Origin: Anaerolineae bacterium | GTDB taxonomy: Bacteria; Chloroflexota; Anaerolineae; Aggregatilineales; Phototrophicaceae | Assembly (NCBI GenBank): GCA_022841825.1 | Contig: JALHQT010000006.1 | Span: 186,001 to 250,000, forward strand | Length of the DNA stretch: 64,000 nucleotides | Direction: 5' to 3' | Part shown: positions 1-64,000 of the stretch, in pieces | Layout: every line of letters begins with the position of its first letter | Numbering within the stretch: position 1 is the stretch's first letter | Notes under the pieces: generated by a model | Told to the model about the DNA's origin: nothing | The model's database searches: none | The model's input: only the letters and a program-made list of their open reading frames with translations | Position numbers and translations under genes: made by a program

Positions 1-843
1 GCCAATTCCTTCAAGTGCGATCCGGCGATCACCGATGCCCCTGGCGCGTTCCTTCCGTCTCCACCCGGCGTCACCTGCCAGACGACGAACGCCGCAGGGG
101 AACGCCAGGTGCTTTCTGCCAGCGACCAGACGGAAGGCGCGTTCTTTAACCCATCAACCGATGGTTACAGCGCAATTCTGAGCGGGACAACCCAAAGCAA
201 CAACCTGCCCCGCTGGCTCATCAACACCGTCATCTATTCGGTCACCGTGATGATTGGTCGCCTGATTTTTGACTCGATGGCGGGCTATGCCCTGGCACGG
301 CTCAAGTTTCCAGGCAATCGTATCCTGTTCTTCATCGTCCTCGGCGTGTTGATGATCCCCGGCGTGGTGCTGCTCATCCCGCGTTTCCTGCTCCTCAACC
401 AGCTTGGAATGCTCAACAGCTATCACGGGTATTTCCTGGTGTTGGCGGCGGATGCCTTTGGCATCATTCTGATGAAGCAGTTCTTCGAGGCAATCCCCAA
501 GGAAATTGAGGAAGCGGCGCTCGTGGATGGTGCCAACCGCTTTGTGACGTTCTTCCGCGTCATCCTGCCGATGGCAACCCCTGCGTTGATCGCGCTGGCG
601 ATCTTTAGCTTCCAGGGGCAGTGGAACAACTTCATGGACGCGCTGATCATCGTCGGGACGAAGCCTGAAATGTTCAACCTGGCGATGGGCTTAACCGTAC
701 TCCAGGGTTCGGGGCAGGATGTGCAGTATGACCTCGTCCTCGCAGGCGCAGTCATCACCACGCTGCCGATGGCGGTCATCTTCTTCATGTTCCAGCGCTA
801 CTTCGTCGAAGGTGTCAATTACTCCGGCTTGGCGGGGCAGTAG
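1..843 (+). CDS. Carbohydrate ABC transporter permease, MalG type (5' end cut)
   Basis: Inner-membrane subunit of a sugar importer. The frame is open to the first base of the window, so the true start lies upstream. The C-terminal half holds the coupling loop that contacts the ATPase (EEAALVDGA followed by FFRVILPM, about codons 171-192), with membrane segments before and after. Roughly the first 70 visible codons are polar, carry two cysteines and precede the ALARLKFPG segment, so they look like a long extracytoplasmic loop; usual MalG proteins are shorter here. A YesL-like protein, a LacI regulator and beta-phosphoglucomutase follow, which suggests import of an alpha-linked disaccharide. 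The substrate is inferred from context only. Confidence 0.9.
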   Translation, partial: ANSFKCDPAITDAPGAFLPSPPGVTCQTTNAAGERQVLSASDQTEGAFFNPSTDGYSAILSGTTQSNNLPRWLINTVIYSVTVMIGRLIFDSMAGYALARLKFPGNRILFFIVLGVLMIPGVVLLIPRFLLLNQLGMLNSYHGYFLVLAADAFGIILMKQFFEAIPKEIEEAALVDGANRFVTFFRVILPMATPALIALAIFSFQGQWNNFMDALIIVGTKPEMFNLAMGLTVLQGSGQDVQYDLVLAGAVITTLPMAVIFFMFQRYFVEGVNYSGLAGQ

Positions 844-847
844 CAGC

Positions 848-1510
848 ATGATCGCGGGGCTGCGGGCGGGCATTCGGGGTCTCGCCCATCTTGGGCGGCG
901 CAGCTACCTGTATGTGTGGGCGAACCTGTTCTGGGTCTTCTTCACCCTGCTCATCGTGACAGCGCCGGCTGCCTGGGCAGGGCTGGTGCGTCTGGGCTTC
1001 GTCGCCCACCGCGAGCCGCTGGTCACCCTGGATGACTTCTGGCGCGGCTTCCGCGAAACCTGGCGCATCAGCATCGTCCTCGCCCCGGTCAATGCGGTCG
1101 CTCTGGTCGTCACGATCAGCAATCTCATCAGCTACGCGCCGGAGACCGGGCTGGGATTCGTCATCCTGCGCATCATCTGGCTGGGGTCGCTGCTGCTCTG
1201 GCTGATCTGCCAGTACTTCGCCTGGGTCTTCTATTTCGCGATGGAGCGACCGTCGTTCAGGGGTGCCCTGCGAAACGCCGGGGTGATGATCCTGAGCAAT
1301 CCGCTGTTCACCCTGGGCTTGCTGCTTGTCCTGTTCGTCGTCATGACGATCTGCACCATCCTTCCCGCCGCGTGGTTTCTCATCGGCGGGGCTGCGATGT
1401 CGGCAATCGCCAACAGCGCGGTGCAGGACAGGCTGCGGGCAGCCGGGCTGGAAGCGCCTGCGACGTTGGACGAAGGCGCAGTTGTAGATCCGTCTTTTTC
1501 CGACATTTAG
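848..1510 (+). CDS. YesL/DUF624-like membrane protein
   Basis: A 220-residue protein with about five hydrophobic segments. The start is the ATG four bases after the permease stop, giving MIAGLRAGIRGLAHLG; the same frame is open further upstream but overlaps the permease and reads as non-protein there. The length, the pattern of membrane helices and the place directly after a sugar ABC permease fit the YesL (DUF624) family, common in carbohydrate loci and of unknown biochemical role. It is probably co-transcribed with the permease. The family call rests on pattern and context rather than on a diagnostic motif. Confidence 0.65.
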   Translation: MIAGLRAGIRGLAHLGRRSYLYVWANLFWVFFTLLIVTAPAAWAGLVRLGFVAHREPLVTLDDFWRGFRETWRISIVLAPVNAVALVVTISNLISYAPETGLGFVILRIIWLGSLLLWLICQYFAWVFYFAMERPSFRGALRNAGVMILSNPLFTLGLLLVLFVVMTICTILPAAWFLIGGAAMSAIANSAVQDRLRAAGLEAPATLDEGAVVDPSFSDI

Positions 1511-1521
1511 GCGCGTGTCCA

Positions 1522-1550
1522 TTGACATTTTCGTAAGCAAACGCTATAGA
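1522..1550 (+). promoter_or_regulatory. Promoter of the lacI-family gene
   Basis: TTGACA (1522-1527) and TATAGA (1545-1550) are separated by exactly 17 bases. A transcript would begin near 1557, only a few bases before the ATG at 1562, so the mRNA is probably almost leaderless. The spacer contains AGC-AAAC-GCT (1535-1544), a weak inverted repeat that might be an autoregulatory site. Confidence 0.6.
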
Positions 1551-1561
1551 TTTGAGCCGCC

Positions 1562-2596
1562 ATGATGAAGAACACGACACCAACTATCAAGGATGTCGCA
1601 CGCGAAGCAGGCGTCTCAATCGCCACTGTCTCGTATGTGCTGAACAACAAAAAATCAGCCGTCAGCGAGGCAACACGTCAGCGCGTCCTCGACGCCGTCA
1701 CCCGATTGGGGTACACGCGCAATATTACCGCGCGCAATCTGCGCTCCAGTGAGACGCGGCTGATTGGCTATGCCTGGATGGAAGTCAAGGATGCGCGTCC
1801 CAATACGATCCTGGAGCACTTCGCCTATCACCTGGCGCGCGAGGCGTGGGCAGCCGGCTATCACCTGCTGACCTTCACTTACCCTCAGCACGATCCGATT
1901 CCGGTTTACGACGAGCTGGTCAAAACCGGACGAGTTGATGCTTTTGTCGTCGCCGGAACCCGCATCGAAGACCCGCGCATCCGCTATTTCCTCAAGCATG
2001 ATGTGCCGTTTGTTGCGTTTGGGCGTGCGCATTCGGGCTGGCAGTTTAATTGGGTCGATACCGATAACCAACAAGGCGTTTATGACGCCGTTCGCTACCT
2101 CATCGAGCTGGGACACCGCCGGATTGCGATGGTCACATGGCCCGAAGACTCTCTGACGGGTAATCTGCGTCTTGCGGGTTACGAACAGGCGCTCAAAGAG
2201 GCGGGTATTCCGATCCATCCAGCCTATATCGTGCGCAGCGTCTACGGCGAAGACGTGGGCGAGCGCGTGTTCGCGCAGTTTGATCACCTTGCGGCGCAGG
2301 AACAACCCACCGCCATCGCCACCGTCAGCGACATGACCGCCGTCAGCGTGATGAGTGCGGCGGAGCGGCGCGGGCATGTCATCGGCAGGACGCTCTCGGT
2401 CGTCGGCTATGACGATGAACCCATGAGCCAATACCTGCGCCCATCGCTCACCACCCTGCGCCAGCCCATCCACGACATTGCCTGCCAGGTAATCGCGATG
2501 GTGAACGAGCGGCTGAATGGCTCACGGGAAACACGGCAGATGCTCATGCCACCGCAGCTCATCATGCGCGACAGCACCGGCAAGCCATCGACATAA
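1562..2596 (+). CDS. LacI-family transcriptional regulator
   Basis: A 344-residue sugar-responsive repressor of typical family length. The N-terminal helix-turn-helix reads TIKDVAREAGVSIATVSYVLN (residues about 7-27), followed by a hinge helix and a periplasmic-binding-protein-like effector domain (VVGYDDEPMSQYLRPSLTT near the C-terminus is characteristic). The preceding transporter genes and the convergent phosphoglucomutase gene are its likely targets. A strong promoter lies directly upstream; an ATG at 1565 is an equally possible start one codon later. Confidence 0.92.
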   Translation: MMKNTTPTIKDVAREAGVSIATVSYVLNNKKSAVSEATRQRVLDAVTRLGYTRNITARNLRSSETRLIGYAWMEVKDARPNTILEHFAYHLAREAWAAGYHLLTFTYPQHDPIPVYDELVKTGRVDAFVVAGTRIEDPRIRYFLKHDVPFVAFGRAHSGWQFNWVDTDNQQGVYDAVRYLIELGHRRIAMVTWPEDSLTGNLRLAGYEQALKEAGIPIHPAYIVRSVYGEDVGERVFAQFDHLAAQEQPTAIATVSDMTAVSVMSAAERRGHVIGRTLSVVGYDDEPMSQYLRPSLTTLRQPIHDIACQVIAMVNERLNGSRETRQMLMPPQLIMRDSTGKPST

Positions 2597-2604
2597 GGTT
2601 CGTC

Positions 2605-3252
2605 TCAGAGTGAGGCGAGAATGTCTTTCAGCACAGCATTCGCCAGCGATGGCAGCCGCAGATGTGACAGACTGCCGACCGCATCACCCAGACCGACCGA
2701 CCAGAAGCCGCCATGCCGCGCTGCCTGGATGCCCGCCTCGGCGTCCTCAAAGACGACCGCCTGGGTGGGATAGACTCCCAGACCCCCCGCTACCCAGATG
2801 AAGAGATCGGGTTCGGGTTTGGGATTCACCACCGAATAGCCATCACCCACGACATCGAAGGTGTCATGCATCCCCAGTTTATCCAGCACCAGCTTGGCAT
2901 TCTTGGATGCCGACCCCAAGCCAAGCCGCAGGTTCATGGCGCGCGCCTGTGCCAACAGCGATGGGACTCCTGGCAGAATCGCATCCGGCGTGATGTCTTG
3001 CAGCCATTCGAGGTAATAGTCGTTCTTGCGAACCATCCATGCCTGGGCGGTCGTCTCGTCCAGCGGCGCGCCCTTCATCATTTGATTCAGGCTCTCCCGG
3101 CGAGAAAGACCGCGCAGCGCCTCGTTATCTGCGCGCGTGAACGGAATGCCTTCTTCGTCCGCCAGACGCTTCCAGGCGCGAAAGTGATACTCGGCGGTAT
3201 CGGTGATGACACCATCCAGGTCAAAGATCAAGCCACGAATGTCTGCGGGCAT
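2605..3252 (-). CDS. pgmB: Beta-phosphoglucomutase (HAD superfamily)
   Basis: Converts beta-glucose 1-phosphate, the product of inverting disaccharide phosphorylases, to glucose 6-phosphate. The 215-residue protein has the HAD nucleophile motif DLDGVITDT (nucleophile Asp11, acid/base Asp13), the substrate-loop motif GLSRRESL, the Ser of SASKNAK, the Lys of NPKPEPD and the metal-binding FEDAEAG. Its length is normal for the family. It converges with the LacI gene, leaving only eight bases between stops. The neighbourhood suggests that a disaccharide phosphorylase is encoded just outside the window, which is inference. A GGAG sits six bases before the ATG. Confidence 0.9.
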   Translation of the reverse strand: MPADIRGLIFDLDGVITDTAEYHFRAWKRLADEEGIPFTRADNEALRGLSRRESLNQMMKGAPLDETTAQAWMVRKNDYYLEWLQDITPDAILPGVPSLLAQARAMNLRLGLGSASKNAKLVLDKLGMHDTFDVVGDGYSVVNPKPEPDLFIWVAGGLGVYPTQAVVFEDAEAGIQAARHGGFWSVGLGDAVGSLSHLRLPSLANAVLKDILASL

Positions 3253-3291
3253 AGGCTGCTCCAGGTATGCTTTGCGTGTTGAGCAGGAATG

Positions 3292-3888
3292 TCAGTTGGC
3301 GATCAAGGCACGAAACCCTGCATGAGTGAACGTGAGGTACTGCCGGGAGAGTGCATCCACATCAATCTCGCCCTCAAGAGTCGCCGCCCACATCATAATC
3401 CCGTGCAGCGCGGACGCCAAATAGACGACCGCAAACTCAAGCTGATGTTCAGCGATGTCCAGCCCGGCTTGCTCCCGCTGCCGCTGAAGCTCGGAATGGG
3501 TGATCTTTTCGAGGAAGGCACGAATCTGCCGATCGACAATGCCGCTTTGTGCCGATTGCGCCAGACAGCGGTAGAGGCGGCGATAGGTGACAATGTGGTC
3601 AAAGACACTCTGCGCCAGCGACGCGCCGCGCTGCGCAGGATCAACTTCTGCCAGATCCCGCGCATGTGCCTTGCTCAAAATCCGTTCCAGCGCTGCAAAT
3701 AACAGTTCATCTTTACTGGTGTAGTGGAGATAAAATGTCGCACGCCCAAGATCGGCGCGATGACAGATGTCCTCGATCCGAATTTCGTCATAGTTGCGCT
3801 CCAAGATTAGCGCCAATAGCGCATCACCAAGCAAACGTTGGGTGCGTTCGCGTCGGCGGTCGGGACGTCGAGTTGGGTTAATCGTCAC
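3292..3888 (-). CDS. TetR-family transcriptional regulator
   Basis: A repressor of 198 residues from the GTG at 3888, which has AGGG seven bases upstream. The frame also allows an ATG at 3933, but a TACAAT -10 box on this strand at 3945-3940 would put the transcript start on that ATG, so the GTG is preferred. The DNA-binding region includes EDICHRADLGRATFYLHY, typical of TetR. The ligand-binding C-terminal domain is not diagnostic. No obvious dedicated target is adjacent; the divergent ammonium transporter is about 290 bases away. Confidence 0.85.
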   Translation of the reverse strand: MTINPTRRPDRRRERTQRLLGDALLALILERNYDEIRIEDICHRADLGRATFYLHYTSKDELLFAALERILSKAHARDLAEVDPAQRGASLAQSVFDHIVTYRRLYRCLAQSAQSGIVDRQIRAFLEKITHSELQRQREQAGLDIAEHQLEFAVVYLASALHGIMMWAATLEGEIDVDALSRQYLTFTHAGFRALIAN

Positions 3889-3933
3889 CGGTTTTCCCTG
3901 CACTGCTTGCCATTTCAGAAAGTATTCAAACAT

Positions 3934-4227
3934 ACGAACATTGTACCGGATACGAGCAGTTTTTTACATCCTCTATGACGAAGGTAGGGTCCCCTGTGGA
4001 GATTTAGGCAGAATGCATAAACTCGTGTGGTCTGGTCGCCAACATCAGCCAAAGTATCCGGCAGTAGTATCCAATAATCCACTTCCTGCGCTCCCTATGT
4101 AATAACTAGACAAACTACCGGAAGTAATCTTTATTGTATCTAACCCACAAATTGCTGCATCACTTTTGTACACTATGCGTATCAGCTTAACTTTGCTTAA
4201 GGTAGTAACTCACCTGAGAGGGTACGC
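3934..4227. promoter_or_regulatory. AT-rich divergent intergenic region
   Basis: This 294-base stretch is clearly more AT-rich than its surroundings and separates the divergent tetR and amt genes. It should hold both promoters. I see TACAAT for the tetR side (3940-3945, minus strand) and an inverted repeat CTTAA-N6-TTAAG (4186-4201) close to the amt start. No clear nitrogen-regulator site was recognised. Confidence 0.4.
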
Positions 4228-5727
4228 ATGAACAAAGCAAATCGAATGTGGCGGCGGATCATCGTCCTGGCGATCTGTTCGATCATCCTGGCGGTCTTTG
4301 GCTCCAACATGGTTGCGGCACAGGATGGACCGACGCTGGAAAGCTTGCAGGCGAGCGTCGATTCCATGACGATCTCGATCGATACAAGCTGGGTCTTGAT
4401 CACTGGTTTTCTCGTCTTCTTCATGCAGACGGGGTTCGCCCTCCTCGAAACCGGTCTCGTCCGGCAGAAAGCAACCGTCAACGCCCTGCTCGAAAACTTC
4501 ATTGACGCTGGCTTGACCGCGGTCGTGTGGTGGGCAGTCGGCTTCGGCATCGCATTTGGTGCTTCCAGCGGCGGCTTGTTCGGGACGAGCATGTTCGCGC
4601 CGGGCATTGAGATGGCGAGCACGCCCTTCACCTACGTCTTCCCGGATGGCGGCACCTTCTCGCTGTACGTCAGCACGCTCACCTTCTTCTTCTTCCAATT
4701 CGCTTTCGCTGCGACCGCAAGCACCATCACGACTGGTGCCATGGCGGAACGTACCGACTTCATCGGCGACCTGATCTACAGCGCGTTGATCGCCATCTTC
4801 ATCTACCCGGTCATCGTTCACTGGGTATGGAGCGGCAGCGGCTGGCTCTTCCAGATGGGCTTCCACGACTTCGCAGGCGGCACGGTCGTCCACACCGTCG
4901 GCGGCGTCATCGCCCTGGTCGGTGCCATCATGCTCGGTCCGCGTCCGGGTCGCGTCTTCGGCAAACCGCCGCGCCCGCACAATATGGCGCTGGCGACCCT
5001 CGGCACGATGATCCTGTGGTTCGGTTGGTTCGGCTTCAATCCTGGTTCGACACTCGGTCTGGGCGGCGGCGCACCTGAAGGCGTCGGCACCTTCGCAAGC
5101 TGGGCTGGCTTAATCACCATCAATACCACGCTCGGCGGCGCAGCGGGTGGCTTGCTCTCGATGTTCTTCCAGTTCTTCCGCAGCGGCAAATGGGATCTCA
5201 CCTACGCGCTCAACGGCACCCTGGCAGGTCTGGTCGCCGTCACCCCTGCCTGCGCCTATGTGTCGCCGCTGGCTGCGCTGGTGATTGGCTCACTTGGCGG
5301 CATCCTGGTCATCCTGGTGGCGGACGCGATTGAAGCCGCGAAGATCGACGATGCGGTCGGTGCGTTCGCCGTGCATGGCGCATGCGGTATGCTGGGCACA
5401 ATGGCGATTGGCTTCTGGGCAGACCCGACGCTGACCTTCAATACGGTCATGGCAGGTCAGGGTGGACTGTTCACCACGGGCAGCACCGCGCTGCTGGGCG
5501 TGCAGGTGCTCGGCTCGCTGGCGACGGTCGCTTACGTGGCAGTTACCTCAGTGCTGATGTTCGGTCTGCTCAAGGTCATCAATCGCCTGCGCGTCAGCAG
5601 CAAGGCGGATGTGGTCGGCATCGACGTTTACGAACACGGTGCGTCGCTGTGGCCCGATGTGCTGCCGCACCCGGATGATGTCGCGGAAGCGGGCGCACCC
5701 AAGCGCGCGCCCGCCGTCGGCGATTAA
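4228..5727 (+). CDS. amt: Ammonium transporter (Amt/MEP family)
   Basis: Ammonium channel of the cytoplasmic membrane, 499 residues, with a predicted cleaved signal peptide (residues 1-32, ending near MVAAQDG) followed by about eleven membrane helices, the normal bacterial Amt layout. The twin-His pore residues are visible in HDFAGGTVVHTVGG and AVHGACGMLG. The C-terminal cytoplasmic tail is long and starts with the conserved RVSSKADVVGID...EHG stretch that normally responds to PII. No glnK gene lies next to it. GAGAGG is upstream of the ATG and a strong intrinsic terminator follows the gene. Confidence 0.95.
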   Translation: MNKANRMWRRIIVLAICSIILAVFGSNMVAAQDGPTLESLQASVDSMTISIDTSWVLITGFLVFFMQTGFALLETGLVRQKATVNALLENFIDAGLTAVVWWAVGFGIAFGASSGGLFGTSMFAPGIEMASTPFTYVFPDGGTFSLYVSTLTFFFFQFAFAATASTITTGAMAERTDFIGDLIYSALIAIFIYPVIVHWVWSGSGWLFQMGFHDFAGGTVVHTVGGVIALVGAIMLGPRPGRVFGKPPRPHNMALATLGTMILWFGWFGFNPGSTLGLGGGAPEGVGTFASWAGLITINTTLGGAAGGLLSMFFQFFRSGKWDLTYALNGTLAGLVAVTPACAYVSPLAALVIGSLGGILVILVADAIEAAKIDDAVGAFAVHGACGMLGTMAIGFWADPTLTFNTVMAGQGGLFTTGSTALLGVQVLGSLATVAYVAVTSVLMFGLLKVINRLRVSSKADVVGIDVYEHGASLWPDVLPHPDDVAEAGAPKRAPAVGD

Positions 5728-5753
5728 GACACACGCCATACAAGTTTGATCTG

Positions 5754-5781
5754 AAGGGGACAGCGATGCTGTCCTCTTTTT
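5754..5781 (+). terminator. Intrinsic terminator of amt
   Basis: A hairpin with arms GGACAGC and GCTGTCC, extended by G-T and A-T pairs to about eleven pairs, encloses a three-base loop and runs into TTTTT (5777-5781), 27 bases after the amt stop. Confidence 0.85.
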
Positions 5782-5864
5782 GATTCCAGGCATCAGAGGC
5801 GTTCAGCGCCCAGGATTATCCGGTACAATGACCGTGTCATGTTGTGCGTTTCAGAGGGCATATC

Positions 5865-6134
5865 GTGCCGACTTCTTTGAACGACCTGATCGTCATCATC
5901 ATCGTGGGGCTGATCGCGGGCATTCTTGCCATCGCCTTCAACAGCCGCCAGCGACGCCACAAGATCGACATGCTGGAAGCGCTGCTCGTCGGCGTCTTTG
6001 GCGCAATCTTCGGACGGTGGCTCTTCAGCCTGGTCGGGCTTGCGGATACCAACATCCTCGGCACGCTGATCATCGCGTTCATCGGCGCAAACGCGGTGCT
6101 GTATGTCGTGCGCAGGCTGCTGCGGCGCAGCTAA
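5865..6134 (+). CDS. Small membrane protein, GlsB/YeaQ/YmgE-like
   Basis: An 89-residue protein with three hydrophobic segments and Gly-rich helices (VGLIAGILA, LLVGVFGAIFGRWLF, LIIAFIGANAVLYVV), the pattern of the GlsB/YeaQ/YmgE (transglycosylase-associated) family. Members are stress-linked membrane proteins of unclear activity. The GTG at 5865 is chosen because AGAGGG lies seven bases upstream; a GTG at 5844 is in frame. It overlaps the 3' end of the converging glycosyltransferase gene by four bases. Confidence 0.7.
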   Translation: MPTSLNDLIVIIIVGLIAGILAIAFNSRQRRHKIDMLEALLVGVFGAIFGRWLFSLVGLADTNILGTLIIAFIGANAVLYVVRRLLRRS

Positions 6135-7339
6135 TCGCCCGGCGGGTTTGCTCGCGTCTCCTGGGTCGCCGTCAGCCCCTTTTTACGCAGCAGCAGCCCG
6201 CGATACAGGCTGTCGAGATCGCGGATCAATCGCGCGATGCCATATCGTTCGACCATCAGGTCGCGCGCCGCTTCGGTATCGGGTGCCTTCGCCAACACAT
6301 CGCAGATGGCGCTCGCCAGCGCAAGCGCATCGCCCGACGGCACCAGCGTGCCCAACTTGCCGTGTTCCAGCAGGTCGGCGGTGCCGCCCACGTTGGTCGA
6401 GACCACCGGGCACCCGCTCGCCAGCGCTTCGATCACCGATACAGGCGTTCCTTCATTCAGGCTGCTCATCACCAGGACATCCAGATCGCTGTAGACAGGC
6501 GCAAGTTCCTTCAGCCAACCGCCGAAGATGACGGCGTCCTTCAACCCCAGCGCCATGACCTGCCCTTCCAGAGACGAGCGCAGTTCACCATCGCCGATGA
6601 TCACGAACATCGCGTTTGGATAGCGCTTGCGCACCAATACTGCTGCTTTCAGGAACAGGCTGTGATTCTTGATCGGCACGAGGCGACCTACGATCGCAAG
6701 CAGGGGCGTTGAAGGCGAGATTCCGTACTTACGGCGGAACATGCCGGAGCGGCGTGCCAGATTTCGGAACGGCGAAAGATCAAGCCCGAGCGGCAGGACG
6801 GTGATCTTCCCCTTCTTTGCGACCTTGTACTTATCCGCCAGATCGCGGCGCAGGCTTTCCGTGAGCGTGATGATCGTGTCGGAAAAGCCCGCAACCAACC
6901 GCTCCAGGTCGATGAAGACGCTGGTCGTCAGGCGGCTGAAGTAGCTCTCGAACACATGCCCGTGGAAGGTGTGGACGATGATGGGTACCCCTGCCAGTCT
7001 TGCCGCCACCCGCCCGACGAAACCCGCTTTGGCGGTGTGCGTATGCACAATGTCGGGCTTGAGTTCGCGCAGTTTCTGGTAGACCTTCCACAGCGTCATC
7101 AAATCCCGCAGCAAGTGAAGCTCACGCCCCAGTTCGGGGATGACGATTGGCTCAACGCCGTGTTCCCTGGCGAAGTATGTCATGTCGCCTTCGTTGGGTC
7201 CGACTGTGCCACAGATCAGCGTGGTCTCGTAGTTCAGTTCGCGCAAACGTTCCGTCAGCAGGCTGACATGAATTGCAGGTCCCCCCACGTTCAGGCGGGC
7301 GATCAGGCGAACGACACGGATCGGTGCTTGCGAACTCAT
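6131..7339 (-). CDS. Glycosyltransferase family 4
   Basis: A 402-residue GT-B-fold sugar transferase. The N-terminal acceptor domain opens with VVRLIARLNVGGPAIHV, the typical GT4 start, and includes HTHTAKAGFVGR. The donor domain carries NEGTPVSVIEALASGCPVV with the E-x7-E motif that binds the nucleotide sugar. The ATG at 7339 overlaps the asnB stop by four bases (ATGA), so the gene is translationally coupled in the minus-strand operon 11365-6131. It probably adds a sugar to a lipid-linked surface glycan; donor and acceptor cannot be read from sequence. Confidence 0.88.
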   Translation of the reverse strand: MSSQAPIRVVRLIARLNVGGPAIHVSLLTERLRELNYETTLICGTVGPNEGDMTYFAREHGVEPIVIPELGRELHLLRDLMTLWKVYQKLRELKPDIVHTHTAKAGFVGRVAARLAGVPIIVHTFHGHVFESYFSRLTTSVFIDLERLVAGFSDTIITLTESLRRDLADKYKVAKKGKITVLPLGLDLSPFRNLARRSGMFRRKYGISPSTPLLAIVGRLVPIKNHSLFLKAAVLVRKRYPNAMFVIIGDGELRSSLEGQVMALGLKDAVIFGGWLKELAPVYSDLDVLVMSSLNEGTPVSVIEALASGCPVVSTNVGGTADLLEHGKLGTLVPSGDALALASAICDVLAKAPDTEAARDLMVERYGIARLIRDLDSLYRGLLLRKKGLTATQETRANPPGD

Positions 7340-9219
7340 GGTGCCACCGTTTCTGAACCATCGATAAAGATGCGATACCACCATTCCAGCGTCAGCAGTG
7401 CCCACAACCGCTGTGCATGGTCGCGCCTGCCAGAGACATGCTCGTCGATCAAGCGCACCACCGTGCGCTGGTCAAGCAGTCCCCGTTGGCGCGCTGTCTG
7501 ATCGAGCAGTGTCTCACGCACGACACCTGCATCGCGCCGCAGCCACGCGCCCAGCGGGACGCCGAAGCCGTGCTTGGGTCGGTCAATGATCGAATCCGGG
7601 AGGTAGGCGCGGGCGATCTCTTTCAGGATATACTTGCTTGTCATGCCTTTCAATTTGAGATTGAGAGGCACGCGGGCAGCCCGTTCGACCAACCGGTGAT
7701 CCAGCAGCGGTGCGCGCGTCTCCAACGATGCCGCCATGCTGGAGCGGTCGGTCTTAATGAGCAGGTCGTCCGGGAGATAGCTGCGCAGGTTCTTATCCAG
7801 CAGCCCCGCCACGCCGCCCTGTGTATCCATCGCCATGAAATGTCGTCCGGCAGGGTCGCCATCCGCGCGCAGCAGCTCAGCGCAAAGATCGCCGCTGAAG
7901 AGGCGCACCCAATCGAAGTACGCCAACCCTGGCGGTTGCAGCGCGCCGCGCACAAAACGCCGCGCGCGTTTGAACCGATTGCCGTAATCCGTGCCTTCTG
8001 GCAGCAGATTGATCATCCACTCCGCTCCCCGCAGCAGCGGCTTGGGAACCGCCTGCATCCGCTCGACCAGCGCCGCCGCCTTAAAGCGATCATACCCCGC
8101 GAACAGCTCGTCGCCCCCATCCCCCGTGAGCGCGACGGTGACATGCTCGCGCGCGAGTTTGCTGACCAGGTAAGTCGGGATGGCGCTGCTGTCGCCAAAT
8201 GGCTGATCGTGATGCCAGACCAGCCTGGGCAGCAGATCGAGTGTCTGCGATTCAACCGTGAACGCGATATGTTCGGTGCCGAGGTGTGCTGCGACCTGCC
8301 GAGCATAAACGGTCTCGTCGAAGCTGTCATCGCCTGCAAAGCCGATGCTGAACGTCTTCACCGCCCCAGTGGAATGCCGCCGCATCAACGCGGCAATCAG
8401 GCTGCTATCCAGCCCGCCGCTCAGGAACGCGCCGAGCGGCACATCGCTGATCAGCGCCTGCCGCACCGCGTCCTCCAGCGCTGCATGGATGTCCGCGCGG
8501 TGCGCGTCGAGCGTCGCGTGTGGATCAGCAGGCGCATTGGGGGGCGGCGTCCAGTACCTGCCCTCTTCGACCCTGCCATCCTGAACGCGCAGCCAGCATC
8601 CCGGCAGCAGCGCACGAATACCCTTGAACGCTGTCAGCGGTGGGGGCACGTACCCATAGGCGAGATAGAGCGCCAGCGTGTGTGCGTCCAACGCGGATGC
8701 GCGCGGCACATCGGGATGTGCCAGCAACGCCTTGATCTCGCTGGCGAATACGATCATGCGCAAGTCATGGTAGTAGTAGAGCGGTTTTTCGCCCAGGCGG
8801 TCGCGCGCCAGCAGCAGCGAACGGCGTTCCCTATCCCACAAGGCGAACGCGAACATGCCGCGCATCGGTGTGAACAGCTCACCGCCGTGCCGCCGATACA
8901 GCGCCAAAATGACTTCTGCGTCACTGTGCGAACGGAAGCGCTCACCCGCGGCTTCCAGCGAATGTTTGAGTTCGGGATAGTTGTAGATTTCGCCGTTGTA
9001 TGCCAGCGTCAGCGCGCCATCCGCGCTCTGCATTGGCAGCGCTCCGGCGGGCGAAAGATCGAGGATCGCGAGGCGGCGGTTGCCGAGTACAGCACAGTCG
9101 TCGTCAATGACCCTGCCCTGGTCAGGTCCGCGATGCATCAGGCGCGCCGTCATCCGCTCGACGATGGACACATCGACCGGGCTGCCATCCAGGTGGACAA
9201 CGCCACACAAGCCGCACAT
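7336..9219 (-). CDS. asnB: Asparagine synthase-type glutamine amidotransferase
   Basis: A 627-residue class II glutamine amidotransferase. Cys2 (MCGLCGVV) is the N-terminal nucleophile that releases ammonia from glutamine. The synthase domain has the ATP-pyrophosphatase loop SGGLDSSLIA and a second ATP-site region GDGGDELFAGYDRF. The family makes asparagine, but its members inside glycosyltransferase operons are often proposed to amidate sugar acids or other glycan parts. Here the gene lies between two GT4 genes, overlapping one by a single base and the other by four. The gene symbol is therefore only a family label. Confidence 0.88.
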   Translation of the reverse strand: MCGLCGVVHLDGSPVDVSIVERMTARLMHRGPDQGRVIDDDCAVLGNRRLAILDLSPAGALPMQSADGALTLAYNGEIYNYPELKHSLEAAGERFRSHSDAEVILALYRRHGGELFTPMRGMFAFALWDRERRSLLLARDRLGEKPLYYYHDLRMIVFASEIKALLAHPDVPRASALDAHTLALYLAYGYVPPPLTAFKGIRALLPGCWLRVQDGRVEEGRYWTPPPNAPADPHATLDAHRADIHAALEDAVRQALISDVPLGAFLSGGLDSSLIAALMRRHSTGAVKTFSIGFAGDDSFDETVYARQVAAHLGTEHIAFTVESQTLDLLPRLVWHHDQPFGDSSAIPTYLVSKLAREHVTVALTGDGGDELFAGYDRFKAAALVERMQAVPKPLLRGAEWMINLLPEGTDYGNRFKRARRFVRGALQPPGLAYFDWVRLFSGDLCAELLRADGDPAGRHFMAMDTQGGVAGLLDKNLRSYLPDDLLIKTDRSSMAASLETRAPLLDHRLVERAARVPLNLKLKGMTSKYILKEIARAYLPDSIIDRPKHGFGVPLGAWLRRDAGVVRETLLDQTARQRGLLDQRTVVRLIDEHVSGRRDHAQRLWALLTLEWWYRIFIDGSETVAP

Positions 9220-10337
9220 CAGGCGAGCACCTGTGCATACAGGCGAAGAGTCTCATCCGTCATCCTGGCGATGCTGAACTCCGTTTCAAGGCGGTCGCGC
9301 CCCAGCAGTCCCAGGTGTCGCCGCAAGGGAGCATCGGCGATCAATCGACTCAGCGCGCTCGCCATGGCATCAATGTCGTGCGGGGAGACGAGTATGCCGG
9401 TTTCGCCATCGGCGATCACTTCCGGGATCGCGCTGACGCGGCTGGCGACGACGGGTAGACATGCCGCCATCGCTTCCAGCAGAACCAAACCAAAGCCCTC
9501 CCAAAGACTTGGGAAGAGAAAAACATCAAAGGCATTCATCCATACCGCCGCGTTATCGCGCCAGCCCAGAAAACGCACGGCGTCGTCCAGGTTAAGCGCG
9601 GCTGCCTGCGCTTGCAGGTCTGCGCGCAGTTCGCCATCGCCCAGGATAAGCAGCACGGCTTGGGGATGCTGCGCATGCACCCGGGCGAAAGCATCAATCG
9701 CGTAGGTCATCCCCTTCTGCTCGGTCAGCCGCCCGACGCAGCCGATGACGGGCGTATCGGCGTGCAAGCCAATACTGGTGCGCAGCGCAGCGCGCGACGC
9801 CGCCTGTCCCGTCACATCCTCGGTCACGTCCATGCCATAACGAATGACGCACAGACGGTCGGCGCTTTCCCCCTCGATTTCTCGGCAAAATTCCGCAACC
9901 GCCGACGAGATCGCGCTGCCCCCTGCCGTCATCCGCCAGAGCTGGCGATAGACCTGACGAAACGGGAAGCGGCGAATGAAGGGGTCGTCGTTGTGATGAC
10001 CCGTGATGACCGGCACCCCTGCCAGCTTTGACGCCGGAATCGCGTACAACTGCGCGTGCGAGAGATGCGCGTGAACCAATGCCGGGCGTTCATTGCGGAA
10101 TCTGCCAATCAGCCAGGGAATCAGCATGGGGTCGAGGTGTCTCCGCATCACGCGGCGCTCAGTCGGCACGCCCAGCGCGCGCATCTGGGCGCTGAGGTCG
10201 TCCTGCGGGCGTGTCGTCTCCTCCAGGAGCAGCAGGCGGGCATCCGTCCCGCGCGCGCGCAGCGCAGGCAGCAGCAGCAGCAGATGCCGCTCCGCTCCGG
10301 CGATGCCCGTCGCCTTGATGATGTGGAGAATTTGCAT
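9219..10337 (-). CDS. Glycosyltransferase family 4
   Basis: A 372-residue GT-B enzyme. It starts MQILHIIKATGIAGAERHL, the GGAER-like acceptor-domain motif of GT4. The donor domain has IGCVGRLTEQKGM and SLWEGFGLVLLEAMAACLPVVAS with the E-x7-E pair. The stop codon shares one base with the asnB start. It follows the lipid-sugar transferase gene by eight bases, so it may add one of the first sugars after priming; this is inference from gene order. Confidence 0.88.
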   Translation of the reverse strand: MQILHIIKATGIAGAERHLLLLLPALRARGTDARLLLLEETTRPQDDLSAQMRALGVPTERRVMRRHLDPMLIPWLIGRFRNERPALVHAHLSHAQLYAIPASKLAGVPVITGHHNDDPFIRRFPFRQVYRQLWRMTAGGSAISSAVAEFCREIEGESADRLCVIRYGMDVTEDVTGQAASRAALRTSIGLHADTPVIGCVGRLTEQKGMTYAIDAFARVHAQHPQAVLLILGDGELRADLQAQAAALNLDDAVRFLGWRDNAAVWMNAFDVFLFPSLWEGFGLVLLEAMAACLPVVASRVSAIPEVIADGETGILVSPHDIDAMASALSRLIADAPLRRHLGLLGRDRLETEFSIARMTDETLRLYAQVLA

Positions 10338-10345
10338 GCACGCGC

Positions 10346-11365
10346 CTACTTGCGCTGGTAGCGCTTACGCACATACGCCATCAGCACGAGCCAGATCGCC
10401 AGCGCGACGATGCCGCTGATGCCGACCCCCCAGGCAACCTGCGGTTCTGCCAGACTGACAATCGTCGCCAGGATGCCAAAGATGGCGCAAAAAGCGTAGA
10501 GGACGAAGATAGTACGCCGCTGACTGAGTCCGAGGCTCATGATCCGGTGCGAGGTGTGGTCTTTGCCCGCCTGCGCCGGCGAGCGCCCTTCGCGCAGCCG
10601 CGTGACGACGACCAGGAAGATGTCCGAGAGCGGCAGCGCCAGCACCAGCAGCGGCACCATCCACGTCACGCCGAGCGGTTGGGTGCCGAATTCGAGCTTG
10701 ATCCCCAGCACGGACAGCACGAAGCCGAGGACGAGCGCGCCCATATCGCCCATGAAAGAGCTGGCGGGGTTGAAGTTGTAGATCAGGAAGCCGACCGCGC
10801 TGCCGAGCAGCCCGGCGGCGAGCGTGCTGACCAGGCTGAGTGACTGCGAAAAGGCGATGATCATGAAGAAGGCGGCGGCAATCGCACTCAGCCCGGCGGC
10901 AAGACCATCCATGTTGTCGTTGAAGTTGACGGCGTTGGTCACCGTCACGACCCACAGGATCGTGATCGGGATGTCCAGCCAGAGATTATTGAACAACTGG
11001 ACATGGATACCCGCCACGACCAGCACCAGCGCGGAGATCATCATCGCGATCAAGCGCAGGCGGATGCCGAGGTTGTACTTGTCGTCGAACGCGCCGACCA
11101 GCGCCAGGAAAGCCGCGCCGCTGAGGACGGCACCCATCTCGACCACATGCTGCGGCGGGCTGAACAGCAGCAGCGAGAGCGCCAGCGCGACGTAGATCGC
11201 CAGCCCGCCCAGCAGCGGCGTCGATTCGACATGCAGCTTACGCGCGGCGGGCTTATCGACAATGCCGAGGCGGATGGCGATAGCGCGCGAGACAGGCGTC
11301 AGGCTGAGGGAGGCGACGAAGCCGACGATCAAAATCGGGACAAAGCTCAGTTGTGCGGAATCCAT
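10346..11365 (-). CDS. Undecaprenyl-phosphate sugar-1-phosphate transferase (WecA/MraY family)
   Basis: Polytopic enzyme that starts a surface glycan by moving a sugar-1-phosphate from UDP-sugar to undecaprenyl phosphate. The 339 residues contain about ten membrane helices and the family landmarks: KLHVESTPLLGG at the N-terminus, GAFDDKYNLG, NAVNFNDNMDGLAAG, the metal-binding FMGDMGALVLG and the C-terminal histidine motif HTSHRI. It is the first gene of the four-gene minus-strand operon. A TATACT -10 box lies at 11401-11396. It resembles WecA/TagO/RgpG more than MraY, so wall peptidoglycan synthesis is unlikely. Confidence 0.9.
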   Translation of the reverse strand: MDSAQLSFVPILIVGFVASLSLTPVSRAIAIRLGIVDKPAARKLHVESTPLLGGLAIYVALALSLLLFSPPQHVVEMGAVLSGAAFLALVGAFDDKYNLGIRLRLIAMMISALVLVVAGIHVQLFNNLWLDIPITILWVVTVTNAVNFNDNMDGLAAGLSAIAAAFFMIIAFSQSLSLVSTLAAGLLGSAVGFLIYNFNPASSFMGDMGALVLGFVLSVLGIKLEFGTQPLGVTWMVPLLVLALPLSDIFLVVVTRLREGRSPAQAGKDHTSHRIMSLGLSQRRTIFVLYAFCAIFGILATIVSLAEPQVAWGVGISGIVALAIWLVLMAYVRKRYQRK

Positions 11366-11512
11366 GCCATGCTCTCAGGGTACAGAATGGCGAGAAGTAT
11401 AGCACAGAGGATTAGGGTTCACCCCGGTCGTTCAAGATGGGAGCAAGCGAGCGGGCGCAATGTTCACTGCTCCACATGCTGTGCGTAGTGCGTCACTTGT
11501 CACAGTTCGTCC

Positions 11513-11636
11513 GCCCACCCATGAAATGGGCGGGCTACAAAACAAGCGCCTGCTGCGCAGGCTGAATATTGCTCATCGTCAAGTCAGCCCCCGAAGGGGG
11601 CGTTTTCCCACTAGCCGGGGCATTTCATGCCCTGGC
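11513..11636. repeat. REPIN-like element: two inverted double-hairpin units
   Basis: Four hairpins lie in a row: 11513-11535, 11548-11562, 11587-11601 and 11614-11636. Their lengths (23, 15, 15, 23) and gaps (12, 24, 12) are mirror-symmetric. Reading the right half on the minus strand and the left half on the plus strand gives the same pattern: GCC, CATGAAATG, GGCTA, then CGCC and GGCTGA. The stem bases differ between halves but still pair. This is the layout of an inverted pair of REP units. No transposase gene lies nearby. It fills most of the 335-base gap between the glycan operon and the next gene. Confidence 0.75.
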
Positions 11637-11700
11637 GTCGCAAGATGAGCGTCGGCGAAACATGAAACAGCACCCCTACCGTCCGCCGCATTACGCCTTC

Positions 11701-12150
11701 TCATCCATACTTCTGCTGGTGTTCCCGCTTCATGCGCGCATAATCGGCGTCTTCTCTGGCGCGCAGGTAGGTGTCGTAGAAGATGCGCGCGCACTCCGCC
11801 TTGACCGGGTCTTCGTCGCGCCGCAGCACGCTGCCATCCGGCGCGTACTTACGACCGCTCTTGTGGTTGGCGTAGCGGCGCGAGCGCGTATAGCCCATCT
11901 GGAGGAACTTGCGCGCCATATCCATGCCGACGAAATCGCCCGCCGCCTTGTACGCCAGAAAGAGCGCAAAAATCTTCTCGGCGGATTGCTGCGCGATCTC
12001 CGGCGTGCGGATGCGCCAGTGCGGGAGGATCTCCGACTTGTACGGTTCGACGAGCAGCACGCCCTGCTCGCCCTTGCCGACGCGGTACTTCTCCGGATGC
12101 TTACGGAAGTCGATCTGCTCAAAGTCCTGCGAATAGTCGAATGGGGGCAT
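11701..12150 (-). CDS. DUF4385-family protein
   Basis: A 149-residue soluble protein, rich in charged and aromatic residues, starting MPPFDYSQDFEQIDFRKHPE. The block HWRIRTPEIAQQSAEKIF and the later GMDMARKFLQMGYTRSRRYANHKSG match what I know of DUF4385, a short cytoplasmic family of unknown function found in scattered bacteria. The gene stands alone between the REPIN-like element and a short non-coding gap. No enzyme motif is visible. Confidence 0.65.
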   Translation of the reverse strand: MPPFDYSQDFEQIDFRKHPEKYRVGKGEQGVLLVEPYKSEILPHWRIRTPEIAQQSAEKIFALFLAYKAAGDFVGMDMARKFLQMGYTRSRRYANHKSGRKYAPDGSVLRRDEDPVKAECARIFYDTYLRAREDADYARMKREHQQKYG

Positions 12151-12340
12151 AGGCTGCGACCTCTTGCTCGTCGCATTCTATACTATTCAGGTAAATGGAA
12201 TTGACGTGAGCCAGACAGCCTAACTTGTCAGAGACTCGTGTGTCTGAGTGCAGCGGACGCCATTCATCGAACAATCACCATCTCACCCATGTTATGCTAC
12301 ATGTCAGCCATCTTTAGTTGGGGCTATAGGGAGACACGAA

Positions 12341-12925
12341 ATGAACGATGTACCTGATGCCGTCAAAGAGATGGTGGCAAAGGCACTGGGAATCAAAAGC
12401 TTTAGCTATGGCTGGCAAGAATTGACAGACGGTACAGTTATTGAGGTCGATACGATATGGATTGCCGAGTTTCCATACGTGTTTACAAGAAACATATACC
12501 TGATCGGAATACATCTCCAGACCTTGACTGCAACGATAGAAGAGGATGTGGAATTCTGCGATTCGACAATCGACTATCGCGAAATGATCCTCGCAGCAAG
12601 CTACAAGAGCTGCAACTTTGTTGCGCCGAACTCCTGTCGCCTCATCCAGGTCAAATACCCTGTCATGGCGGGTCACCTTAGGACCGTGAACTTGCTGCCA
12701 CCCTTCGCATACAAGCTCGCACTCGATGGTAGCTCTCTTCGGTTTTCAGTTCACATCTACAGTGAGGGGACTCAGGCACATGTCCGTTACGAATGCACAT
12801 TACCTGCCGACGAGCAAGTTACTGAACTCTACAAGGCAATCTTCGCCGAGATTAAGTACATCGCGGAACGGTATAACGATTCAGAAATAAATGCGGTCAT
12901 CGCACATGGTCGAGTATCAGTGTAG
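12341..12925 (+). CDS. Hypothetical protein, unusually AT-rich
   Basis: A 194-residue protein without a family I recognise. It starts MNDVPDAVKEMVAKALGIKSF; AGGGAG lies seven bases before this ATG, and the in-frame extension upstream looks non-coding. No signal peptide or membrane helix is visible, and the predicted fold is mixed alpha/beta with several beta-rich stretches. The base composition is clearly lower in GC than the genes on both sides, and its codon choice differs too, which suggests recent transfer. It converges with the TPR gene, leaving three bases between stops. Confidence 0.6.
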   Translation: MNDVPDAVKEMVAKALGIKSFSYGWQELTDGTVIEVDTIWIAEFPYVFTRNIYLIGIHLQTLTATIEEDVEFCDSTIDYREMILAASYKSCNFVAPNSCRLIQVKYPVMAGHLRTVNLLPPFAYKLALDGSSLRFSVHIYSEGTQAHVRYECTLPADEQVTELYKAIFAEIKYIAERYNDSEINAVIAHGRVSV

Positions 12926-12928
12926 CCT

Positions 12929-13480
12929 TTACCGCTCCCCGCCCCCGCCCAGCAGCCCGCCGCCGCTCTTTTGCAGCGCCTTCGTGATGTCGCGCAGCCA
13001 GCGCTCCGCCTCGCTCTTGCGCCGGTCGCCCGCCGCCTCGAAGATCTGCCGCGCCCGCTCGACATGATTGACCGCGTTGGCGTAGTCCTTCTGCTGGAAG
13101 TAGGTCGCGCCCAGGTAGAGCAGCGTCTCCGGGCGCTGCTGGTCGGCATAATAGGCGTCCTTGAAGTGCGCCAGCGCCTCTTCCCAGTTGCCATCCTTGT
13201 AGGCGATTAGCCCGCGCCCGTAATGTGCCAGCATCTCATAGCGGTTGATCACCAGCGCGGAGTGAAAATCTTCCAGCGCCTTCTTCCGCTCGCCATCTTC
13301 CAGAAACATGAATCCGCGCGCCGCCACATACTCCGCCTTGCTCGGCAGCAGGTTGATGGCGTCGTTCATCGCGTCTATCGCCGCGTCGAAGTCGCGCTTC
13401 TTGAAGGCGTCAAGCGCACGCTGATAGTACTCGTCCGCTTCGTAGCGCGTGAAGCCCAGGCGTTGGTTGAAGGTCGGCAT
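12929..13480 (-). CDS. Tetratricopeptide repeat protein
   Basis: A 183-residue soluble protein made of about four TPR units (for example YYQRALDAFKKRDFDAAIDAM, FHSALVINRYEMLAHYGRG and LLYLGATYFQQKDYANAV) followed by a Gly-rich tail (SGGGLLGGGGER). TPR units are protein-protein binding surfaces; no catalytic domain is present. The start is the ATG at 13480. The gene lies between the AT-rich orphan and the membrane hydrolase and is separated from the latter by a long hairpin. Confidence 0.85.
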   Translation of the reverse strand: MPTFNQRLGFTRYEADEYYQRALDAFKKRDFDAAIDAMNDAINLLPSKAEYVAARGFMFLEDGERKKALEDFHSALVINRYEMLAHYGRGLIAYKDGNWEEALAHFKDAYYADQQRPETLLYLGATYFQQKDYANAVNHVERARQIFEAAGDRRKSEAERWLRDITKALQKSGGGLLGGGGER

Positions 13481-13553
13481 ATCGTACAGCCCCAGGATCT
13501 AAATCAAACGATGATCGACCACCCAACCGACAGTCCTCAGCCTTTGCCATTCG

Positions 13554-13589
13554 ACGGCACGCTGCCTGAAAGGCAAGGCAGCATGCCGT
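13554..13589. repeat. Long imperfect hairpin between minus-strand genes
   Basis: Arms ACGGCA-C-GCTGCCT and AGGCAGC-A-TGCCGT form thirteen pairs with one C-A mismatch around an eight-base loop. It lies 24 bases after the stop of the minus-strand hydrolase gene, where a terminator is expected, but no T-run follows on either strand. It may be a dispersed repeat or an mRNA-stabilising 3' structure. Confidence 0.5.
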
Positions 13590-13612
13590 CCTGAACGCTC
13601 TGCGCAGGCGAT

Positions 13613-15382
13613 TTACATCGCGAACTGAATCGCCTGTCCGGCAACAATATACCATGTAATGAACAGCGCGCAGATGAACGCACCCACGTAAATCCGTCCT
13701 GTTTTGCGGAAGAAGTAGGTCAGGATAAACGCTACGACTGCCAGCAGCGGCACGAACTGAATCGCCACGATCGTCAGCAGCGGTTCACCCAGCGGCAGCG
13801 GATTCCCACTCATCAGGACGCTGTACTGGATAATCAGCAGAATGACGATTCCCCCTGCCATCAGTGCCGCGTTAGCCAACATCGCGCGCCACAGCGGGAC
13901 GGGCGAACCGTCGGCGTTGGCTTGCCGCAATTGACCGTTGATCGCCGTACTCGCCACTAAGAAGTACAGCGTGAATGGAATGAGGTACGCAAGCATGATG
14001 TGGAATTGCAGGAAGTTCATCGGTTTCAGCGCCACTACCCACAACCGGAAATCCGTCTTAAACATCCAGTCCGAAATCGCCAGCAGCATGTAAACGCCAA
14101 AAATTACGCAAACGGCCAGAGCGAGCGATTTTAGAATTACGCGTAGATTCAGGCTCACGCCATAGCTTTCCTTCGTCGCGCCTGCTTTTTGTGCTGACGT
14201 GAAATGCCAGACAAGGAATAGCACCAGCGTAATCAAGCCATTTCCCACCGCCCAGACCATAATTCCTGTAGTGATCGTTTGCGGGAAGAAGGCACTGGCG
14301 GGCAGCCATTGGTTGCCATTATTCTGTAACCAGAAGAAGCTGAGTGCCGGGATAGCAATCGTGAGCGCCGCAGCGACCCACCATGCCATTCCTGTGGCAC
14401 CTTTGCTGGTGGGGAGAGGTGCTTGCAGGTCTTTGAACAGGTTGCTTTGCAGCAGCAGCGCGCCTGCCGGGAAGATGAACAAGATGCCGCCGATTAAGGC
14501 GATAAACGTGCCAATTTCCTTCCAGTACCAGGTCTGATCTGAAGGTGCTAGTCCATTGCCACCCTCAAGCGTAAGCTGCATCCATTCAATCGCATTGCCA
14601 ATCGCTTCTGTCGAAATATGATCGTTGGGGTGCGTGCCTCGCGGCATATAAAGTTGGCGCGCCGTGCCATCAGCAATCGAGCCATACAATCTACCGATTT
14701 CGACACTTTCGGTCGTATCGAACAACGTCTTCAGCTTATCAGTGTCCACCATTTGCGGCGGCGTATCAACGCCCCACATCAATGACGAGAACTCATCCCA
14801 TTCGCTGAAGACCATCGCCACATTGCGCGGCCAGGTCGCTGTGCCATCGGCGGCGAACGGCGCGCCCGTCGAGGAGCCTTCCAGCACCATTGAGCGATAA
14901 TCATCAGGCGCACCAATCGCCGCCGCGAGGATAGTCCAGCCACCCATCGAGTGCCCCTCTAAGCCAATGTTGTTGGTGTCTACGATGTCCAGTGAGCGCA
15001 GATAACGCAACCCATCAGGACCACCAAACCCGTTGGCAAACGCGGGTGGGTCGGAATAACCGTGTCCAGTCTGGTCGAGCGCGAGGACGACGTAGCCCCG
15101 CCGCGCAAACTCGATCGCGAAGCCGGCCTGTGTCTCACGCGAGTTGATGTAACCATGTACCGCGAGAATACCGGGTGCCTTATTTTCTGCCGTCACGCCT
15201 GGCGGGATATACAACAGCGCGCTCATCTGCGTGCCGTTCGTTCCTGTAAAGCGCACGTCCTGGATAGTGATGCTGCCACCGCTGGTTTGCGTCCACCATG
15301 CCAGGAAACCGCCAGCCAACACCAATGCGATTGAGAGAACAAGAAGATAGACCAGTCTACGAACATTGTTTTGCGAAAACAC
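13613..15382 (-). CDS. Membrane-anchored alpha/beta hydrolase with polytopic C-terminus
   Basis: A 589-residue protein. One helix near residues 10-30 is followed by an alpha/beta-hydrolase domain (oxyanion-side AVHGYINS, nucleophile elbow EGHSMGGW with Ser near 145). A C-terminal half then holds about seven to eight membrane helices. The GTG at 15382 is chosen as start because AAAGGA lies eight bases upstream; the in-frame extension runs through a repeat and reads as low-complexity. The catalytic domain probably faces outside. The substrate is unknown. Its GC content is lower than that of its neighbours. Confidence 0.75.
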   Translation of the reverse strand: MFSQNNVRRLVYLLVLSIALVLAGGFLAWWTQTSGGSITIQDVRFTGTNGTQMSALLYIPPGVTAENKAPGILAVHGYINSRETQAGFAIEFARRGYVVLALDQTGHGYSDPPAFANGFGGPDGLRYLRSLDIVDTNNIGLEGHSMGGWTILAAAIGAPDDYRSMVLEGSSTGAPFAADGTATWPRNVAMVFSEWDEFSSLMWGVDTPPQMVDTDKLKTLFDTTESVEIGRLYGSIADGTARQLYMPRGTHPNDHISTEAIGNAIEWMQLTLEGGNGLAPSDQTWYWKEIGTFIALIGGILFIFPAGALLLQSNLFKDLQAPLPTSKGATGMAWWVAAALTIAIPALSFFWLQNNGNQWLPASAFFPQTITTGIMVWAVGNGLITLVLFLVWHFTSAQKAGATKESYGVSLNLRVILKSLALAVCVIFGVYMLLAISDWMFKTDFRLWVVALKPMNFLQFHIMLAYLIPFTLYFLVASTAINGQLRQANADGSPVPLWRAMLANAALMAGGIVILLIIQYSVLMSGNPLPLGEPLLTIVAIQFVPLLAVVAFILTYFFRKTGRIYVGAFICALFITWYIVAGQAIQFAM

Positions 15383-15482
15383 AGAATTTTTCCTTTCTAC
15401 GAGCAGTCGCTCGAATATGCCGCTGAATTCGTCCTCTGGCAAGTACGAACACTCTTCGGGAGTGCTGAATTTCGCGGACATG

Positions 15483-15560
15483 AACCTCACCCCGCATCGA
15501 CTCGACAACCGCGAGAATCGCCCCCCTCTCCGCGTGCGGAGAGGGGACGGGGGTGAGGTT
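15483..15560. repeat. REP-like nested palindrome
   Basis: Outer arms AACCTCACCCC (15483-15493) and GGGGTGAGGTT (15550-15560) enclose an inner ten-pair stem CCCCTCTCCG / CGGAGAGGGG with loop CGTG (15523-15546). This CCTCACCCC...CCCCTCTCC pattern is a dispersed element known from many bacterial genomes. It occupies the 400-base gap between the divergent hydrolase and acyl-CoA dehydrogenase genes; the rest of the gap shows nothing clear. Confidence 0.7.
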
Positions 15561-15783
15561 CGGGATGGAAGCATCTCCTCGTTATTCAGCACTCTCCTCT
15601 CTTCTCAGTGATGAGCGAGCAAAAGTGGCTGAGGGCAGAGCGTTTCCGGGCATTGCGACCATCTTCAAATCAGGTGAGTTGAGAGGGTGATGGAAAAGCG
15701 GGTTTAAGGCAGTTAAGCAGTGCTATAATCTCAGTCAAGGGATGCTTGACCCACTTCCCGTCACCAACATCCGAGGTAATCCG

Positions 15784-16938
15784 ATGGACTTCGACCTTTC
15801 GCAAGAGCACAAAATGTGGGCGCGGATCGTGCGCGAGTTTTGCGAGGGTGAGATCAAACCCTACGCCCGCGAGGTCGATGAGACGGGCGCGCTGCATTGG
15901 GAGAGCATCCGCAAGATGCGCGATGTCGGCTTGCTCGGCATGGAAGCGCCCGCCGAGTTTGGCGGCATGGAACTCGACAGCCTGAGCGTCGTCATTGCCA
16001 TGGAAGCGCTCGGCACAGCCTGCGGATCGACGGCACTCAGCCTCGCCGCGCACAACGGGCTGGGCGTCATGCCGATCGTGCGCTGGGGCACGCGCGCGCA
16101 GCACGAGAAATACCTGCCCAGGCTGCTCAGTGGCGACACGCTCGGCGCGCTGGCGCTGACGGAACCGGGGGCGGGCAGCGACCTGGCGGGCGGCGTGGCA
16201 ACCAGGGCTGCGCGTGACGGCGACTCATGGGTCATCGACGGGACGAAGGCGTGGATCACCAATGCCAGCCTCGCGCCCGTTATCACCGTGCTGCTGCGCA
16301 CCGACCCGGACGCCGGGACGAGCGGCTTCAGCATGATCCTGGTTGAGCCAGGCACACCCGGCTTCACCATCCACCCGCCGGAAAAGAAGATGGGGTTGAA
16401 AGGCTCGCCCACCCATATGCTCTCGTTCGACGGCGTGCGCGTCACGGCGGATGCCGTGCTGGGCGAGGTCGGGCGCGGCTTCCAGCAGACGATGATGACG
16501 CTGGATAACGGGCGCATCGGCATCGGTGCGCTCTCGATTGGGCTGGCGCAGGCAGCGCTGGACGAAGCCGCCCGCTACGCAAAGCAGCGCCGCGCCTTCG
16601 GCAAACCGATCAGCGAGCACCAGGCGATCCAGTGGAAGATTGCCGACGCTGCAATGGAGATCGACGCCGCGCGCCTGCTGATCTATCGCGCCGCCTGGCT
16701 GAAGGACAACGGGCGCGATTACGCCAAAGCCGCCGCGATGGGTAAGCTGAAGGCGACCGAAGTCGCGGAAAAGGTCTGCCACGACGCCATCCAGATTCAC
16801 GGCTCGTATGGTTACAGCCGCGAATACCCGGTCGAACGCATCTACCGCGACCAGCGGCTGATGAGCATCGGCGAAGGCACGAGCGAAATTCAGCGCCTCG
16901 TCATCGCGCGCCGCGTGCTGGCAGAATACGCGGAGTAG
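15784..16938 (+). CDS. Acyl-CoA dehydrogenase
   Basis: Flavoenzyme of 384 residues that oxidises an acyl-CoA to the trans-2-enoyl-CoA and passes electrons to ETF. The FAD/substrate signature ALTEPGAGSDLAG, the mid-domain WITNAS and the C-terminal IGEGTSEIQRLVIAR are present; the Glu of GEGTSEIQ aligns with the catalytic base of short- and medium-chain enzymes. Start at 15784, with GAGG seven bases upstream. No other beta-oxidation gene is adjacent, so chain length or a branched amino-acid substrate cannot be told. Confidence 0.9.
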   Translation: MDFDLSQEHKMWARIVREFCEGEIKPYAREVDETGALHWESIRKMRDVGLLGMEAPAEFGGMELDSLSVVIAMEALGTACGSTALSLAAHNGLGVMPIVRWGTRAQHEKYLPRLLSGDTLGALALTEPGAGSDLAGGVATRAARDGDSWVIDGTKAWITNASLAPVITVLLRTDPDAGTSGFSMILVEPGTPGFTIHPPEKKMGLKGSPTHMLSFDGVRVTADAVLGEVGRGFQQTMMTLDNGRIGIGALSIGLAQAALDEAARYAKQRRAFGKPISEHQAIQWKIADAAMEIDAARLLIYRAAWLKDNGRDYAKAAAMGKLKATEVAEKVCHDAIQIHGSYGYSREYPVERIYRDQRLMSIGEGTSEIQRLVIARRVLAEYAE

Positions 16939-16949
16939 AGACATCTGAT

Positions 16950-16976
16950 CTTCGCGTTCTTCGCGTTCTTCGCGGC
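16950..16976. repeat. Three tandem 9-base repeats
   Basis: CTTCGCGTT, CTTCGCGTT and CTTCGCGGC follow each other directly in the gap after the acyl-CoA dehydrogenase stop. It is a short, simple repeat; no function is apparent. Confidence 0.55.
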
Positions 16977-17007
16977 TTCACTGTAATGATAGTTCGCCGA
17001 GTAACTC

Positions 17008-17934
17008 ATGACCTCTCGAAAATCACTGACTCGTTATGCCTGGCTATCGATCCTGGCAGCGATCATCACCATTGTCCTGAAGACACTTGCCTACTTTCTC
17101 ACCGGATCGGTGGGTTTGCTCTCCGATGCGCTCGAATCGTTCGTCAACCTCGCCGCCGCCATCATCGCGCTCGGTGCTCTCACCATCGCCGCCCGCCCGC
17201 CTGACGACGAGCACGAGTTCGGGCATGACAAAGTGGAGTATTTTTCCAGCGGTGTCGAAGGTACGCTCATCCTCTTCGCGGCAGCCAGTATCGCCGTGAC
17301 GAGCATCGAACGCCTGATCAATCCGCAGCCGCTGGACGATGTCAATATCGGCTTGGTGCTCTCGGTCGCCGCGTCGGTCGTCAACGCGGGCGTCGCGTTC
17401 ATCCTGCTGCGCGCTGCCCGCGAGTACAACTCGATCACGCTGGAAGCGGACGCCCGCCACCTGCTGACGGATGTCTATACCTCGGTCGGCGTCATCGTCG
17501 GCGTCTTCCTGGTTGGCGTAACCGGCTGGGTCTGGCTGGACGCGGCGATTGCGCTGCTGGTCGCGCTGAACATTCTATGGGCGGGCGTCGGGCTGGTGCG
17601 CCGTTCGGCAAGCGGCTTGATGGACACGGCGATCTCACCAGAGGACCGCGCGCAGGTCGAAATCATCCTCACGCGCTATCGCCAGCAGGGGATCGACTTC
17701 CACGCGCTGCGCACGCGCGATGCCGGTGCGCGCCAGTTCGTGACACTGCATGTGCTGGTGCCAGCAGGCTGGACGGTGCAGCGCGGACATAACCTGCTCG
17801 AAAAGCTGGAGCAGGACATCCGCGCCGCCGTGCCGCGCGCCCACGTCATCACCCATCTGGAACCGCTCGGCGACCCGGCAGCGCTGGCGGATGCGGATCT
17901 GGATCGCGATGCGTACCCGGTCGAGGCGGACTGA
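17008..17934 (+). CDS. Cation diffusion facilitator family transporter
   Basis: A 308-residue divalent-metal/proton antiporter with about six membrane helices followed by a cytoplasmic metallochaperone-like domain. The helix-5 metal site HLLTD (H-x3-D) is intact. In helix 2 the family D-x3-D is replaced by E-x3-N inside SDALESFVN, a variant seen in one branch of the family, so specificity (Zn, Fe, Mn) is left open. The C-terminal domain has [20 protein letters not shown]. The gene stands alone 68 bases after the acyl-CoA dehydrogenase. Confidence 0.88.
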
Positions 17935-18011
17935 CGCCCACAATTTACCCTTTATGAACCTTATAGAGTTAAATACTATTCTTGCGTCAACACGTAAGAA
18001 GGCTAGTCACC

Positions 18012-19412
18012 ATGTTGCTGACCCTCTCGACGACATACACGCCTGCCACCGATCTTGGCTACCTGCTGCACAAGAATCCTGCCAAGGTACAAACGTTTGA
18101 TCTGGGTTTCGGTCAGGCTCACGTCTTCTACCCGCGCGCCGATGAACACGGATGCATAGCGACTCTGCTTCTGGATATTGATGCGGTCGGTCTGGTACGA
18201 CGAGAGAACAGCATGGGGCTGGAGCAGTATGTGAATGACCGCCCTTATGCTTCCTCGTCGTTTCTGAGTGTCGCCATCGCCCAGGTCTACGGTTCCGCGC
18301 TGAGCGGCAAGTGCAAAGACCGACCAGAACTCGCTGCGACCGCGATCCCGCTTGAGGCAACCGTCGTCGGTCTGCCTGCACAAGGTGGCGAAAAGCTGCT
18401 GAGAGATCTGTTCGAGCCGCTGGGCTATGCAATAGAAGTTGAACGTTATTCTCTTGATGAAGCGTTCCCGACATGGGGGGAAAGTCGCTACTACACACTT
18501 ACCCTGCGCCACACGATTCGCCTGAGCGAGCTGCTGGTGCATCTGTACGTCCTTATTCCTGTGCTGGACAACGACAAGCACTACTTTGTCGCTGAAGATG
18601 AGGTCGAGAAACTGCTGCGACGTGGCGAAGGTTGGCTGGCGAATCATCCCGCCAAACTGCTCATCACCCAACGGTATCTGAAGAACCAGCGCAGCCTGAT
18701 GCAGAGCGCGCTTTCGCGGTTGGTCGCTGAAGATACCCCCGATGCAGACGACGCCGTCGCCAAAAAGGACCAGGAAGAGAGCGTGGTCGAAGAGAAAATC
18801 GATCTGCACAGTCAGCGCCTGGGCGCGGTCATCGCGGCGCTCAAGGCATCTGGCGCGCGGCGTGTGGTCGATCTCGGCTGCGGCGAAGGCAAGCTGCTCA
18901 CCCGAATGCTCCGCGAACCGCAGTTCGGTGACATCCTTGGCATGGATGTTTCTCACCGCTCGCTGCAAATCGCTGCTGAACGCCTGCGATTGGAGCAGCT
19001 CTCTACGCCCAAACGCGAGCAAATCCAGCTCATTCAGGGGTCGTTGATGTATCTTGACCCGCGCTTACAAGGCTATGATGCTGCGGCGATTGTGGAAGTT
19101 ATCGAGCATCTCGACCCGCCTCGCCTCTCGGCGTTCGAGCGCGCCATCTTCGGCTATGCGTGCCCAACTCACGTCGTACTGACGACGCCCAACCGCGAAT
19201 ACAACGTGAAGTGGGAAAGCCTGCCCGCCGGACAGTTCCGCCACAAGGATCATCGCTTTGAATGGACGCGCGCGGAGTTCCAGGCGTGGGCAGAGTCGAT
19301 CTGCGCGCGCTTTGGTTACAACGTCCGCTATTTGCCTGTTGGCACAGAAGATGCGCTTGTTGGCGCGCCCAGTCAGATGGCAATCTTCACCTGCACCGGA
19401 GACGCAGCATGA
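18012..19412 (+). CDS. hen1: Bacterial Hen1: 3'-terminal RNA ribose 2'-O-methyltransferase
   Basis: RNA-repair methyltransferase of 466 residues. The N-terminal half (MLLTLSTTYTPATDLGYLL onward) is the bacterial Hen1 domain that activates the ligase of Pnkp. The C-terminal half is the methyltransferase: SAM motif VVDLGCGEGKLL, then EVIEHLDPPRLSAFERAIF and FRHKDHRFEWTRAEF, which hold the Glu and His residues of the metal site used for 2'-O-methylation. The start at 18012 matches the family N-terminus; AAGG lies upstream. Its stop overlaps the pnkp start (ATGA), so the two are co-translated. Confidence 0.93.
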   Translation: MLLTLSTTYTPATDLGYLLHKNPAKVQTFDLGFGQAHVFYPRADEHGCIATLLLDIDAVGLVRRENSMGLEQYVNDRPYASSSFLSVAIAQVYGSALSGKCKDRPELAATAIPLEATVVGLPAQGGEKLLRDLFEPLGYAIEVERYSLDEAFPTWGESRYYTLTLRHTIRLSELLVHLYVLIPVLDNDKHYFVAEDEVEKLLRRGEGWLANHPAKLLITQRYLKNQRSLMQSALSRLVAEDTPDADDAVAKKDQEESVVEEKIDLHSQRLGAVIAALKASGARRVVDLGCGEGKLLTRMLREPQFGDILGMDVSHRSLQIAAERLRLEQLSTPKREQIQLIQGSLMYLDPRLQGYDAAAIVEVIEHLDPPRLSAFERAIFGYACPTHVVLTTPNREYNVKWESLPAGQFRHKDHRFEWTRAEFQAWAESICARFGYNVRYLPVGTEDALVGAPSQMAIFTCTGDAA

Positions 19413-21979
19413 CCACTATTCATATCCCGGAAGTTGCCCTCGTCGTGCTGATCGGTGCCTCCGGCAGCGGCAAATCGACCTTTGCGCGCCAGCACTTCAG
19501 CGCGTTCGAGATTCTCTCGTCCGACTACTATCGCGGTGTCGTCAGTGACGATGAGAACAGCCAATCCGTCAGCGGCGACGCTTTCGATGTGCTGCATCTG
19601 ATCGCCGCCAAGCGGCTCAAGAACATGCGGCTGACTGTGATCGACGCCACCAATGTGCAGAAGGAAAGCCGCACGCAACTGATGCGCATCGCGCGCGAAT
19701 ACTACGTCATGCCTGTCGCCATCGTCATCGACCTGCCAGACAGCGTCTGTATCGAGCGCAACCGCCAGCGCCCAGATCGGCAGTTTGGTGCGCATGTCAT
19801 CCACCGTCAGCGCCGCGACTTGAAGGCATCCCTCCATACGCTCGAACGCGAAGGCTTCCGCCACATCCATGTTTTGCGCTCCGAGGAAGAAATCGCGAAA
19901 GCCATGCTCGTTCGTGATCGGTTGTGGAACAACAAGCGCGATGAGAAGGGTCCCTTTGACATCATCGGCGACGTTCATGGCTGCTACGATGAACTGGTCG
20001 CGCTGCTGCTGCGGCTCGGTTATACGGTCGATCCTGATGGTCATGACGTCACACCGCCCGAAAATCGCCGTGCAGTTTTCCTGGGCGACCTGGTAGACCG
20101 AGGACCCAAAACGCCGCAGGTGCTGAAGCTGGTCATGGGAATGGTCGCAGCAGGGAGTGCCTTCTGCATCCCTGGCAATCACGATGTGAAGCTGATGAAA
20201 GCGCTGCGTGGTCGAAACGTCAACATCACGCATGGCTTGGAGCAGTCGCTCGTACAACTGGAGGTAGAAACGCCAGAGTTTCGTGAACAGGTTGCCGCCT
20301 TCATCGACGGGCTGATCAGCCACTATGTGTTCGACGATGGCAACCTCGTTGTCGCTCATGCAGGCATGAAGGAGAGCATGGCGGGGCGTGCAGCAGGCGC
20401 GGTGCGAGAGTTTGCCCTGTTTGGGGACACAACTGGCGAAACGGACGAGTTTGGGCTGCCTGTACGTTACAACTGGGCACAGGACTATCGTGGCACAGCG
20501 ACCGTCGTTTACGGTCATACGCCTATTCCAGAACCCGAATGGCTCAACCGCACCATCAACATCGATACGGGCTGCGTCTTCGGAGGCGCGCTGACTGCCC
20601 TCCGCTACCCCGAACGCGAACTCGTGAACGTGCCCGCGCTGCAAATGTACGCCGAGCCGAAGCGCCAATTCTTGCCAGAAGCGCAGCAGGCACCACGATT
20701 GAACGCCCAGCAGCAGTTGGATGATATGCTGGACATCACCGACGTGATGACGCTAGATGGCATTGGTAAGCGACTGATCGACACACGCTTGCAGCGCGGC
20801 ATCCAGATTCGAGCAGAGAATGCCGCCGCCGCGCTCGAAGTCATGAGTCGATTTGCCGTCAATCCGAAGTGGCTGGTCTACCTACCGCCGACGATGTCAC
20901 CGGTCGCGACCAGCACCCTGCCCGATTTGCTTGAGCACCCCAGTCAGGCATTCGAGTACTACCGCACCGAAGGGGTGCCTCGCGTCATCTGTGAAGAGAA
21001 GCATATGGGGTCGCGGGCGGTGGTTGTCCTCTGCAAAGACGAAACAGCGGCACAAGCGCGCTTTGGCATCACCGATGAGGGAATTGGCGTAATTTATACA
21101 CGCACGGGGCGACGCTTCTTCGCCGATCCGGCGCTTGAGGTGGTATTCCTGGCGCGCCTGCGCGATGCCGCCACCACCGCAAAGCTCTGGGACGATCTGA
21201 ACACAGATTGGCTGGTACTCGACTGCGAACTCATGCCCTGGTCGGCTAAAGCGCAGGAACTGCTGCAAACACAATATGCAGCCGTCGGTACAGTCGCAAG
21301 CCACGCGCTTACGCATGCTGCTGACCTGCTTCGCGCGACTCAGACTCGCCTGCCGGAGGCAGCGGCTGTCCTCGAACGGTATCAGATGCGCAGCGCAAAG
21401 GTCACAGACTACATCGCGGCATATCGTCGATACTGCTGGGAGGTGATGAGTCTCGACGATCTGCGCCTGGCACCGTTCCACGTCCTGGCGAGCGAAGGCA
21501 GCGTACATGTCGATAAGCCGCATACGTGGCACATGGAACAGGCGAATAAGCTGCGAACGGGCGGCGATCCGCTGCTGCAAGCCACGCAATGCCAGATCGT
21601 CGATGTGACTGACGACAGCAGCATCCAGGAAGGGACAACCTGGTGGCTGAACATGACGGAAAAGGGTGGCGAAGGAATGGTTGTCAAGCCGCTCGATTTC
21701 ATCGTTCGTGGTAAGCGCGGCATCCTACAACCTGCGCTCAAGGTACGCGGGCGCGAGTATCTGCGCATTATCTACGGTCCCGAATACGACATCCCCGACC
21801 AGATGGCACAGCTTCGCTCGCGCGGTCTGGGCGCGAAACGGGCGCTGGCATATCGTGAATTTGCGCTTGGCATCGAAGCCCTGGAACGGTTCGTCCGGCG
21901 CGAGCCGCTGCGCCGCGTTCACGAATGCGTCTTCGGTGTTTTGGCGCTGGAAAGCGAGCCGGTCGATCCTCGCTTGTGA
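19409..21979 (+). CDS. pnkp: Pnkp: polynucleotide kinase-phosphatase-ligase
   Basis: RNA repair enzyme of 856 residues, normal for the family (about 870). Residues 1-170 are the 5'-OH kinase with P-loop GASGSGKST. Next is the 2',3'-phosphatase of the metallophosphoesterase fold: GDVHGCYDE, GDLVDRGP, GNHD, VAHAGM and GHTPIPEP. The C-terminal half is the adenylyltransferase/ligase, with Lys of EEKHMGSRAV as the AMP acceptor and EKGGEGMVVKP late in the domain. With Hen1 it heals, methylates and seals cut RNA, so the same site cannot be cut again. The gene overlaps hen1 by four bases. Confidence 0.95.
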   Translation: MTTIHIPEVALVVLIGASGSGKSTFARQHFSAFEILSSDYYRGVVSDDENSQSVSGDAFDVLHLIAAKRLKNMRLTVIDATNVQKESRTQLMRIAREYYVMPVAIVIDLPDSVCIERNRQRPDRQFGAHVIHRQRRDLKASLHTLEREGFRHIHVLRSEEEIAKAMLVRDRLWNNKRDEKGPFDIIGDVHGCYDELVALLLRLGYTVDPDGHDVTPPENRRAVFLGDLVDRGPKTPQVLKLVMGMVAAGSAFCIPGNHDVKLMKALRGRNVNITHGLEQSLVQLEVETPEFREQVAAFIDGLISHYVFDDGNLVVAHAGMKESMAGRAAGAVREFALFGDTTGETDEFGLPVRYNWAQDYRGTATVVYGHTPIPEPEWLNRTINIDTGCVFGGALTALRYPERELVNVPALQMYAEPKRQFLPEAQQAPRLNAQQQLDDMLDITDVMTLDGIGKRLIDTRLQRGIQIRAENAAAALEVMSRFAVNPKWLVYLPPTMSPVATSTLPDLLEHPSQAFEYYRTEGVPRVICEEKHMGSRAVVVLCKDETAAQARFGITDEGIGVIYTRTGRRFFADPALEVVFLARLRDAATTAKLWDDLNTDWLVLDCELMPWSAKAQELLQTQYAAVGTVASHALTHAADLLRATQTRLPEAAAVLERYQMRSAKVTDYIAAYRRYCWEVMSLDDLRLAPFHVLASEGSVHVDKPHTWHMEQANKLRTGGDPLLQATQCQIVDVTDDSSIQEGTTWWLNMTEKGGEGMVVKPLDFIVRGKRGILQPALKVRGREYLRIIYGPEYDIPDQMAQLRSRGLGAKRALAYREFALGIEALERFVRREPLRRVHECVFGVLALESEPVDPRL

Positions 21980-22002
21980 GGATCGACCAGCACTCAGCGT
22001 CT

Positions 22003-24762
22003 TTACCTCGGTCCGCGACGGCGGCGCGTACGGGCGGGCGTTGCCTCTTCTGCGGGTGGTTCGACGGGCGCTTCCGCCTTCGGCGCGCGGCGTGAACGAA
22101 CCTTTGGCGCGTCCGCTTTCGGCGCTTCGGGGGCGGGTGCAGGCGGCGCTTCCGCCTTCTTTTTCGCCGTCCCGCTGCTCTTCTTCTTCGGCTTCGGCGC
22201 TTCCTTCACAGGTTCGACGATCACGGGCGCGGGCGCTTCTGCCGCGACCTTGGCGGCAGGCTTACGGCTGCGCGATGGCTTACTGGACTTCGGCGCTGCT
22301 TCCGGCGCAGGCGGCTCGACCACCGGCGCAGCAGATCCCGAAACCTCGGCGGCGGGTGCTTCGCCTGCTCCGGCTTCGGCGGGCACCGCTGCACTGCCAC
22401 TACGACGACGGTTGCGCCCACCACGACGACGCTTCTTCTTCTTCTGCACGTCGGCAGGCGCATCGCTCGCGGCATCGACGGCGGCCGCTTCGACAGCGGC
22501 TTCTGGCGCGTCCGAAGTGTCGATAGGGGTCGCTTCCGGCGCAGGCTGCACCGCAGCCACTTCCGGTGCGGCTTCGACAGCGGGAGCGACGTTCGCATCT
22601 TCCGACAGCGCTTCCATCCCCGCGAAAACTGTCCAACCGCCCTTCAGCTCGCTTTCCGGCACGGCGTAGAAGTAACGCGCACCGTCGGGCGTGCGCAGCA
22701 CCAGGTCATAGCGAACGTCCGTCATGCGGCGGTATTTGCGCCACAAGCCAAAGACGCCGTTCCAGCGAACACGTTCCAGGTCGATGGGATTCGCCTCATG
22801 CTGCTTGATGGCGTACTGCCACAGCTTCGCCTTGACGACCTTCGTCACATTCTTCTGAATGCCGTTCGTGACCAGGTCACGCAAGGTATAGACATTGATG
22901 CCGCCGCGCGGTTCCGCCGCAATCAACTCGACGCCCAGGCGCGGCTGCATGTCCGGCGTATAGCCCCCATCCCCTGCCGTTTCTGGCTGTGGGGTTTCAC
23001 GGGTGCGCTCGCGTCGGTCATCGCGCATTGGGCGAGGCGGGCGCTCATCACGACGCGGACGATCAAAATCGCGTCGTTCGGGACGTGCCTCGCGTTCGGG
23101 GCGAGGCTCGCGTGCAAGACGCTCTTCAGGCGGGGCTGCCGCCTCCATAAGGTCATCAACGGGATGGCGTTCTTCGCGCGGCGGACGCTCACGGCGGACC
23201 TCACGTTCGGGCGGCGCGGGGCGTTCGGGGCGAGGCTCGCGCACTTCCGGCGAAGATGCCTGCTCCAGCAGGTCATCCACCGGATGCCGCTCCTCGCGCG
23301 GTGGGCGCTCGCGCCGTTCCACGCCTGCTTCACGCTCAGGGCGAGGTTGGCGCTCCGGACGCGCCTCACGTGCAGGTCGCTCCTGCTCGGGGCGCACGGC
23401 ACGCTCGCGTCGTCGGTCATCGCCACGCGCGGAGGGAACAGCAGCGGAAACGCCCGCGCGTCCCTCGACCACCATCTGGATGATCTCATCGCGCGTAGCA
23501 AGCCGCGTTTCACTGCCGCTACGCACATAGATCCGGCTGCCGTCAAAGGCATATGGGCGGCTCGCCCCGCGTGAGACCTGCACCCGTACGATGGTGCGAT
23601 TCTGCGACACGACGGTGTCCATCGCAATCTGAACGGGCGGCATAAGCATCGCGGCGGCGGCGCGCGAAATCTGCTCAATGATGGCGTCGGCATTCTCGAT
23701 GCCCGTCGGCACGCGACGCGCATCATCGCTCAACCCCAGGTAGAGCGTGCCACCATCCGCATTCGCAAACGCGCAAATGTCGTTCAGCAGGTTCATACGC
23801 AGCACGCCCGCCTGCGTCGGAGAGTCGTAGAACGCCTGGATTTGCGAGGGACCCTGCGCACGAACGCGCGAAAGCGGATCTTCCGCCATCGGCGGCTGGC
23901 TGTATGGGCGCGTGGTGTTGAACTCGTTGCTGTCGAACAGCGCGCGCAAGCCCTCAAAAGAGCGCTCGTTCAGACGAGCCTCTGTCGGACGCTCACCAAC
24001 GCCGAAGTTGATCACCTTGCCGGTTCGGTCGATCTGCGAGTCCAGGCGATGGGCATCCGACCCCTGGATGCAGTGCATCCGGCGCGGATACTCCGGCTTG
24101 CTGCCGTCAAAGAAGTGCGTCGTGGCATAGCGTCCACGCTTGGAAAGATCGGTGACTTCGAGCGCGCTCAGGTAGGGGTCTTGCGTGTAAGCGATGCGCG
24201 TCTGTCCGCCGAAATCGATCTTGAACATGGCGACACCGTGCGCGGCGTTAACGTGCGCGGCGATAACGATGCCCCCCTCGTTGCGGATCATCCGGTATGC
24301 CGTCAGCACATCCGCAGACGCGCCGACTTCCGTCAGACCGCGCTCAATCGCCTCATAAGGCACGCGCAGCCCAAGCAGCAGGTGCTCCAGCTTGCGAATG
24401 GGCGTGTCGGGCGGGAAGATGCCGAGGATATGAAAACCGAAAGTTGCCGTGAATTCAAAGCCTGGCAGCACCAGCACTTTTTCGAGCACGCGTTGATATT
24501 CCGCCAGCAATCGCTGCTCGTCGGGCGTGGCACGTCCGCGCGCAGCCAGAAATTCGAGCTGGTCAATTTCGCGGCGAAGTGTGGCATAGCCTGCGACCGT
24601 ATTGTGGTCGGTGAATGCCAGAATATCGATACCGCGCATTTCTGCACGCTGGAGAATATCGAGGTAAGAGATCTCGGGCTGCTGATAATCAGCAGAAGCG
24701 GGGGTATGGGTATGAAGATCGATACGATACCATTGTGAACGATCTTGGGTGCGGGATTTCAC
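22003..24762 (-). CDS. PHP phosphoesterase - AlbA_2 (Schlafen) fusion with disordered RNA-binding-like tail
   Basis: A 919-residue multidomain protein. Residues about 12-285 form a complete PHP domain (IDLHTHT, AFTDHNT, GFEFTATFGFHILG, AAHVNA, GSDAHRL), a metal-dependent phosphoesterase fold. Residues about 310-435 form an AlbA_2/Schlafen domain (NDICAFANADGG, IYVRSGSETRLATRDEI). An Arg/Glu/Pro-rich linker follows, with RRERPPREERHPVDDL duplicated 40 residues apart. A compact module near 610-715 (LRDLVTNGIQKNVTKVVKAKLW) and an Ala/Pro-rich tail with the basic patch KKKKRRRGGRNRRR end the protein. The GTG at 24762 has AGGTGG nine bases upstream; a TTG at 24852 is in frame. It converges with pnkp, 23 bases apart. 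Confidence 0.8.
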   Translation of the reverse strand: MKSRTQDRSQWYRIDLHTHTPASADYQQPEISYLDILQRAEMRGIDILAFTDHNTVAGYATLRREIDQLEFLAARGRATPDEQRLLAEYQRVLEKVLVLPGFEFTATFGFHILGIFPPDTPIRKLEHLLLGLRVPYEAIERGLTEVGASADVLTAYRMIRNEGGIVIAAHVNAAHGVAMFKIDFGGQTRIAYTQDPYLSALEVTDLSKRGRYATTHFFDGSKPEYPRRMHCIQGSDAHRLDSQIDRTGKVINFGVGERPTEARLNERSFEGLRALFDSNEFNTTRPYSQPPMAEDPLSRVRAQGPSQIQAFYDSPTQAGVLRMNLLNDICAFANADGGTLYLGLSDDARRVPTGIENADAIIEQISRAAAAMLMPPVQIAMDTVVSQNRTIVRVQVSRGASRPYAFDGSRIYVRSGSETRLATRDEIIQMVVEGRAGVSAAVPSARGDDRRRERAVRPEQERPAREARPERQPRPEREAGVERRERPPREERHPVDDLLEQASSPEVREPRPERPAPPEREVRRERPPREERHPVDDLMEAAAPPEERLAREPRPEREARPERRDFDRPRRDERPPRPMRDDRRERTRETPQPETAGDGGYTPDMQPRLGVELIAAEPRGGINVYTLRDLVTNGIQKNVTKVVKAKLWQYAIKQHEANPIDLERVRWNGVFGLWRKYRRMTDVRYDLVLRTPDGARYFYAVPESELKGGWTVFAGMEALSEDANVAPAVEAAPEVAAVQPAPEATPIDTSDAPEAAVEAAAVDAASDAPADVQKKKKRRRGGRNRRRSGSAAVPAEAGAGEAPAAEVSGSAAPVVEPPAPEAAPKSSKPSRSRKPAAKVAAEAPAPVIVEPVKEAPKPKKKSSGTAKKKAEAPPAPAPEAPKADAPKVRSRRAPKAEAPVEPPAEEATPARTRRRRGPR

Positions 24763-24876
24763 GTCGGGATTCCACCTATTGGGAGAAAAGCGTTGAACAA
24801 ACGCATCGCTATCTAATATTGATGTGATTTTACCTATTGTCTCATATTCCAAACGTTCTGCAAAGCGGGTGCTGCT

Positions 24877-26979
24877 TTATGGGGCTTTTTCCAGGGGCAA
24901 CCGCAGCTTAAAACAGCTTCCGAGACCCACTTCACTGCGCACGTTAACCTCGCCCCCATGCCCATCCACGATCATCTTCACCAGCGTCAAACCCAAGCCT
25001 AGCCCTCCCCGATCCACCTGGCGAGCGGCATCGCTGCGATAAAACGCCTCAAAAATGTGCGGCAGATCCGCCGAAGCAATGCCTTGCCCAGTGTCCTCGA
25101 CCTGAAGCACGAGCCAATCCTCCTCCAGGGCAGCCCGCAGCCCTATCCTGCCGCCTTCAGGCGTATTGGCGAGCGCATTTCTGACCAGATGATTAAGTGC
25201 CGTCGTCATCTTGTCCTGATCCAGTGCGACCGATTGAGACTCTGGGCTGGCAGTGCAGAACAGGTCGATCCCCTGTTGCGCAGCCATCGCACTGTGCCGG
25301 GCACACACTTCTTCCAGCAGTTCGTTGATATTGATCGGCATCAGATGCAGATGCGCAAGTGACGAGATCAATTGCAGATTATCTAGCTGCTTACTGATAT
25401 GTTCTACGGCATGATGAATGCGCTGAAGTTTCGGCTGTGCCGCCTCAAACACCTCGGACGGCAGGAGGCGCTCCACGAGATAGCGACTGGTCTCGATGTT
25501 CGCCAGCAGCGTTCGAAAGTCGTGAGAGATGGCGAGCACAAACTGCCGCACCATACGCAGCTGCTGTTCCTCGACGTGAAGCTTGCGTTCCCGCGCTTCG
25601 GTTAGCTTGCGTTCAGTAACATCCTCCACGACCGAATAGTAGCCCGTCACCGCAGTCCGATCTTCATTCCAAACCGGGCGGCGTCTGTAGATCAGCGTCT
25701 TTGGCTCACCGCCTTTCGTCGTAATCCGCAGCTCGGAGACGGTTTCTTTTCCCTGCAACACATGCACGATGTCGTCAACCAGCCTGGGAAGATCGTCGGG
25801 GTGAAACAGTTTGGCAGTCCCAGAAGGAAAGACCTCGTCTGCATGATATCCAGTCAGACGCTCAAATGAGTCGGTCATCCATTCAAGTTTCATTTCCGCG
25901 CCTTCTACGCGGATGAAAAAGGCATAATCAGACATCAGTTCCGAGAGTGTGCGATAGCGTTCCTCGCTTTCGAGCAGACGCATCTCGGCTTCCTTACGCG
26001 CAGTGATGTCCTGTGCCACGCCCAGAACATGGGTGATCGTCCCGTTCTCATCGCGGACGGGCTGGCGCGCGATATGCAGCCAGCGGCGCTCGTGTTCTTT
26101 GGTGATGAAGTACATTTCCTGCTCATTCGCTTCTCCACGAACGGCGCGCTGCATTGCCGAGTCGACGCTGGCGCGCAGTTCGGCGGGATACTCGTTCAGC
26201 CACGAATTCTCCGCCAGCATCCGGTCTAACCCGGCGACATCCAAGCCGGTGATACGATGATAGGACTCTTCAGTAATCCACTCGCGTCGCATTCTGCCGT
26301 CCGGCTCCAGGCGGATCAGGTAAGCGTAATCAGAAATCATCTCAGAGATCATCCGGTAGCGCCGTTCGCTGTCCCCAAGACTGCGTCGCTGGCGTCCGCT
26401 TTCGGCACGCAGAAGGTAAATCGCCGTGATGATGAGTGCTCCCATCATCAGGTTAAATACCCCCGGACCCAACACAACCGTCTCTGCGTCCAAGCCGCGC
26501 ATGTACGGCGCGCCGAAGAAGAGTGCGAACAGCGAGAGCGCGAACAGGAAGAGCGTACTGCGCAGCGATAAAACCAGCGCACTGATCACAGTTCCCGCGA
26601 TCAGATAGAAAAAACTCTCCAGACTTTGGCTGGCATCCAGCAGCAGCGGCGGCAGGACTACCGCCACAATCGAAAGGCTGATTGAGATCAGGAGCGAAGT
26701 CTCGCCGTATCGCCAACGGCTGACGAGATAGCCGATCAGAAATGCGGGCAGACAGAGCGCGATCGAGAGCACCCAGGTTTGCGTTCGCGTGTCCGCATTG
26801 TAGCCAAATATGATAAACGGCAGGATGACCAGCATTGCGATTGAGACGAGGAACATGGCAGACAGAACCTGCGATCGATTCCGCAGGTTATCATCGGGCA
26901 TGGGATGAAGGGGAGCGACGAGCAGGTCAGCAATCCGGTGCATAGGGTTGAATGGCAGCCCTTTTACTTTCTTCCGCAC
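24877..26979 (-). CDS. Membrane PAS-domain sensor histidine kinase
   Basis: A 700-residue kinase. About six membrane helices (residues 35-190) are followed by two PAS domains with PAC motifs (about 205-330 and 335-460), a HisKA dimerisation helix with phospho-acceptor ISHDFRTLLANI, and a HATPase_c domain with NALANTPEGG, DTGQGIA and GGLGLGLTLVK. The signal is unknown. The GTG at 26979 is taken as start, with AAGG ten bases upstream; ATG codons at 26943 or later are possible. A perfect 18-base palindrome lies about 33 bases upstream, and a response-regulator gene is the next one upstream on the same strand. Confidence 0.88.
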   Translation of the reverse strand: MRKKVKGLPFNPMHRIADLLVAPLHPMPDDNLRNRSQVLSAMFLVSIAMLVILPFIIFGYNADTRTQTWVLSIALCLPAFLIGYLVSRWRYGETSLLISISLSIVAVVLPPLLLDASQSLESFFYLIAGTVISALVLSLRSTLFLFALSLFALFFGAPYMRGLDAETVVLGPGVFNLMMGALIITAIYLLRAESGRQRRSLGDSERRYRMISEMISDYAYLIRLEPDGRMRREWITEESYHRITGLDVAGLDRMLAENSWLNEYPAELRASVDSAMQRAVRGEANEQEMYFITKEHERRWLHIARQPVRDENGTITHVLGVAQDITARKEAEMRLLESEERYRTLSELMSDYAFFIRVEGAEMKLEWMTDSFERLTGYHADEVFPSGTAKLFHPDDLPRLVDDIVHVLQGKETVSELRITTKGGEPKTLIYRRRPVWNEDRTAVTGYYSVVEDVTERKLTEARERKLHVEEQQLRMVRQFVLAISHDFRTLLANIETSRYLVERLLPSEVFEAAQPKLQRIHHAVEHISKQLDNLQLISSLAHLHLMPININELLEEVCARHSAMAAQQGIDLFCTASPESQSVALDQDKMTTALNHLVRNALANTPEGGRIGLRAALEEDWLVLQVEDTGQGIASADLPHIFEAFYRSDAARQVDRGGLGLGLTLVKMIVDGHGGEVNVRSEVGLGSCFKLRLPLEKAP

Positions 26980-27011
26980 GACTCATCAGCCTTATCCCTG
27001 AATTCATATAC

Positions 27012-27029
27012 ACTACAGTCTACTGTAGT
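27012..27029. promoter_or_regulatory. Palindromic operator candidate before the histidine kinase
   Basis: ACTACAGT-CT-ACTGTAGT is a perfect inverted repeat with 8-base arms. On the kinase strand it lies directly before a TATATG -10-like box (27010-27005), the place expected for a repressor site. Its halves resemble BlaI/MecI/CopY boxes, but the spacing is different. Confidence 0.45.
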
Positions 27030-27036
27030 ACCCGGC

Positions 27037-27236
27037 TGAAAAAACAAAAAGGCGCACAGAGCGCCTTTACATAATGCAGCGGGTTAAGTGCCAGTCTGGT
27101 CCGGCTTCGCTTCTATGCGAGTGCCCGTGTCGTTTCGACGAACGGCACAAATGCCTTTCCTATGGTATCGCGGTGGTAAGGAGGGAATGCCCGAAGGCTG
27201 CGTCACTCCGGGCACCCGTCCAACCATCTACTTTGG
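27037..27236 (-). ncRNA. Structured untranslated RNA or 3' UTR ending in a terminator (candidate)
   Basis: Between the response-regulator stop and the kinase start, the minus strand carries several stems: CGGGTGCC pairs with the split GGC-ACTTA-ACCCG, a GTGCCGT/ACGGGCAC hairpin encloses GTCG-AAA-CGAC, and GCC-TTCG-GGC is local. The stretch ends in AAAGGCGC-TCTGT-GCGCCTTT (27068-27048) followed by TTGTTTTTT, a classic terminator. It matches no RNA class I know. It may be a 3' UTR of the response-regulator mRNA or an independent small RNA. Confidence 0.35.
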
Positions 27237-27593
27237 TCATTGACTTAAGAGGCGATTGAAGAGCACCGGCAGCTCCTCAGGATCGAATGGTTTGAGCAGA
27301 AACGCCGACGCGCCCGCTTCCATCGCCTCATACTCCACATCCATACCTGATGTCATCACAATGGGCAGATTGGCAAGGTGGGTGTCTCGCCGCATGTCGC
27401 GGATGATATCGACCCCCTCCATATCCGACAAATGATAGTCCATCAGGACGAGATGTGGGCGATTCGCAAGCGCCTTAGGCATGGCATCCATTCCGCGAGA
27501 GACCGTCTGGACTTCAAAACCATCCAGCTCAAGGAGGGTCTGCAAGAGTTTTATCGTCGTTCTGTCGTCATCGACTATCATCACTTTTGGCAT
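27237..27593 (-). CDS. Single-domain response regulator (receiver only)
   Basis: A 118-residue CheY-like receiver. Acidic pocket VMIVDDDRT, phospho-acceptor Asp in VLMDYHLSDMEG, Thr/Ser switch VMTSGMD and Lys in FLLKPFDPEELP are all present. No output domain follows, so it must act by protein contact. The ATG at 27593 has GAGGG seven bases upstream; the in-frame extension upstream is poor protein. It lies upstream of the histidine kinase on the same strand, separated by a structured terminator region, and 93 bases after lon. Confidence 0.9.
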   Translation of the reverse strand: MPKVMIVDDDRTTIKLLQTLLELDGFEVQTVSRGMDAMPKALANRPHLVLMDYHLSDMEGVDIIRDMRRDTHLANLPIVMTSGMDVEYEAMEAGASAFLLKPFDPEELPVLFNRLLSQ

Positions 27594-27686
27594 GGGGTTT
27601 CCCTCTCGCTCTGGTCTTTTCACAACGACGCTAGTATACATCCAAAATGCGTAAACTTCGTTGAGTTGAAAACGCACCCACACGAA

Positions 27687-30242
27687 CTACGCGAGCCGCT
27701 TTGACTTCCGCTTTGCTTTCGGCTTGGTCGTATCCAGTTGCCCATTTGCCGACGCTTGCGCTGGGTCGGGAGCCAATGCCGTTTCCAGGGCTTCTTCCAG
27801 GCTTTCCACCAGGACGAACCTGAGTTTGCTCCGCACTTCCTCTGGCAAGTCGTCGAGGTCGTTTTCGTTGCGCTTGGGCAGGATGACCGTATCGACCCCA
27901 AACCTGCTGGCGGCAAGGATCTTGTCTTTTATCCCGCCAACCGGCAGGACCTGACCGCGTAGCGTGATCTCGCCCGTCATCGCCACGTTATGACGCACAG
28001 GACGATCCATCAGCAGCGACGTCAGCGCTACCGCCATCGTCACGCCTGCCGACGGACCATCCTTCGGCACAGCGCCAGACGGCACATGCAGATGCACATC
28101 ATAGTTATTGAATGAATCTTCCCAGATCCCCAGGTCCTTCGCCTTGGAACGCACGGCGCTGAAAGCGATGCGCGCGCTTTCCTGCATGACCTCGCCAAGA
28201 TGCCCGGTGTACTGGAAGCCTTTGCTCCCTGGCATACGTGTCGCCTCGATGAACAGGACATCGCCCCCGACCGGAGTCCATGCCAGTCCGGTTGCCACAC
28301 CCGGGCGGTCGGTACGCTGAATCACTTCGTCATAGCCGAAGCGCGGCTTGCCAAGCAGGTCGCGCAGTTCCTTCGGGTTGATCTCGATAGTCTGCGTATT
28401 GCCCTCCGCGATCTTGGTCACGACTTTGCGCACGGCGCGCCCAATCTCGCGTTCCAGGGTGCGCACGCCCGCCTCGCGGGTGTAATCGCGGATGATCTGT
28501 TCCAGCGCCTCGCGCGTGAAGCTCACCTCTTCCAGACGCAAACCGTTCTCACGAATCTGCCGCCTGACCAGGTACTGTTCGGCGATGGCGACCTTCTCCT
28601 GCTCGGTGTAACCACTGAGTTGGATGATCTCCATACGGTCACGCAGGGGACCGGGGATAGGGTCGAGTTCGTTGGCAGTCGTGATGAAGATCACGGGGCT
28701 GAGATCAAACGCCACATCCAGATAGTGGTCGCGGAATTCGTTGTTCTGCTCCGGGTCGAGCACCTCCAGCAGAGCGCTCGCCGGGTCGCCCCGGAAATCG
28801 CGCCCCAGCTTGTCGATCTCGTCCAGCATGATGATCGGGTTATGGCTTTCGACACGGCGGATCGTCTGGATCAGGCGTCCCGGCATCGCACCGATATAGG
28901 TACGGCGGAACCCACGAATCTCCGCCTCGTCACGCACACCACCCAGGCTCATGCGAATGAATTTGCGACCCATCGCCCGCGCAATCGACGCACCGAGCGA
29001 GGTCTTGCCGACGCCAGGCGGACCGACAAAACACAGGATCGCCCCTTCTCGGCTGCGCCGCAGGTAATCGGTCTCGGAACTCTTCAGTTCATCGGCGCGC
29101 TCACTGCGCAGCTTACGCACTGCCAGATATTCGAGAATACGTTCCTTGATGTCCTTCAGCCCATAATGGTCTTCGTCGAGGACACCCCGCGCATGGGCGA
29201 TGTCGAGGTTGTCGTCGGTCTGCTTCGACCAGGGCAAGCTGGTCATCCAGTCAAGATAGGTGCGGATGACTCCATACTCCGCCGCCGCCGTCGGCAGCTT
29301 CGAGAGGCGGTCGAGTTCGCGCGTCGCTTCCTTGCGCGCTTCATCGCTCATCCCGGACTCTTCGATCTTGGTGCGGAATTCCTCGACCTCGACGATCTGT
29401 TCGTCGCCCTCGCCAAGTTCGCGCTGAATTGCCTTGAGCTGTTCGCGCAGGAAGTATTCGCGCTGCACCTTTTCCATCTCGGTCTGCGCCTCAGTCTGGA
29501 TCTTGCGACCCAGCTCAAGCACTTCCAGTTCTTTACCGAGGATCGTCATCAGGCGGCGCAGTTTCGCCTCGACGCTGTCCAGTTCGAGAATTTGCTGGGC
29601 ATCCGCGAGATCGATGCGGATGTAGGTCGCAATCGTGTAGACGAGCTGCAGCGGGTCATCGACATTGAGCGCGTTCGAAATCAGCTCGCCGGGGATGCTC
29701 GGCACGAGATCGGCAAGCCGGGTGAACTGGTCGATCACGTTGCGCGTCAGCGCCTCGACCTCCAGCGACTTCTCGACCGTCTCGGCAGCCGCATGGACGT
29801 TCGCGCGCAGGAAGGGATCGGTCGTCGTAAAATCATCGACCGCGATGCGCGCGATGCCCTGCACAAGCATCCGGATCGTGCCATCCGGTGCGCGGAAAAG
29901 CCGGTGAATGGTCGCCAGGGTGCCGACGCGATAAATGTCGTCGGGTCCGGGCGTCTCCATATCCGGGTCTTTTGCCGTCACCAGCGCGATCATGCGGTCG
30001 CCGCTGACGACTTCATCCACCAGCTTGATGCTGCGCGGCTGCCCCACCGTCAGCGGTACCGCCGTCTGCGGGTAGATGACCAACCCACGCAGCGGCAGCA
30101 GGGGCAGTTCCGGAGGAACATCGGCTTGCTCGTGCTCCCCGGTCTCTGTAGCGTTCTTGACGATTACCTGAGGCTCCAGGTTTTCCAAATCGTCGAAATC
30201 CGCCTCCGGCATGACGACGGAATTGTCTTTTGGGTCAGCCAT
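27687..30242 (-). CDS. lon: ATP-dependent protease Lon
   Basis: Soluble AAA+ protease of 851 residues that degrades damaged and regulatory proteins. The N-terminal LON substrate-binding domain ([19 protein letters not shown]), a coiled-coil region, the AAA+ module with Walker [10 protein letters not shown] and Walker B MLDEIDKL, and the C-terminal protease domain follow in order. The catalytic dyad is Ser in PKDGPSAG and Lys in GGIKDKI. Length is normal. It begins 17 bases after the hsp20 stop, so the two form a heat-shock operon. The acidic N-terminal extension (about 45 residues) is longer than in E. coli. Confidence 0.97.
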
Positions 30243-30259
30243 GTCGCTTCTTCATCCTG

Positions 30260-30679
30260 TCATGTAGAGCCGTCGTCAGCATGATCGACGACCTGAAAAT
30301 GTGTCTCCGGGCGTCTCGGCAGGTCGATTTGCAGGAAGCCATCGCGGTAACTGGCGCTGACCTCATCACGTTCGACAGACCAGGGGAGCCGAATTTCGAC
30401 CCGAAATTCGCCATAGCCGATTTCGACCTGATGATACGCCACGCCCTGGAGGGTAGGGCGTTCCCGCACGCCGGTGATGACCACTCTGCCCTCCAGGAGG
30501 ACGACATTGAAATCACCCGCGCGCATCCCCGCGATTTCGACCACAATCCGCAGCCGATCTGAAAATTCAAGGACATCCGTCGGCGGGCTGAAGGGGCGAT
30601 TGCCACGCCAGACGACATAACTCTCGACGCGCCAGCGATTGCCCGCCCGTTCCAATGTTTCGCGCCTATCGTCCTGCAT
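30260..30679 (-). CDS. Hsp20/alpha-crystallin small heat-shock protein
   Basis: ATP-independent holdase chaperone of 139 residues. The alpha-crystallin domain spans about residues 35-125, with the A-x-x-x-G-V/L-L-like stretch YRDGFLQIDLPR near its end and VVITGVRERP in the middle. The C-terminal tail is short, and the usual I-x-I motif is not obvious. It is the first gene of the hsp20-lon unit; an inverted repeat overlaps its likely promoter. The 205 bases upstream hold that promoter and a GGGCGAAC palindrome. Confidence 0.88.
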   Translation of the reverse strand: MQDDRRETLERAGNRWRVESYVVWRGNRPFSPPTDVLEFSDRLRIVVEIAGMRAGDFNVVLLEGRVVITGVRERPTLQGVAYHQVEIGYGEFRVEIRLPWSVERDEVSASYRDGFLQIDLPRRPETHFQVVDHADDGST

Positions 30680-30730
30680 CCCGTTCTTCCCCCGTCACGC
30701 AGCGGCGTTGGATACGGAGAATCATACCAT

Positions 30731-30748
30731 TGGTCGTAAAGACGACCA
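30731..30748. promoter_or_regulatory. Inverted repeat upstream of hsp20-lon
   Basis: TGGTCGT-AAAG-ACGACCA is a perfect 7-base inverted repeat with a 4-base gap, 52 bases before the hsp20 start and just upstream of a TATGAT -10 box on the minus strand (30726-30721). It is neither CIRCE nor the HspR (HAIR) sequence. Confidence 0.5.
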
Positions 30749-30818
30749 GTGTAGTTTCCATAGTACGTTCGGCGGATAAGAAAGGAGATGTCGCCGCGTA
30801 AACGATCTGTAAGAAGTG

Positions 30819-30842
30819 AGGGCGAACACACGCGTTCGCCCT
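30819..30842. repeat. GGGCGAAC palindrome
   Basis: AGGGCGAAC and GTTCGCCCT flank a six-base loop. It lies 43 bases after the stop of the minus-strand ABC permease and may act as its 3' end structure. Related palindromes occur at 45197-45226 and 55586-55609, and a half copy (GGTTCGCCCCTACCC) lies at 30876-30890. Confidence 0.6.
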
Positions 30843-30884
30843 TGTGCGGGAGATGGTACGGCAGGCAATGTTGCAGGTTCGCCC

Positions 30885-32399
30885 CTACCCTCCGCCCAAT
30901 ACCGCCCGAACGACCAGCGGCGTGATGTTCGCTTCGATCACCGCAGCAACAACCAGCCCCGGCAGGATCAACCCCATCCACAAGCGGATGGTATCTCCCA
31001 GCGTCTGCGTCCACGCCTGCCCAACCGTCATGTTTGCAGGCGGGCGCGTGACCACCGCGCCCAGTTTGAGCGCCGCAGCCGTCGCCAGCAGGATGACCGG
31101 GATCTCGACAATGCCGTGCGTCAGGACAGCCGGCACGAAGAGCAGCGGGCTGTAACCCGCCGCGATGACCTGCGTGAGCAGGTATCCCAGCAGGACATAG
31201 ACGATGGGAGTCAGGAGCAGCGCGCCAATCCCGAAGGTGAAGACAGCGAGGATCGTCGCTCCGGCGAGCACGCGCCAATTCTGGACGAGAATCGACATCA
31301 CGACAGGCTGCTCGCCAAAGAAGAAGCGCGACGCCATGTCCAGGTTGGTCGTCACTTCCATCATGCCAATGTCGCGCGGCAGCCCCAACTGATACTGCGG
31401 CTGAAGACCGGCGTAGATGCCCGCCAGGATAGACACGAGGACCACCAGCACTGTGACGTGCGAAGCCAGCCCCAGCCGACGCAGGCTGCCGGCGACCCCT
31501 TCGCGGTACCAGGCGACAGCATCGACCCGCTCTGTCGATCTCAGATCGCCCCAACGGATATGCCGCCAGATGCCCGCCGCGATCTGCTTGAGGTTGAAGC
31601 CGTCGATCATGCGACCGAGGAGTTCCTCGCGGTTGAAGATGCTGTTGCCCACGCGCAGCAGCAAGCCCACGACCACCATCATGCCGAAGATGATCGCCCA
31701 CAACGAGCCAATCCCATCCGGCGAATCGGCATCCGGCGCAAGGAACATGATGGCGCTTTCGCCCTGGATGACCAGCGTCATCGGGATGATGATGAAGCTC
31801 GCCAGCAGGTTCGCCGCGCGCGTACTGGTCGTCTGACTGCTCACAACCACCGCCCCAGTCACCATCACCAGCGCCTGCACGGTGGTCAGCAGGATGATTT
31901 GCAGGACGAGCATCGGCTGCGGACGCCATGCCAGATCGCCTAGAACGAGGCTGCCCAGGTAGACCGCCATGCCGCCGTAGCTGGAAACCAGCGGCGGGAT
32001 CATCGCTGCGAGCGTTTTGCCGATGTACAACTCGGTATTGGTCAGCGGCGTACTGAGCAAAGGCTCCAGACTGCGACGCTCTTTTTCGCCGACGAACGTC
32101 TCCAGCGCGATCACGAGTGAGATCGAGATCGGGAAGAAGCCGACGATCATCAACAGGAACGGGATCGTGCGCTCGCCGATGATCTCCGCGCCGTAATTGG
32201 AGACAAAATCGGTGAACTGCCCGGCAACGAACTGGGCCAGGAACGGGAACAGAAACGTCAGGATGATGATCGGCGCGAGAATGCGCCAGTCACGAAAGCT
32301 GTCCTTGACCTCGCGCTCCGTAACAAGCAGCGCGTTCGCCAGTGATTTACGCCAGGCGGGTGCTTCGCGCGAAGAGTCGGGTTTAGCGATGGCTGTCAT
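30885..32399 (-). CDS. ABC-2 permease fused to a SpoIIM-like domain
   Basis: A 504-residue membrane protein. The N-terminal half is an ABC-2 (NatB-like) exporter subunit: a cytoplasmic start rich in EREVKDSFRDWR, a large helix pair, and the coupling region EKERRSLEPLLSTPLTN. From about residue 284 it changes to a SpoIIM-like membrane domain, with NWRVLAGATILAVFTFGIGA and the characteristic HGIVEIPVILLATAAALKLG. SpoIIM-type domains are usually separate proteins. The ATG at 32399 overlaps the ATPase gene by 17 bases. Export substrate unknown. Confidence 0.8.
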   Translation of the reverse strand: MTAIAKPDSSREAPAWRKSLANALLVTEREVKDSFRDWRILAPIIILTFLFPFLAQFVAGQFTDFVSNYGAEIIGERTIPFLLMIVGFFPISISLVIALETFVGEKERRSLEPLLSTPLTNTELYIGKTLAAMIPPLVSSYGGMAVYLGSLVLGDLAWRPQPMLVLQIILLTTVQALVMVTGAVVVSSQTTSTRAANLLASFIIIPMTLVIQGESAIMFLAPDADSPDGIGSLWAIIFGMMVVVGLLLRVGNSIFNREELLGRMIDGFNLKQIAAGIWRHIRWGDLRSTERVDAVAWYREGVAGSLRRLGLASHVTVLVVLVSILAGIYAGLQPQYQLGLPRDIGMMEVTTNLDMASRFFFGEQPVVMSILVQNWRVLAGATILAVFTFGIGALLLTPIVYVLLGYLLTQVIAAGYSPLLFVPAVLTHGIVEIPVILLATAAALKLGAVVTRPPANMTVGQAWTQTLGDTIRLWMGLILPGLVVAAVIEANITPLVVRAVLGGG

Positions 32400-33330
32400 G
32401 CGCGACTTCCTTCGATTCGTCTTCCTGCATGATTTGCAGATAGACATCTTCCAATGTCTGCGAGACGGGCGCGAGCGTCACAATGTCGATCCCCAGGTCG
32501 GCAACGCGGCGAATGAGCGCAGGATTGGTCACTTGCGGTTCGCGCACACGGTAGCGCAGCCAGCTTTCGCCCTGCCCTTCGACCTGCACCATATCGGCGA
32601 TATCCTTCGCCAGTCCGTTCAGGACGCCATTTACACGCAACTCCATCACGGGGTCACCGACGATACGACGCGCCAGCTCGTCAAACGTCCCGCTGGCGAT
32701 GATACGCCCGCGCCGGATGATGGCAATCTGGTGCGCCAGTTCCTGCGCCTCGGTCAGGTTGTGCGTCGTGATCAGGAAAGTGCGCTCGTCGCCGAGCAGC
32801 TCGATGATGGCATCGCGCACCTGGCGCGCCGACTGCGGGTCCATCGCTGAGGTTGGCTCGTCGAGCAGCAGGACGGGCGGGTTATGCAGCATGGCGCGGA
32901 CGAGTGCCAGCTTCTGCTTCATGCCCTTGCTGTACTCGCCCAGACGCTTGTCGAGCGCAAAGGTCAGTCCGAAGCGCTCCATCAGCGCCAGCGCGCGCGT
33001 GCGACGCGCCTGCTTTGGCAAGCCGTAAGCGCGTCCGAAGAAGTCGAGATATTCGACCGCCTTCGACCGTTCGTATAAGCCGTGCTGTTCGGTGAGCACG
33101 CCAACGCTGGCGCGCACCTTCTCGGCGTCCTGAACGACATCGTACCCCGCGACGCGCGCCCAACCGGACGTTGGCGCGAGGATCGACGTGAGCATACGCA
33201 CACTGGTCGTTTTGCCCGCGCCGTTGGGACCCAGCAGCGCCAGCACTGTGCCGGGCTGAACACTCAGCGAGACGCGATCGACCGCAAGGAATTGATCGTA
33301 AACTTTGGTCAGTTCGTGGGCTTCAATCAT
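32383..33330 (-). CDS. ABC transporter ATPase (NatA-like)
   Basis: A 315-residue nucleotide-binding subunit. Walker A GPNGAGKTT, signature YSKGMKQKLALVRAM, Walker B LLLDEPTSAMD and switch His in LITTHNLTEA are intact. The C-terminal extension (about 90 residues) is typical of ABC-2 exporter ATPases. It is co-transcribed with, and overlaps, the SpoIIM-fused permease. No regulatory gene is adjacent on this strand. Confidence 0.93.
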   Translation of the reverse strand: MIEAHELTKVYDQFLAVDRVSLSVQPGTVLALLGPNGAGKTTSVRMLTSILAPTSGWARVAGYDVVQDAEKVRASVGVLTEQHGLYERSKAVEYLDFFGRAYGLPKQARRTRALALMERFGLTFALDKRLGEYSKGMKQKLALVRAMLHNPPVLLLDEPTSAMDPQSARQVRDAIIELLGDERTFLITTHNLTEAQELAHQIAIIRRGRIIASGTFDELARRIVGDPVMELRVNGVLNGLAKDIADMVQVEGQGESWLRYRVREPQVTNPALIRRVADLGIDIVTLAPVSQTLEDVYLQIMQEDESKEVAHDSHR

Positions 33331-33403
33331 GCGGAAATAACACCTGTGGCTGTTCTATCAGGCATTATCCCACGAAAAAGGCGGCATCGGCGTTAATCAT
33401 GCG

Positions 33404-33517
33404 TCAGTACCGGTTCAGCCTGGGGTCGAGCGCGTCGCGCAAGCCGTCGCCCAACCGGTTGAAACCCAGCACGGTGATCATGATTGCCAAGCCCGGATAG
33501 AAGACCAGATACGCGGG
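33404..33517 (-). pseudogene. Remnant of an oligopeptide ABC permease (DppC/OppC C-terminus)
   Basis: The minus-strand frame ending in TGA at 33404 reads [20 protein letters not shown] and then [14 protein letters not shown], the conserved last helix and tail of DppC/OppC-type permeases. Only about 37 codons are recognisable; upstream the frame continues into unrelated sequence ([10 protein letters not shown]). No SBP, ATPase or partner permease is nearby, so this is a leftover of a deleted transporter. Confidence 0.75.
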
Positions 33518-33651
33518 GCAGAAACGATGAGCACCGGAAAAGCCCCCCATCTTGGCTGCCCTTCCCTGTCAGAGCCGAGATGTTTCTTATCCGGTACTCA
33601 TGTTCTTGCCATTTTAGTCGATGATCACAAATGTGCAAGCAAGTTCCTTTA

Positions 33652-33690
33652 TTGACACCCCAAAAACATCGTTTTACAATGCATCGTAAA
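33652..33690 (+). promoter_or_regulatory. padR promoter with overlapping palindromic operator
   Basis: TTGACA (33652-33657) and TACAAT (33675-33680) are 17 bases apart. An 18-base inverted repeat, TTTAC-AATGCATC-GTAAA (33673-33690), covers the -10 box; only one base pair breaks its symmetry. Binding there would block transcription, so autorepression by PadR is likely. Confidence 0.7.
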
Positions 33691-33710
33691 TCGATGGATA
33701 GGAATTTGAC

Positions 33711-34028
33711 ATGAACATGAAAGGCAGTCTGCCGCTACTCATCCTGGTTGTGCTCTCCAAAGGTGCCAGTCATGGCTATCAGATCGCCAAAGCGATCAAG
33801 CAGCAGTCGAGCGGTGTGCTCGATTTCAAAGAAGGCACGCTCTATCCCACGCTGCACAATCTCGAAGAGCAGGGCGTCATCGAAGCCTTCGAGCAGGAGG
33901 AGAGCGGGCGCACACGCCGCTACTATCGACTGACGGACGAGGGACGCGCCATGCTGGAGCGCCAGCTTGACGAATGGTCGCGCTACAGCAGCGCCGTTGA
34001 GACGATCCTGCGGGGAGCCGCGACATGA
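33711..34028 (+). CDS. PadR-family transcriptional repressor
   Basis: A 105-residue winged-helix protein of the short PadR class. MKGSLPLLILVVLSKGASHGYQI and FKEGTLYPTLHNLEEQGVIEA are the family hallmarks, followed by the wing TRRYYRLTDEG and a dimerisation helix. AGGA lies seven bases before the ATG. It is the first gene of a four-gene operon with ATGA or short overlaps, ending in an ABC-2 exporter, and it probably represses that operon through the palindrome at 33673-33690. Confidence 0.93.
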   Translation: MNMKGSLPLLILVVLSKGASHGYQIAKAIKQQSSGVLDFKEGTLYPTLHNLEEQGVIEAFEQEESGRTRRYYRLTDEGRAMLERQLDEWSRYSSAVETILRGAAT

Positions 34029-34927
34029 GCGCCCCGCTGGATTTATGCGAGTGGCTCGGCGCGGCGACGCACGGACTGCCAGCGCATCTCAAAGCACGCA
34101 TCTATGACGAGCTGAACGCCCACTACCAGGATGCCTACGACGACGCGACCGCAGACGGCAGCAGCGCCGCCGAAGCGCATCACCTGGCAATATCGCACCT
34201 GGGTGATCCGCGCCTGACCGCCCACGCACTGCGCGCGACCCACCTCGCGAAACAGCGCTATGCCTGGGCGATGGGCGCAGCGCTGGCGTCGCTGCTGTGG
34301 GTCGTCGTTGGCGCATTGATGATGGGCAGCACCCTGCTGTACAGCCTGTTCGCGTTTGCGCTCTTTGTCGTCGTCAACCGCGCTTTCCGCCGCATGTTGG
34401 ACGCGGATGTCGAGGCTGCCATTGCGCCAACGGCAGCGCAATCGCCTTCCGCATTCAAAACGCCGGACGCCTTTCATGTGATCGAAGTCTGCACGCTGCT
34501 GGTCATCATCACGGGCATCATCGGCAGTCTAGACATTCTGCACTATCCCAGCGCGTTGATGCTGACTGACCCGTTGATCCTCGGTCGCGCCAATCTCCAC
34601 CCACAGGACATCACCGCGCTGCACGTCCTGATGGCGGTCGCCATGGGCGGTGTCGGCGTCGGATGGCTGATGTTGAGCGAGCGATTGATAGACCAGGGAA
34701 CCACGCTCAAGCGGCTCGCTCCCCTGATCCGCTCGGCAATCCTGGTCAACGGACTGGGCTTGATCGCGGCAGGAGCATCGCTGCTGCTGCGCAACCCGGA
34801 CGCCATCAACCTCGCCAGTCTGATCGCAGGGTCAGCAGGTTTTGCACGGCAGGCGCTGTTCACGCTGCTCTTCTACCGCGCTGCCTTCCGGCGCAGTTCG
34901 CATCCGCAGCGCAGGGGGTTGTCATGA
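34025..34927 (+). CDS. Membrane protein with N-terminal HAAS/DUF1700-like domain
   Basis: A 300-residue protein. The first 75 residues are a soluble helical domain (LKARIYDELNAHYQDAYDDA, AEAHHLAISHLGDPRLTA) like the HAAS domain that is nearly always encoded after PadR. The rest holds about six membrane helices. Such proteins are thought to transmit or modulate PadR control, but the mechanism is unknown. The start overlaps the padR stop by four bases and its stop overlaps the next ATG in the same way. Confidence 0.7.
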   Translation: MSAPLDLCEWLGAATHGLPAHLKARIYDELNAHYQDAYDDATADGSSAAEAHHLAISHLGDPRLTAHALRATHLAKQRYAWAMGAALASLLWVVVGALMMGSTLLYSLFAFALFVVVNRAFRRMLDADVEAAIAPTAAQSPSAFKTPDAFHVIEVCTLLVIITGIIGSLDILHYPSALMLTDPLILGRANLHPQDITALHVLMAVAMGGVGVGWLMLSERLIDQGTTLKRLAPLIRSAILVNGLGLIAAGASLLLRNPDAINLASLIAGSAGFARQALFTLLFYRAAFRRSSHPQRRGLS

Positions 34928-35916
34928 GCACAGTGTTGGCGCTGGAAACACGCGGGCTGACCAAAGATTTCGGGCGTGGCAAGAAACGCGTGCGCGCCGT
35001 CAATCATCTCGACTTGCAGGTGGAAGCCGGGCAGGTCTACGGCTTTCTGGGTCCAAACGGCGCGGGCAAGACGACGACCATCCGCATCCTGCTCGACCTC
35101 GTGCGCGCCACCCAGGGCGAAGCGCTCCTGTTCGGGCAGCGCGCCTATCGCAATCCCGCGCTCCTGAAGCGCGTCGGCGCACTCGTCGAAGGCGCGACCT
35201 TCTACCCGTATCTTACAGGCAGGCAAAATCTCGAAGTGCTCGCCCGCACCGAAGGCACCTACGACAAAGCGCAGATCGCGCGGCTGATCGAGCGCGTCGG
35301 CATGGCAGACCGCGCCGACCGCCGCGCTGGCGGATATTCGACAGGGATGAAGCAGCGCATGGGCGTCGCCGCCGCGCTGATGGGGCAGCCTGAGCTGATC
35401 ATCCTCGACGAACCGACCAACGGCTTAGACCCGGCGGGCATCCAGGAGATGCGCATCCTGGTGCGCGAGCTGGTCGAAAAAGACGGCAAAACCGTCTTCC
35501 TCTCCAGCCACATGCTCAACGAAGTCGAACAGGTCTGTGACCGCGTGGCGATCATCCGGCGTGGCGAAATCGTGCGGGAAGGCGCGGTGAGCGGGCTGCT
35601 GGCGGAGCAGGCGCGCGTCCGAGTCGATGCCCAGCCGCTCGAAAAAGCGTACGCCATCCTGTGCCAGCACTGGACGACGCATTACGTCGCTGGCGGTTCT
35701 GGCGTCCTGGCGGTTGATCGCGTGGAAGCGCCACGACGCGAAGTAAGCCAGGAGGTGACACATTCCGGCATCCTCGTCAACGCTGCCCGCGAAGACATCC
35801 CGCAGATTGCCCGCAAACTGATCGAAGCGAACATCGAGATCTTCGAGATCGCGCCAGAGCGGCAATCGCTCGAAGACTATTTCCTCGCCGTTACCTCGGA
35901 GGAGAACCATGCTTAG
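34924..35916 (+). CDS. ABC transporter ATPase (PadR operon)
   Basis: A 330-residue nucleotide-binding protein. Walker A GPNGAGKTTT, signature GYSTGMKQRMGVAAALMG, Walker B LIILDEPTNGLDP and switch His in FLSSHMLNEVEQ are intact. The C-terminal extension matches the BcrA/NatA type of exporter ATPase. The start at 34924 (MSTVLALETRGLTKDFG) overlaps the preceding stop by four bases; an open frame further upstream is in the wrong phase of the HAAS gene. Confidence 0.93.
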   Translation: MSTVLALETRGLTKDFGRGKKRVRAVNHLDLQVEAGQVYGFLGPNGAGKTTTIRILLDLVRATQGEALLFGQRAYRNPALLKRVGALVEGATFYPYLTGRQNLEVLARTEGTYDKAQIARLIERVGMADRADRRAGGYSTGMKQRMGVAAALMGQPELIILDEPTNGLDPAGIQEMRILVRELVEKDGKTVFLSSHMLNEVEQVCDRVAIIRRGEIVREGAVSGLLAEQARVRVDAQPLEKAYAILCQHWTTHYVAGGSGVLAVDRVEAPRREVSQEVTHSGILVNAAREDIPQIARKLIEANIEIFEIAPERQSLEDYFLAVTSEENHA

Positions 35917-36793
35917 TCTGTTCCGCGCGGAATGGGACAAGATCGCGGGCAATCGCATCACCGTCGCCGCCTTCGTCGGCATCTTCCCCATTTCGGCATT
36001 CATGCTGCTGGTCTTCGCGGGCATTGCGGTGCTCGTGTCCGCGACCTTTCGCCAGAACATCGTCAACGCACCGCCCAACTGGATGGAACAACTCCTCTTT
36101 CCCTGGGTCATCATCAATACTGAGATCGGGCGCGCCATCATGGCGGCGTTCGCGGCGGATGTCTTCGGCGGCGAGTACCAGCGCCAGATGTGGAAGAATC
36201 TGCTCCAGCGGCGCGGGCGGAGCGCGATCATCCTCAACAAGTTCCTGACGATGGCGGTCTTCGTCCTCGCCGCGTTCCTGTTGATGTGCGTGATCATCGG
36301 CATCGGCGTTGGTCTCCTGACGGCGCTGGCAGGCGCCGCCTATCCCCCGGCGTTGAGCGACCTCGCGCCAGGAGAACTTGAACGCTTCCTGCGTCAGTTC
36401 GGCGCGCAGGCGTCAATCGCGTTCGCCGCCGCGCTGGTCGCCGCCGCTTATGCCGCACTCGGCGGCATCTTCACACGCTCGATCCTGGGCGCGGTCGCGG
36501 TCGGCGTGCTGCTGACGCTGGCGGAACAAGGCGTCGCGCTCGTGCTGTTCATCCTGAACCAGATCGCCGAAAACCCCGATCTACTTCGGCTTTACTTCTT
36601 CACGCCTGGCTACAATCTCGCCAACCTCAGCACCTGGTCTCAGTTCGGCAGTGGCTACCTGCCGCCCTACATGACACAGTATGGTTTCACGCCCTTGCCG
36701 GTCGAAGCTTCGACGCTCCTGGTCATCGCCTGGCTGGTCGGGCTGATGATGCTGTGTGTCTGGCTGTTTCGGCGGCAGGACATCACGAGCTGA
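35909..36793 (+). CDS. ABC-2 type permease (PadR operon)
   Basis: A 294-residue membrane subunit with six helices: one long N-terminal helix, a large polar stretch with EYQRQMWKNLLQRRGRS (the coupling region), then four to five C-terminal helices. It overlaps the ATPase gene by eight bases, and GGAG precedes its ATG. Together they form an exporter of unknown substrate, possibly for peptides or antibiotics as in BcrAB-like systems; that role is inferred from family only. Confidence 0.85.
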   Translation: MLSLFRAEWDKIAGNRITVAAFVGIFPISAFMLLVFAGIAVLVSATFRQNIVNAPPNWMEQLLFPWVIINTEIGRAIMAAFAADVFGGEYQRQMWKNLLQRRGRSAIILNKFLTMAVFVLAAFLLMCVIIGIGVGLLTALAGAAYPPALSDLAPGELERFLRQFGAQASIAFAAALVAAAYAALGGIFTRSILGAVAVGVLLTLAEQGVALVLFILNQIAENPDLLRLYFFTPGYNLANLSTWSQFGSGYLPPYMTQYGFTPLPVEASTLLVIAWLVGLMMLCVWLFRRQDITS

Positions 36794-36904
36794 CGATGTA
36801 CAGTTGAAGTCTTGTGGACGCGCAATGGCGCGTCCTCCGAAAACGGTCGGCAACCCACCTTAGACTTCGAACCTCAATTCATGGCTCGGCAGACCTTCCA
36901 TACA

Positions 36905-36916
36905 CTACAGATGTAG
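36905..36916. promoter_or_regulatory. CopY/BlaI-type operator candidate
   Basis: CTACA-GA-TGTAG, preceded by CA, matches the TACA-N2-TGTA core bound by CopY/BlaI/MecI repressors. It is 38 bases before the ATG at 36954. No repressor of this family is encoded in the window. Confidence 0.35.
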
Positions 36917-36953
36917 ACCATCCTCTACTTTCATTCTCTAAAGGTCACATCGT

Positions 36954-37628
36954 ATGGATAAGACGGAAGAGCAGGGCTTTCGCGTTCCGATGGCGCTTAT
37001 CGCGCTGTTGATCGCCATCACCAGCGTCGCCGGGGCGATTGTCGCATGGCGCGGCTCGATTGCCGCCGATGCGGCGGGTGATGCCGACACCGCAGGCTTG
37101 CGCGCCACTATCAATCTGAATGAAACGCGCGCGCTGTCTGCGGTGGTCGCCTTTGGCGACTACGGCGCGTTCACGCAGTTTTACCGCAACCGCCAGCTCG
37201 CGCAGTTGCTAGAAGAAGACCTCGCCGCGCAACCCGAAGACGCCACCGAAGAACAGATCGCGCCACTTGCTGAAGAACTGGTCGACGTGACAGACAGCGC
37301 GACGGTAGCGCAGCAGGCATTCCCGAACGAATATCTCAATCGCGACGGAACGTATGCTCTCGAAAGGCAGCAGGGGCAGTTGTTCGCAGACGAGGCTCAG
37401 GAGCGCGATCTTAACCCATCCGCCAACTTTGCCGAAGCAGATCAGGCGCGTGTCAAAAGCGAGCAGCTCCTGATCGCCTTCTCAGTCCTGGCAGTCGCCC
37501 TGATCGCGTTCACGCTGATCGAGGTCGTCGGGAAGTACGCCAAGTACCTGATGTTGGCAGTCGGCAGCTTGCTGCTTGTAGCGGGCATCGTCGGCACAAT
37601 CCTCATCGAAATGGGGAGGCTGGCATAA
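36954..37628 (+). CDS. Membrane protein of unknown function (pair, first member)
   Basis: A 224-residue protein without a family I recognise. One N-terminal helix (residues 12-32) is followed by an acidic, mostly helical stretch of about 140 residues, then two C-terminal helices. The layout, and the stretch TAGLRATINLNETRALS just after the first helix, resemble the N-terminal part of the next protein, so the two look like diverged paralogues. Its stop shares one base with the next start (TAATG). AAGG lies upstream of the ATG. Confidence 0.6.
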   Translation: MDKTEEQGFRVPMALIALLIAITSVAGAIVAWRGSIAADAAGDADTAGLRATINLNETRALSAVVAFGDYGAFTQFYRNRQLAQLLEEDLAAQPEDATEEQIAPLAEELVDVTDSATVAQQAFPNEYLNRDGTYALERQQGQLFADEAQERDLNPSANFAEADQARVKSEQLLIAFSVLAVALIAFTLIEVVGKYAKYLMLAVGSLLLVAGIVGTILIEMGRLA

Positions 37629-39280
37629 TGGGTGATCGCTTCAAGGGATTCATTTCCGTCCTGATCGCCATCGTCACTGTCCTGACGGCAGTGGTCGCCT
37701 ACTTCCAGTCGGATGCCAGCAACCGCGACGACCGCGCAGGTCGAGACGCCAACAGCCTGGCGGTCGAAATGCTCGGTCAGAATGTCAGCGGCAGCACACG
37801 CAGCTACTACGATTACAATCAGGCGTACCAAACCTGGTTCGAACTCGACGTACTCGCCACCGCGGCGGAAGCGCGCGGCGACGACGCAGCGGCAAATCGC
37901 TACTTCGCCGCCGCCGAGTCGATGCAGTCCCTCAGCCCGCTGCTGCAACCCCCCTATTTTGATCCCGCAACGGGCGAGGTCGATTTTACCCGCTATGAAG
38001 TCGATACCTATCTGGCGCGCGTCACGCAGTTGAACGAAGAATACACGGCGGCGGCGGCGGTCAAGGATGCCTGGGACACCAAGGCAAACGCTTACGTCGT
38101 CCACCTGACGATCCTGGCGGTCTCGCTGTTCCTGCTCGGTCTGGCAGCCGCGATTGACCACCGTGCATCGCAGATGATCTTCAGCGTCGTTGGTGTTGCA
38201 CTGGTGAGCGTCGCCACCCTCTGGGCGGGCGCAACCTACCTCGAGCCGGTCGCCGACCTGCGCGATAACCCCGCTGCCATTGATGCTTATGCGCGCGGTG
38301 TCAGCTATGCCTACATGGGCGATGAAGCCGCAGCACGCGCCGCCTTCGATGAAGCAGCACAGATCCAGCCAGACTACGCAGCGGTTTACGTCGCACGCGG
38401 GACGGCACAGCTCGAGTTGGGTGAGTATGTTGCGGCAGCGGAGGACTTCGAGCGCGCCCGTGCGCTGGGTATCGAAAGCCCGTCTATGCTGGGTGACCTC
38501 GCGGTTGCGCTCTACTACCAGGGACGTTTTGCCGACGCCATCGCGCTCCAGCAGCAGGTGGTCGCCAACAGCCCGACAGAGCTGTGGGTGCAGTTCGATC
38601 TGGGCGCGAGTCTGATCATCAGTGGTCAACTGGATGCCGCACGCGCCACCTACCGTGCGGCGATGGATGCCGCCATCGCCGAAGTCGCCGCCGCGAACGA
38701 GGCAGGCACAACCCCATCTTCGGAGCTGTGGTTCGGCTTGAGCTACGGGGTGATCGGGCTGGACGAAATTCGCTCGCTGATCGCAGACGGTACGGGCGTA
38801 CCCGATCCCGCGCTGATCCCCAACCCGGCTGCGGTGGATGCACTGGCAGCAGAACTGACGACTGAGATCAAGCAGTTGACAGTCGGGCTGGAATTCCTCG
38901 GCGCGCCACCGACTGGCACACTGGAAGCACAAATCACCGATCTGTCCTTTGGCGAGCCGATCTATGGCGACGATGGCAGTGTGGACTACGAAATCGGCAA
39001 CGAGTTTGAAAGCGGGATTTCCGAAGTGAGCATGTTGTTCGATTATGCCGGGATGCGCGACGGGCAGGAGATCGTCATCAAGGTCTTCATTGATGACAAG
39101 GAAGACCCATCGTGGCGCATTGTTGCGCCCTGGGATGCAGGCGCGGACGGCGAGGGCTACGAGATCCCACTCGCCATCTCCTACAGCGACACTTTCGTCC
39201 TCAGCACTGCCAGTTACAGTGTCGAGATGTACGTCGATGGGCTGCTAGCCGCCGAGGGCGACTTCTTCATCGAGGAGTAG
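37628..39280 (+). CDS. Membrane TPR protein of unknown function (pair, second member)
   Basis: A 550-residue protein. An N-terminal helix (10-28), an extracytoplasmic region of about 120 residues and two helices (near 160-205) repeat the layout of the protein before it. Three to four TPR-like units follow (AIDAYARGVSYAYMGDEAAA, AVYVARGTAQLELGEYVAAA, SMLGDLAVALYYQGRFADA). The C-terminal 120 residues are beta-rich (EVSMLFDYAGMRDGQEIVIK) and probably an adhesion- or Ig-like fold. It is translationally coupled to its neighbour and followed by a terminator. Confidence 0.65.
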   Translation: MGDRFKGFISVLIAIVTVLTAVVAYFQSDASNRDDRAGRDANSLAVEMLGQNVSGSTRSYYDYNQAYQTWFELDVLATAAEARGDDAAANRYFAAAESMQSLSPLLQPPYFDPATGEVDFTRYEVDTYLARVTQLNEEYTAAAAVKDAWDTKANAYVVHLTILAVSLFLLGLAAAIDHRASQMIFSVVGVALVSVATLWAGATYLEPVADLRDNPAAIDAYARGVSYAYMGDEAAARAAFDEAAQIQPDYAAVYVARGTAQLELGEYVAAAEDFERARALGIESPSMLGDLAVALYYQGRFADAIALQQQVVANSPTELWVQFDLGASLIISGQLDAARATYRAAMDAAIAEVAAANEAGTTPSSELWFGLSYGVIGLDEIRSLIADGTGVPDPALIPNPAAVDALAAELTTEIKQLTVGLEFLGAPPTGTLEAQITDLSFGEPIYGDDGSVDYEIGNEFESGISEVSMLFDYAGMRDGQEIVIKVFIDDKEDPSWRIVAPWDAGADGEGYEIPLAISYSDTFVLSTASYSVEMYVDGLLAAEGDFFIEE

Positions 39281-39303
39281 CCGCGCCAACCAGCGAGGAG
39301 CGG

Positions 39304-39326
39304 AGAGGCGCATCGTGCGCCTCTTT
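39304..39326 (+). terminator. Terminator after the membrane protein pair
   Basis: AGAGGCGCA-TCG-... pairs with TGCGCCTCT (nine pairs, three-base loop), followed by a short T-rich tail, 24 bases after the stop at 39280. The stretch from 39327 to 39515 shows nothing else. Confidence 0.65.
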
Positions 39327-39515
39327 CGTCGCTCTCGTGAAAGCTATTTTCAATTGCCCAATGGTGGCGGGTGGCGTCCAGAAGCCGAGCTGCGTGGTTG
39401 GGTAGACTTTGGTCACCAGACACCCCAAGACACCCAGCAAGCGCAGCAGTTCAGGGATGGCGCTTATTTCATTCGACTTGGCATCCACTTTGCGCTGGTG
39501 CAACCACCCTGCCAG

Positions 39516-39588
39516 AGGTGGTGGCGGGAATTGAACCCGCGAATAGAGGTTTTGCAGACCTCCGCGTTAGCCACTTCGCCACACCACC
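39516..39588 (-). tRNA. tRNA-Cys (anticodon GCA)
   Basis: Read on the minus strand, the 7-pair acceptor stem GGTGGTG/CACCACC, a D-arm closed by GCG/CGC, an anticodon stem GAGGT/ACCTC with loop CTGCAAA (anticodon GCA) and a T-stem GCGGG/CCCGC with TTCAATT form a full cloverleaf of 73 bases. The discriminator is U, as in all tRNA-Cys. CCA is not encoded. It lies just beyond the 3' end of the cysteine-regulated sulfurtransferase operon. Confidence 0.95.
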
Positions 39589-39610
39589 AAAGAATGTCTG
39601 TGTCGCTGCC

Positions 39611-40849
39611 CTACCCCCATCGGTGCAAGCCGAGTCGAATGCCGAGCCACACGCCGCCGATCCCCGCCGCCGCGAACACCCAACCAGAAAGCGCGAACGC
39701 CGAAATCCCCGACATCAGCGTGCCAACCGTGCAGCCCAGCGCCAGCATCGAACCCCATCCCATCAATATGCCGCCGCCGAGCGCGGTCACACCGCTTTTG
39801 AGCGTAAGCGAAGACGGTTGAAAGCGGTTGGCGATCAGCGAAACTGCGAACGAACCCACGACAAGCCCACCGATTAGCCAGCCATTTTCGGTGATGGTTT
39901 GCACCACTTGTGTCGCGCAGCCAGCGAAACCATCCAGCCCGTTCAGCCGGTCGGCGAGCAGTCCCGCATTGTCGAGCGTCGTGCGGGCGATGCTCCCGAT
40001 CTGCGATGTGACGCCGAGCGGTTCGACGCGGAAGTAGGCGATCATGCCGATGATGCCGACGATCGCGCCCGTCACGAGCGGACCCCAGCGTTGGCGAAAG
40101 ACCAGATTGAACAGGCGCACGGGCGTCAGACGCTCCGGCATTTCGGCAGTCAGCGCAGGCAGGAGACGCAGCAGGGCGACGGCGATGATCGTCAGCAGCG
40201 CGAGATGGAGCGCTAGCGACCCGCCGTAGCCGAGCATCGCGGGCAACCAGACGACCGGTGCATTCGTCAGTGTGCTCAGATAGACACTTTGCCAGGTGAA
40301 GAAGCCCAACCCGAAGCCGACGACCGAGCCGAGCAGCGCGACGGGCGCGCGGCTGTAGCCTTCGCCTAGACGGTAAAGATGCCCGCTGATGCATGCGCCA
40401 GAGAGCGCCATGCCGATGCCGAATGCACCGCCTGCCGCGACCAGCACCCACGAGACGGGACCGATATGCGCATCCGGTGGCAGACGCCCGCTGAAGCTGT
40501 TGGGCAGAAACGCGCCAAAGACGACCGCGTAGCCGATGCCGCCGACCGCCAGCGCTGCGAGGATGGCGTACATCCCCGTACTGTCGCGCTTTTCGATCCA
40601 ATCGCGCAGGATGCAGAAGAAACAAAAACGCCCGCGTGCAAAAGTGATGCCAAGCGCCGCTCCGAGGAGCAGCGAAATCGATGACTTCGCGCCGTATCCA
40701 TCCGCATCATGCAAAAGATACGCGCCTACCACGACGGCGACTATGACGAGCGTCCCGCCCAAAAGACGCAGCGCATCGCTTCTGGAAAACGCTAGTGAAG
40801 CGGGGACGGCATCCCGCAGGACGCCGCCCCCCAGTGTCGTATCCGACAT
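39611..40849 (-). CDS. YeeE/YedE-family sulfur (thiosulfate) transporter
   Basis: A 412-residue membrane protein with about nine to ten helices. The conserved cysteines of the family are visible in RGRFCFFCILRD, SGACISGHLYRLGEG, GFAGCATQVV and LALGCTVGTLMSG; in TsuA-type proteins such cysteines relay thiosulfate across the membrane. The two half-units repeat the G-x-C-x-x-G pattern. It starts three bases after the stop of the exported thiosulfate sulfurtransferase, so the two act together in sulfur uptake. The role as thiosulfate importer is family knowledge plus context. Confidence 0.88.
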   Translation of the reverse strand: MSDTTLGGGVLRDAVPASLAFSRSDALRLLGGTLVIVAVVVGAYLLHDADGYGAKSSISLLLGAALGITFARGRFCFFCILRDWIEKRDSTGMYAILAALAVGGIGYAVVFGAFLPNSFSGRLPPDAHIGPVSWVLVAAGGAFGIGMALSGACISGHLYRLGEGYSRAPVALLGSVVGFGLGFFTWQSVYLSTLTNAPVVWLPAMLGYGGSLALHLALLTIIAVALLRLLPALTAEMPERLTPVRLFNLVFRQRWGPLVTGAIVGIIGMIAYFRVEPLGVTSQIGSIARTTLDNAGLLADRLNGLDGFAGCATQVVQTITENGWLIGGLVVGSFAVSLIANRFQPSSLTLKSGVTALGGGILMGWGSMLALGCTVGTLMSGISAFALSGWVFAAAGIGGVWLGIRLGLHRWG

Positions 40850-40852
40850 GAA

Positions 40853-41788
40853 TTACTGACCGCCCCAGACGGTACCTGCCGGGTTTTCGACCGGCACGCC
40901 TACGGAATTACCCCACTCCGTCCACGAACCGTCATAGAGCGCCACGTCATAACCGAGCAGTTCGTGCAGGACGAACCACGTCAGCGCAGCGCGCTCACCA
41001 ATACGGCAGTAGGTGACAATCGGCTGTGAGCCATCGACACCCAACCCACCGTAGAGCACCTGAAGCTCCTCAAGCGACTTGAAGGTGCCGTCCTCGTTGA
41101 CGTTTTGCCCCCACGGGACATTCAGCGCACCCGGGATGTGCCCCGCGCGGATTGCCAGCTCCTGCACGCCTTCTGGCGCGAAGATCTCGCCGTTGTACTC
41201 GGCGGGCGAACGAATGTCGATCAGCGAAGCAAGCGTTTCACCCTCAACAATACTCAGGACTTCCGGCTTGAGCGCACGCAGTTCATCATCCGCTTCGCCG
41301 ATAGTCACACTGCCAGCCTCGAAGGTGGCAGAATCGGTTGAAAGCGGACGACCATCCGCCTCCCACTTCACGCGCCCACCATCGAGCAGTCGCACATCCT
41401 CGAAACCGTACAGGTTGAAGATCCATGCGCCCCAGGCGGCGAACCAGTTGTTGCTATCGCCATAGAGAATGACCGTTGTATCATCGTTCACGCCTGCGCC
41501 GCGCAGGAGTTCCTGAAAACGTTCCGCTGAGACGACATCACGTTCGAGCGGGTTGACGAAATCAGTGTGCCAGACGAAGTTGACCGCGCCGGGGATATGC
41601 CCGCGTTCAAAGACGCCGGGGTTGACGCTGACTTCGATGATGCGGACGTTCGGGTCTTCGAGATTTTGTTCCAGCCAGTCGGCGGTCACAAGGACTTCTG
41701 GCGCAGCATCCTGGGCGAAGGCACTGGCTGTGAGCAGCGTCAGAGCGAGGAGCAGGATGAGCGAGACGAACCATTTAATGCGAGACAT
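40853..41788 (-). CDS. Exported thiosulfate sulfurtransferase (tandem rhodanese)
   Basis: A 311-residue enzyme that moves sulfane sulfur from thiosulfate to an acceptor. It has a signal peptide (WFVSLILLLALTLLTASAFAQ) and two rhodanese domains; the second carries the catalytic Cys in YCRIGERAALTWFVL, the loop typical of CysA2/TST enzymes. The first domain is inactive (ILYGDSNNWFAAWGAWIF). The ATG at 41788 has GGAG ten bases upstream. Its start codon lies inside a Cys-rich small ORF (41740-41889), and a leader peptide and terminator lie further upstream, so expression should depend on cysteine supply. Confidence 0.9.
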   Translation of the reverse strand: MSRIKWFVSLILLLALTLLTASAFAQDAAPEVLVTADWLEQNLEDPNVRIIEVSVNPGVFERGHIPGAVNFVWHTDFVNPLERDVVSAERFQELLRGAGVNDDTTVILYGDSNNWFAAWGAWIFNLYGFEDVRLLDGGRVKWEADGRPLSTDSATFEAGSVTIGEADDELRALKPEVLSIVEGETLASLIDIRSPAEYNGEIFAPEGVQELAIRAGHIPGALNVPWGQNVNEDGTFKSLEELQVLYGGLGVDGSQPIVTYCRIGERAALTWFVLHELLGYDVALYDGSWTEWGNSVGVPVENPAGTVWGGQ

Positions 41789-41889
41789 TGCGATTGTTCT
41801 CCGGTTGTTCTGCACAGGGTGAGTGAATTATTCGGCGCTCCATCGGGGAGCCAGTTCAGACACGGTGAGCAACTACAGCCACTACACAT
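41740..41889 (-). CDS. Cys-rich uORF overlapping the sulfurtransferase start
   Basis: A 49-codon ORF beginning MCSGCSCSPC, with four Cys codons in the first ten and seven in all (positions 2, 5, 7, 10, 26, 35, 46). AAGGG lies seven bases before its ATG, an excellent ribosome site. It ends 49 bases inside the sulfurtransferase gene in another frame, and the Shine-Dalgarno and start codon of that gene lie within it. Ribosomes moving or stalling here would control access to that start. Polycysteine uORFs before sulfur genes are known from mycobacteria; the peptide itself probably has no function. Confidence 0.7.
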   Translation of the reverse strand: MCSGCSCSPCLNWLPDGAPNNSLTLCRTTGEQSQCLALNGSSRSSCSSL

Positions 41890-41928
41890 CACAAATCCCT
41901 TCTACTCCAATCCATCGTGAGGAGGGAC

Positions 41929-41960
41929 AACAACGCCCCGGTGATGACCGAGGCGTTGTT
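41929..41960 (-). promoter_or_regulatory. Second leader hairpin
   Basis: Arms AACAACGCC and GGCGTTGTT, plus CGGT/ACCG after one mismatch, give a thirteen-pair hairpin with a four-base loop between the attenuator terminator and the second uORF. No T-run follows on the minus strand, so it is unlikely to be a simple terminator; it may insulate the uORF ribosome site. Confidence 0.5.
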
Positions 41961-41970
41961 CTCTGGAGAT

Positions 41971-42001
41971 AGAAAGAGAAACGCCCCGGCAAACCGGGGC
42001 G
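41971..42001 (-). terminator. Attenuator terminator of the sulfurtransferase-yeeE operon
   Basis: On the minus strand, CGCCCCGG-TTTG-CCGGGGCG (42001-41982) is a perfect eight-pair hairpin followed by TTTCTCTTTCT. It lies 26 bases after the stop of the Cys leader peptide. Its 5' arm can instead pair with GCCGGGGT inside the leader ORF (42047-42040), so termination and antitermination are mutually exclusive. Confidence 0.75.
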
Positions 42002-42027
42002 CATCGTCGCAAACAATCGTCAGCGTG

Positions 42028-42102
42028 TTAGCAGCACAAACCCCGGCGGTGATTTGCCATCGAACAACGACAACACATTACGGGGGCGGCGAAAAGGATC
42101 AC
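42028..42102 (-). CDS. Cysteine leader peptide (attenuator)
   Basis: A 24-codon ORF from GTG at 42102; AAAGG lies six bases upstream. It reads MILFAAPV, then MCCRCSMANHRRGLCC and stop, with Cys codons at 10, 11, 13, 23 and 24. Segment 1 (CCCCG, 42085-42081) can pair with segment 2 (CGGGG, 42045-42041), segment 2 with the terminator 5' arm, and the terminator with itself. A ribosome stalled at Cys 10-13 would cover segment 1 and free segment 2 to block the terminator; one that reaches the stop covers segment 2. This is the classic amino-acid attenuator arrangement. Confidence 0.72.
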   Translation of the reverse strand: MILFAAPVMCCRCSMANHRRGLCC

Positions 42103-42111
42103 AGTCAACCT

Positions 42112-42342
42112 TTACTTTTTCGCTAACTTGGCAAGAGAGTAAACGAGTTTCAAAATCGTGTCAAGCACCTTTTCGAGTTTTTCAGGAATTGCGCAGGGTA
42201 ACTCCAAAAACTGTTTCAGCCACTTGCCTTTGGCTTTCCCAAACGTCTCGACCCCCGTCCAGCTCTCCGCCGCGCAGATCACCGCATAAACCGCATTATC
42301 CGTCTTGCCCTCTTTTGATGCGATTACCCGGTTCCGATCCCC
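42112..42342 (-). pseudogene. ISAs1-type transposase remnant (N-terminal part)
   Basis: The open minus-strand frame reads KTDNAVYAVICAAESWTGVE and then TFGKAKGKWLKQFLELPCAIP, the conserved start of ISAs1/H-repeat transposases (normally ...ICAVICGAESWxDIExFG...). The rest of the enzyme is missing; the frame ends in unrelated Lys/Leu-rich codons at 42112, and no start codon or terminal repeats were found. Sequence composition is more AT-rich than the neighbours. The present promoter of the sulfur operon lies within it. Confidence 0.7.
42136..42164 (-). promoter_or_regulatory. Promoter of the cysteine leader operon
   Basis: On the minus strand TTGACA (42164-42159) and TACTCT (42141-42136) are 17 bases apart, placing the transcript start near 42129, 27 bases before the leader GTG. 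The promoter lies inside the transposase remnant at 42112-42342. Confidence 0.65.
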
Positions 42343-42437
42343 TTACGTGTCGCGCAAATGTAATGCAGCTATAATTGTCGAGTGCGTGTACACTTTTCGG
42401 CATTTCTAAATCCTTCCAACCATTGAGAGGTTTCCGA

Positions 42438-43391
42438 GTGCAGCGATTCACGTCTGTCTTTCGCCTCGGGGCGATTTTCCTGTGCGCTATCCTGCTTGCC
42501 ACGTGTTCCAGCGGCGAGCCAGCCGCCCCAACCAGCGGCGCAACCACCCCCGACTCGAACACCAATCCGCTGCCCCCACCGCCCACGCTGGTGGTGATCG
42601 ACCCTGCGGCACTCCCGACCGACTCGGCAGGGCTGCCGCTGGCTGCAATCGTCAATGGGCAGGGTATTCGTTATGACACTTTCCTGCGCGCCTACGATCG
42701 CGCGGTCGCCCAGCAATTCACCGCCGCCGACCCGGCAGCGCTGCGTGCCAGCGTACTGAGCACACTGATCGAGCAGACACTCGTGAACCAGGATGCCGGG
42801 CAGCGCGGGCTGGTGCCGACCCAGGCGGAAGTTGATGCAGAAGTCCAGAACCAGCAAACGCTGGCAGGTGGCACGGAAGCATGGCAGTCCTGGTTGTCTG
42901 CCAACCAGTACACCGAAGGCGACTATCGCGAAGCCGTGCAACTGGGCTTGCTCTACTCTAGAATGATCGAAACGGTCACGGCAGGGCTGAACGGCGATGT
43001 CCCGCAGGTGCGGGCGCGGCATATCCTGGTCGCCAGCGAAGCCGAAGCGAACGACATCCTGACGCGGCTGGGCAACGGTGAGGACTTCGCCGCGCTTGCC
43101 GCCCAGTTCTCGCTCGATGCCACCAGTCGTGAAACCGGTGGTGATCTGGGCTGGTTCGCGCAGGAAGAACTGGTCGATCCGGCGCTGGCGACCATCGCCT
43201 TCTCGCTGGACCCGGCACAGATGCAAATCGCCGGACCCATCCCGACAACCCTGGGTTACCATATTATTCAGACGCTCGAACGCAGCAGTCTGCCGCTGCC
43301 AGAAGAACGCAAAGCGCAGGTTTCACAGCGGCAGTTTGAGGATTGGCTGGCAAGCCTGGTCGCCGCAGCCAACATCCAGAGATTTATCTAG
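42438..43391 (+). CDS. Lipoprotein peptidyl-prolyl isomerase, PrsA/SurA type
   Basis: Extracytoplasmic folding factor of 317 residues. The signal peptide ends in a lipobox, LLATC, so the mature protein starts with a lipid-modified Cys near residue 24. A SurA_N-like helical domain follows (NGQGIRYDTFLRAYDRAVAQ, VLSTLIEQTLV), then a parvulin domain with VRARHILV, GGDLGWFAQEELV and TTLGYHIIQTLE. GTG at 42438 has AGAGG seven bases upstream; the in-frame extension to 42375 would bury the signal peptide. It is the first of three plus-strand genes for exported proteins. Confidence 0.9.
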   Translation: MQRFTSVFRLGAIFLCAILLATCSSGEPAAPTSGATTPDSNTNPLPPPPTLVVIDPAALPTDSAGLPLAAIVNGQGIRYDTFLRAYDRAVAQQFTAADPAALRASVLSTLIEQTLVNQDAGQRGLVPTQAEVDAEVQNQQTLAGGTEAWQSWLSANQYTEGDYREAVQLGLLYSRMIETVTAGLNGDVPQVRARHILVASEAEANDILTRLGNGEDFAALAAQFSLDATSRETGGDLGWFAQEELVDPALATIAFSLDPAQMQIAGPIPTTLGYHIIQTLERSSLPLPEERKAQVSQRQFEDWLASLVAAANIQRFI

Positions 43392-43424
43392 GGGGTGCCG
43401 CATGGGCACATACGGAGGAACTCT

Positions 43425-44216
43425 ATGAGCGGAGCATCGCGTTTGTACAATATCATCGCCATTCTTTTCCTGATCCTGACGCTCGCGGCGTGCGCCCTGG
43501 TCGCCTACCTGTTTATTCAACCTGCGGCGGCGCCGGCGGGCGAAAGCGCCGCGCTGCCGACCAACATCGTACTGCCGTCGCTGACTCCCAGCAGCACCGC
43601 GACCAATACGCCGCTTCCGACTTTCACACCGACTGCCACCCAGACGCTGGTCCCCAGCATCACGCCGTCACCCACCTTCACGCCCCTGCCGCCCACCTTC
43701 ACGCCGCCGCCGACCGCCACTCAGGTTATCCCACCGACGGCAACGATCACCATCACACCCGGACCGTCTGCCACCTTTACAGCGCTGCCGACCCTGACGA
43801 ATACTGCCCCGCCGACCGCGCAGCCATCGCCGACGGGTCCCACGCCTTCGCCCTTCCCGTTCGCGCTGCGCGACTCGCAGGTCACCTTCACGACCAATTT
43901 CGCCAACACGGCAGGCTGTGCCTGGCAGGGGATCGGCGGTCAGGTCTTCGATTCAAACGGCAACCCGCTGACCAACATTCGCATTCATGTCTTTGGGCAA
44001 AACTTCGACCAGTTCGCCACCAGCGGCTCCAACACGCTGTATGGCGTGGGCGGCTATGAGATCTCGGTCGGCACGGCGAGTGCGCCCGCGACCTTCGTCG
44101 TCGAGCTGCTTTCAGAGCAGGGCACGACCATCTCGCCGCAGATCACCGTCGCGTTTCCTGGCGATTGCACGCGCAACCTGGCGCTGGTCAATTTCATCCA
44201 GAACCGCCCGCTGTAA
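43425..44216 (+). CDS. Exported protein with Thr/Pro-rich linker and novel C-terminal domain (1)
   Basis: A 263-residue protein. One membrane anchor (residues 10-32) leads to a Thr/Pro/Ser-rich linker of about 100 residues, probably extended and perhaps glycosylated. The last 110 residues form a compact beta-rich domain with AGCAWQGIGGQVFD, SGSNTLYGVGGYEI and GDCTRNLALVNF. The same pattern is in the next gene product, including the two cysteines, which may form a disulfide. I know no name for this domain. GGAGG lies just before the ATG. The gene follows the isomerase gene by 33 bases. Confidence 0.75.
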   Translation: MSGASRLYNIIAILFLILTLAACALVAYLFIQPAAAPAGESAALPTNIVLPSLTPSSTATNTPLPTFTPTATQTLVPSITPSPTFTPLPPTFTPPPTATQVIPPTATITITPGPSATFTALPTLTNTAPPTAQPSPTGPTPSPFPFALRDSQVTFTTNFANTAGCAWQGIGGQVFDSNGNPLTNIRIHVFGQNFDQFATSGSNTLYGVGGYEISVGTASAPATFVVELLSEQGTTISPQITVAFPGDCTRNLALVNFIQNRPL

Positions 44217-44231
44217 CCCGGGGGATAGACG

Positions 44232-45200
44232 ATGGCGGAAGAATTCGGCAGCGGCAAGAAAGCGGACAAACGAAAGGTCGATGCGCGCGCGCGCAAGCGC
44301 CGCATTGAATCGCGCGATCTTCCGCCTGCCTCGCAGGATGCGGATGAGCACCCCACGTCCGAACTATCCGCCGCGCCCGACGAAGCCGCCCCGCCACCCC
44401 CGCGCCGACGAACACGACCCGATGAGGAGCGCTTCCCCGCGCTCCCGGATGAGCAGCGTCGGGCGCGCAAACCAGCGCCGCGAACAGCAACTCTGCCCCG
44501 CCGCCGAGGTTTTCCCTGCCGCGACCTGATCGCCGGCTTGTTCATCCTGGCGACGCTTGGGCTGGCGGTTTATTTCGTCTACATCTGGCAAAACCCGTAC
44601 TCACCACTCAACCCGCTCGCGCCGCCGCTGCTGCCGCCGCTGGTCGTCTCGCAGACGCCGCTGCCGCCGCCGACCGAAACCGCCACGCCGCGCCCAACCG
44701 CGCGCCCCAGCGCGACCTTCACGCCGCTGCCGCTCGACCAGATCGCGCCTGTCGTGCCGACCGAAGGCATCGCGGGCACGCCTGACCTGACCGCCACCCT
44801 GCTCGCGGGCACGCCGAGCGCCACGCCGCCTCCACCGCCCTTCGCGCTGCTGCGCGACCGTGCGCTCTACATCGCCAACGCGGGCACGGAGGGATGCAGC
44901 TACAGCGGCATTGCAGGATCAGTGGTCGATTTTGAGGGTCAGGCGCTCAATGGCTACACGGTCTGGATCACTGGAGAAGAGGTCGATACACGGTTGGTGA
45001 GCGGCAGCAACAATCTGTATGGCGCGGGCGGCTTTTTAGTACAGGTTGGCACGAGCGCGGAAGAACGCCCATTCGCCGCGCAGGTGCTGGCTGCGGACGG
45101 CGTGACGCCGCTCTCCGAGCCGTATACCTTCCTGACGCGCGCCGCCTGCGACAACAACGTCGTCCTCATCCGCTTCGTGCAGGTCGCGGACTTGCCGTAG
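44232..45200 (+). CDS. Exported protein with Thr/Pro-rich linker and novel C-terminal domain (2)
   Basis: A 322-residue protein. A charged cytoplasmic stretch of about 100 residues precedes one membrane helix (DLIAGLFILATLGLAVYFV), followed by a Pro/Thr-rich linker and the same beta-rich domain as the preceding protein: EGCSYSGIAGSVVDFEG, SGSNNLYGAGGFLVQVG and AACDNNVVLIRF. The domain pair suggests an old gene duplication. The cytoplasmic part is highly basic and acidic in turn, likely disordered. Its TAG stop lies within the arm of the palindrome at 45197-45226. Confidence 0.75.
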   Translation: MAEEFGSGKKADKRKVDARARKRRIESRDLPPASQDADEHPTSELSAAPDEAAPPPPRRRTRPDEERFPALPDEQRRARKPAPRTATLPRRRGFPCRDLIAGLFILATLGLAVYFVYIWQNPYSPLNPLAPPLLPPLVVSQTPLPPPTETATPRPTARPSATFTPLPLDQIAPVVPTEGIAGTPDLTATLLAGTPSATPPPPPFALLRDRALYIANAGTEGCSYSGIAGSVVDFEGQALNGYTVWITGEEVDTRLVSGSNNLYGAGGFLVQVGTSAEERPFAAQVLAADGVTPLSEPYTFLTRAACDNNVVLIRFVQVADLP

Positions 45201-45226
45201 GGGCGAACCTATGTGTTCGCCCCTAC
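45197..45226. repeat. GTAGGGGCGAAC palindrome between convergent genes
   Basis: Perfect 12-base arms GTAGGGGCGAAC and GTTCGCCCCTAC enclose CTATGT. It separates the stops of two convergent genes and contains the TAG stop of the upstream one. It may work as a two-way transcription end or be one copy of a dispersed repeat. Confidence 0.75.
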
Positions 45227-45227
45227 C

Positions 45228-46847
45228 CTAAAAGACTGCCACCTGCCCGTCCTTGCGTGGGTCGCTTCCGCCGAAAAGCACACCTGTCTCGGCATCGCGC
45301 CGGATGATCTGCCCATCGCCGAACACGCCGCGCCCCGCCCCGCTGACCGGACGCACCTGGTGTCCCATCTCTGCCAGCTTCGCCATCGTCGCCAGCGGCA
45401 CCCCTTCTTCCAGTGCCAGCACGCTGTCCGCCGTGCCTGCTTCCAGACACCAGCGCGGCTGATTCAGCGCTTCCTGCGGGTTCAGGTCGTCGTCCAGCAT
45501 GGCGCTCACGACCTGCATGTGCCCCTGCGGCTGCATGAAACCACCCATGACTCCAAACGCCGCCCACAGCGCGTCACCGCGCAGCGCCATCGCCGGGATG
45601 ATGGTGTGGTACGGGCGTTTGCCCGGCGCGACTTCATTGCGATGCCCGCTTTCCAGCGAAAAGCCAGCCCCGCGATTTTGCAGAAAAACACCCGTCCCCC
45701 GCGCCACAATGCCGCTGCCCCAGCCCATATATAGGCTGTTGATGAACGAGCAGGCGTTGCCTTCGCCATCGACCGCGCACAGATAGACGGTGTCCGAGCC
45801 GCCGGGCAGTGACCCTGCCTGTGGAAGCGGCAGCACGCGGTCGTAGCGGATGAGCGCGCGCCGCTGACGGGCATATCCTGCGCCGAGGAGCGCCTCGGTC
45901 GGCACGTCCGCCATCTCCGGGTCAGCGATGTAGGCGCGTGCGTCGGCGAAGGCGAGCCGCATCGCTTCGATCATCAGGTGCAGGCGCTCCGGCGAACCGG
46001 GCGGCAGCGAACTCAGTTCGAACCCTGACGCGACATTGAGCGCCAGCAGCGCCGCCAGCCCCTGCCCATTGGGTGGGCATTCGTAAATCGTCACGCCGCG
46101 ATAGGTCGTGCAGATCGGCTCATGCCAGGTGGAGCGATGTGCCTTGAGGTCTTCATGCGTCATCACACCGCCGAGCGCGTTGAGGGTCCTAACGATGGAA
46201 TCGCCAATCTCGCCCAGGTAGAATGCCTCCGCGCCGCCCTCCGCCACCGCTTCAAGCGTCCGTGCCAGGCTCGGCAGGCGCACCATCTGCCCGATGTGGG
46301 GAGCAAGCCCGCCGGGAAGATAGTCCTGCGTATGCGGGCTGGCGAGCAGAAACGCCTGCGAGCGCCCCCACGCCTCGCCAAAGACCGGGTGCACCGGGTA
46401 GCCTTCACGGGCATAACGGATGGCATCCGCCAACACATGCTTCAGCGGCATCGTGCCATGCCGCGCCAGGAGATCTTGCCAGCCTGCCGCCGCACCGGGA
46501 ACCGTCACCGCGTGCGGGCTGCGCTCCGGCATGGTCGCATAGCCCTTGTCGCGCAGATACTCCGCCGTCAGCGCCATTGGCGCGCGCCCGCTCCCGTTCA
46601 GTGCCGTCACTTTGCGCATCGCCGCATCATAGTAAAGTGCGAAGCAGTCACCACCGATCCCGGTCGAGGCAGGCTCTGTCACATTCAGCACTGCCGCCGC
46701 AGCGATCACGGCGTCCGCCGCATTCCCGCCCTGGCGCAGGATGTCCAGCCCGGAGGCGCTCGCCAACGGATTGCTGGTCGCAACCATGCCGCGACGCCCG
46801 ACGACCATCGAACGCCGCGACCCAAACGCAAATGACATGGTTTTCAT
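45228..46847 (-). CDS. Gamma-glutamyltransferase family protein
   Basis: An Ntn-hydrolase of 539 residues that cleaves gamma-glutamyl bonds after self-processing. The N-terminal half has NPLASASGLDILRQGGNAADA and EPASTGIGGDCFALYY. The new N-terminus after processing would be the Thr of SDTVYLCAVDGEGNACSFINS; classic enzymes read TTH here, while the YwrD-like branch reads DTVY. No signal peptide is visible, so it is probably cytoplasmic. The start at 46847 (ATG) is followed by two further ATG codons within 15 residues. Confidence 0.88.
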   Translation of the reverse strand: MKTMSFAFGSRRSMVVGRRGMVATSNPLASASGLDILRQGGNAADAVIAAAAVLNVTEPASTGIGGDCFALYYDAAMRKVTALNGSGRAPMALTAEYLRDKGYATMPERSPHAVTVPGAAAGWQDLLARHGTMPLKHVLADAIRYAREGYPVHPVFGEAWGRSQAFLLASPHTQDYLPGGLAPHIGQMVRLPSLARTLEAVAEGGAEAFYLGEIGDSIVRTLNALGGVMTHEDLKAHRSTWHEPICTTYRGVTIYECPPNGQGLAALLALNVASGFELSSLPPGSPERLHLMIEAMRLAFADARAYIADPEMADVPTEALLGAGYARQRRALIRYDRVLPLPQAGSLPGGSDTVYLCAVDGEGNACSFINSLYMGWGSGIVARGTGVFLQNRGAGFSLESGHRNEVAPGKRPYHTIIPAMALRGDALWAAFGVMGGFMQPQGHMQVVSAMLDDDLNPQEALNQPRWCLEAGTADSVLALEEGVPLATMAKLAEMGHQVRPVSGAGRGVFGDGQIIRRDAETGVLFGGSDPRKDGQVAVF

Positions 46848-46876
46848 AGGTCAGGTAACCACCTGTGTGAGAGGAA

Positions 46877-46966
46877 TGTGCGAAGTGCGAAGTGCGTGGT
46901 GCGAACTAACAAAGACGTCGGCAGGTACCGCTCGGCTACCTGTTCTTTCGCACTACGCACCGCGCA
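46877..46966. repeat. GTGCG-rich inverted repeat, copy 1
   Basis: The left arm repeats GTGCGAA, GTGCGAA, GTGCGTG, GTGCGAAC; the right arm is the complement of GTGCGCGGTGCGTAGTGCG. Between them CAGGTA (46922-46927) and TACCTG (46937-46942) form a small hairpin. It fills the gap between the ggt start and the rny stop. A second copy lies at 61352-61421. Confidence 0.6.
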
Positions 46967-46977
46967 CCTCGTACGCA

Positions 46978-48510
46978 TTATCTCGCGTATTCGATAGAGC
47001 GGGTTTCGCGGATGACCTGCACCTTGATCTGACCGGGATACTGCATCGTCTCCTCGATCTTCTTAGCGATCTCGCGCGAAAGCTGGAGCGCGCCCAGGTC
47101 GTCGAGCTGTTCCGGGCGCACGATGATGCGCACCTCACGCCCTGCCTGCAGCGCATAGCTCTGCTCGACGCCGTCGAAGCTGTTGGCAATCTCCTCCAGC
47201 GTTCGCACACGCCGCACGTAAGCGTCCAGGCTTTCTCGGCGTGCACCCGGACGCGCGCCGCTGATGGCATCCGCCGCCTCGACGATGTACGCCTCGGTGC
47301 ATTCCTGCTCGACCTCGTGATGGTGCGCGGCGATGCAGTTGATGACTTTCGCCGTCACGCCGTAGCGCTTGCAGAATTCAGCACCGATCAGCGCGTGAGT
47401 TCCCTCGACTTCGTGGTCGATTGCCTTGCCTAGGTCATGCAGCAAGCCGCCCGCCTTCGCAATCTGGACGTCTGCGCCCAATTCAGCCGCGATCATCCCG
47501 GCGATGTGCGCCGTCTCGATGGCATGGGCGTGCATATTCTGCCCGTAACTGTAGCGGAACTTGAGCCGACCGAGCAGCTTGAGGATTTCCGGATGCAGCC
47601 CGGCGATCCCAGTCACGTAAGCAGCGGATTCACCCTCTGTGCGGATGATCTGATCGACTTCGCCGCGCGCGTCTTCGACCAGTTTCTCGATACGAGCGGG
47701 ATGAATGCGCCCATCGGTGACGAGCTTCGCCATCGCGCGCTTAGCAACCTCGCGGCGCACCGGGTCAAAGCTGCTGATCGTGATCGCTTCCGGTGTGTCA
47801 TCGACCACGACATCAACGCCCGTCGCCAGCTCGAACGAACGAATGTTGCGCCCGGCGCGTCCGATGATGCGCCCCTTCATTTCGTCGCTGGGCAGCGACA
47901 CGACGCTCACAGAAATCTCGCTGACATGCTCGCTGGCGAGCCGCTGCACCGCCAGCGCGATCACCTCGCGCGCACGGTTATCGGCATCCTCGCGGGCTTC
48001 AGCTTCTACCTGGCGGATGATGCGCGCCATATCGTTGCGGGCGTCTTTTTCCGCCGTCTGCATCAGTTCCGCCCGCGCCTCGTCAACGGTCAACTGCGCG
48101 ATACGCTGGAGTTCAGCGGTGCGTTCGTCCTGGAGCTTCTGCAAATCTGCCCGCTGGCGATCCATGACGCTCTGGCGTTTATTCAGCGTCTGCTCGCGCT
48201 GCTCCATGCGTTCAAAACGGTTATCAAGGTCTTCACGACGCTTTTGCAGGCGTTCATCTTCCTTGTCCAATTCACGGCGGCGGCGCAGCGCCAGCTCGGT
48301 GGATTCGTCGGTGACGACTTTCGCCTTTTCCTCCGCCTTCAACAGCACCTGCTGCCCGTCAAGCGCGGCTCTGTCCGTGATCGATTTTGCCTCTGCCTCT
48401 GCCAGCGCGCGGCGGCTGCGCCCCTGGGCATTCTGGCTAAAGAGCAGCCCAAAGATGCCGATCACGACGCCAACAATCAACCCAATCAATCCCAATACCA
48501 AATTTTCCAT
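46978..48510 (-). CDS. rny: Ribonuclease Y
   Basis: Membrane-anchored endoribonuclease of 510 residues that starts mRNA decay. An N-terminal helix ([20 protein letters not shown]) is followed by a long coiled coil (to about residue 190), a KH RNA-binding domain ([19 protein letters not shown]) and an HD domain whose metal residues are in [19 protein letters not shown]. Length matches Bacillus RNase Y. The ATG at 48510 is used; a TTG seven codons upstream is possible. It follows recX by about 75 bases, a common bacterial pairing. Confidence 0.95.
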
Positions 48511-48584
48511 GTCCTGTTTGCGAGGCTGCAAGGGAATGCAGCGCTCGCGATCCTCCTTTCGGGTATCCTGTCCGGGTCAATGGT

Positions 48585-49277
48585 TCAATCAGGCAGGATA
48601 GGGTCACGTTCGCCGCCGTCATCCGGCGCGAAAAAGGTCTCGTCGGTCTCCAGTTCCTCTTCCAAACGCAGCAGAGCAGATTTGGCATCCGCATAGCTGA
48701 AGCCGCGCCGCTGCAAGAAGGTCAACAGCTTCTCGCGGAAACCACGATGTGTGCTCCCGCGCAGGCGGCGAAGCTGGCTGCGTGCCGCGCGCAGCGCCAC
48801 ATCATCCACATCCACCGCTTCAAGAGCGTCTGCGATGATCGTGTCCGGGACGCCCTTCTGGCGCAGTTCGTGCCGCAGCGCCCTCAGGCTGATCGGCTTG
48901 AGGTTGTTGCGCTCGCGCACCCAGAATGCGGCGAATGCCACATCATCCAGGTAACCGAGCGACGTCAGCCTTTCGACCGCCGCCGCAACTGCCGGCTCCG
49001 GCACATCCTTGTCTATCAGGTTCCGCCGTACCTCATGCACACTTCGCGGGCGATACGAAAGGAAACGCAGTCCTCGTTCGACCGCCTGCTTCACCTCGTC
49101 TTCGGTGCGCAGCGCCGCAATATCCGCGTCGCTCAACACCGCGCCCTTATGCAGACGAGCAGCATCATCCAACGTCAGGCTGAAGGCATATTCGCCATCA
49201 AGGTAAACGTTTACGCGCTCTTTATTCCGTTTTTGGATCTCAAGCGCGCTGATGATCCCACCCGGCATCGTATGCAT
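48585..49277 (-). CDS. recX: Regulatory protein RecX
   Basis: A 230-residue modulator of RecA filaments. The three-helix repeat units typical of RecX are visible, with FLSYRPRSVHEVRRNLIDKDV and LTSLGYLDDVAFAAFWVRERN in the conserved middle part. An N-terminal beta-rich extension (KRNKERVNVYLDGEYAFSLTL) is also usual. No recA gene is nearby. The ATG at 49277 or the one at 49268 may be used. A strong intrinsic terminator ends only about 20 bases before the start, so transcription from the structured region upstream must read through or be controlled. Confidence 0.92.
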   Translation of the reverse strand: MHTMPGGIISALEIQKRNKERVNVYLDGEYAFSLTLDDAARLHKGAVLSDADIAALRTEDEVKQAVERGLRFLSYRPRSVHEVRRNLIDKDVPEPAVAAAVERLTSLGYLDDVAFAAFWVRERNNLKPISLRALRHELRQKGVPDTIIADALEAVDVDDVALRAARSQLRRLRGSTHRGFREKLLTFLQRRGFSYADAKSALLRLEEELETDETFFAPDDGGERDPILPD

Positions 49278-49297
49278 CGCTCCCGTATCCCAGATAC

Positions 49298-49629
49298 AAA
49301 AAAGCCATGATCCACCTGCGAATCACGGCTGTTCATCGTTTCATGACGAGATGTCGGTGCGCTGCAGCGCAGCTTGCGGGCGGAATCCGCCAAATCCAAT
49401 ACCCCCGAACATCACACTGACGGGGGACTGTATTTACTTATGACAAGCATTTCTCCAAAGGTTCACCCCTGGCGCAGCGTCAGCAGGAACAGGGTGAACG
49501 GATTTCAGCACTCGTACATCACATCCGTCGGTCGTGTGTCCCGACGGTTCCAGGTTTCAATCTGTCGTCATGTCGTTTGTAACGACCGCAATTCATCACG
49601 TGAGCGGGAAGCATATGCCTCGCCGCTCA
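49298..49629 (-). ncRNA. Candidate structured RNA or recX leader (about 330 nt)
   Basis: On the minus strand a promoter (TTGTGG 49664-49659, 17 bases, CATAAT 49641-49636) starts transcription near 49629. Stems follow at 49601-49629 (TGAGCGG/CCGCTCA), 49573-49585, 49525-49547 (CCGTCGG/CCGACGG), 49461-49499 (GTTCACCC/GGGTGAAC), 49402-49426 (CCCCCG/CGGGGG) and 49358-49371 (a perfect 14-base palindrome). The end is AGCCGTGAT/ATCATGGCT plus TTTTTT (49330-49298). It does not match RNase P, tmRNA, SRP RNA or riboswitch classes I know. It may be a small RNA or an attenuator of recX-rny. Confidence 0.5.
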
Positions 49630-49717
49630 TGCGTTATTATGCCGGAATTTCGAAATTTCCACAACCGATCAAAATGCTCACCTTGCGGTTGAGAATTGTT
49701 GATTGCGATTGGGCGGC

Positions 49718-49723
49718 TACAAT
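49718..49723 (+). promoter_or_regulatory. -10 box of the NAD(P)-binding epimerase-like gene
   Basis: TACAAT on the plus strand, 40 bases before the ATG at 49764. No convincing -35 element is at the right distance. It is divergent from the candidate RNA promoter at 49636-49664. Confidence 0.35.
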
Positions 49724-49763
49724 TAGGGTCTTACCCGCGCAAGGGGATCGTCCTGCGTTCAAG

Positions 49764-50555
49764 ATGAAATCGGCACCCAAACGTATCCTCGTCACAGGCG
49801 GAGGATCATTCCTCGGAGACAATATCGCGTCCGCGCTGCTGGCTGAAGGCGCGGACGTGACCCTGCTCGTGCGCCCCGGTGCCGAGGATCGCCTGGGCAC
49901 TCTGACTCAGCGCCTGCGCTGGTGGACGGCGGATGTCTGGAATTCGGCAAGCCTCAAAGGGCGGGCACGCGGTCAGCAGATCGTCATTCATACCGTCGGC
50001 GGCATGAATGCCGACCCGGCGCAGGGGCTGACTCATCACTACCTGAACGTCATCTCCGCGCGCAATGTCGCCAATCTGTGCGTCAGCAGCGGCGTCCCCC
50101 ACATGATCTTTGTGAGCGCAGCCCGCGCCCCCTGGGTCAGTCGAGGCTATATCGCCGCCAAGCGCGAAGCGGAGGGGTATATTGAGCGTATCGGTCTCAA
50201 GCACACCATCATCCGTGCGCCCATCGCCTATGTTCGCGGAACTGAACGCGCGCTGTTCTGGCAGCTCATGTCGCTAATGGGGGGCATCCCCCCTCTGTCG
50301 TGGATGACATTCGGCAGGATCGCGCCAATCCCAATCGATGTGCTGGCGCGCGGCGTAGCGCGCATCGCGGTTGACCCGCGCCCGACAAAAACTATCGTGT
50401 ATGCGCGTGACCTGCGCCGCCGCAACACCCCGCTTGAGCTGCGTCGCGTGACGCCCCTGCTGCCCAGCGATGCCGCGCCCGCGCCAAACGCGATCACCTA
50501 TCTCGGCGAAGATACGCCGTTTGGGTGGATACCGCCAGGCGATGGCGAGCGCTAA
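49764..50555 (+). CDS. NAD(P)-binding SDR/NmrA-like protein
   Basis: A 263-residue Rossmann-fold protein of the extended SDR (complex I NDUFA9/NmrA-like) type. RILVTGGGSFLGDNIASALL is the dinucleotide-binding glycine motif; the segment YIAAKREAEGYI holds the Y-x3-K-like pair seen in atypical SDRs, and HTIIRAPIAYVRG is a typical strand after it. The substrate is unknown. The start is ATG at 49764; a longer open frame upstream reads as non-coding. Its stop overlaps the stop of the convergent next gene by three bases. Confidence 0.8.
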   Translation: MKSAPKRILVTGGGSFLGDNIASALLAEGADVTLLVRPGAEDRLGTLTQRLRWWTADVWNSASLKGRARGQQIVIHTVGGMNADPAQGLTHHYLNVISARNVANLCVSSGVPHMIFVSAARAPWVSRGYIAAKREAEGYIERIGLKHTIIRAPIAYVRGTERALFWQLMSLMGGIPPLSWMTFGRIAPIPIDVLARGVARIAVDPRPTKTIVYARDLRRRNTPLELRRVTPLLPSDAAPAPNAITYLGEDTPFGWIPPGDGER

Positions 50556-51253
50556 TCGACGATGCTGAACTGGAGATCGACGCCGTAAGCGGTCAGGGTG
50601 CGATCCATCTGTTCGGGCTGCCCGACGACGTTCAGATCGACATACATGCCGCCGACAATTTCCGGGACATCGTCCTCATCGCCCATCTGGTAGACATAGC
50701 AGCGCAGCCGTGTCTTGGTGAAGGCACCCGCGCTGACTTCAAACACCTGGCGTGCAGGCTTATTGTCAAGCAGCAGCGACGAGTCTTTATTGGGATTGAT
50801 GTTTTCTCCGCCATTGATGACCTGCATCCTGAGCAGCAGGTTGAGCGGCTGTGGGATGATGTCATCGTCATCGGGCGCGTCAAAGCCGACGAAAACGTTG
50901 GTCGGCTGCCCGGTGAGCATGACGCGCGGCGTGACAATCACCATGCGGCGTGTGATGAGCCGGCTGCTGGCAGCCTGCGAACCCGGCGGGACCAGGATTT
51001 CATACTCCCGCAGGTCGTTGGCGGCACGCCGTCCGGACTCGCTCAGGCGGTAGGTCTGATAGCCATCCATCACCAGATAGCCCTTGGTCACGAGCCGGCG
51101 CAGCGCAACCCCGAAACGACGTTCGTTCAGCCCGGAGCCACCCATGATCTCGTCGGCACGCGCGACATTGTCGCTGTGCCCGGCGTAGAAACGCAGGATG
51201 TCAAGCGCCTCAGGTGGCAAGGTCTTCAGGTGAATGGGCATGTCCATCGTCAT
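50552..51253 (-). CDS. Winged-helix N-terminal protein of unknown function
   Basis: A 233-residue protein. The first 85 residues look like a winged helix (ALDILRFYAGHSDNVARADEI, RRLVTKGYLVMDGYQTYRLSESGRRA). The remaining 150 are beta-rich without a known motif (QPLNLLLRMQVINGGENINP, VFEVSAGAFTKTRLRCYV). It may be a DNA-binding regulator with a ligand- or partner-binding C-terminal domain; that is inference from predicted fold. A tandem 7-base repeat lies just upstream of its start. Confidence 0.6.
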   Translation of the reverse strand: MTMDMPIHLKTLPPEALDILRFYAGHSDNVARADEIMGGSGLNERRFGVALRRLVTKGYLVMDGYQTYRLSESGRRAANDLREYEILVPPGSQAASSRLITRRMVIVTPRVMLTGQPTNVFVGFDAPDDDDIIPQPLNLLLRMQVINGGENINPNKDSSLLLDNKPARQVFEVSAGAFTKTRLRCYVYQMGDEDDVPEIVGGMYVDLNVVGQPEQMDRTLTAYGVDLQFSIVD

Positions 51254-51262
51254 CTTCCCTTA

Positions 51263-51290
51263 GAGTACTGAGTGTTGAGTACTGAGTGCT
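51263..51290. repeat. Four tandem 7-base repeats
   Basis: GAGTACT, GAGTGTT, GAGTACT and GAGTGCT follow without gaps, 10 bases upstream of the minus-strand start at 51253. Simple repeat, possibly one copy of a dispersed family. Confidence 0.55.
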
Positions 51291-51330
51291 GAACCCAGCA
51301 CTGTCAGTATATCCCGCTTCCCGGATCGCC

Positions 51331-52104
51331 TCAATTCAGACCCAGGCGCTGGGACGCGCGGTCGCACAAGTACACACCGCCCGCGTTCAGCCAGTCCCCC
51401 AGCGTCGAGCTGATGCCGAGGTTCGCCTGCGCGTCTTTGTAGATGGCGCTGCCCCAGGTGTAGTAGCGCTGCGTTTCGGCGGGCCAGGTGTTAAAGGCAC
51501 GTCGTAGTACCGACGGGCCACCGTTGTAGCAGGCGAGCGCCAGCCCAGGGTCGCCATTGGCATAGCCCAGGCATTCGTTGATGAAGCTCGCCCCACGCAG
51601 CGCGTTCGTGTCCGGGTCGGTCATCACTTCGCCCGTCTGAAAGTGGAACGGCATGACCTGGAACAGCCCCTGTGCGCCCGCATTACTTGCCACCGTGTCG
51701 TAACCACACGATTCGATCTGCATGATCGTCGCCAACAGGTTGGGATCGACCTCGTGTTCACGCCCCCAGCGACGCAGGTCTTCCGCCCAGTAATCGACCT
51801 GCGGCGTAAATAGGGGAGCGATTGCAGGCGGCTGGAAACTGAACGACACGTTGCTTAACCAACCAGGGACGCTCGTGATCACACGCCCTGCCGCGCCTAA
51901 CGTCAGCGAAAGAAGCTGTGGCAGCAGGATAGTGGCGACCATCACCAGGATGAAAAGCGCCGGAAGAAACCGAATCACGAAGTCGCGGCGCGCTGCCGCG
52001 CCCTGCGGCGCAGAGTTGTTCTGCTTACGTGTGCGGCTGGTCAATTGTGAACTCTCTGAAGCGCGGCGTGTCCGGCGCACCACTTTGGTCTGCGCTGCCA
52101 TCAT
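51331..52104 (-). CDS. Membrane-anchored lytic transglycosylase (SLT domain)
   Basis: A 257-residue peptidoglycan-cleaving enzyme. A basic cytoplasmic start of about 40 residues, one helix (FLPALFILVMVATILLPQLL) and an SLT domain follow. The catalytic Glu is in IMQIESCGYD, followed by the family signature SNAGAQGLFQVMPFHF and later ALACYNGGPSVL. Its active side faces outside the membrane. GAGGG lies directly before the two start ATG codons (52104, 52101). The gene stands alone. Confidence 0.88.
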   Translation of the reverse strand: MMAAQTKVVRRTRRASESSQLTSRTRKQNNSAPQGAAARRDFVIRFLPALFILVMVATILLPQLLSLTLGAAGRVITSVPGWLSNVSFSFQPPAIAPLFTPQVDYWAEDLRRWGREHEVDPNLLATIMQIESCGYDTVASNAGAQGLFQVMPFHFQTGEVMTDPDTNALRGASFINECLGYANGDPGLALACYNGGPSVLRRAFNTWPAETQRYYTWGSAIYKDAQANLGISSTLGDWLNAGGVYLCDRASQRLGLN

Positions 52105-52309
52105 CCCTCGGAATAAACTCAAGCGTAACCCGATTCTATCCACACACAAATTGGAGAAGCATAAACGTTCTCCCAGAATTTGCTTTCCTCATCTGCGTCT
52201 CAGCGAGAGAAATGATAGCACATAAGTTCTATCAAGACAAGACAGCATTGAGGTGAAAGGCGTCGGTGCGCAAGGCACTGCGCCCTGATAAAGTCATGCG
52301 GTGCCCTAC

Positions 52310-54181
52310 TCAATACACCCCTGCCACGCTGACCGTCTCGATCACCTGCGCCGCAAGTTCAAACTTGCCGAATGCCGGGATAATGTAGGCACCCTGGACG
52401 AAGTCGCGCATCTCGCGCACCAGTTCCTGCGCCACGCGCACGCCGACCTGCGCCGCATCCTCCCCTGCGTCTTCGATGCGCTTCATAATGTCTGGCGGGA
52501 TGTTGATCCCTGGAATTTCGTTGTCCAGGAACTGGGCATGCCGTACGCTGTAAAGCGGCATCACACCCATCAGGATCGGCAGGAGCAGCGGCTCGCCACG
52601 CAGTTCTTCGTAGCGCTTGCGGAAGCGTTCCACCTGCTGGGGCACGAAGACCGGCTGACTGAGCGCGAAATCGGCTCCGCCTTCCATCTTCTTGACAAGC
52701 AGGTCGATTTCCTTGTCCATTTCCTGGGCACCCATGTTCAGCGCGCAGCCGACCGTATAGACCGTCGGGTTGCCGATAGTGTTGCCCGCCTGGTCGATGC
52801 CGAGATTAAGCCGCTGCTTGACGAGCCTGATCAACGCGGAAGGCGCGATGTCGAAGTTGTCCATCGCCTCCGGATAATCGCCGATCTTGGTCGGATCGCC
52901 CATGCAGATGAACAGATTGCGCTGCCCCAGCGCGTGCGCGCCGAGCAGGTCACCCTGCACGCGCAGCAGATTGCGCCCGCGCGTTGGGAAATGCAGGATC
53001 GTCTCGATCCCGAACTGCGACTGCATGACATTGCAGGCAGCCCAGGGACTCATGCGCATCCGGGCAGTTGGGCTGTCCGGCACATTGATGACATCCGCGC
53101 CCGCGTCCCGCAGCATCTCGGCGGACTGGATCATCCGTGAGAGCGAGTGACTGCGCGGGGGTGACATCTCGACACTGATGACGAACTTGCCGCGCTTCAG
53201 CTTGTCCGCCAGCTCGGAATGGGTCGCTGTGATGCCCTCATCAACTTCATCCAGATTTTCCAGAATAGCGATGTGTGGGATCGGGCGCGAGGGATCGTCC
53301 AGGGCGCTGCGCATGGCGGCGATATGTTCCGGCGTCGTGCCGCAGCAGCCGCCGATGATCGACGCGCCAATCGCCTTGAAGGTGAGCGCGTAATCGGCGA
53401 AATAGCCCGTCGTCGCGGGGTACATCATGCGCCCGCCGACTGCCTCCGGCAGCCCTGCGTTCGGCATCGCCGAGAACTTTCCCTGCGGGTTCGACTGCTC
53501 CATCGCCGTCAGAATACGCGCGATCTGCGCGGGACCGCCGCTGCAATTGACGCCGATGACATCCGCGCCCGCCTCGCTCAGTTCGCGCGCGACGCGCCCC
53601 GGCAGGTAGCCGAGCATCGTGCGGTCATCCGCGGTGAAGGTCATCTGCGTGACGACAGGCAGATCCGGCGCGGTTTCGCGCGCGGCATTCAGCGCCTCGA
53701 TCACCTCATGGACATCGGAAAACGTCTCCATGATGAGCAGATCGACTCCGCCCTCCGCCAGCGCAGCGATTTGTTCTGCGAACGCCGCGCGGGCATCCTC
53801 GCTCTTCAGCCGCCCATAGGGCGCTATGCCGATCCCCAGGGGACCGATTGACCCCGCGACGAAGACTTTGCGCGGCGCATACATGGTCGCCAGCTTCGCC
53901 AGCTTTGCGCCCTCGCGATTAATGTCCGCGACTCGGGTTTCGAGTCCGTGTTCCGCCAGCTTGTAACGATTGGCGCCAAAGGTGTTGGTCTCGATCAGCT
54001 CCGCGCCCGCAGCCACATATGCGCGATGCACATCCAGGATAAGGTCGGGGCGTTTGAGGTTGAGTTCGTCAAAGGCAGCGTCAATCGCGACGCCCCGTTC
54101 GTGCAGCAGAGTCCCCATCGCGCCATCGGCGAGCAGTGGCGCATCCTGGGCGAGGCGGTCGAGAAAAGCTTGTCTGAGCAT
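52310..54181 (-). CDS. Homocysteine S-methyltransferase / methylenetetrahydrofolate reductase fusion
   Basis: A 623-residue bifunctional enzyme of methionine and one-carbon metabolism. The N-terminal half is a zinc-dependent homocysteine methyltransferase barrel (LADGAMGTLLHERG; zinc Cys in GVNCSGGP and GGCCGTTPEHI). The C-terminal half is a MetF-type barrel (KFVISVEMSPPRS, FICMGDPTKIGDYP). The same fusion is known from Firmicutes (YitJ) and Chloroflexota. The reductase presumably makes methyl-THF for the methyltransferase. The start at 54181 is chosen for homology; the ORF extends upstream without protein-like sequence. No SAM riboswitch was found before it. Confidence 0.9.
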   Translation of the reverse strand: MLRQAFLDRLAQDAPLLADGAMGTLLHERGVAIDAAFDELNLKRPDLILDVHRAYVAAGAELIETNTFGANRYKLAEHGLETRVADINREGAKLAKLATMYAPRKVFVAGSIGPLGIGIAPYGRLKSEDARAAFAEQIAALAEGGVDLLIMETFSDVHEVIEALNAARETAPDLPVVTQMTFTADDRTMLGYLPGRVARELSEAGADVIGVNCSGGPAQIARILTAMEQSNPQGKFSAMPNAGLPEAVGGRMMYPATTGYFADYALTFKAIGASIIGGCCGTTPEHIAAMRSALDDPSRPIPHIAILENLDEVDEGITATHSELADKLKRGKFVISVEMSPPRSHSLSRMIQSAEMLRDAGADVINVPDSPTARMRMSPWAACNVMQSQFGIETILHFPTRGRNLLRVQGDLLGAHALGQRNLFICMGDPTKIGDYPEAMDNFDIAPSALIRLVKQRLNLGIDQAGNTIGNPTVYTVGCALNMGAQEMDKEIDLLVKKMEGGADFALSQPVFVPQQVERFRKRYEELRGEPLLLPILMGVMPLYSVRHAQFLDNEIPGINIPPDIMKRIEDAGEDAAQVGVRVAQELVREMRDFVQGAYIIPAFGKFELAAQVIETVSVAGVY

Positions 54182-54298
54182 AGAGTTACGTCCAACCGTT
54201 GAAATGCATCCGTAGCATACCGAGTCGCTGCGGAAATCTAAAGATGTGATTCTCGAAATCCATCGGAGAGTGAACCGCCCTTTCCCTTCTTGTAGTTG

Positions 54299-54329
54299 TT
54301 GATCCAATTTGGCGCAAACTCGTTATAAT
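54299..54329 (+). promoter_or_regulatory. Promoter of the second acyl-CoA dehydrogenase
   Basis: A perfect TATAAT lies at 54324-54329. TTGATC (54299-54304) is 19 bases upstream as a weak -35 candidate. The transcript would start about 35 bases before the ATG at 54369. Confidence 0.5.
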
Positions 54330-54368
54330 CGAATCACGGTTTGATTATGCGATTAGGGAGTTTTTGTC

Positions 54369-55535
54369 ATGATGGAAAAAGTTGCCAGTGCCGGACTGGC
54401 GTTTGAACTGACCGAAGACCAGTTGATGCTCCAGAAGATGGCGCGCGATTTCGCCAGCAAGGAGATCATTCCCAAAGCCGAGCACTACGACCGCACTGCC
54501 GAATTCCCACTCGACATCATCGACAAGGGGCGCAAGGCGGGGCTGGTCAACCTCAACATTCCGCTCGATTTCGGCGGCGGCGGTGCATCGATCCTCGAAG
54601 AATGCATCGTCGGCGAAGAGCTGGCGTATGGCTGTTCGGGCATCAGCACCGCCATGAGCGTGAACAACCTGTCGTCGCTGCCGATCACGCTGGGCGGCTC
54701 GCAGGAGCAGAAGGAACACTGGCTGGGCGAGCGCATGGTCGATAAGGGGCAGATGGCGGCATACTGCGTGACGGAACCCGCCGCTGGCTCCGACGTAGCA
54801 GGTATGCAGACCCGCGCCGAACGTGTGAACGGGCATTACGTCGTCAACGGCTCGAAGATGTTCATCAGCAACGTCAACTATGCCAGCTTCTACACAGTCT
54901 TCGCCGTCACCGATCCGGGTAAGCGCCACAAAGGTATTTCGTGCTTTGTGATCGACCGCGACACGCCCGGCATCAAGATCAGCAAGCACTTTGATAAGCT
55001 CGGTCAGCGTGCCGCCGACACCGCAGAGATCGTCTTCGAGAATGTCGAAGTGCCCGTCGAAAACCGCATCGGCGAAGAAGGCATGGGCTTCATGCTGGCG
55101 ATGCAGGTCTTCGACCACAGCCGCCCCGGCGTCGCGATTGGCGCGGTCGGCGTGGCACGGCGCGCGCTGGAAGAATGCGTCAAGTATGCCAAAGAACGCC
55201 ACACCTTCAGCGTGCCGATCTGGCAGCATCAGGCGGTGGGGCACAAGATCGCGGACATGATGATCAATGTCGAAGCAGGGCGACTGTTGGCATATCAGGC
55301 GGCATGGATGGTCGATCAGGGCGTCCACAATCCGAAAGCGGTCGCAGCGGCGAAGGCGTTCTGCGCCGATATGGCGATGAAGATCACCGTCGATGCGGTG
55401 CAGGTCTTCGGCGGCTACGGGTATATGAAGGAATATCCGGTCGAGAAGCTGATGCGTGATGTGAAGGTGTTCCAGATTTACGAGGGCACGAGCGAGATTC
55501 AGCGCAACGTCATCGTGCGCGAGTTGTTCCGGTAA
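54369..55535 (+). CDS. Acyl-CoA dehydrogenase (short/branched-chain type)
   Basis: A 388-residue FAD enzyme, shorter in its N-terminal helix than the enzyme at 15784 but the same fold. CVTEPAAGSDVAGMQTRA, the hinge GSKMFISNVNY and IYEGTSEIQRNVIVREL with the catalytic Glu of YEGTSEIQ are present. The C-terminal GGYGYMKEYPVEKLMRDVK is typical of butyryl- and isovaleryl-CoA dehydrogenases. No ETF or thiolase gene is near. AGGGAG lies upstream of its ATG, and the promoter has a perfect TATAAT. Confidence 0.92.
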   Translation: MMEKVASAGLAFELTEDQLMLQKMARDFASKEIIPKAEHYDRTAEFPLDIIDKGRKAGLVNLNIPLDFGGGGASILEECIVGEELAYGCSGISTAMSVNNLSSLPITLGGSQEQKEHWLGERMVDKGQMAAYCVTEPAAGSDVAGMQTRAERVNGHYVVNGSKMFISNVNYASFYTVFAVTDPGKRHKGISCFVIDRDTPGIKISKHFDKLGQRAADTAEIVFENVEVPVENRIGEEGMGFMLAMQVFDHSRPGVAIGAVGVARRALEECVKYAKERHTFSVPIWQHQAVGHKIADMMINVEAGRLLAYQAAWMVDQGVHNPKAVAAAKAFCADMAMKITVDAVQVFGGYGYMKEYPVEKLMRDVKVFQIYEGTSEIQRNVIVRELFR

Positions 55536-55585
55536 CGCCGTACGGGTGGACCCATATGCCCGCCCTCACATGACCCCAAACGCGA

Positions 55586-55609
55586 AGGGGCGCAACATGT
55601 TGCGCCCCT
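55586..55609. repeat. Perfect 24-base palindrome between convergent genes
   Basis: AGGGGCGCAACA is followed directly by its reverse complement TGTTGCGCCCCT. It lies between the acyl-CoA dehydrogenase and rpmB stops and shares the GGGGCG core with the palindromes at 30819 and 45197. Confidence 0.75.
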
Positions 55610-55629
55610 ACCGTGATTGCATTTTGCGA

Positions 55630-55875
55630 TTATTCGCCAATCAAACGGTGGACGCTGACGCCGCGCCGCTTGAGGAACTCCAGCAACCCAATCTTGTCGA
55701 TGGTGCGGATTTCGCCCGCCGTCACGCGGACTTCGACCTGACGGTCGAGTTCCGGGACGAAGAAGTGTTTGGTCTGGATATTGGGATGGTACTTACGACG
55801 GGTCGCGCGCATCGAAAAGCTGCGCTGATTGCCGAACATCGGCTTGACGCCCGTCACTTTCTTCCGCCCTGCCAT
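55630..55875 (-). CDS. rpmB: 50S ribosomal protein L28
   Basis: An 81-residue ribosomal protein. KKVTGVKPMFGNQRSFSMRA and RRKYHPNIQTKHFF match the L28 family. The usual zinc Cys residues are absent (the first position reads KKVTG rather than C-x-x-C), so this is the zinc-free form. The start at 55875 has AGGAG seven bases upstream; the longer frame upstream is not protein-like. It is a single gene, as usual. Confidence 0.93.
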   Translation of the reverse strand: MAGRKKVTGVKPMFGNQRSFSMRATRRKYHPNIQTKHFFVPELDRQVEVRVTAGEIRTIDKIGLLEFLKRRGVSVHRLIGE

Positions 55876-55964
55876 GTTTTGCTCCTGCTTGTACAAAGTG
55901 TGCCCATGATCGGGTTTTGAGGCGCAGATGTCAAGTGCCAGCCCAAAACCTCGCCCCGACACCG

Positions 55965-57242
55965 CTAATCTATGCGATCCGATAGTGCCAGCTTCAGCAC
56001 CGTCTGAAGCAGCACGTTCGCGCCGTTGACGACATCGCTCCAATGCGTGTATTCCTCCGGGCGATGGCTGATACCGCGCACGGAAGGGATGAAGATCATC
56101 GCACTGGGCGCAATCCGGCTGATGATCTGCGCATCATGCCCGGAATAGCTGATCAGCGGCATCGTGCTTAAGCCCAGCAGACTGCATGCCTGCTCAACCG
56201 CGCGGATGACCTGACTGCTCATCGGCGCGACAGGCATGTGAGCGACGGGTTTGCTCTCGACAGTCAAGCCGTTACTGGCTGCCGATTCACGCGCGATCTG
56301 AACGATCAGCATCTCCATTTCAGCCATCAGCTTCTCTCTGGCGTGGCGGCATTCCACGATCAGGCGCGCCTCGCTGGGGATGACGTTGAATTTGCCAGGT
56401 TTGACCTCAATATCGCCGCAGTTGAAAACACCATCCCCGTAACGCGCGCGCACCTGCTCATGTGCCCGCACGATGAACTGCGCCGCTCCGCGGAGGGCAT
56501 CACGACGGTGATACATATCGGTCGTGCCGGAGTGCCCCGCCTGCCCGAAAAAGACAATCTCGTAGGTCGTGCGCCCGACGATGTCGGTGACGACGCCGAT
56601 GTTGACGCCCGTACGTTCGAGCCGTTCCCCCTGCTCGATATGCAGTTCGACATACCCCGCCAGGCGGTTGTGGGCACGTTCTGCGCGATAAACAGCGCGC
56701 GGGTCAATGCCCGCGCGCGAAAGTGCTGCTCTGAAAGGGGCATTGTCGCCCTGAAGATCGAAGATGTCATCTTCGGAAAGCATGCCCGCCAGCGCGCGGC
56801 TGCCAAACAACGAACGCCAACAGCCTTCGTCGTCCGTAAAGCTGATCGCTTCGAGCGTGACGGGAAGTCTTACATCGCGTTCGCGCAGGAGTCGCAGGCA
56901 CTCCAACGCAGACAGCACGCCGACTGAGCCATCAAAACGCCCGCCATTCGGCACGCTGTCGAGATGGGAACCGATCAGAAGCGTCTGTGCGTTCAAATCG
57001 GCTGAGGGAAGCACAGCGCTCAGGTTGCCCGCGTCGTCGTCTTTGACGAGCAGTCCTGCCGCTTCGATACGCTCGGCATACCAGGCACGCGCGCGCAGGT
57101 CTTCCGGCGAAAGCGCAAGCCGGGTGACCCCGCCTTCAGGCGTCGCGCCAATCTGCGCCAATTCGTCAAAGTCGGATTTCAGACGGTCAGCATCAACACG
57201 CAGATGCGAAAACGCCTCGGCGGTGAGGGTAGGCAAAATCAT
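55965..57242 (-). CDS. M20-family amidohydrolase (N-carbamoyl-L-amino-acid hydrolase/allantoate type)
   Basis: A 425-residue zinc enzyme. Metal ligands are visible in GSHLDSVPNGGRFDGSVGV, the catalytic-acid motif is DDEGCWRSLFGSRALAG, and GHSGTTDMYHRRDAL plus SYSGHDAQIISRIAP and GISHRPEEYTHWSDV close the active site, as in AllC/HyuC enzymes of purine and hydantoin degradation. The start is set at 57242: an upstream in-frame ATG (57296) lies inside the TATAAT promoter box and cannot be used. The natural substrate (allantoate, N-carbamoyl or ureido acid) is not decided. Confidence 0.88.
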   Translation of the reverse strand: MILPTLTAEAFSHLRVDADRLKSDFDELAQIGATPEGGVTRLALSPEDLRARAWYAERIEAAGLLVKDDDAGNLSAVLPSADLNAQTLLIGSHLDSVPNGGRFDGSVGVLSALECLRLLRERDVRLPVTLEAISFTDDEGCWRSLFGSRALAGMLSEDDIFDLQGDNAPFRAALSRAGIDPRAVYRAERAHNRLAGYVELHIEQGERLERTGVNIGVVTDIVGRTTYEIVFFGQAGHSGTTDMYHRRDALRGAAQFIVRAHEQVRARYGDGVFNCGDIEVKPGKFNVIPSEARLIVECRHAREKLMAEMEMLIVQIARESAASNGLTVESKPVAHMPVAPMSSQVIRAVEQACSLLGLSTMPLISYSGHDAQIISRIAPSAMIFIPSVRGISHRPEEYTHWSDVVNGANVLLQTVLKLALSDRID

Positions 57243-57294
57243 GAACCCCAATGGAGTAAGTCCCAATATGGTCTTCCACAAGTATAAACGTTCC

Positions 57295-57322
57295 ATTATA
57301 GCGCTTCGTTGCAGCCTGCCAA
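57295..57322 (-). promoter_or_regulatory. Promoter of the M20 amidohydrolase gene
   Basis: TTGGCA (57322-57317) and TATAAT (57300-57295) on the minus strand, with a 16-base spacer. The transcript would begin near 57288, giving a 45-base leader to the ATG at 57242. Confidence 0.7.
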
Positions 57323-57402
57323 CCGCAATCCGGCGATCCTGATCCGCTCCCCCAAAGATTTGGACACTTCGCGCGTGCAACCATCGCCTATAATGGAGAT
57401 TG

Positions 57403-58041
57403 ATGTTGAGAGATCAGAAACGCGAACCCATTATGTTAGCGGACCCCAATATCCTCTATCTCATCCTGTTGGTCGGCTTATGGACGGGCGTCACCGCAAC
57501 CTATGTCCCAGGCACAGGCGTGATTGAAGTGGTCAGCATCGGTCTGACGCTCTTCGCAGCCTGGATGCTGGCTGTGCTCGGCGTCAACTGGTGGGCGCTG
57601 GCGCTGCTGATCCTGGGAACGGTCGGCTTCCTCGTCATGCCGTTTGTCCACAGGCGCTACCTGCTGCTGGCGGGAGTGGGTTTGTTTCTACAGGTGATCG
57701 GCAGTCTCTTTTTGCTGCCGGCGACCCCCGTCTCCCCCATCGTCATCGCCGCGACGACCGTGCTTGCACTCGTGTTTCACCAGTTCGCGCTGCGCCCTGC
57801 GTTGGAGCGCACCCGCGCCCTGCCGCTCAATGACGAGGACAGCGCAGTCGTCGGCGCACGCGGGCGGGTGATCGCGCCGCTGACGCCCATCGGTTCGGTG
57901 CAGCTTCGCGGTGAAACATGGACCGCCCGCAGTGACCGCCCGGTCGAAAAGGACGAAGAGATCGTCGTCATCGAACGCGATGGTCTGATGCTTCATGTTG
58001 AGTCGGTTAAGCGCAAAAACGAATCGTCACCCTTACCCTGA
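57403..58041 (+). CDS. NfeD-like membrane protein
   Basis: A 212-residue protein with about four helices (residues 15-120) followed by a small OB-fold domain (VVGARGRVIAPLTPIGSVQL and VEKDEEIVVIERDGLML) typical of NfeD. NfeD proteins partner with slipins in membrane stress and quality control. Here a slipin gene follows after 14 bases. The ATG at 57403 has GGAG four bases upstream and a TATAAT box at 57389-57394; the ATG at 57433 is an alternative. Confidence 0.85.
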   Translation: MLRDQKREPIMLADPNILYLILLVGLWTGVTATYVPGTGVIEVVSIGLTLFAAWMLAVLGVNWWALALLILGTVGFLVMPFVHRRYLLLAGVGLFLQVIGSLFLLPATPVSPIVIAATTVLALVFHQFALRPALERTRALPLNDEDSAVVGARGRVIAPLTPIGSVQLRGETWTARSDRPVEKDEEIVVIERDGLMLHVESVKRKNESSPLP

Positions 58042-58055
58042 AGGAGCTTTAGCAC

Positions 58056-58955
58056 ATGGAATTTGGTCTTCCTATTCTTCTGATCATTCTGGCGGTTTAT
58101 TTTCTTCTGACCGCCATCCGCATCGTCCCCGAATATGAGCGTCTGGTCGTCCTGGCGCTGGGTCGCTACGCGGGGACACGCGGACCTGGCATCACCTTTA
58201 TCATTCCGCTGGTCGAAATCGCCAAAAAGGTCGATCTGCGCGAGCGCTTCCTCGAAATCCCCAGCCAGTCGGCGATCTCGCGCGATAATGTGCCGATCAA
58301 CATTGACTTCCTCGTCTACTATCGCGTGGTCGATCCCAAGCTGTCGATCCTGACGATTGACGATGTGGTACGCGCGTCGCTCAACATCGCGGCGACCACG
58401 CTGCGCGCCGTCATCGGCGACATCGACCTCGACGACGTGCTGGCGAAGCGCGAGACGATCAACGACACCCTGCGCATCAAGCTGGATGAGGTGACGGAAC
58501 GCTGGGGGCTGAAGGTGACGCGCGTCGAAATCCGCGAAGTCGATCCGCCCGCCGAAGTGCAGGAAGCGATGAACCGCCAGATGAGCGCCGAACGCGCCCG
58601 CCGCGCCACCGTCACCGAAGCCGAAGGCACCCGCCAGGCGGCGATCATGGTTGCCGAGGGCGAGAAGCAGGCGGCAATCTTGCGCGCCGAAGGGCAGAAG
58701 CAGTCGTCCATCCTTCAGGCGGAAGGTGAACGCTTATCGCAGGAGCTGCGTGCCCAGGGCTATTCGGCAGGGCTGAAAGCGTTGGAAGAGCAGGCGCGTA
58801 CGCTGGACGAAAAGACGATGATGCTGCAATATCTGGAGACTCTGCGCGCGATGGGCAGCAGCGCATCGACCAAGTTCATCGTCCCGATGGAAGTGACCGG
58901 ATTGATGCAGCGCCTTGGCAACGTCATCGACGGCAAAAACGGAAATTCGCAATGA
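58056..58955 (+). CDS. Slipin/SPFH-domain protein (stomatin-like)
   Basis: A 299-residue membrane scaffold protein. An N-terminal helix (PILLIILAVYFLLTAI) precedes the SPFH/Band 7 domain (VPEYERLVVLALGRYAG, DLRERFLEIPSQSAIS, VTRVEIREVDPP) and a long alanine- and glutamate-rich coiled coil that mediates oligomers (AEGTRQAAIMVAEGEKQAAI). This matches stomatin/slipin 2. It forms an operon with the NfeD gene upstream, the usual pair. Followed by the repeat at 58965-59003. Confidence 0.92.
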   Translation: MEFGLPILLIILAVYFLLTAIRIVPEYERLVVLALGRYAGTRGPGITFIIPLVEIAKKVDLRERFLEIPSQSAISRDNVPINIDFLVYYRVVDPKLSILTIDDVVRASLNIAATTLRAVIGDIDLDDVLAKRETINDTLRIKLDEVTERWGLKVTRVEIREVDPPAEVQEAMNRQMSAERARRATVTEAEGTRQAAIMVAEGEKQAAILRAEGQKQSSILQAEGERLSQELRAQGYSAGLKALEEQARTLDEKTMMLQYLETLRAMGSSASTKFIVPMEVTGLMQRLGNVIDGKNGNSQ

Positions 58956-58964
58956 AGGTGATGA

Positions 58965-59003
58965 GGTGATGAGGATGAAATATTCACCTTATGCCTCATC
59001 ACC
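58965..59003. repeat. GGTGATGAGG inverted repeat
   Basis: GGTGATGAGG (58965-58974) and CCTCATCACC (58994-59003) form a ten-pair stem with a 19-base loop after the slipin stop. A direct copy of GGTGATGAG precedes it (58957-58965). No T-run follows; it may still serve as a 3' end structure. Confidence 0.6.
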
Positions 59004-59026
59004 TGCTTGTTAGGATCAGCGCGCAG

Positions 59027-60028
59027 ATGTCACAAGCTGTACTTCAAAGCATCGTCCCCGCCTTCGCCGCCCGCCGCATTGTCGTGGCGGGCGACGTGAT
59101 CCTGGACGAGTACCTGATCGGCAACGCCATGCGCATGAGCCGCGAGGCACCTGTCCCGGTGCTGGAGTTCGAGCAGCAGCGGCTGATCCCCGGCGGCGCG
59201 GCAAACCCGGCTGCCAATATTGTCGCCCTGGGTGCTCAGGCACGCCTGATCGGGGTGGTAGGCGCGGACAGTGAAGCGACGGCGCTGCGCCAGGTCTTAC
59301 AGGGGCGCGGCATTGCCACCGACGACCTGGTGGTCGATAGTCTGCGCCCCACCACCGTCAAAACACGCATCCTCGCCCAGATGGGACTGCGCTTTCCGCA
59401 GCAGGTCGCCCGGCTGGACAAGCTCTCGCGCGAACCCATCAGCGCCGCCATCGAAGGGCGCGCAATCGACGTGCTGGACAAAGCCTGTGTAGGCGCGGAC
59501 GCCCTGCTGCTCTCGGATTATCAGGGGGGCTTGTTGACCCCACATCTGGTCGAAAAAGCGCGCACGCTGGGCACACGTCTGCTGCTGGCGGCGGACGCCC
59601 AGGGACAGTTCGAGAAATACGCGGGATTCGGCGTGGTCAAATGTAATGCCGACGAAGCCAGAACGTTCCTCCGCCGACCGCTGCACGACGATGATGATTA
59701 CGCCAGCGCTGCACGGGAACTGTGTGAACGCCTGCGCCTGACGGTCGGCATGGTCATCACGCGCGGCGCAGAAGGTGCCACCGTCGCCACGCCAGATGGG
59801 CGTGCCGAACGCTGCCCTGCCCCCGCTGTCAGCGATGTCTATGACACGGTCGGCGCGGGCGATACCGCCATCGCAGTCCTCACGCTGGCAATCGCGGCGG
59901 GTGCTCCGCTGCACGATGCCGCGACCCTGGCGAACACCGCCAGCGGGCTGGTGGTGCGCCGTGTCGGCAACTACGCGCCATCCGCCGACGAGCTGCTCCT
60001 GGCGCTCGAAAACTGGCATCCGCATTAA
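59027..60028 (+). CDS. PfkB/RfaE1-like sugar kinase
   Basis: A 333-residue ribokinase-fold kinase. IVVAGDVILDEYLIGNAMRMS and PGGAANPAANIVALGAQARL are the N-terminal motif of RfaE1 (heptose 7-phosphate kinase); the catalytic base and anion hole are in DTVGAGDTAIAVL. The nucleotidyltransferase half of fused HldE is absent. Whether it acts on heptose phosphate or another sugar is not known. The ATG at 59027 has AGGA ten bases upstream; a longer frame from 58991 is possible. Confidence 0.85.
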   Translation: MSQAVLQSIVPAFAARRIVVAGDVILDEYLIGNAMRMSREAPVPVLEFEQQRLIPGGAANPAANIVALGAQARLIGVVGADSEATALRQVLQGRGIATDDLVVDSLRPTTVKTRILAQMGLRFPQQVARLDKLSREPISAAIEGRAIDVLDKACVGADALLLSDYQGGLLTPHLVEKARTLGTRLLLAADAQGQFEKYAGFGVVKCNADEARTFLRRPLHDDDDYASAARELCERLRLTVGMVITRGAEGATVATPDGRAERCPAPAVSDVYDTVGAGDTAIAVLTLAIAAGAPLHDAATLANTASGLVVRRVGNYAPSADELLLALENWHPH

Positions 60029-60224
60029 GATTTCCCCGCCTCAAAATCGATCTGTAAAACGTTCCACAAAAGACTCGACACTCGGACAATTTGGAGTTAG
60101 TGTCTATGGCGTCCGCTGGCGTATGGAGGAACCGCTATCGCAAGGATACGCTGCCGTCTGAAGTTGTACGTCTGTCCTGTTTGATATGAATAGTGAACAA
60201 CCTGGATATAAGGAGCTTGTTACC

Positions 60225-61322
60225 ATGAATCTGCTGCGTCACAAAGGCGAAGGAATGAATCGCCGCGAGTTCATCATGAGTTCGTTCCTGATGGGCGCGG
60301 GCTTCTCCGCACCCGCAGTTCTGTCGCTCATGCAGCATCGTCGTGCCTCTGCCCAGGATATGCCGATGCGCGCCGCCATGTCCAATGCGGGTCTCGCCGT
60401 GACCTGGTGCGCACAGGGCAAGGACACCGCCGAGATGTGGGGACGCTTCCTCGGTGTCGAAATCAACTGGTTTGATGGACAGCTCGACAACGCCATTCAG
60501 CGCGGTGCCGTCGATCAGATTGCGACCGAACAGTGGGACTTCGTCGCCATTCAACCCTTCAGCATCGGCTCGCTGGTCGAACCGATCCAGGCGATGACCG
60601 GCGCGGGCATCCCCTTCATCGATATGGACACGCTGGCTGCCCCCCTCGATCAGCTCCCCGACCTGGGCGTGCTGACCTTCATCGCACCGGACAATGTGTT
60701 CATGTCCGAATCAGTCGTGACCGAACTCGTCCGCCAGATGGGCGGCAGCGGTAAGATCGCCCATACCTGGGGCGCGCAGGGACACACCGGTGCCCAGGGG
60801 CGCGCGCAGGGCTTCTATAACATGATGGCGCAGTACCCGGACATCGAAGTCGTTGACGATCAGCCCGCAGACTGGGACGTGACGCGCGTCGCCGAAATCT
60901 GGGAAAGCCTCCTCAACCGTCACCCCGACCTGAAGGCGGGCTTCCTCCACAACGACGATATGGCGCTCGCCGCCCGCGCGGTGGTCGAAAACGCAGGCTT
61001 GGGCGACCAGGTCAAGATTGGCGGCGTCGATGCGATGTCCCCCGCCATCCAGGCGGTCGTCGAAGGACGTCTGGTCGCCACTGCCCGCAACAGCGCAGTC
61101 CGCATTCATGGCGGCGCGGTGCTGATCGGTTGGGCTGCGGCGACGCTGGGCTTGGACGCCATCCGCGCCGAAATCCCCAGCTTCATCCTCGCCGATGGTC
61201 CGGCTGTCACCTCCGCCATCGACAGCAATCCTGAGCTGGCAGCCGAACCCTGGAAGCTGCGCGGCTACGGACGCAGCACCGCCGAAGGCTTGAAGTGGAT
61301 GCAGGATCAACTGGTCTTCTAG
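60225..61322 (+). CDS. Sugar ABC transporter substrate-binding protein (ribose type)
   Basis: A 365-residue periplasmic-binding-like protein of the RbsB/pentose class. The N-terminus MNRREFIMSSFLMGAGF looks like a twin-arginine signal, with cleavage after ASAQ. The fold has typical FIDMDTLAAP and FLHNDDMALAARAVVENAG (the second domain start). ATG at 60225 with AAGGAG nine bases upstream. The two following genes supply the ATPase and permease; the specific sugar is unknown. The 196 bases before it hold only weak promoter-like sequence. Confidence 0.88.
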   Translation: MNLLRHKGEGMNRREFIMSSFLMGAGFSAPAVLSLMQHRRASAQDMPMRAAMSNAGLAVTWCAQGKDTAEMWGRFLGVEINWFDGQLDNAIQRGAVDQIATEQWDFVAIQPFSIGSLVEPIQAMTGAGIPFIDMDTLAAPLDQLPDLGVLTFIAPDNVFMSESVVTELVRQMGGSGKIAHTWGAQGHTGAQGRAQGFYNMMAQYPDIEVVDDQPADWDVTRVAEIWESLLNRHPDLKAGFLHNDDMALAARAVVENAGLGDQVKIGGVDAMSPAIQAVVEGRLVATARNSAVRIHGGAVLIGWAAATLGLDAIRAEIPSFILADGPAVTSAIDSNPELAAEPWKLRGYGRSTAEGLKWMQDQLVF

Positions 61323-61351
61323 AGACCATGCAATGAACGCGCACTCGCAGA

Positions 61352-61421
61352 GGGTGCGCAGTGCGTCGTGCGTGGTGCGAACGAGCTGGAATGCTTTTCG
61401 CACCGCGCACTACGCACCGTT
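61352..61421. repeat. GTGCG-rich inverted repeat, copy 2
   Basis: GTGCG units (GGTGCGCAGTGCGTCGTGCG then TGGTGCGAAC) face the complementary CGCACCGCGCACTACGCACC across a short spacer, between the binding-protein stop and the ATPase start. Same family as 46877-46966. Being inside an operon, it may lower read-through or stabilise the binding-protein mRNA. Confidence 0.6.
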
Positions 61422-61476
61422 CCCTGAGATGTGCGAACTATAAAGAAAAGGCATTCTTTGAGAGGCATTTTCGCGG

Positions 61477-62958
61477 ATGAATACATCACCCATCCTCCAG
61501 TTAAAGCAAATCTCAAAGCGCTTTGGGGGATTACAAGCACTTCAGAATGTTGATTTCGACCTGTATGAAGGCGAAACCCATGCCCTGGTCGGCGAGAACG
61601 GGGCAGGCAAGTCGACGCTGATGCGCATCCTGTCCGGCGTTTATCCGGAGTTCGAGGGCGAATTCCTGTTCGACAACCGCCCGACCCAACTCCACTCCCC
61701 CAGCGATGCCCTTAGTCGCGGCATTGGCATGATCCATCAGGAACTCAGCGTGCTGCCGCAGCTCTCGGTCGCGGAAAACGTCTTCCTCGGTCGCCAGCCA
61801 CTCACGCCCTTCCGCACCATCGACTGGGGCAGGATGAACCGCGTCGCCGACGAAGAACTGGCGAAGCTCGGCTTTGAGATCGACGTGCGCCGCCCGCTGG
61901 AAACCTATTCGCTCGGCATTCATCAGGTCGTCGAAGTCCTGCGCGTCATCCTGTCGGGCGCGCGCGTCCTGATCATGGACGAGCCGACCTCTGCCCTCTC
62001 ACCCGCCGAAGTCGAGCGCCTGGTCGAACTGATCAACCGGCTGCGCAGCCAGAACCGCAGCATCATCTACATCTCGCACTTTCTGGAAGAGGTCATGCGC
62101 GTCGCCGACCGCATCACCGTCCTGCGCGACGGGCGCAAGGTCGCCATGCTGCGCAAAGACGAGACGAGCATGAACCAACTGATCGCCCACATCCTGGGTC
62201 ATGAGGTCAATGCCAGCCTGCCGACAGCGGCAGTGCGCAAGAACACCAACGTCATGCTCAATGTGCAGGGGCTGACTGCCGATGCCTTCCAGAATATCGA
62301 CTTTGACGTCGGCGTCGGCGAAGTCGTCGGGTTGTATGGTCCGGTCGGCGCGGGGCACTTCGATGTTGCACGCGCCCTCTACGGCATGTACCGCTACGAT
62401 CAGGGGACGATCACGCTCGAAGGCAAGCCATTCCCGCGCACTTTCAGCGCCAGAGACGCCATCCGACGCGGCATCGCCTACGCAACCGAGTCGCGGCGAA
62501 AGAGCCTGTTCCTTGACCAGGCGAACTACCGCAACATCACGCTGCCGCACCTGGCGCGCATCGGGGGCTTCGCGCCCAGCGAGCGCAAAGAGCTTGCGGT
62601 GGCGGAACCGGCGATGAAGCGCGTCCATGTCCAACCCCACGAACCGACCAGCGAAGTGGGCAAACTGAGCGGCGGCAACCAGCAAAAAGTCGCCATCGCC
62701 CGCTGGCTGACCTACCCGCCCAAAGTCCTGATCGTCAGCGAGCCGACGCGCGGGATGGATGTAGGCGCGAAGAATGAGGTTCTGAGCATTCTGCGCACCT
62801 TCCGCAACGAGGGCTACGCGGTGCTGATTGTCTCGTCAGAACCGGAGACGGTGCTGGCAGTCTGCGACCGCATCCTCGTCATGTCGCGCGGGAAGATCGT
62901 ACGTGAACTCGAAAACAGCGAAGACTTAAACAAAGATGCTTTGATGAGGCTGATATGA
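61477..62958 (+). CDS. Sugar ABC transporter ATP-binding protein (RbsA type, two domains)
   Basis: A 493-residue double ATPase. The first domain has Walker A GENGAGKST, signature YSLGIHQVVEVLRVI and Walker B VLIMDEPTSAL. The second has the degenerate Walker A (YGPVGAGHFD) usual in this family, signature KLSGGNQQKVAIARWL and IVSEPTRGMDVGAKNEV. It energises import through the following permease, whose start overlaps its stop by four bases. The degenerate second site means only one ATP site is probably active, as in RbsA. Confidence 0.93.
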   Translation: MNTSPILQLKQISKRFGGLQALQNVDFDLYEGETHALVGENGAGKSTLMRILSGVYPEFEGEFLFDNRPTQLHSPSDALSRGIGMIHQELSVLPQLSVAENVFLGRQPLTPFRTIDWGRMNRVADEELAKLGFEIDVRRPLETYSLGIHQVVEVLRVILSGARVLIMDEPTSALSPAEVERLVELINRLRSQNRSIIYISHFLEEVMRVADRITVLRDGRKVAMLRKDETSMNQLIAHILGHEVNASLPTAAVRKNTNVMLNVQGLTADAFQNIDFDVGVGEVVGLYGPVGAGHFDVARALYGMYRYDQGTITLEGKPFPRTFSARDAIRRGIAYATESRRKSLFLDQANYRNITLPHLARIGGFAPSERKELAVAEPAMKRVHVQPHEPTSEVGKLSGGNQQKVAIARWLTYPPKVLIVSEPTRGMDVGAKNEVLSILRTFRNEGYAVLIVSSEPETVLAVCDRILVMSRGKIVRELENSEDLNKDALMRLI

Positions 62959-64000
62959 CCACTGCACAACCCGAAGCCCTTTCGCCACGCAGCCGCCCGG
63001 AAACCACGGCTCAGGCTCGCGGACGCCTGTTACGAACACTGGCACCGCTCTGGACTCTGCTGGCGCTGGGAGGATTCTTTGCTATCGTCTCGGACAGCTT
63101 CCTCAACCCGATCAACCTGAACAACATCCTGGTTCAGGTCTCGACACTCGCCATCCTCGGCACGGGCATGACGTTCGTGCTGCTGACGGGCGAGATCGAC
63201 CTGAGCATCGCCGCGCTGGTGACGTGGATCGGTGTGCTTTCCGCCCACTTCTTCGCCAACCTAGGTGTCGGCGAACCCTGGGTGACGTTGAGCGCCCTGG
63301 TTGTCTCGACCTTCATGGGGTTGATCAGCGGCATTGCGACCACCCGCCTGCGCATCCCGTCGTTTATGGCGACGCTCGCCATGTCGCTGATCGCGTCGGG
63401 CTTGGCGATCTGGATCAGCCAGGGGCGCATCGTCTTTGAGCTGTCGCCCTGGGTGCAGTACCTGGGCAGTGGTCGCATCGGCGGTCAAAACGGCATCCGT
63501 GTCATGACGGTGCTGGCGGCGCTGTGCCTTCTGATCGCCTTCCTCGTCCTGCGCTACACACGCTTTGGGCGCTACGTCTACATGACAGGCGCGAACAAGT
63601 CCGCCGCACGGCTGGCGGGCGTCAACACAGATAACATCGTGATCGCCTGCCTTGCCATCTCCGGTTTTACGGCAGGTCTGGCGGGCTTGGTGCTGACTGG
63701 GCGTCTGGCGAGCGCACAGCCGCAGGTCATCAACTCACTGCTCATCGACACCATCGGCGCGGTCGTCCTCGGCGGCACATCGCTGGCGGGCGGGCGCGGC
63801 GGCGTCCTGCAAACGATCATGGGCTTGCTGATCTACGGCACGCTGCGCAACGGTCTCGACAATATCGGGCGCGACTTTGACCCGCCCTTCCTCGGCTTGA
63901 CCAGCGTCGAGCCGATCAACCAGTTCGCCAAAGACTTTATTACGGGCGTCGTCCTGCTGTTTGCGCTGGTGGTCAACGTGCTGCTGGCAGGCAGGAGCAG
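62955..64000 (+). CDS. Sugar ABC transporter permease (RbsC type, 3' end cut)
   Basis: The frame from ATG at 62955 (overlapping the ATPase stop as ATGA) stays open to the window end. It reads MTTAQPEALSPRSRPETTAQ and then helices with NLNNILVQVSTLAILGTGMT, the family hallmark LLTGEIDLSIAALV and LLIDTIGAVVLGGTSLAGGR, typical of RbsC/XylH-type permeases. About 348 codons are visible, close to the full family length, so only a few residues are likely missing. Confidence 0.92.
   Translation, partial: MTTAQPEALSPRSRPETTAQARGRLLRTLAPLWTLLALGGFFAIVSDSFLNPINLNNILVQVSTLAILGTGMTFVLLTGEIDLSIAALVTWIGVLSAHFFANLGVGEPWVTLSALVVSTFMGLISGIATTRLRIPSFMATLAMSLIASGLAIWISQGRIVFELSPWVQYLGSGRIGGQNGIRVMTVLAALCLLIAFLVLRYTRFGRYVYMTGANKSAARLAGVNTDNIVIACLAISGFTAGLAGLVLTGRLASAQPQVINSLLIDTIGAVVLGGTSLAGGRGGVLQTIMGLLIYGTLRNGLDNIGRDFDPPFLGLTSVEPINQFAKDFITGVVLLFALVVNVLLAGRS

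Follow-up and report, generated by a model that had tools for sequence, protein, structure and literature searches.

We identified a probable ribosome-mediated transcription attenuator that would sense Cys-tRNA-Cys and control an operon encoding a rhodanese-type sulfurtransferase, a YeeE-type sulfur transporter and a tRNA-Cys in a 64,000-nucleotide stretch of an Anaerolineae genome (hereafter the window), a reading drawn from comparative sequence analysis to which we assign a probability of roughly 0.88. The genome measures 5.9 Mb at a completeness of 95.7%, and every element of the locus described here lies on the minus strand. The operon consists of the rhodanese gene (40853-41788; PF00581, E = 2e-38), whose product carries a CRIGER loop, the YeeE gene (39611-40849; PF04143, E = 7e-54) and, 22 nt 3' of YeeE, a gene for tRNA-Cys(GCA) (39515-39588; called by ARAGORN, Rfam tRNA score 67.5 bits) that is the second isodecoder of the genome. 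C261 and R262 of the rhodanese are invariant across 10 orthologues, the protein has an apparent N-terminal signal sequence as judged by eye, and its closest named orthologues come mostly from Anaerolineae MAGs (Chloroflexota). Two named loci appear to derive from mislabelled MAGs: L034, labelled Pleurocapsa minor, resembles G012, which belongs to the window's genus, and L038, labelled Bacteroidetes, duplicates L115.

Leader 1 (42028-42102) runs from a GTG at 42102 to a TAA at 42028 and encodes a peptide of 24 codons, VILFAAPVMCCRCSMANHRRGLCC, with Cys at positions 10, 11, 13, 23 and 24. Upstream of it lies a candidate promoter with a -35 hexamer TTGACA (42164-42159), a 17-nt spacer and a -10 hexamer TACTCT (42141-42136). 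A preliminary description of this DNA had called both the minus-strand promoter and the leader with its five Cys codons, and direct reading bears out each of them, though the window's -10 hexamer is poor and a scan for consensus promoters listed none on the minus strand. An exact TTGACA placed 16-18 nt from a -10-like hexamer stands 5' of leader 1 in 20 of the 22 sequences compared below. That description had also considered that transcription might start downstream of 41971; the conserved promoter motif sits 5' of the whole antiterminator/terminator device, which spans 42047-41971. A transposase remnant (DDE_Tnp_1_assoc, PF13808, E = 1e-8), which we take to be of the ISAs1/H-repeat type, occupies 42178-42294 on the same strand, its homology ending about 13 nt 5' of the -35 hexamer.

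Across 154 genomes of the order, 24 close rhodanese orthologues (E <= 1e-110) were detected in 23 genomes, and with two upstream regions cut by contig ends (L007 and L121), 22 complete regions were available. Leader 1, its Cys codons clustered, is followed by a terminator in 21 of these 22, the terminator of L010 having been placed by eye; L011 is an orthologue with complete upstream sequence, yet it has no Cys leader of this kind. The 21 order sequences and L050, which comes from a named Chloroflexota MAG, together form the analysis set of 22. Under script criteria, a Cys-cluster ORF followed by a terminator was recovered from 19 of 22 upstream regions and from 0 of 880 dinucleotide shuffles, and a chance origin of the pair was rejected on this count. 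Among control homologues the combination was seen in 0 of 8 from outside the Chloroflexota and in 0 of 7 other Chloroflexota, controls that covered 32 of 80 named loci, with the seven Chloroflexota examined twice, under criteria that missed the true cases L055 and L102.

The leader peptide varies in sequence among relatives, and what is kept are its Cys codons, their bias towards TGT and the placement of the antiterminator arm, region 2, near the stop codon. Counted from the cluster to the stop, leader 1 contains three to seven Cys codons per sequence, and the TGT/TGC ratio is 79/26 in leader 1 and 53/7 in the first 12 codons of a second leader described below, compared with 2/22 in the rhodanese genes. 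Slow, wobble-read Cys codons would be those expected in a sensitive leader. Region 2 starts 8-28 nt 5' of the stop codon in 21 of 22 sequences (L012: just after its start). No NCBIfam model was matched by either leader.

The layout of the window allows the pairing alternatives of a classical attenuator. Region 1 (CCCCG, 42081-42085) is a potential partner of region 2 (GCCGGGGT, 42040-42047), which lies within the final codons of leader 1 and would form the 5' arm of the antiterminator, and region 3 (GCCCCGGT, 41993-42000) is common to the antiterminator (2:3) and the terminator (3:4). Terminator 1 (41971-42002) pairs 42002-41994 with 41989-41981, and its stem is followed by TTCTCTTTCT, with a T-rich tail at 41980-41971. 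The preliminary description had reported these elements in slightly different form: its eight-pair terminator with T-rich tail is present, with a stem (42002-41981) of nine pairs if the terminal G-U is counted; its 2:3 helix exists and covaries, one base away from where it had been placed, at 42047-42040 with 42000-41993; and its 1:2 helix, 42085-42081 with 42045-42041, has the right coordinates but is short (5 bp in the window) and weak across relatives, with a swap test p of 0.051.

Covariation was measured on a MAFFT alignment of the 22 sequences (A2) that was not fitted to structure, and the accompanying shuffle and swap tests ignore the kinship of the sequences. The 3:4 helix is 100% paired and contains 11 double-changed cells versus 2.1 in shuffles, with 0 of 500 shuffles as high. 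For the 2:3 helix, pairing reaches 92.6%, versus 30-50% for slid versions of itself, and there are 15 double-changed cells versus 3.6 +- 1.5 in shuffles; in double-changed cells and in score alike, 0 of 500 shuffles came as high. Five covariation measures were computed for 2:3, two of them not extreme: the number of pairs with double changes was reached by 11 of 500 shuffles and the number of further pair types by 379 of 500. Helix scores for 2:3 in single sequences are mostly unremarkable (p 0.003-0.256). Exchanging regions between species weakened the helix (z 5.2 for 15 sequences; p = 0.0002 for all 22), and in L114, L117 and L124 region 3 reads CCCTGGC, which forms Watson-Crick pairs with region 2 (GCCAGGG) and wobble pairs with region 4, arguing that 2:3 is selected for itself. 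Judged from the alignment, the predicted antiterminator 2:3 and terminator 3:4 are both conserved, mutually exclusive and covarying, and the comparison with homologues proposed in the preliminary description thus finds Cys codons, terminator and 2:3 helix conserved.

We also folded the leader transcripts, cut before region 4 (arm 4), with ribosome footprints at different positions. The mean probability of 2:3 pairing rose from 0.41 for the free transcript to 0.94 when a footprint covered the first Cys codon, and was 0.06 with the ribosome at the stop codon, a low value that arises mostly because region 2 itself is then blocked; in L005 and L050 the stop-codon footprint falls short of region 2. 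When 15 nt more of upstream context were included, a stall on the first Cys codon gave 0.76 compared with 0.30 for the free transcript, and values of at least 0.8 in 16 of 22 sequences. In this longer context, blocks placed 15 or 30 nt 5' of the first Cys codon gave 0.83 and 0.68, and a block 15 nt 3' of it had little effect (0.44). L012 departs from the footprint model (0.03). In these folding models, a ribosome on the first Cys codons would free the antiterminator.

Taken as a mechanism, RNA polymerase would transcribe leader 1 from the promoter with the conserved -35 while a ribosome trails behind. With ample Cys-tRNA the ribosome would reach the stop codon and cover region 2, 3:4 would form and transcription would end. 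When Cys-tRNA is scarce, the ribosome would stall on UGU codons and mask the region that otherwise holds region 2, permitting 2:3 to pair, leaving region 4 free and allowing polymerase to continue. It is very improbable that leader 1 is instead the ordinary terminator of a decayed transposase next to a chance Cys-rich frame, with the operon driven from elsewhere: the transposase remnant directly upstream (homology at about 42294-42178) would suit such an origin, but the Cys cluster, promoter and covarying helices recur at the same place in relatives and the leader with its terminator is absent from all 880 shuffles. Cys-rich peptides of the CruR type respond to copper, and the leader peptides described here might likewise sense something other than cysteine charging, such as copper or sulfane sulfur acting through their thiols. 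This reading would accommodate the thiol-rich peptides and a sulfurtransferase as first gene; we nevertheless regard it as improbable, as the peptide varies while Cys codons, TGT bias and region 2 position persist, and similar leaders stand before MetY-MetX, an operon of the cystathionine-enzyme/cysteine synthase type and tRNA-Cys genes. A T-box or known riboswitch was rejected as a candidate, an Rfam search of 36000-46000 (E <= 1) having returned nothing but the tRNA and a miRNA model that scored far under its cut-off.

Several features of the locus had been overlooked in the preliminary description, namely a second hairpin, a second leader, the tRNA-Cys behind YeeE and the presence of similar leaders at other sulfur operons. 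Hairpin 2 (41929-41960) has 14 pairs between arms 5 and 6 and is a possible second terminator; a hairpin of score at least 24 precedes leader 2 in 15 of 22 sequences. In a swap test whose final version omits the doubtful hairpins of L005 and L015 that a first version had included, region 4 fits the 5' arm of hairpin 2 from its own species better than swapped arms (R4:R5, z 5.6), terminator 1 itself scores z 3.8, and the negative control, region 2 against arm 5, gives z 0.2. Free region 4 may accordingly pair with arm 5 and disarm hairpin 2, and a ladder of 2:3 plus 4:5 in the on state versus 3:4 plus 5:6 in the off state would explain read-through past this hairpin. However, R3:R6 likewise exceeds its swapped counterparts (z 4.1), which leaves plain similarity of the two hairpins as a possible cause of the R4:R5 signal, and for this reason we only infer the relay.

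Downstream of hairpin 2, the window contains leader 2 (41740-41889; ATG at 41889 or GTG at 41892), which begins MCSGCSCSPC. In 20 of 22 sequences a script recovered a Cys-rich second leader with a Shine-Dalgarno sequence, the exceptions being L050 and L123, with products such as MESCCCR, MEPCCCDGCST and MDCCCSR and starts 72-127 nt 5' of the gene; that of the window is atypical, being longer and running 49 nt into the rhodanese gene. One possible, if rather doubtful, role is that of a further attenuator, acting on translation like the mycobacterial polycysteine leaders, in which a stall would free the rhodanese ribosome-binding site. Leader 2 is Cys-rich, uses TGT codons and is preceded by a Shine-Dalgarno of its own that agrees with AGGAGG at 4-6 of the 6 positions; the gene start region is often paired with it in single-sequence folds, and a ribosome stalled on its Cys codons makes the start site about 1 kcal/mol cheaper to open (p = 0.009). 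A block at another place in the gap, however, opens the start site equally (p = 0.76), the folds are weaker than shuffled ones (mean z +1.1), and in the alignment spanning terminator to gene RNAalifold detects no conserved pair. The fold, RNAalifold and stall comparisons thus gave no specific support for a structural lock joining leader 2 to the rhodanese ribosome-binding site. Leader peptides can also control Rho-dependent termination, as TnaC does, and we consider it unlikely, though conceivable, that leader 2 governs such termination in the untranslated stretch ahead of the rhodanese gene. The genome encodes Rho (PF07498), and 15 of the 20 sequences having leader 2 leave a gap of 34-89 nt after it, but in the other five, the window included, the gap is 0-11 nt, and it is C-rich and G-poor in some sequences only. 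Rho has been proposed for terminator-less actinobacterial Cys leaders in the part of the literature consulted (PMC1262725).

The preliminary description had named thiosulfate uptake as the controlled function, an assignment that the family scores of the transporter do not establish. YeeE meets the PF04143 superfamily cut-off but falls below those of all four matching NCBIfam families, including TsuA and YedE, with 61.8 bits against a cut-off of 645 and 61.3 against 400 in the test for a TsuA/YeeE thiosulfate transporter, so that thiosulfate is only a putative substrate. Among the 45 tRNA matches of the genome, ARAGORN identifies two as tRNA-Cys(GCA), the operon copy and L149:1501-1571, and these differ strongly in sequence; the operon copy is a divergent second isodecoder, and an operon ending in a tRNA-Cys is unusual. 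A single CysRS of the genome scores above the Pfam cut-off, and inspection upstream of its cysS (L171:1051-1520) revealed no Cys leader. Of 16 named Anaerolineae-type loci scanned downstream of YeeE, 14 extend beyond the YeeE stop and two of these have a tRNA-Cys there (L035 = L114 and L036 = L006). With the window and L173 this makes four loci, and the YeeE-tRNA-Cys arrangement is therefore patchy.

A DNA search with the operon tRNA gave matches, mostly weak, in 50 of 154 genomes. Fifteen tRNA loci were fetched, ten of which are of the operon type by eye and share GTGGCGAAG; six of the ten stand beside YeeE or MetY and four directly behind Cys leaders. The tRNA follows YeeE in the window, L173, L174 (= L114) and L177 (= L006), and it precedes MetY behind a Cys leader and hairpin in L178 and L182. 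In L179, which has two tRNAs, and in L180 a Cys leader and hairpin again stand in front of it, and an ABM-like or unassigned ORF follows. In L175 it lies directly 3' of the end of a frame that resembles MetX by eye, and in L176 directly 3' of an ABC transporter permease/ATPase pair, presumably of the sulfonate type. For L178-L180 and L182, where the terminator finder listed nothing, leaders and hairpins were identified by eye. The tandem arrangement of L179 belongs to genome G034, and the ORFs at L179:562-1104 (no Pfam match) and L180:1013-1561 (ABM just below cut-off) may represent an unknown sulfur gene.

Cys leaders of this type also precede other sulfur genes. In 1.66 Mb, or 28% of the genome, a Cys leader followed by a terminator was matched four times, and three of these matches precede sulfur operons: the operon described above, MetY-MetX (L219, both genes above NCBIfam cut-offs) and an operon of the cystathionine gamma-synthase/lyase family - JAMM - MoeB - cysteine synthase type (L236, in which MoeB is above cut-off and the other three genes are named by best matches below cut-off). 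The fourth, L223, resembles chance. This count is biased, because L219, L223 and L236 all came from 20 stretches picked around pattern matches or cysS; 60 stretches sampled at spaced steps contained no Cys leader plus terminator, and raw leader matches for other amino acids exceed those for Cys (R 38, S 38, A 29). Searching for TGYTGYNTGTGY gave 55 matches versus 18 for a reversed control, and 30 of these loci contained no leader plus terminator in a screen whose positive control was run separately. In contig G000:C1, Cys-pattern matches at 360789, 361149 and 361509 are spaced by 360 bases, suggesting a tandem repeat.

A similar leader was seen by eye in 8 of 19 loci of a cytoplasmic-type rhodanese paralogue, including L002 of the same genome. 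A strict scan, in each case with our own genome included, found a Cys leader plus terminator at 4 of 29 MetY loci (all matches with E <= 1e-150) and at 1 of 28 cystathionine-enzyme loci, for which 30 of 43 matches were taken, two of them without a locatable gene. These criteria are too strict, since they missed L299/L300, whose Cys leader is sparser, and L314, the MetY gene next to L182's tRNA-Cys and Cys leader. In the six relatives checked, a SAM riboswitch precedes the cystathionine-enzyme gene in L328 (1200-1301), L329, L330, L331 and L339 and the MetY gene in L316. These riboswitches stand where our own genome has Cys leaders (L236 and L219), which points to an exchange of regulators on genes of the same pathway.

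Together, these loci lead us to a tentative hypothesis, whose prospects we place slightly short of even: a Cys-tRNA feedback regulon of Anaerolineae, in which Cys-codon attenuators would switch on sulfur operons along with a dedicated second tRNA-Cys isodecoder, and in which the operon type of the window would be doubled by a relay hairpin and leader 2. If so, and if the tRNA is co-transcribed with the operon, the sensed molecule's own tRNA would belong to the output. The divergent tRNA-Cys genes in operons predicted to sense Cys-tRNA raise the question of whether tRNA supply, besides that of the amino acid, is changed on codon starvation.

The his, trp and leu leader attenuators of enterobacteria operate by the 1:2, 2:3, 3:4 logic. 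The attenuator proposed here would follow the same logic with another amino acid, in another phylum and on other genes, with two hairpins and two leaders. For mycobacterial cys operons, polycysteine leaders were reportedly described by Canestrari in 2020. They share with our leaders a short polycysteine ORF upstream of sulfur genes and are cysteine-responsive; leader 1 differs in that it would work through a predicted intrinsic terminator, and leader 2 resembles them, although no specific lock was found. In the portions of the literature available to us, actinobacterial and mycobacterial Cys leaders are described as having no conserved terminators (PMC1262725), and the polycysteine leader of M. 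smegmatis is assigned to translation attenuation (PMC13236596).

The closest precedent is uORFC-8-2 upstream of cysS in Rhodobacterales, for which the sections consulted of a 2021 study propose transcription attenuation by Cys-tRNA and describe, as here, a tandem-Cys leader ORF followed by an intrinsic terminator (PMC8632094). According to the same sections, that family is confined to Alphaproteobacteria and cysS and usually has two Cys codons at positions 14-15, whereas our leaders occur in Anaerolineae before sulfur operons, have 3-7 Cys codons and a long-range covarying 2:3 antiterminator, and are joined by a second hairpin, a second leader and a tRNA-Cys in the operon; membership in uORFC-8-2 was rejected, as target gene and Cys codon positions differ. 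An association of tRNA-Cys genes with sulfur-related genes, which our operon shares, is also known from tRNA-Cys genes beside SepCysS and sulfur genes, stated in the parts consulted of a 2017 study to serve RNA-dependent cysteine synthesis (PMC5424206); the word stem attenuat- does not occur in its main text. The top-ranked PMC open-access literature yielded no Cys attenuator in Chloroflexota and no tRNA-Cys gene under one. The preliminary description had presented a Cys attenuator as a notable variant in itself; cysteine leader attenuation is known from Rhodobacterales (cysS) and mycobacteria, and what is new is the phylum, the tandem design and the operon-borne tRNA-Cys. Our analysis would thereby extend classical cysteine leader-peptide attenuation to a deep, mostly uncultured phylum, with a clear case of three-way covariation among antiterminator, terminator and leader codons.
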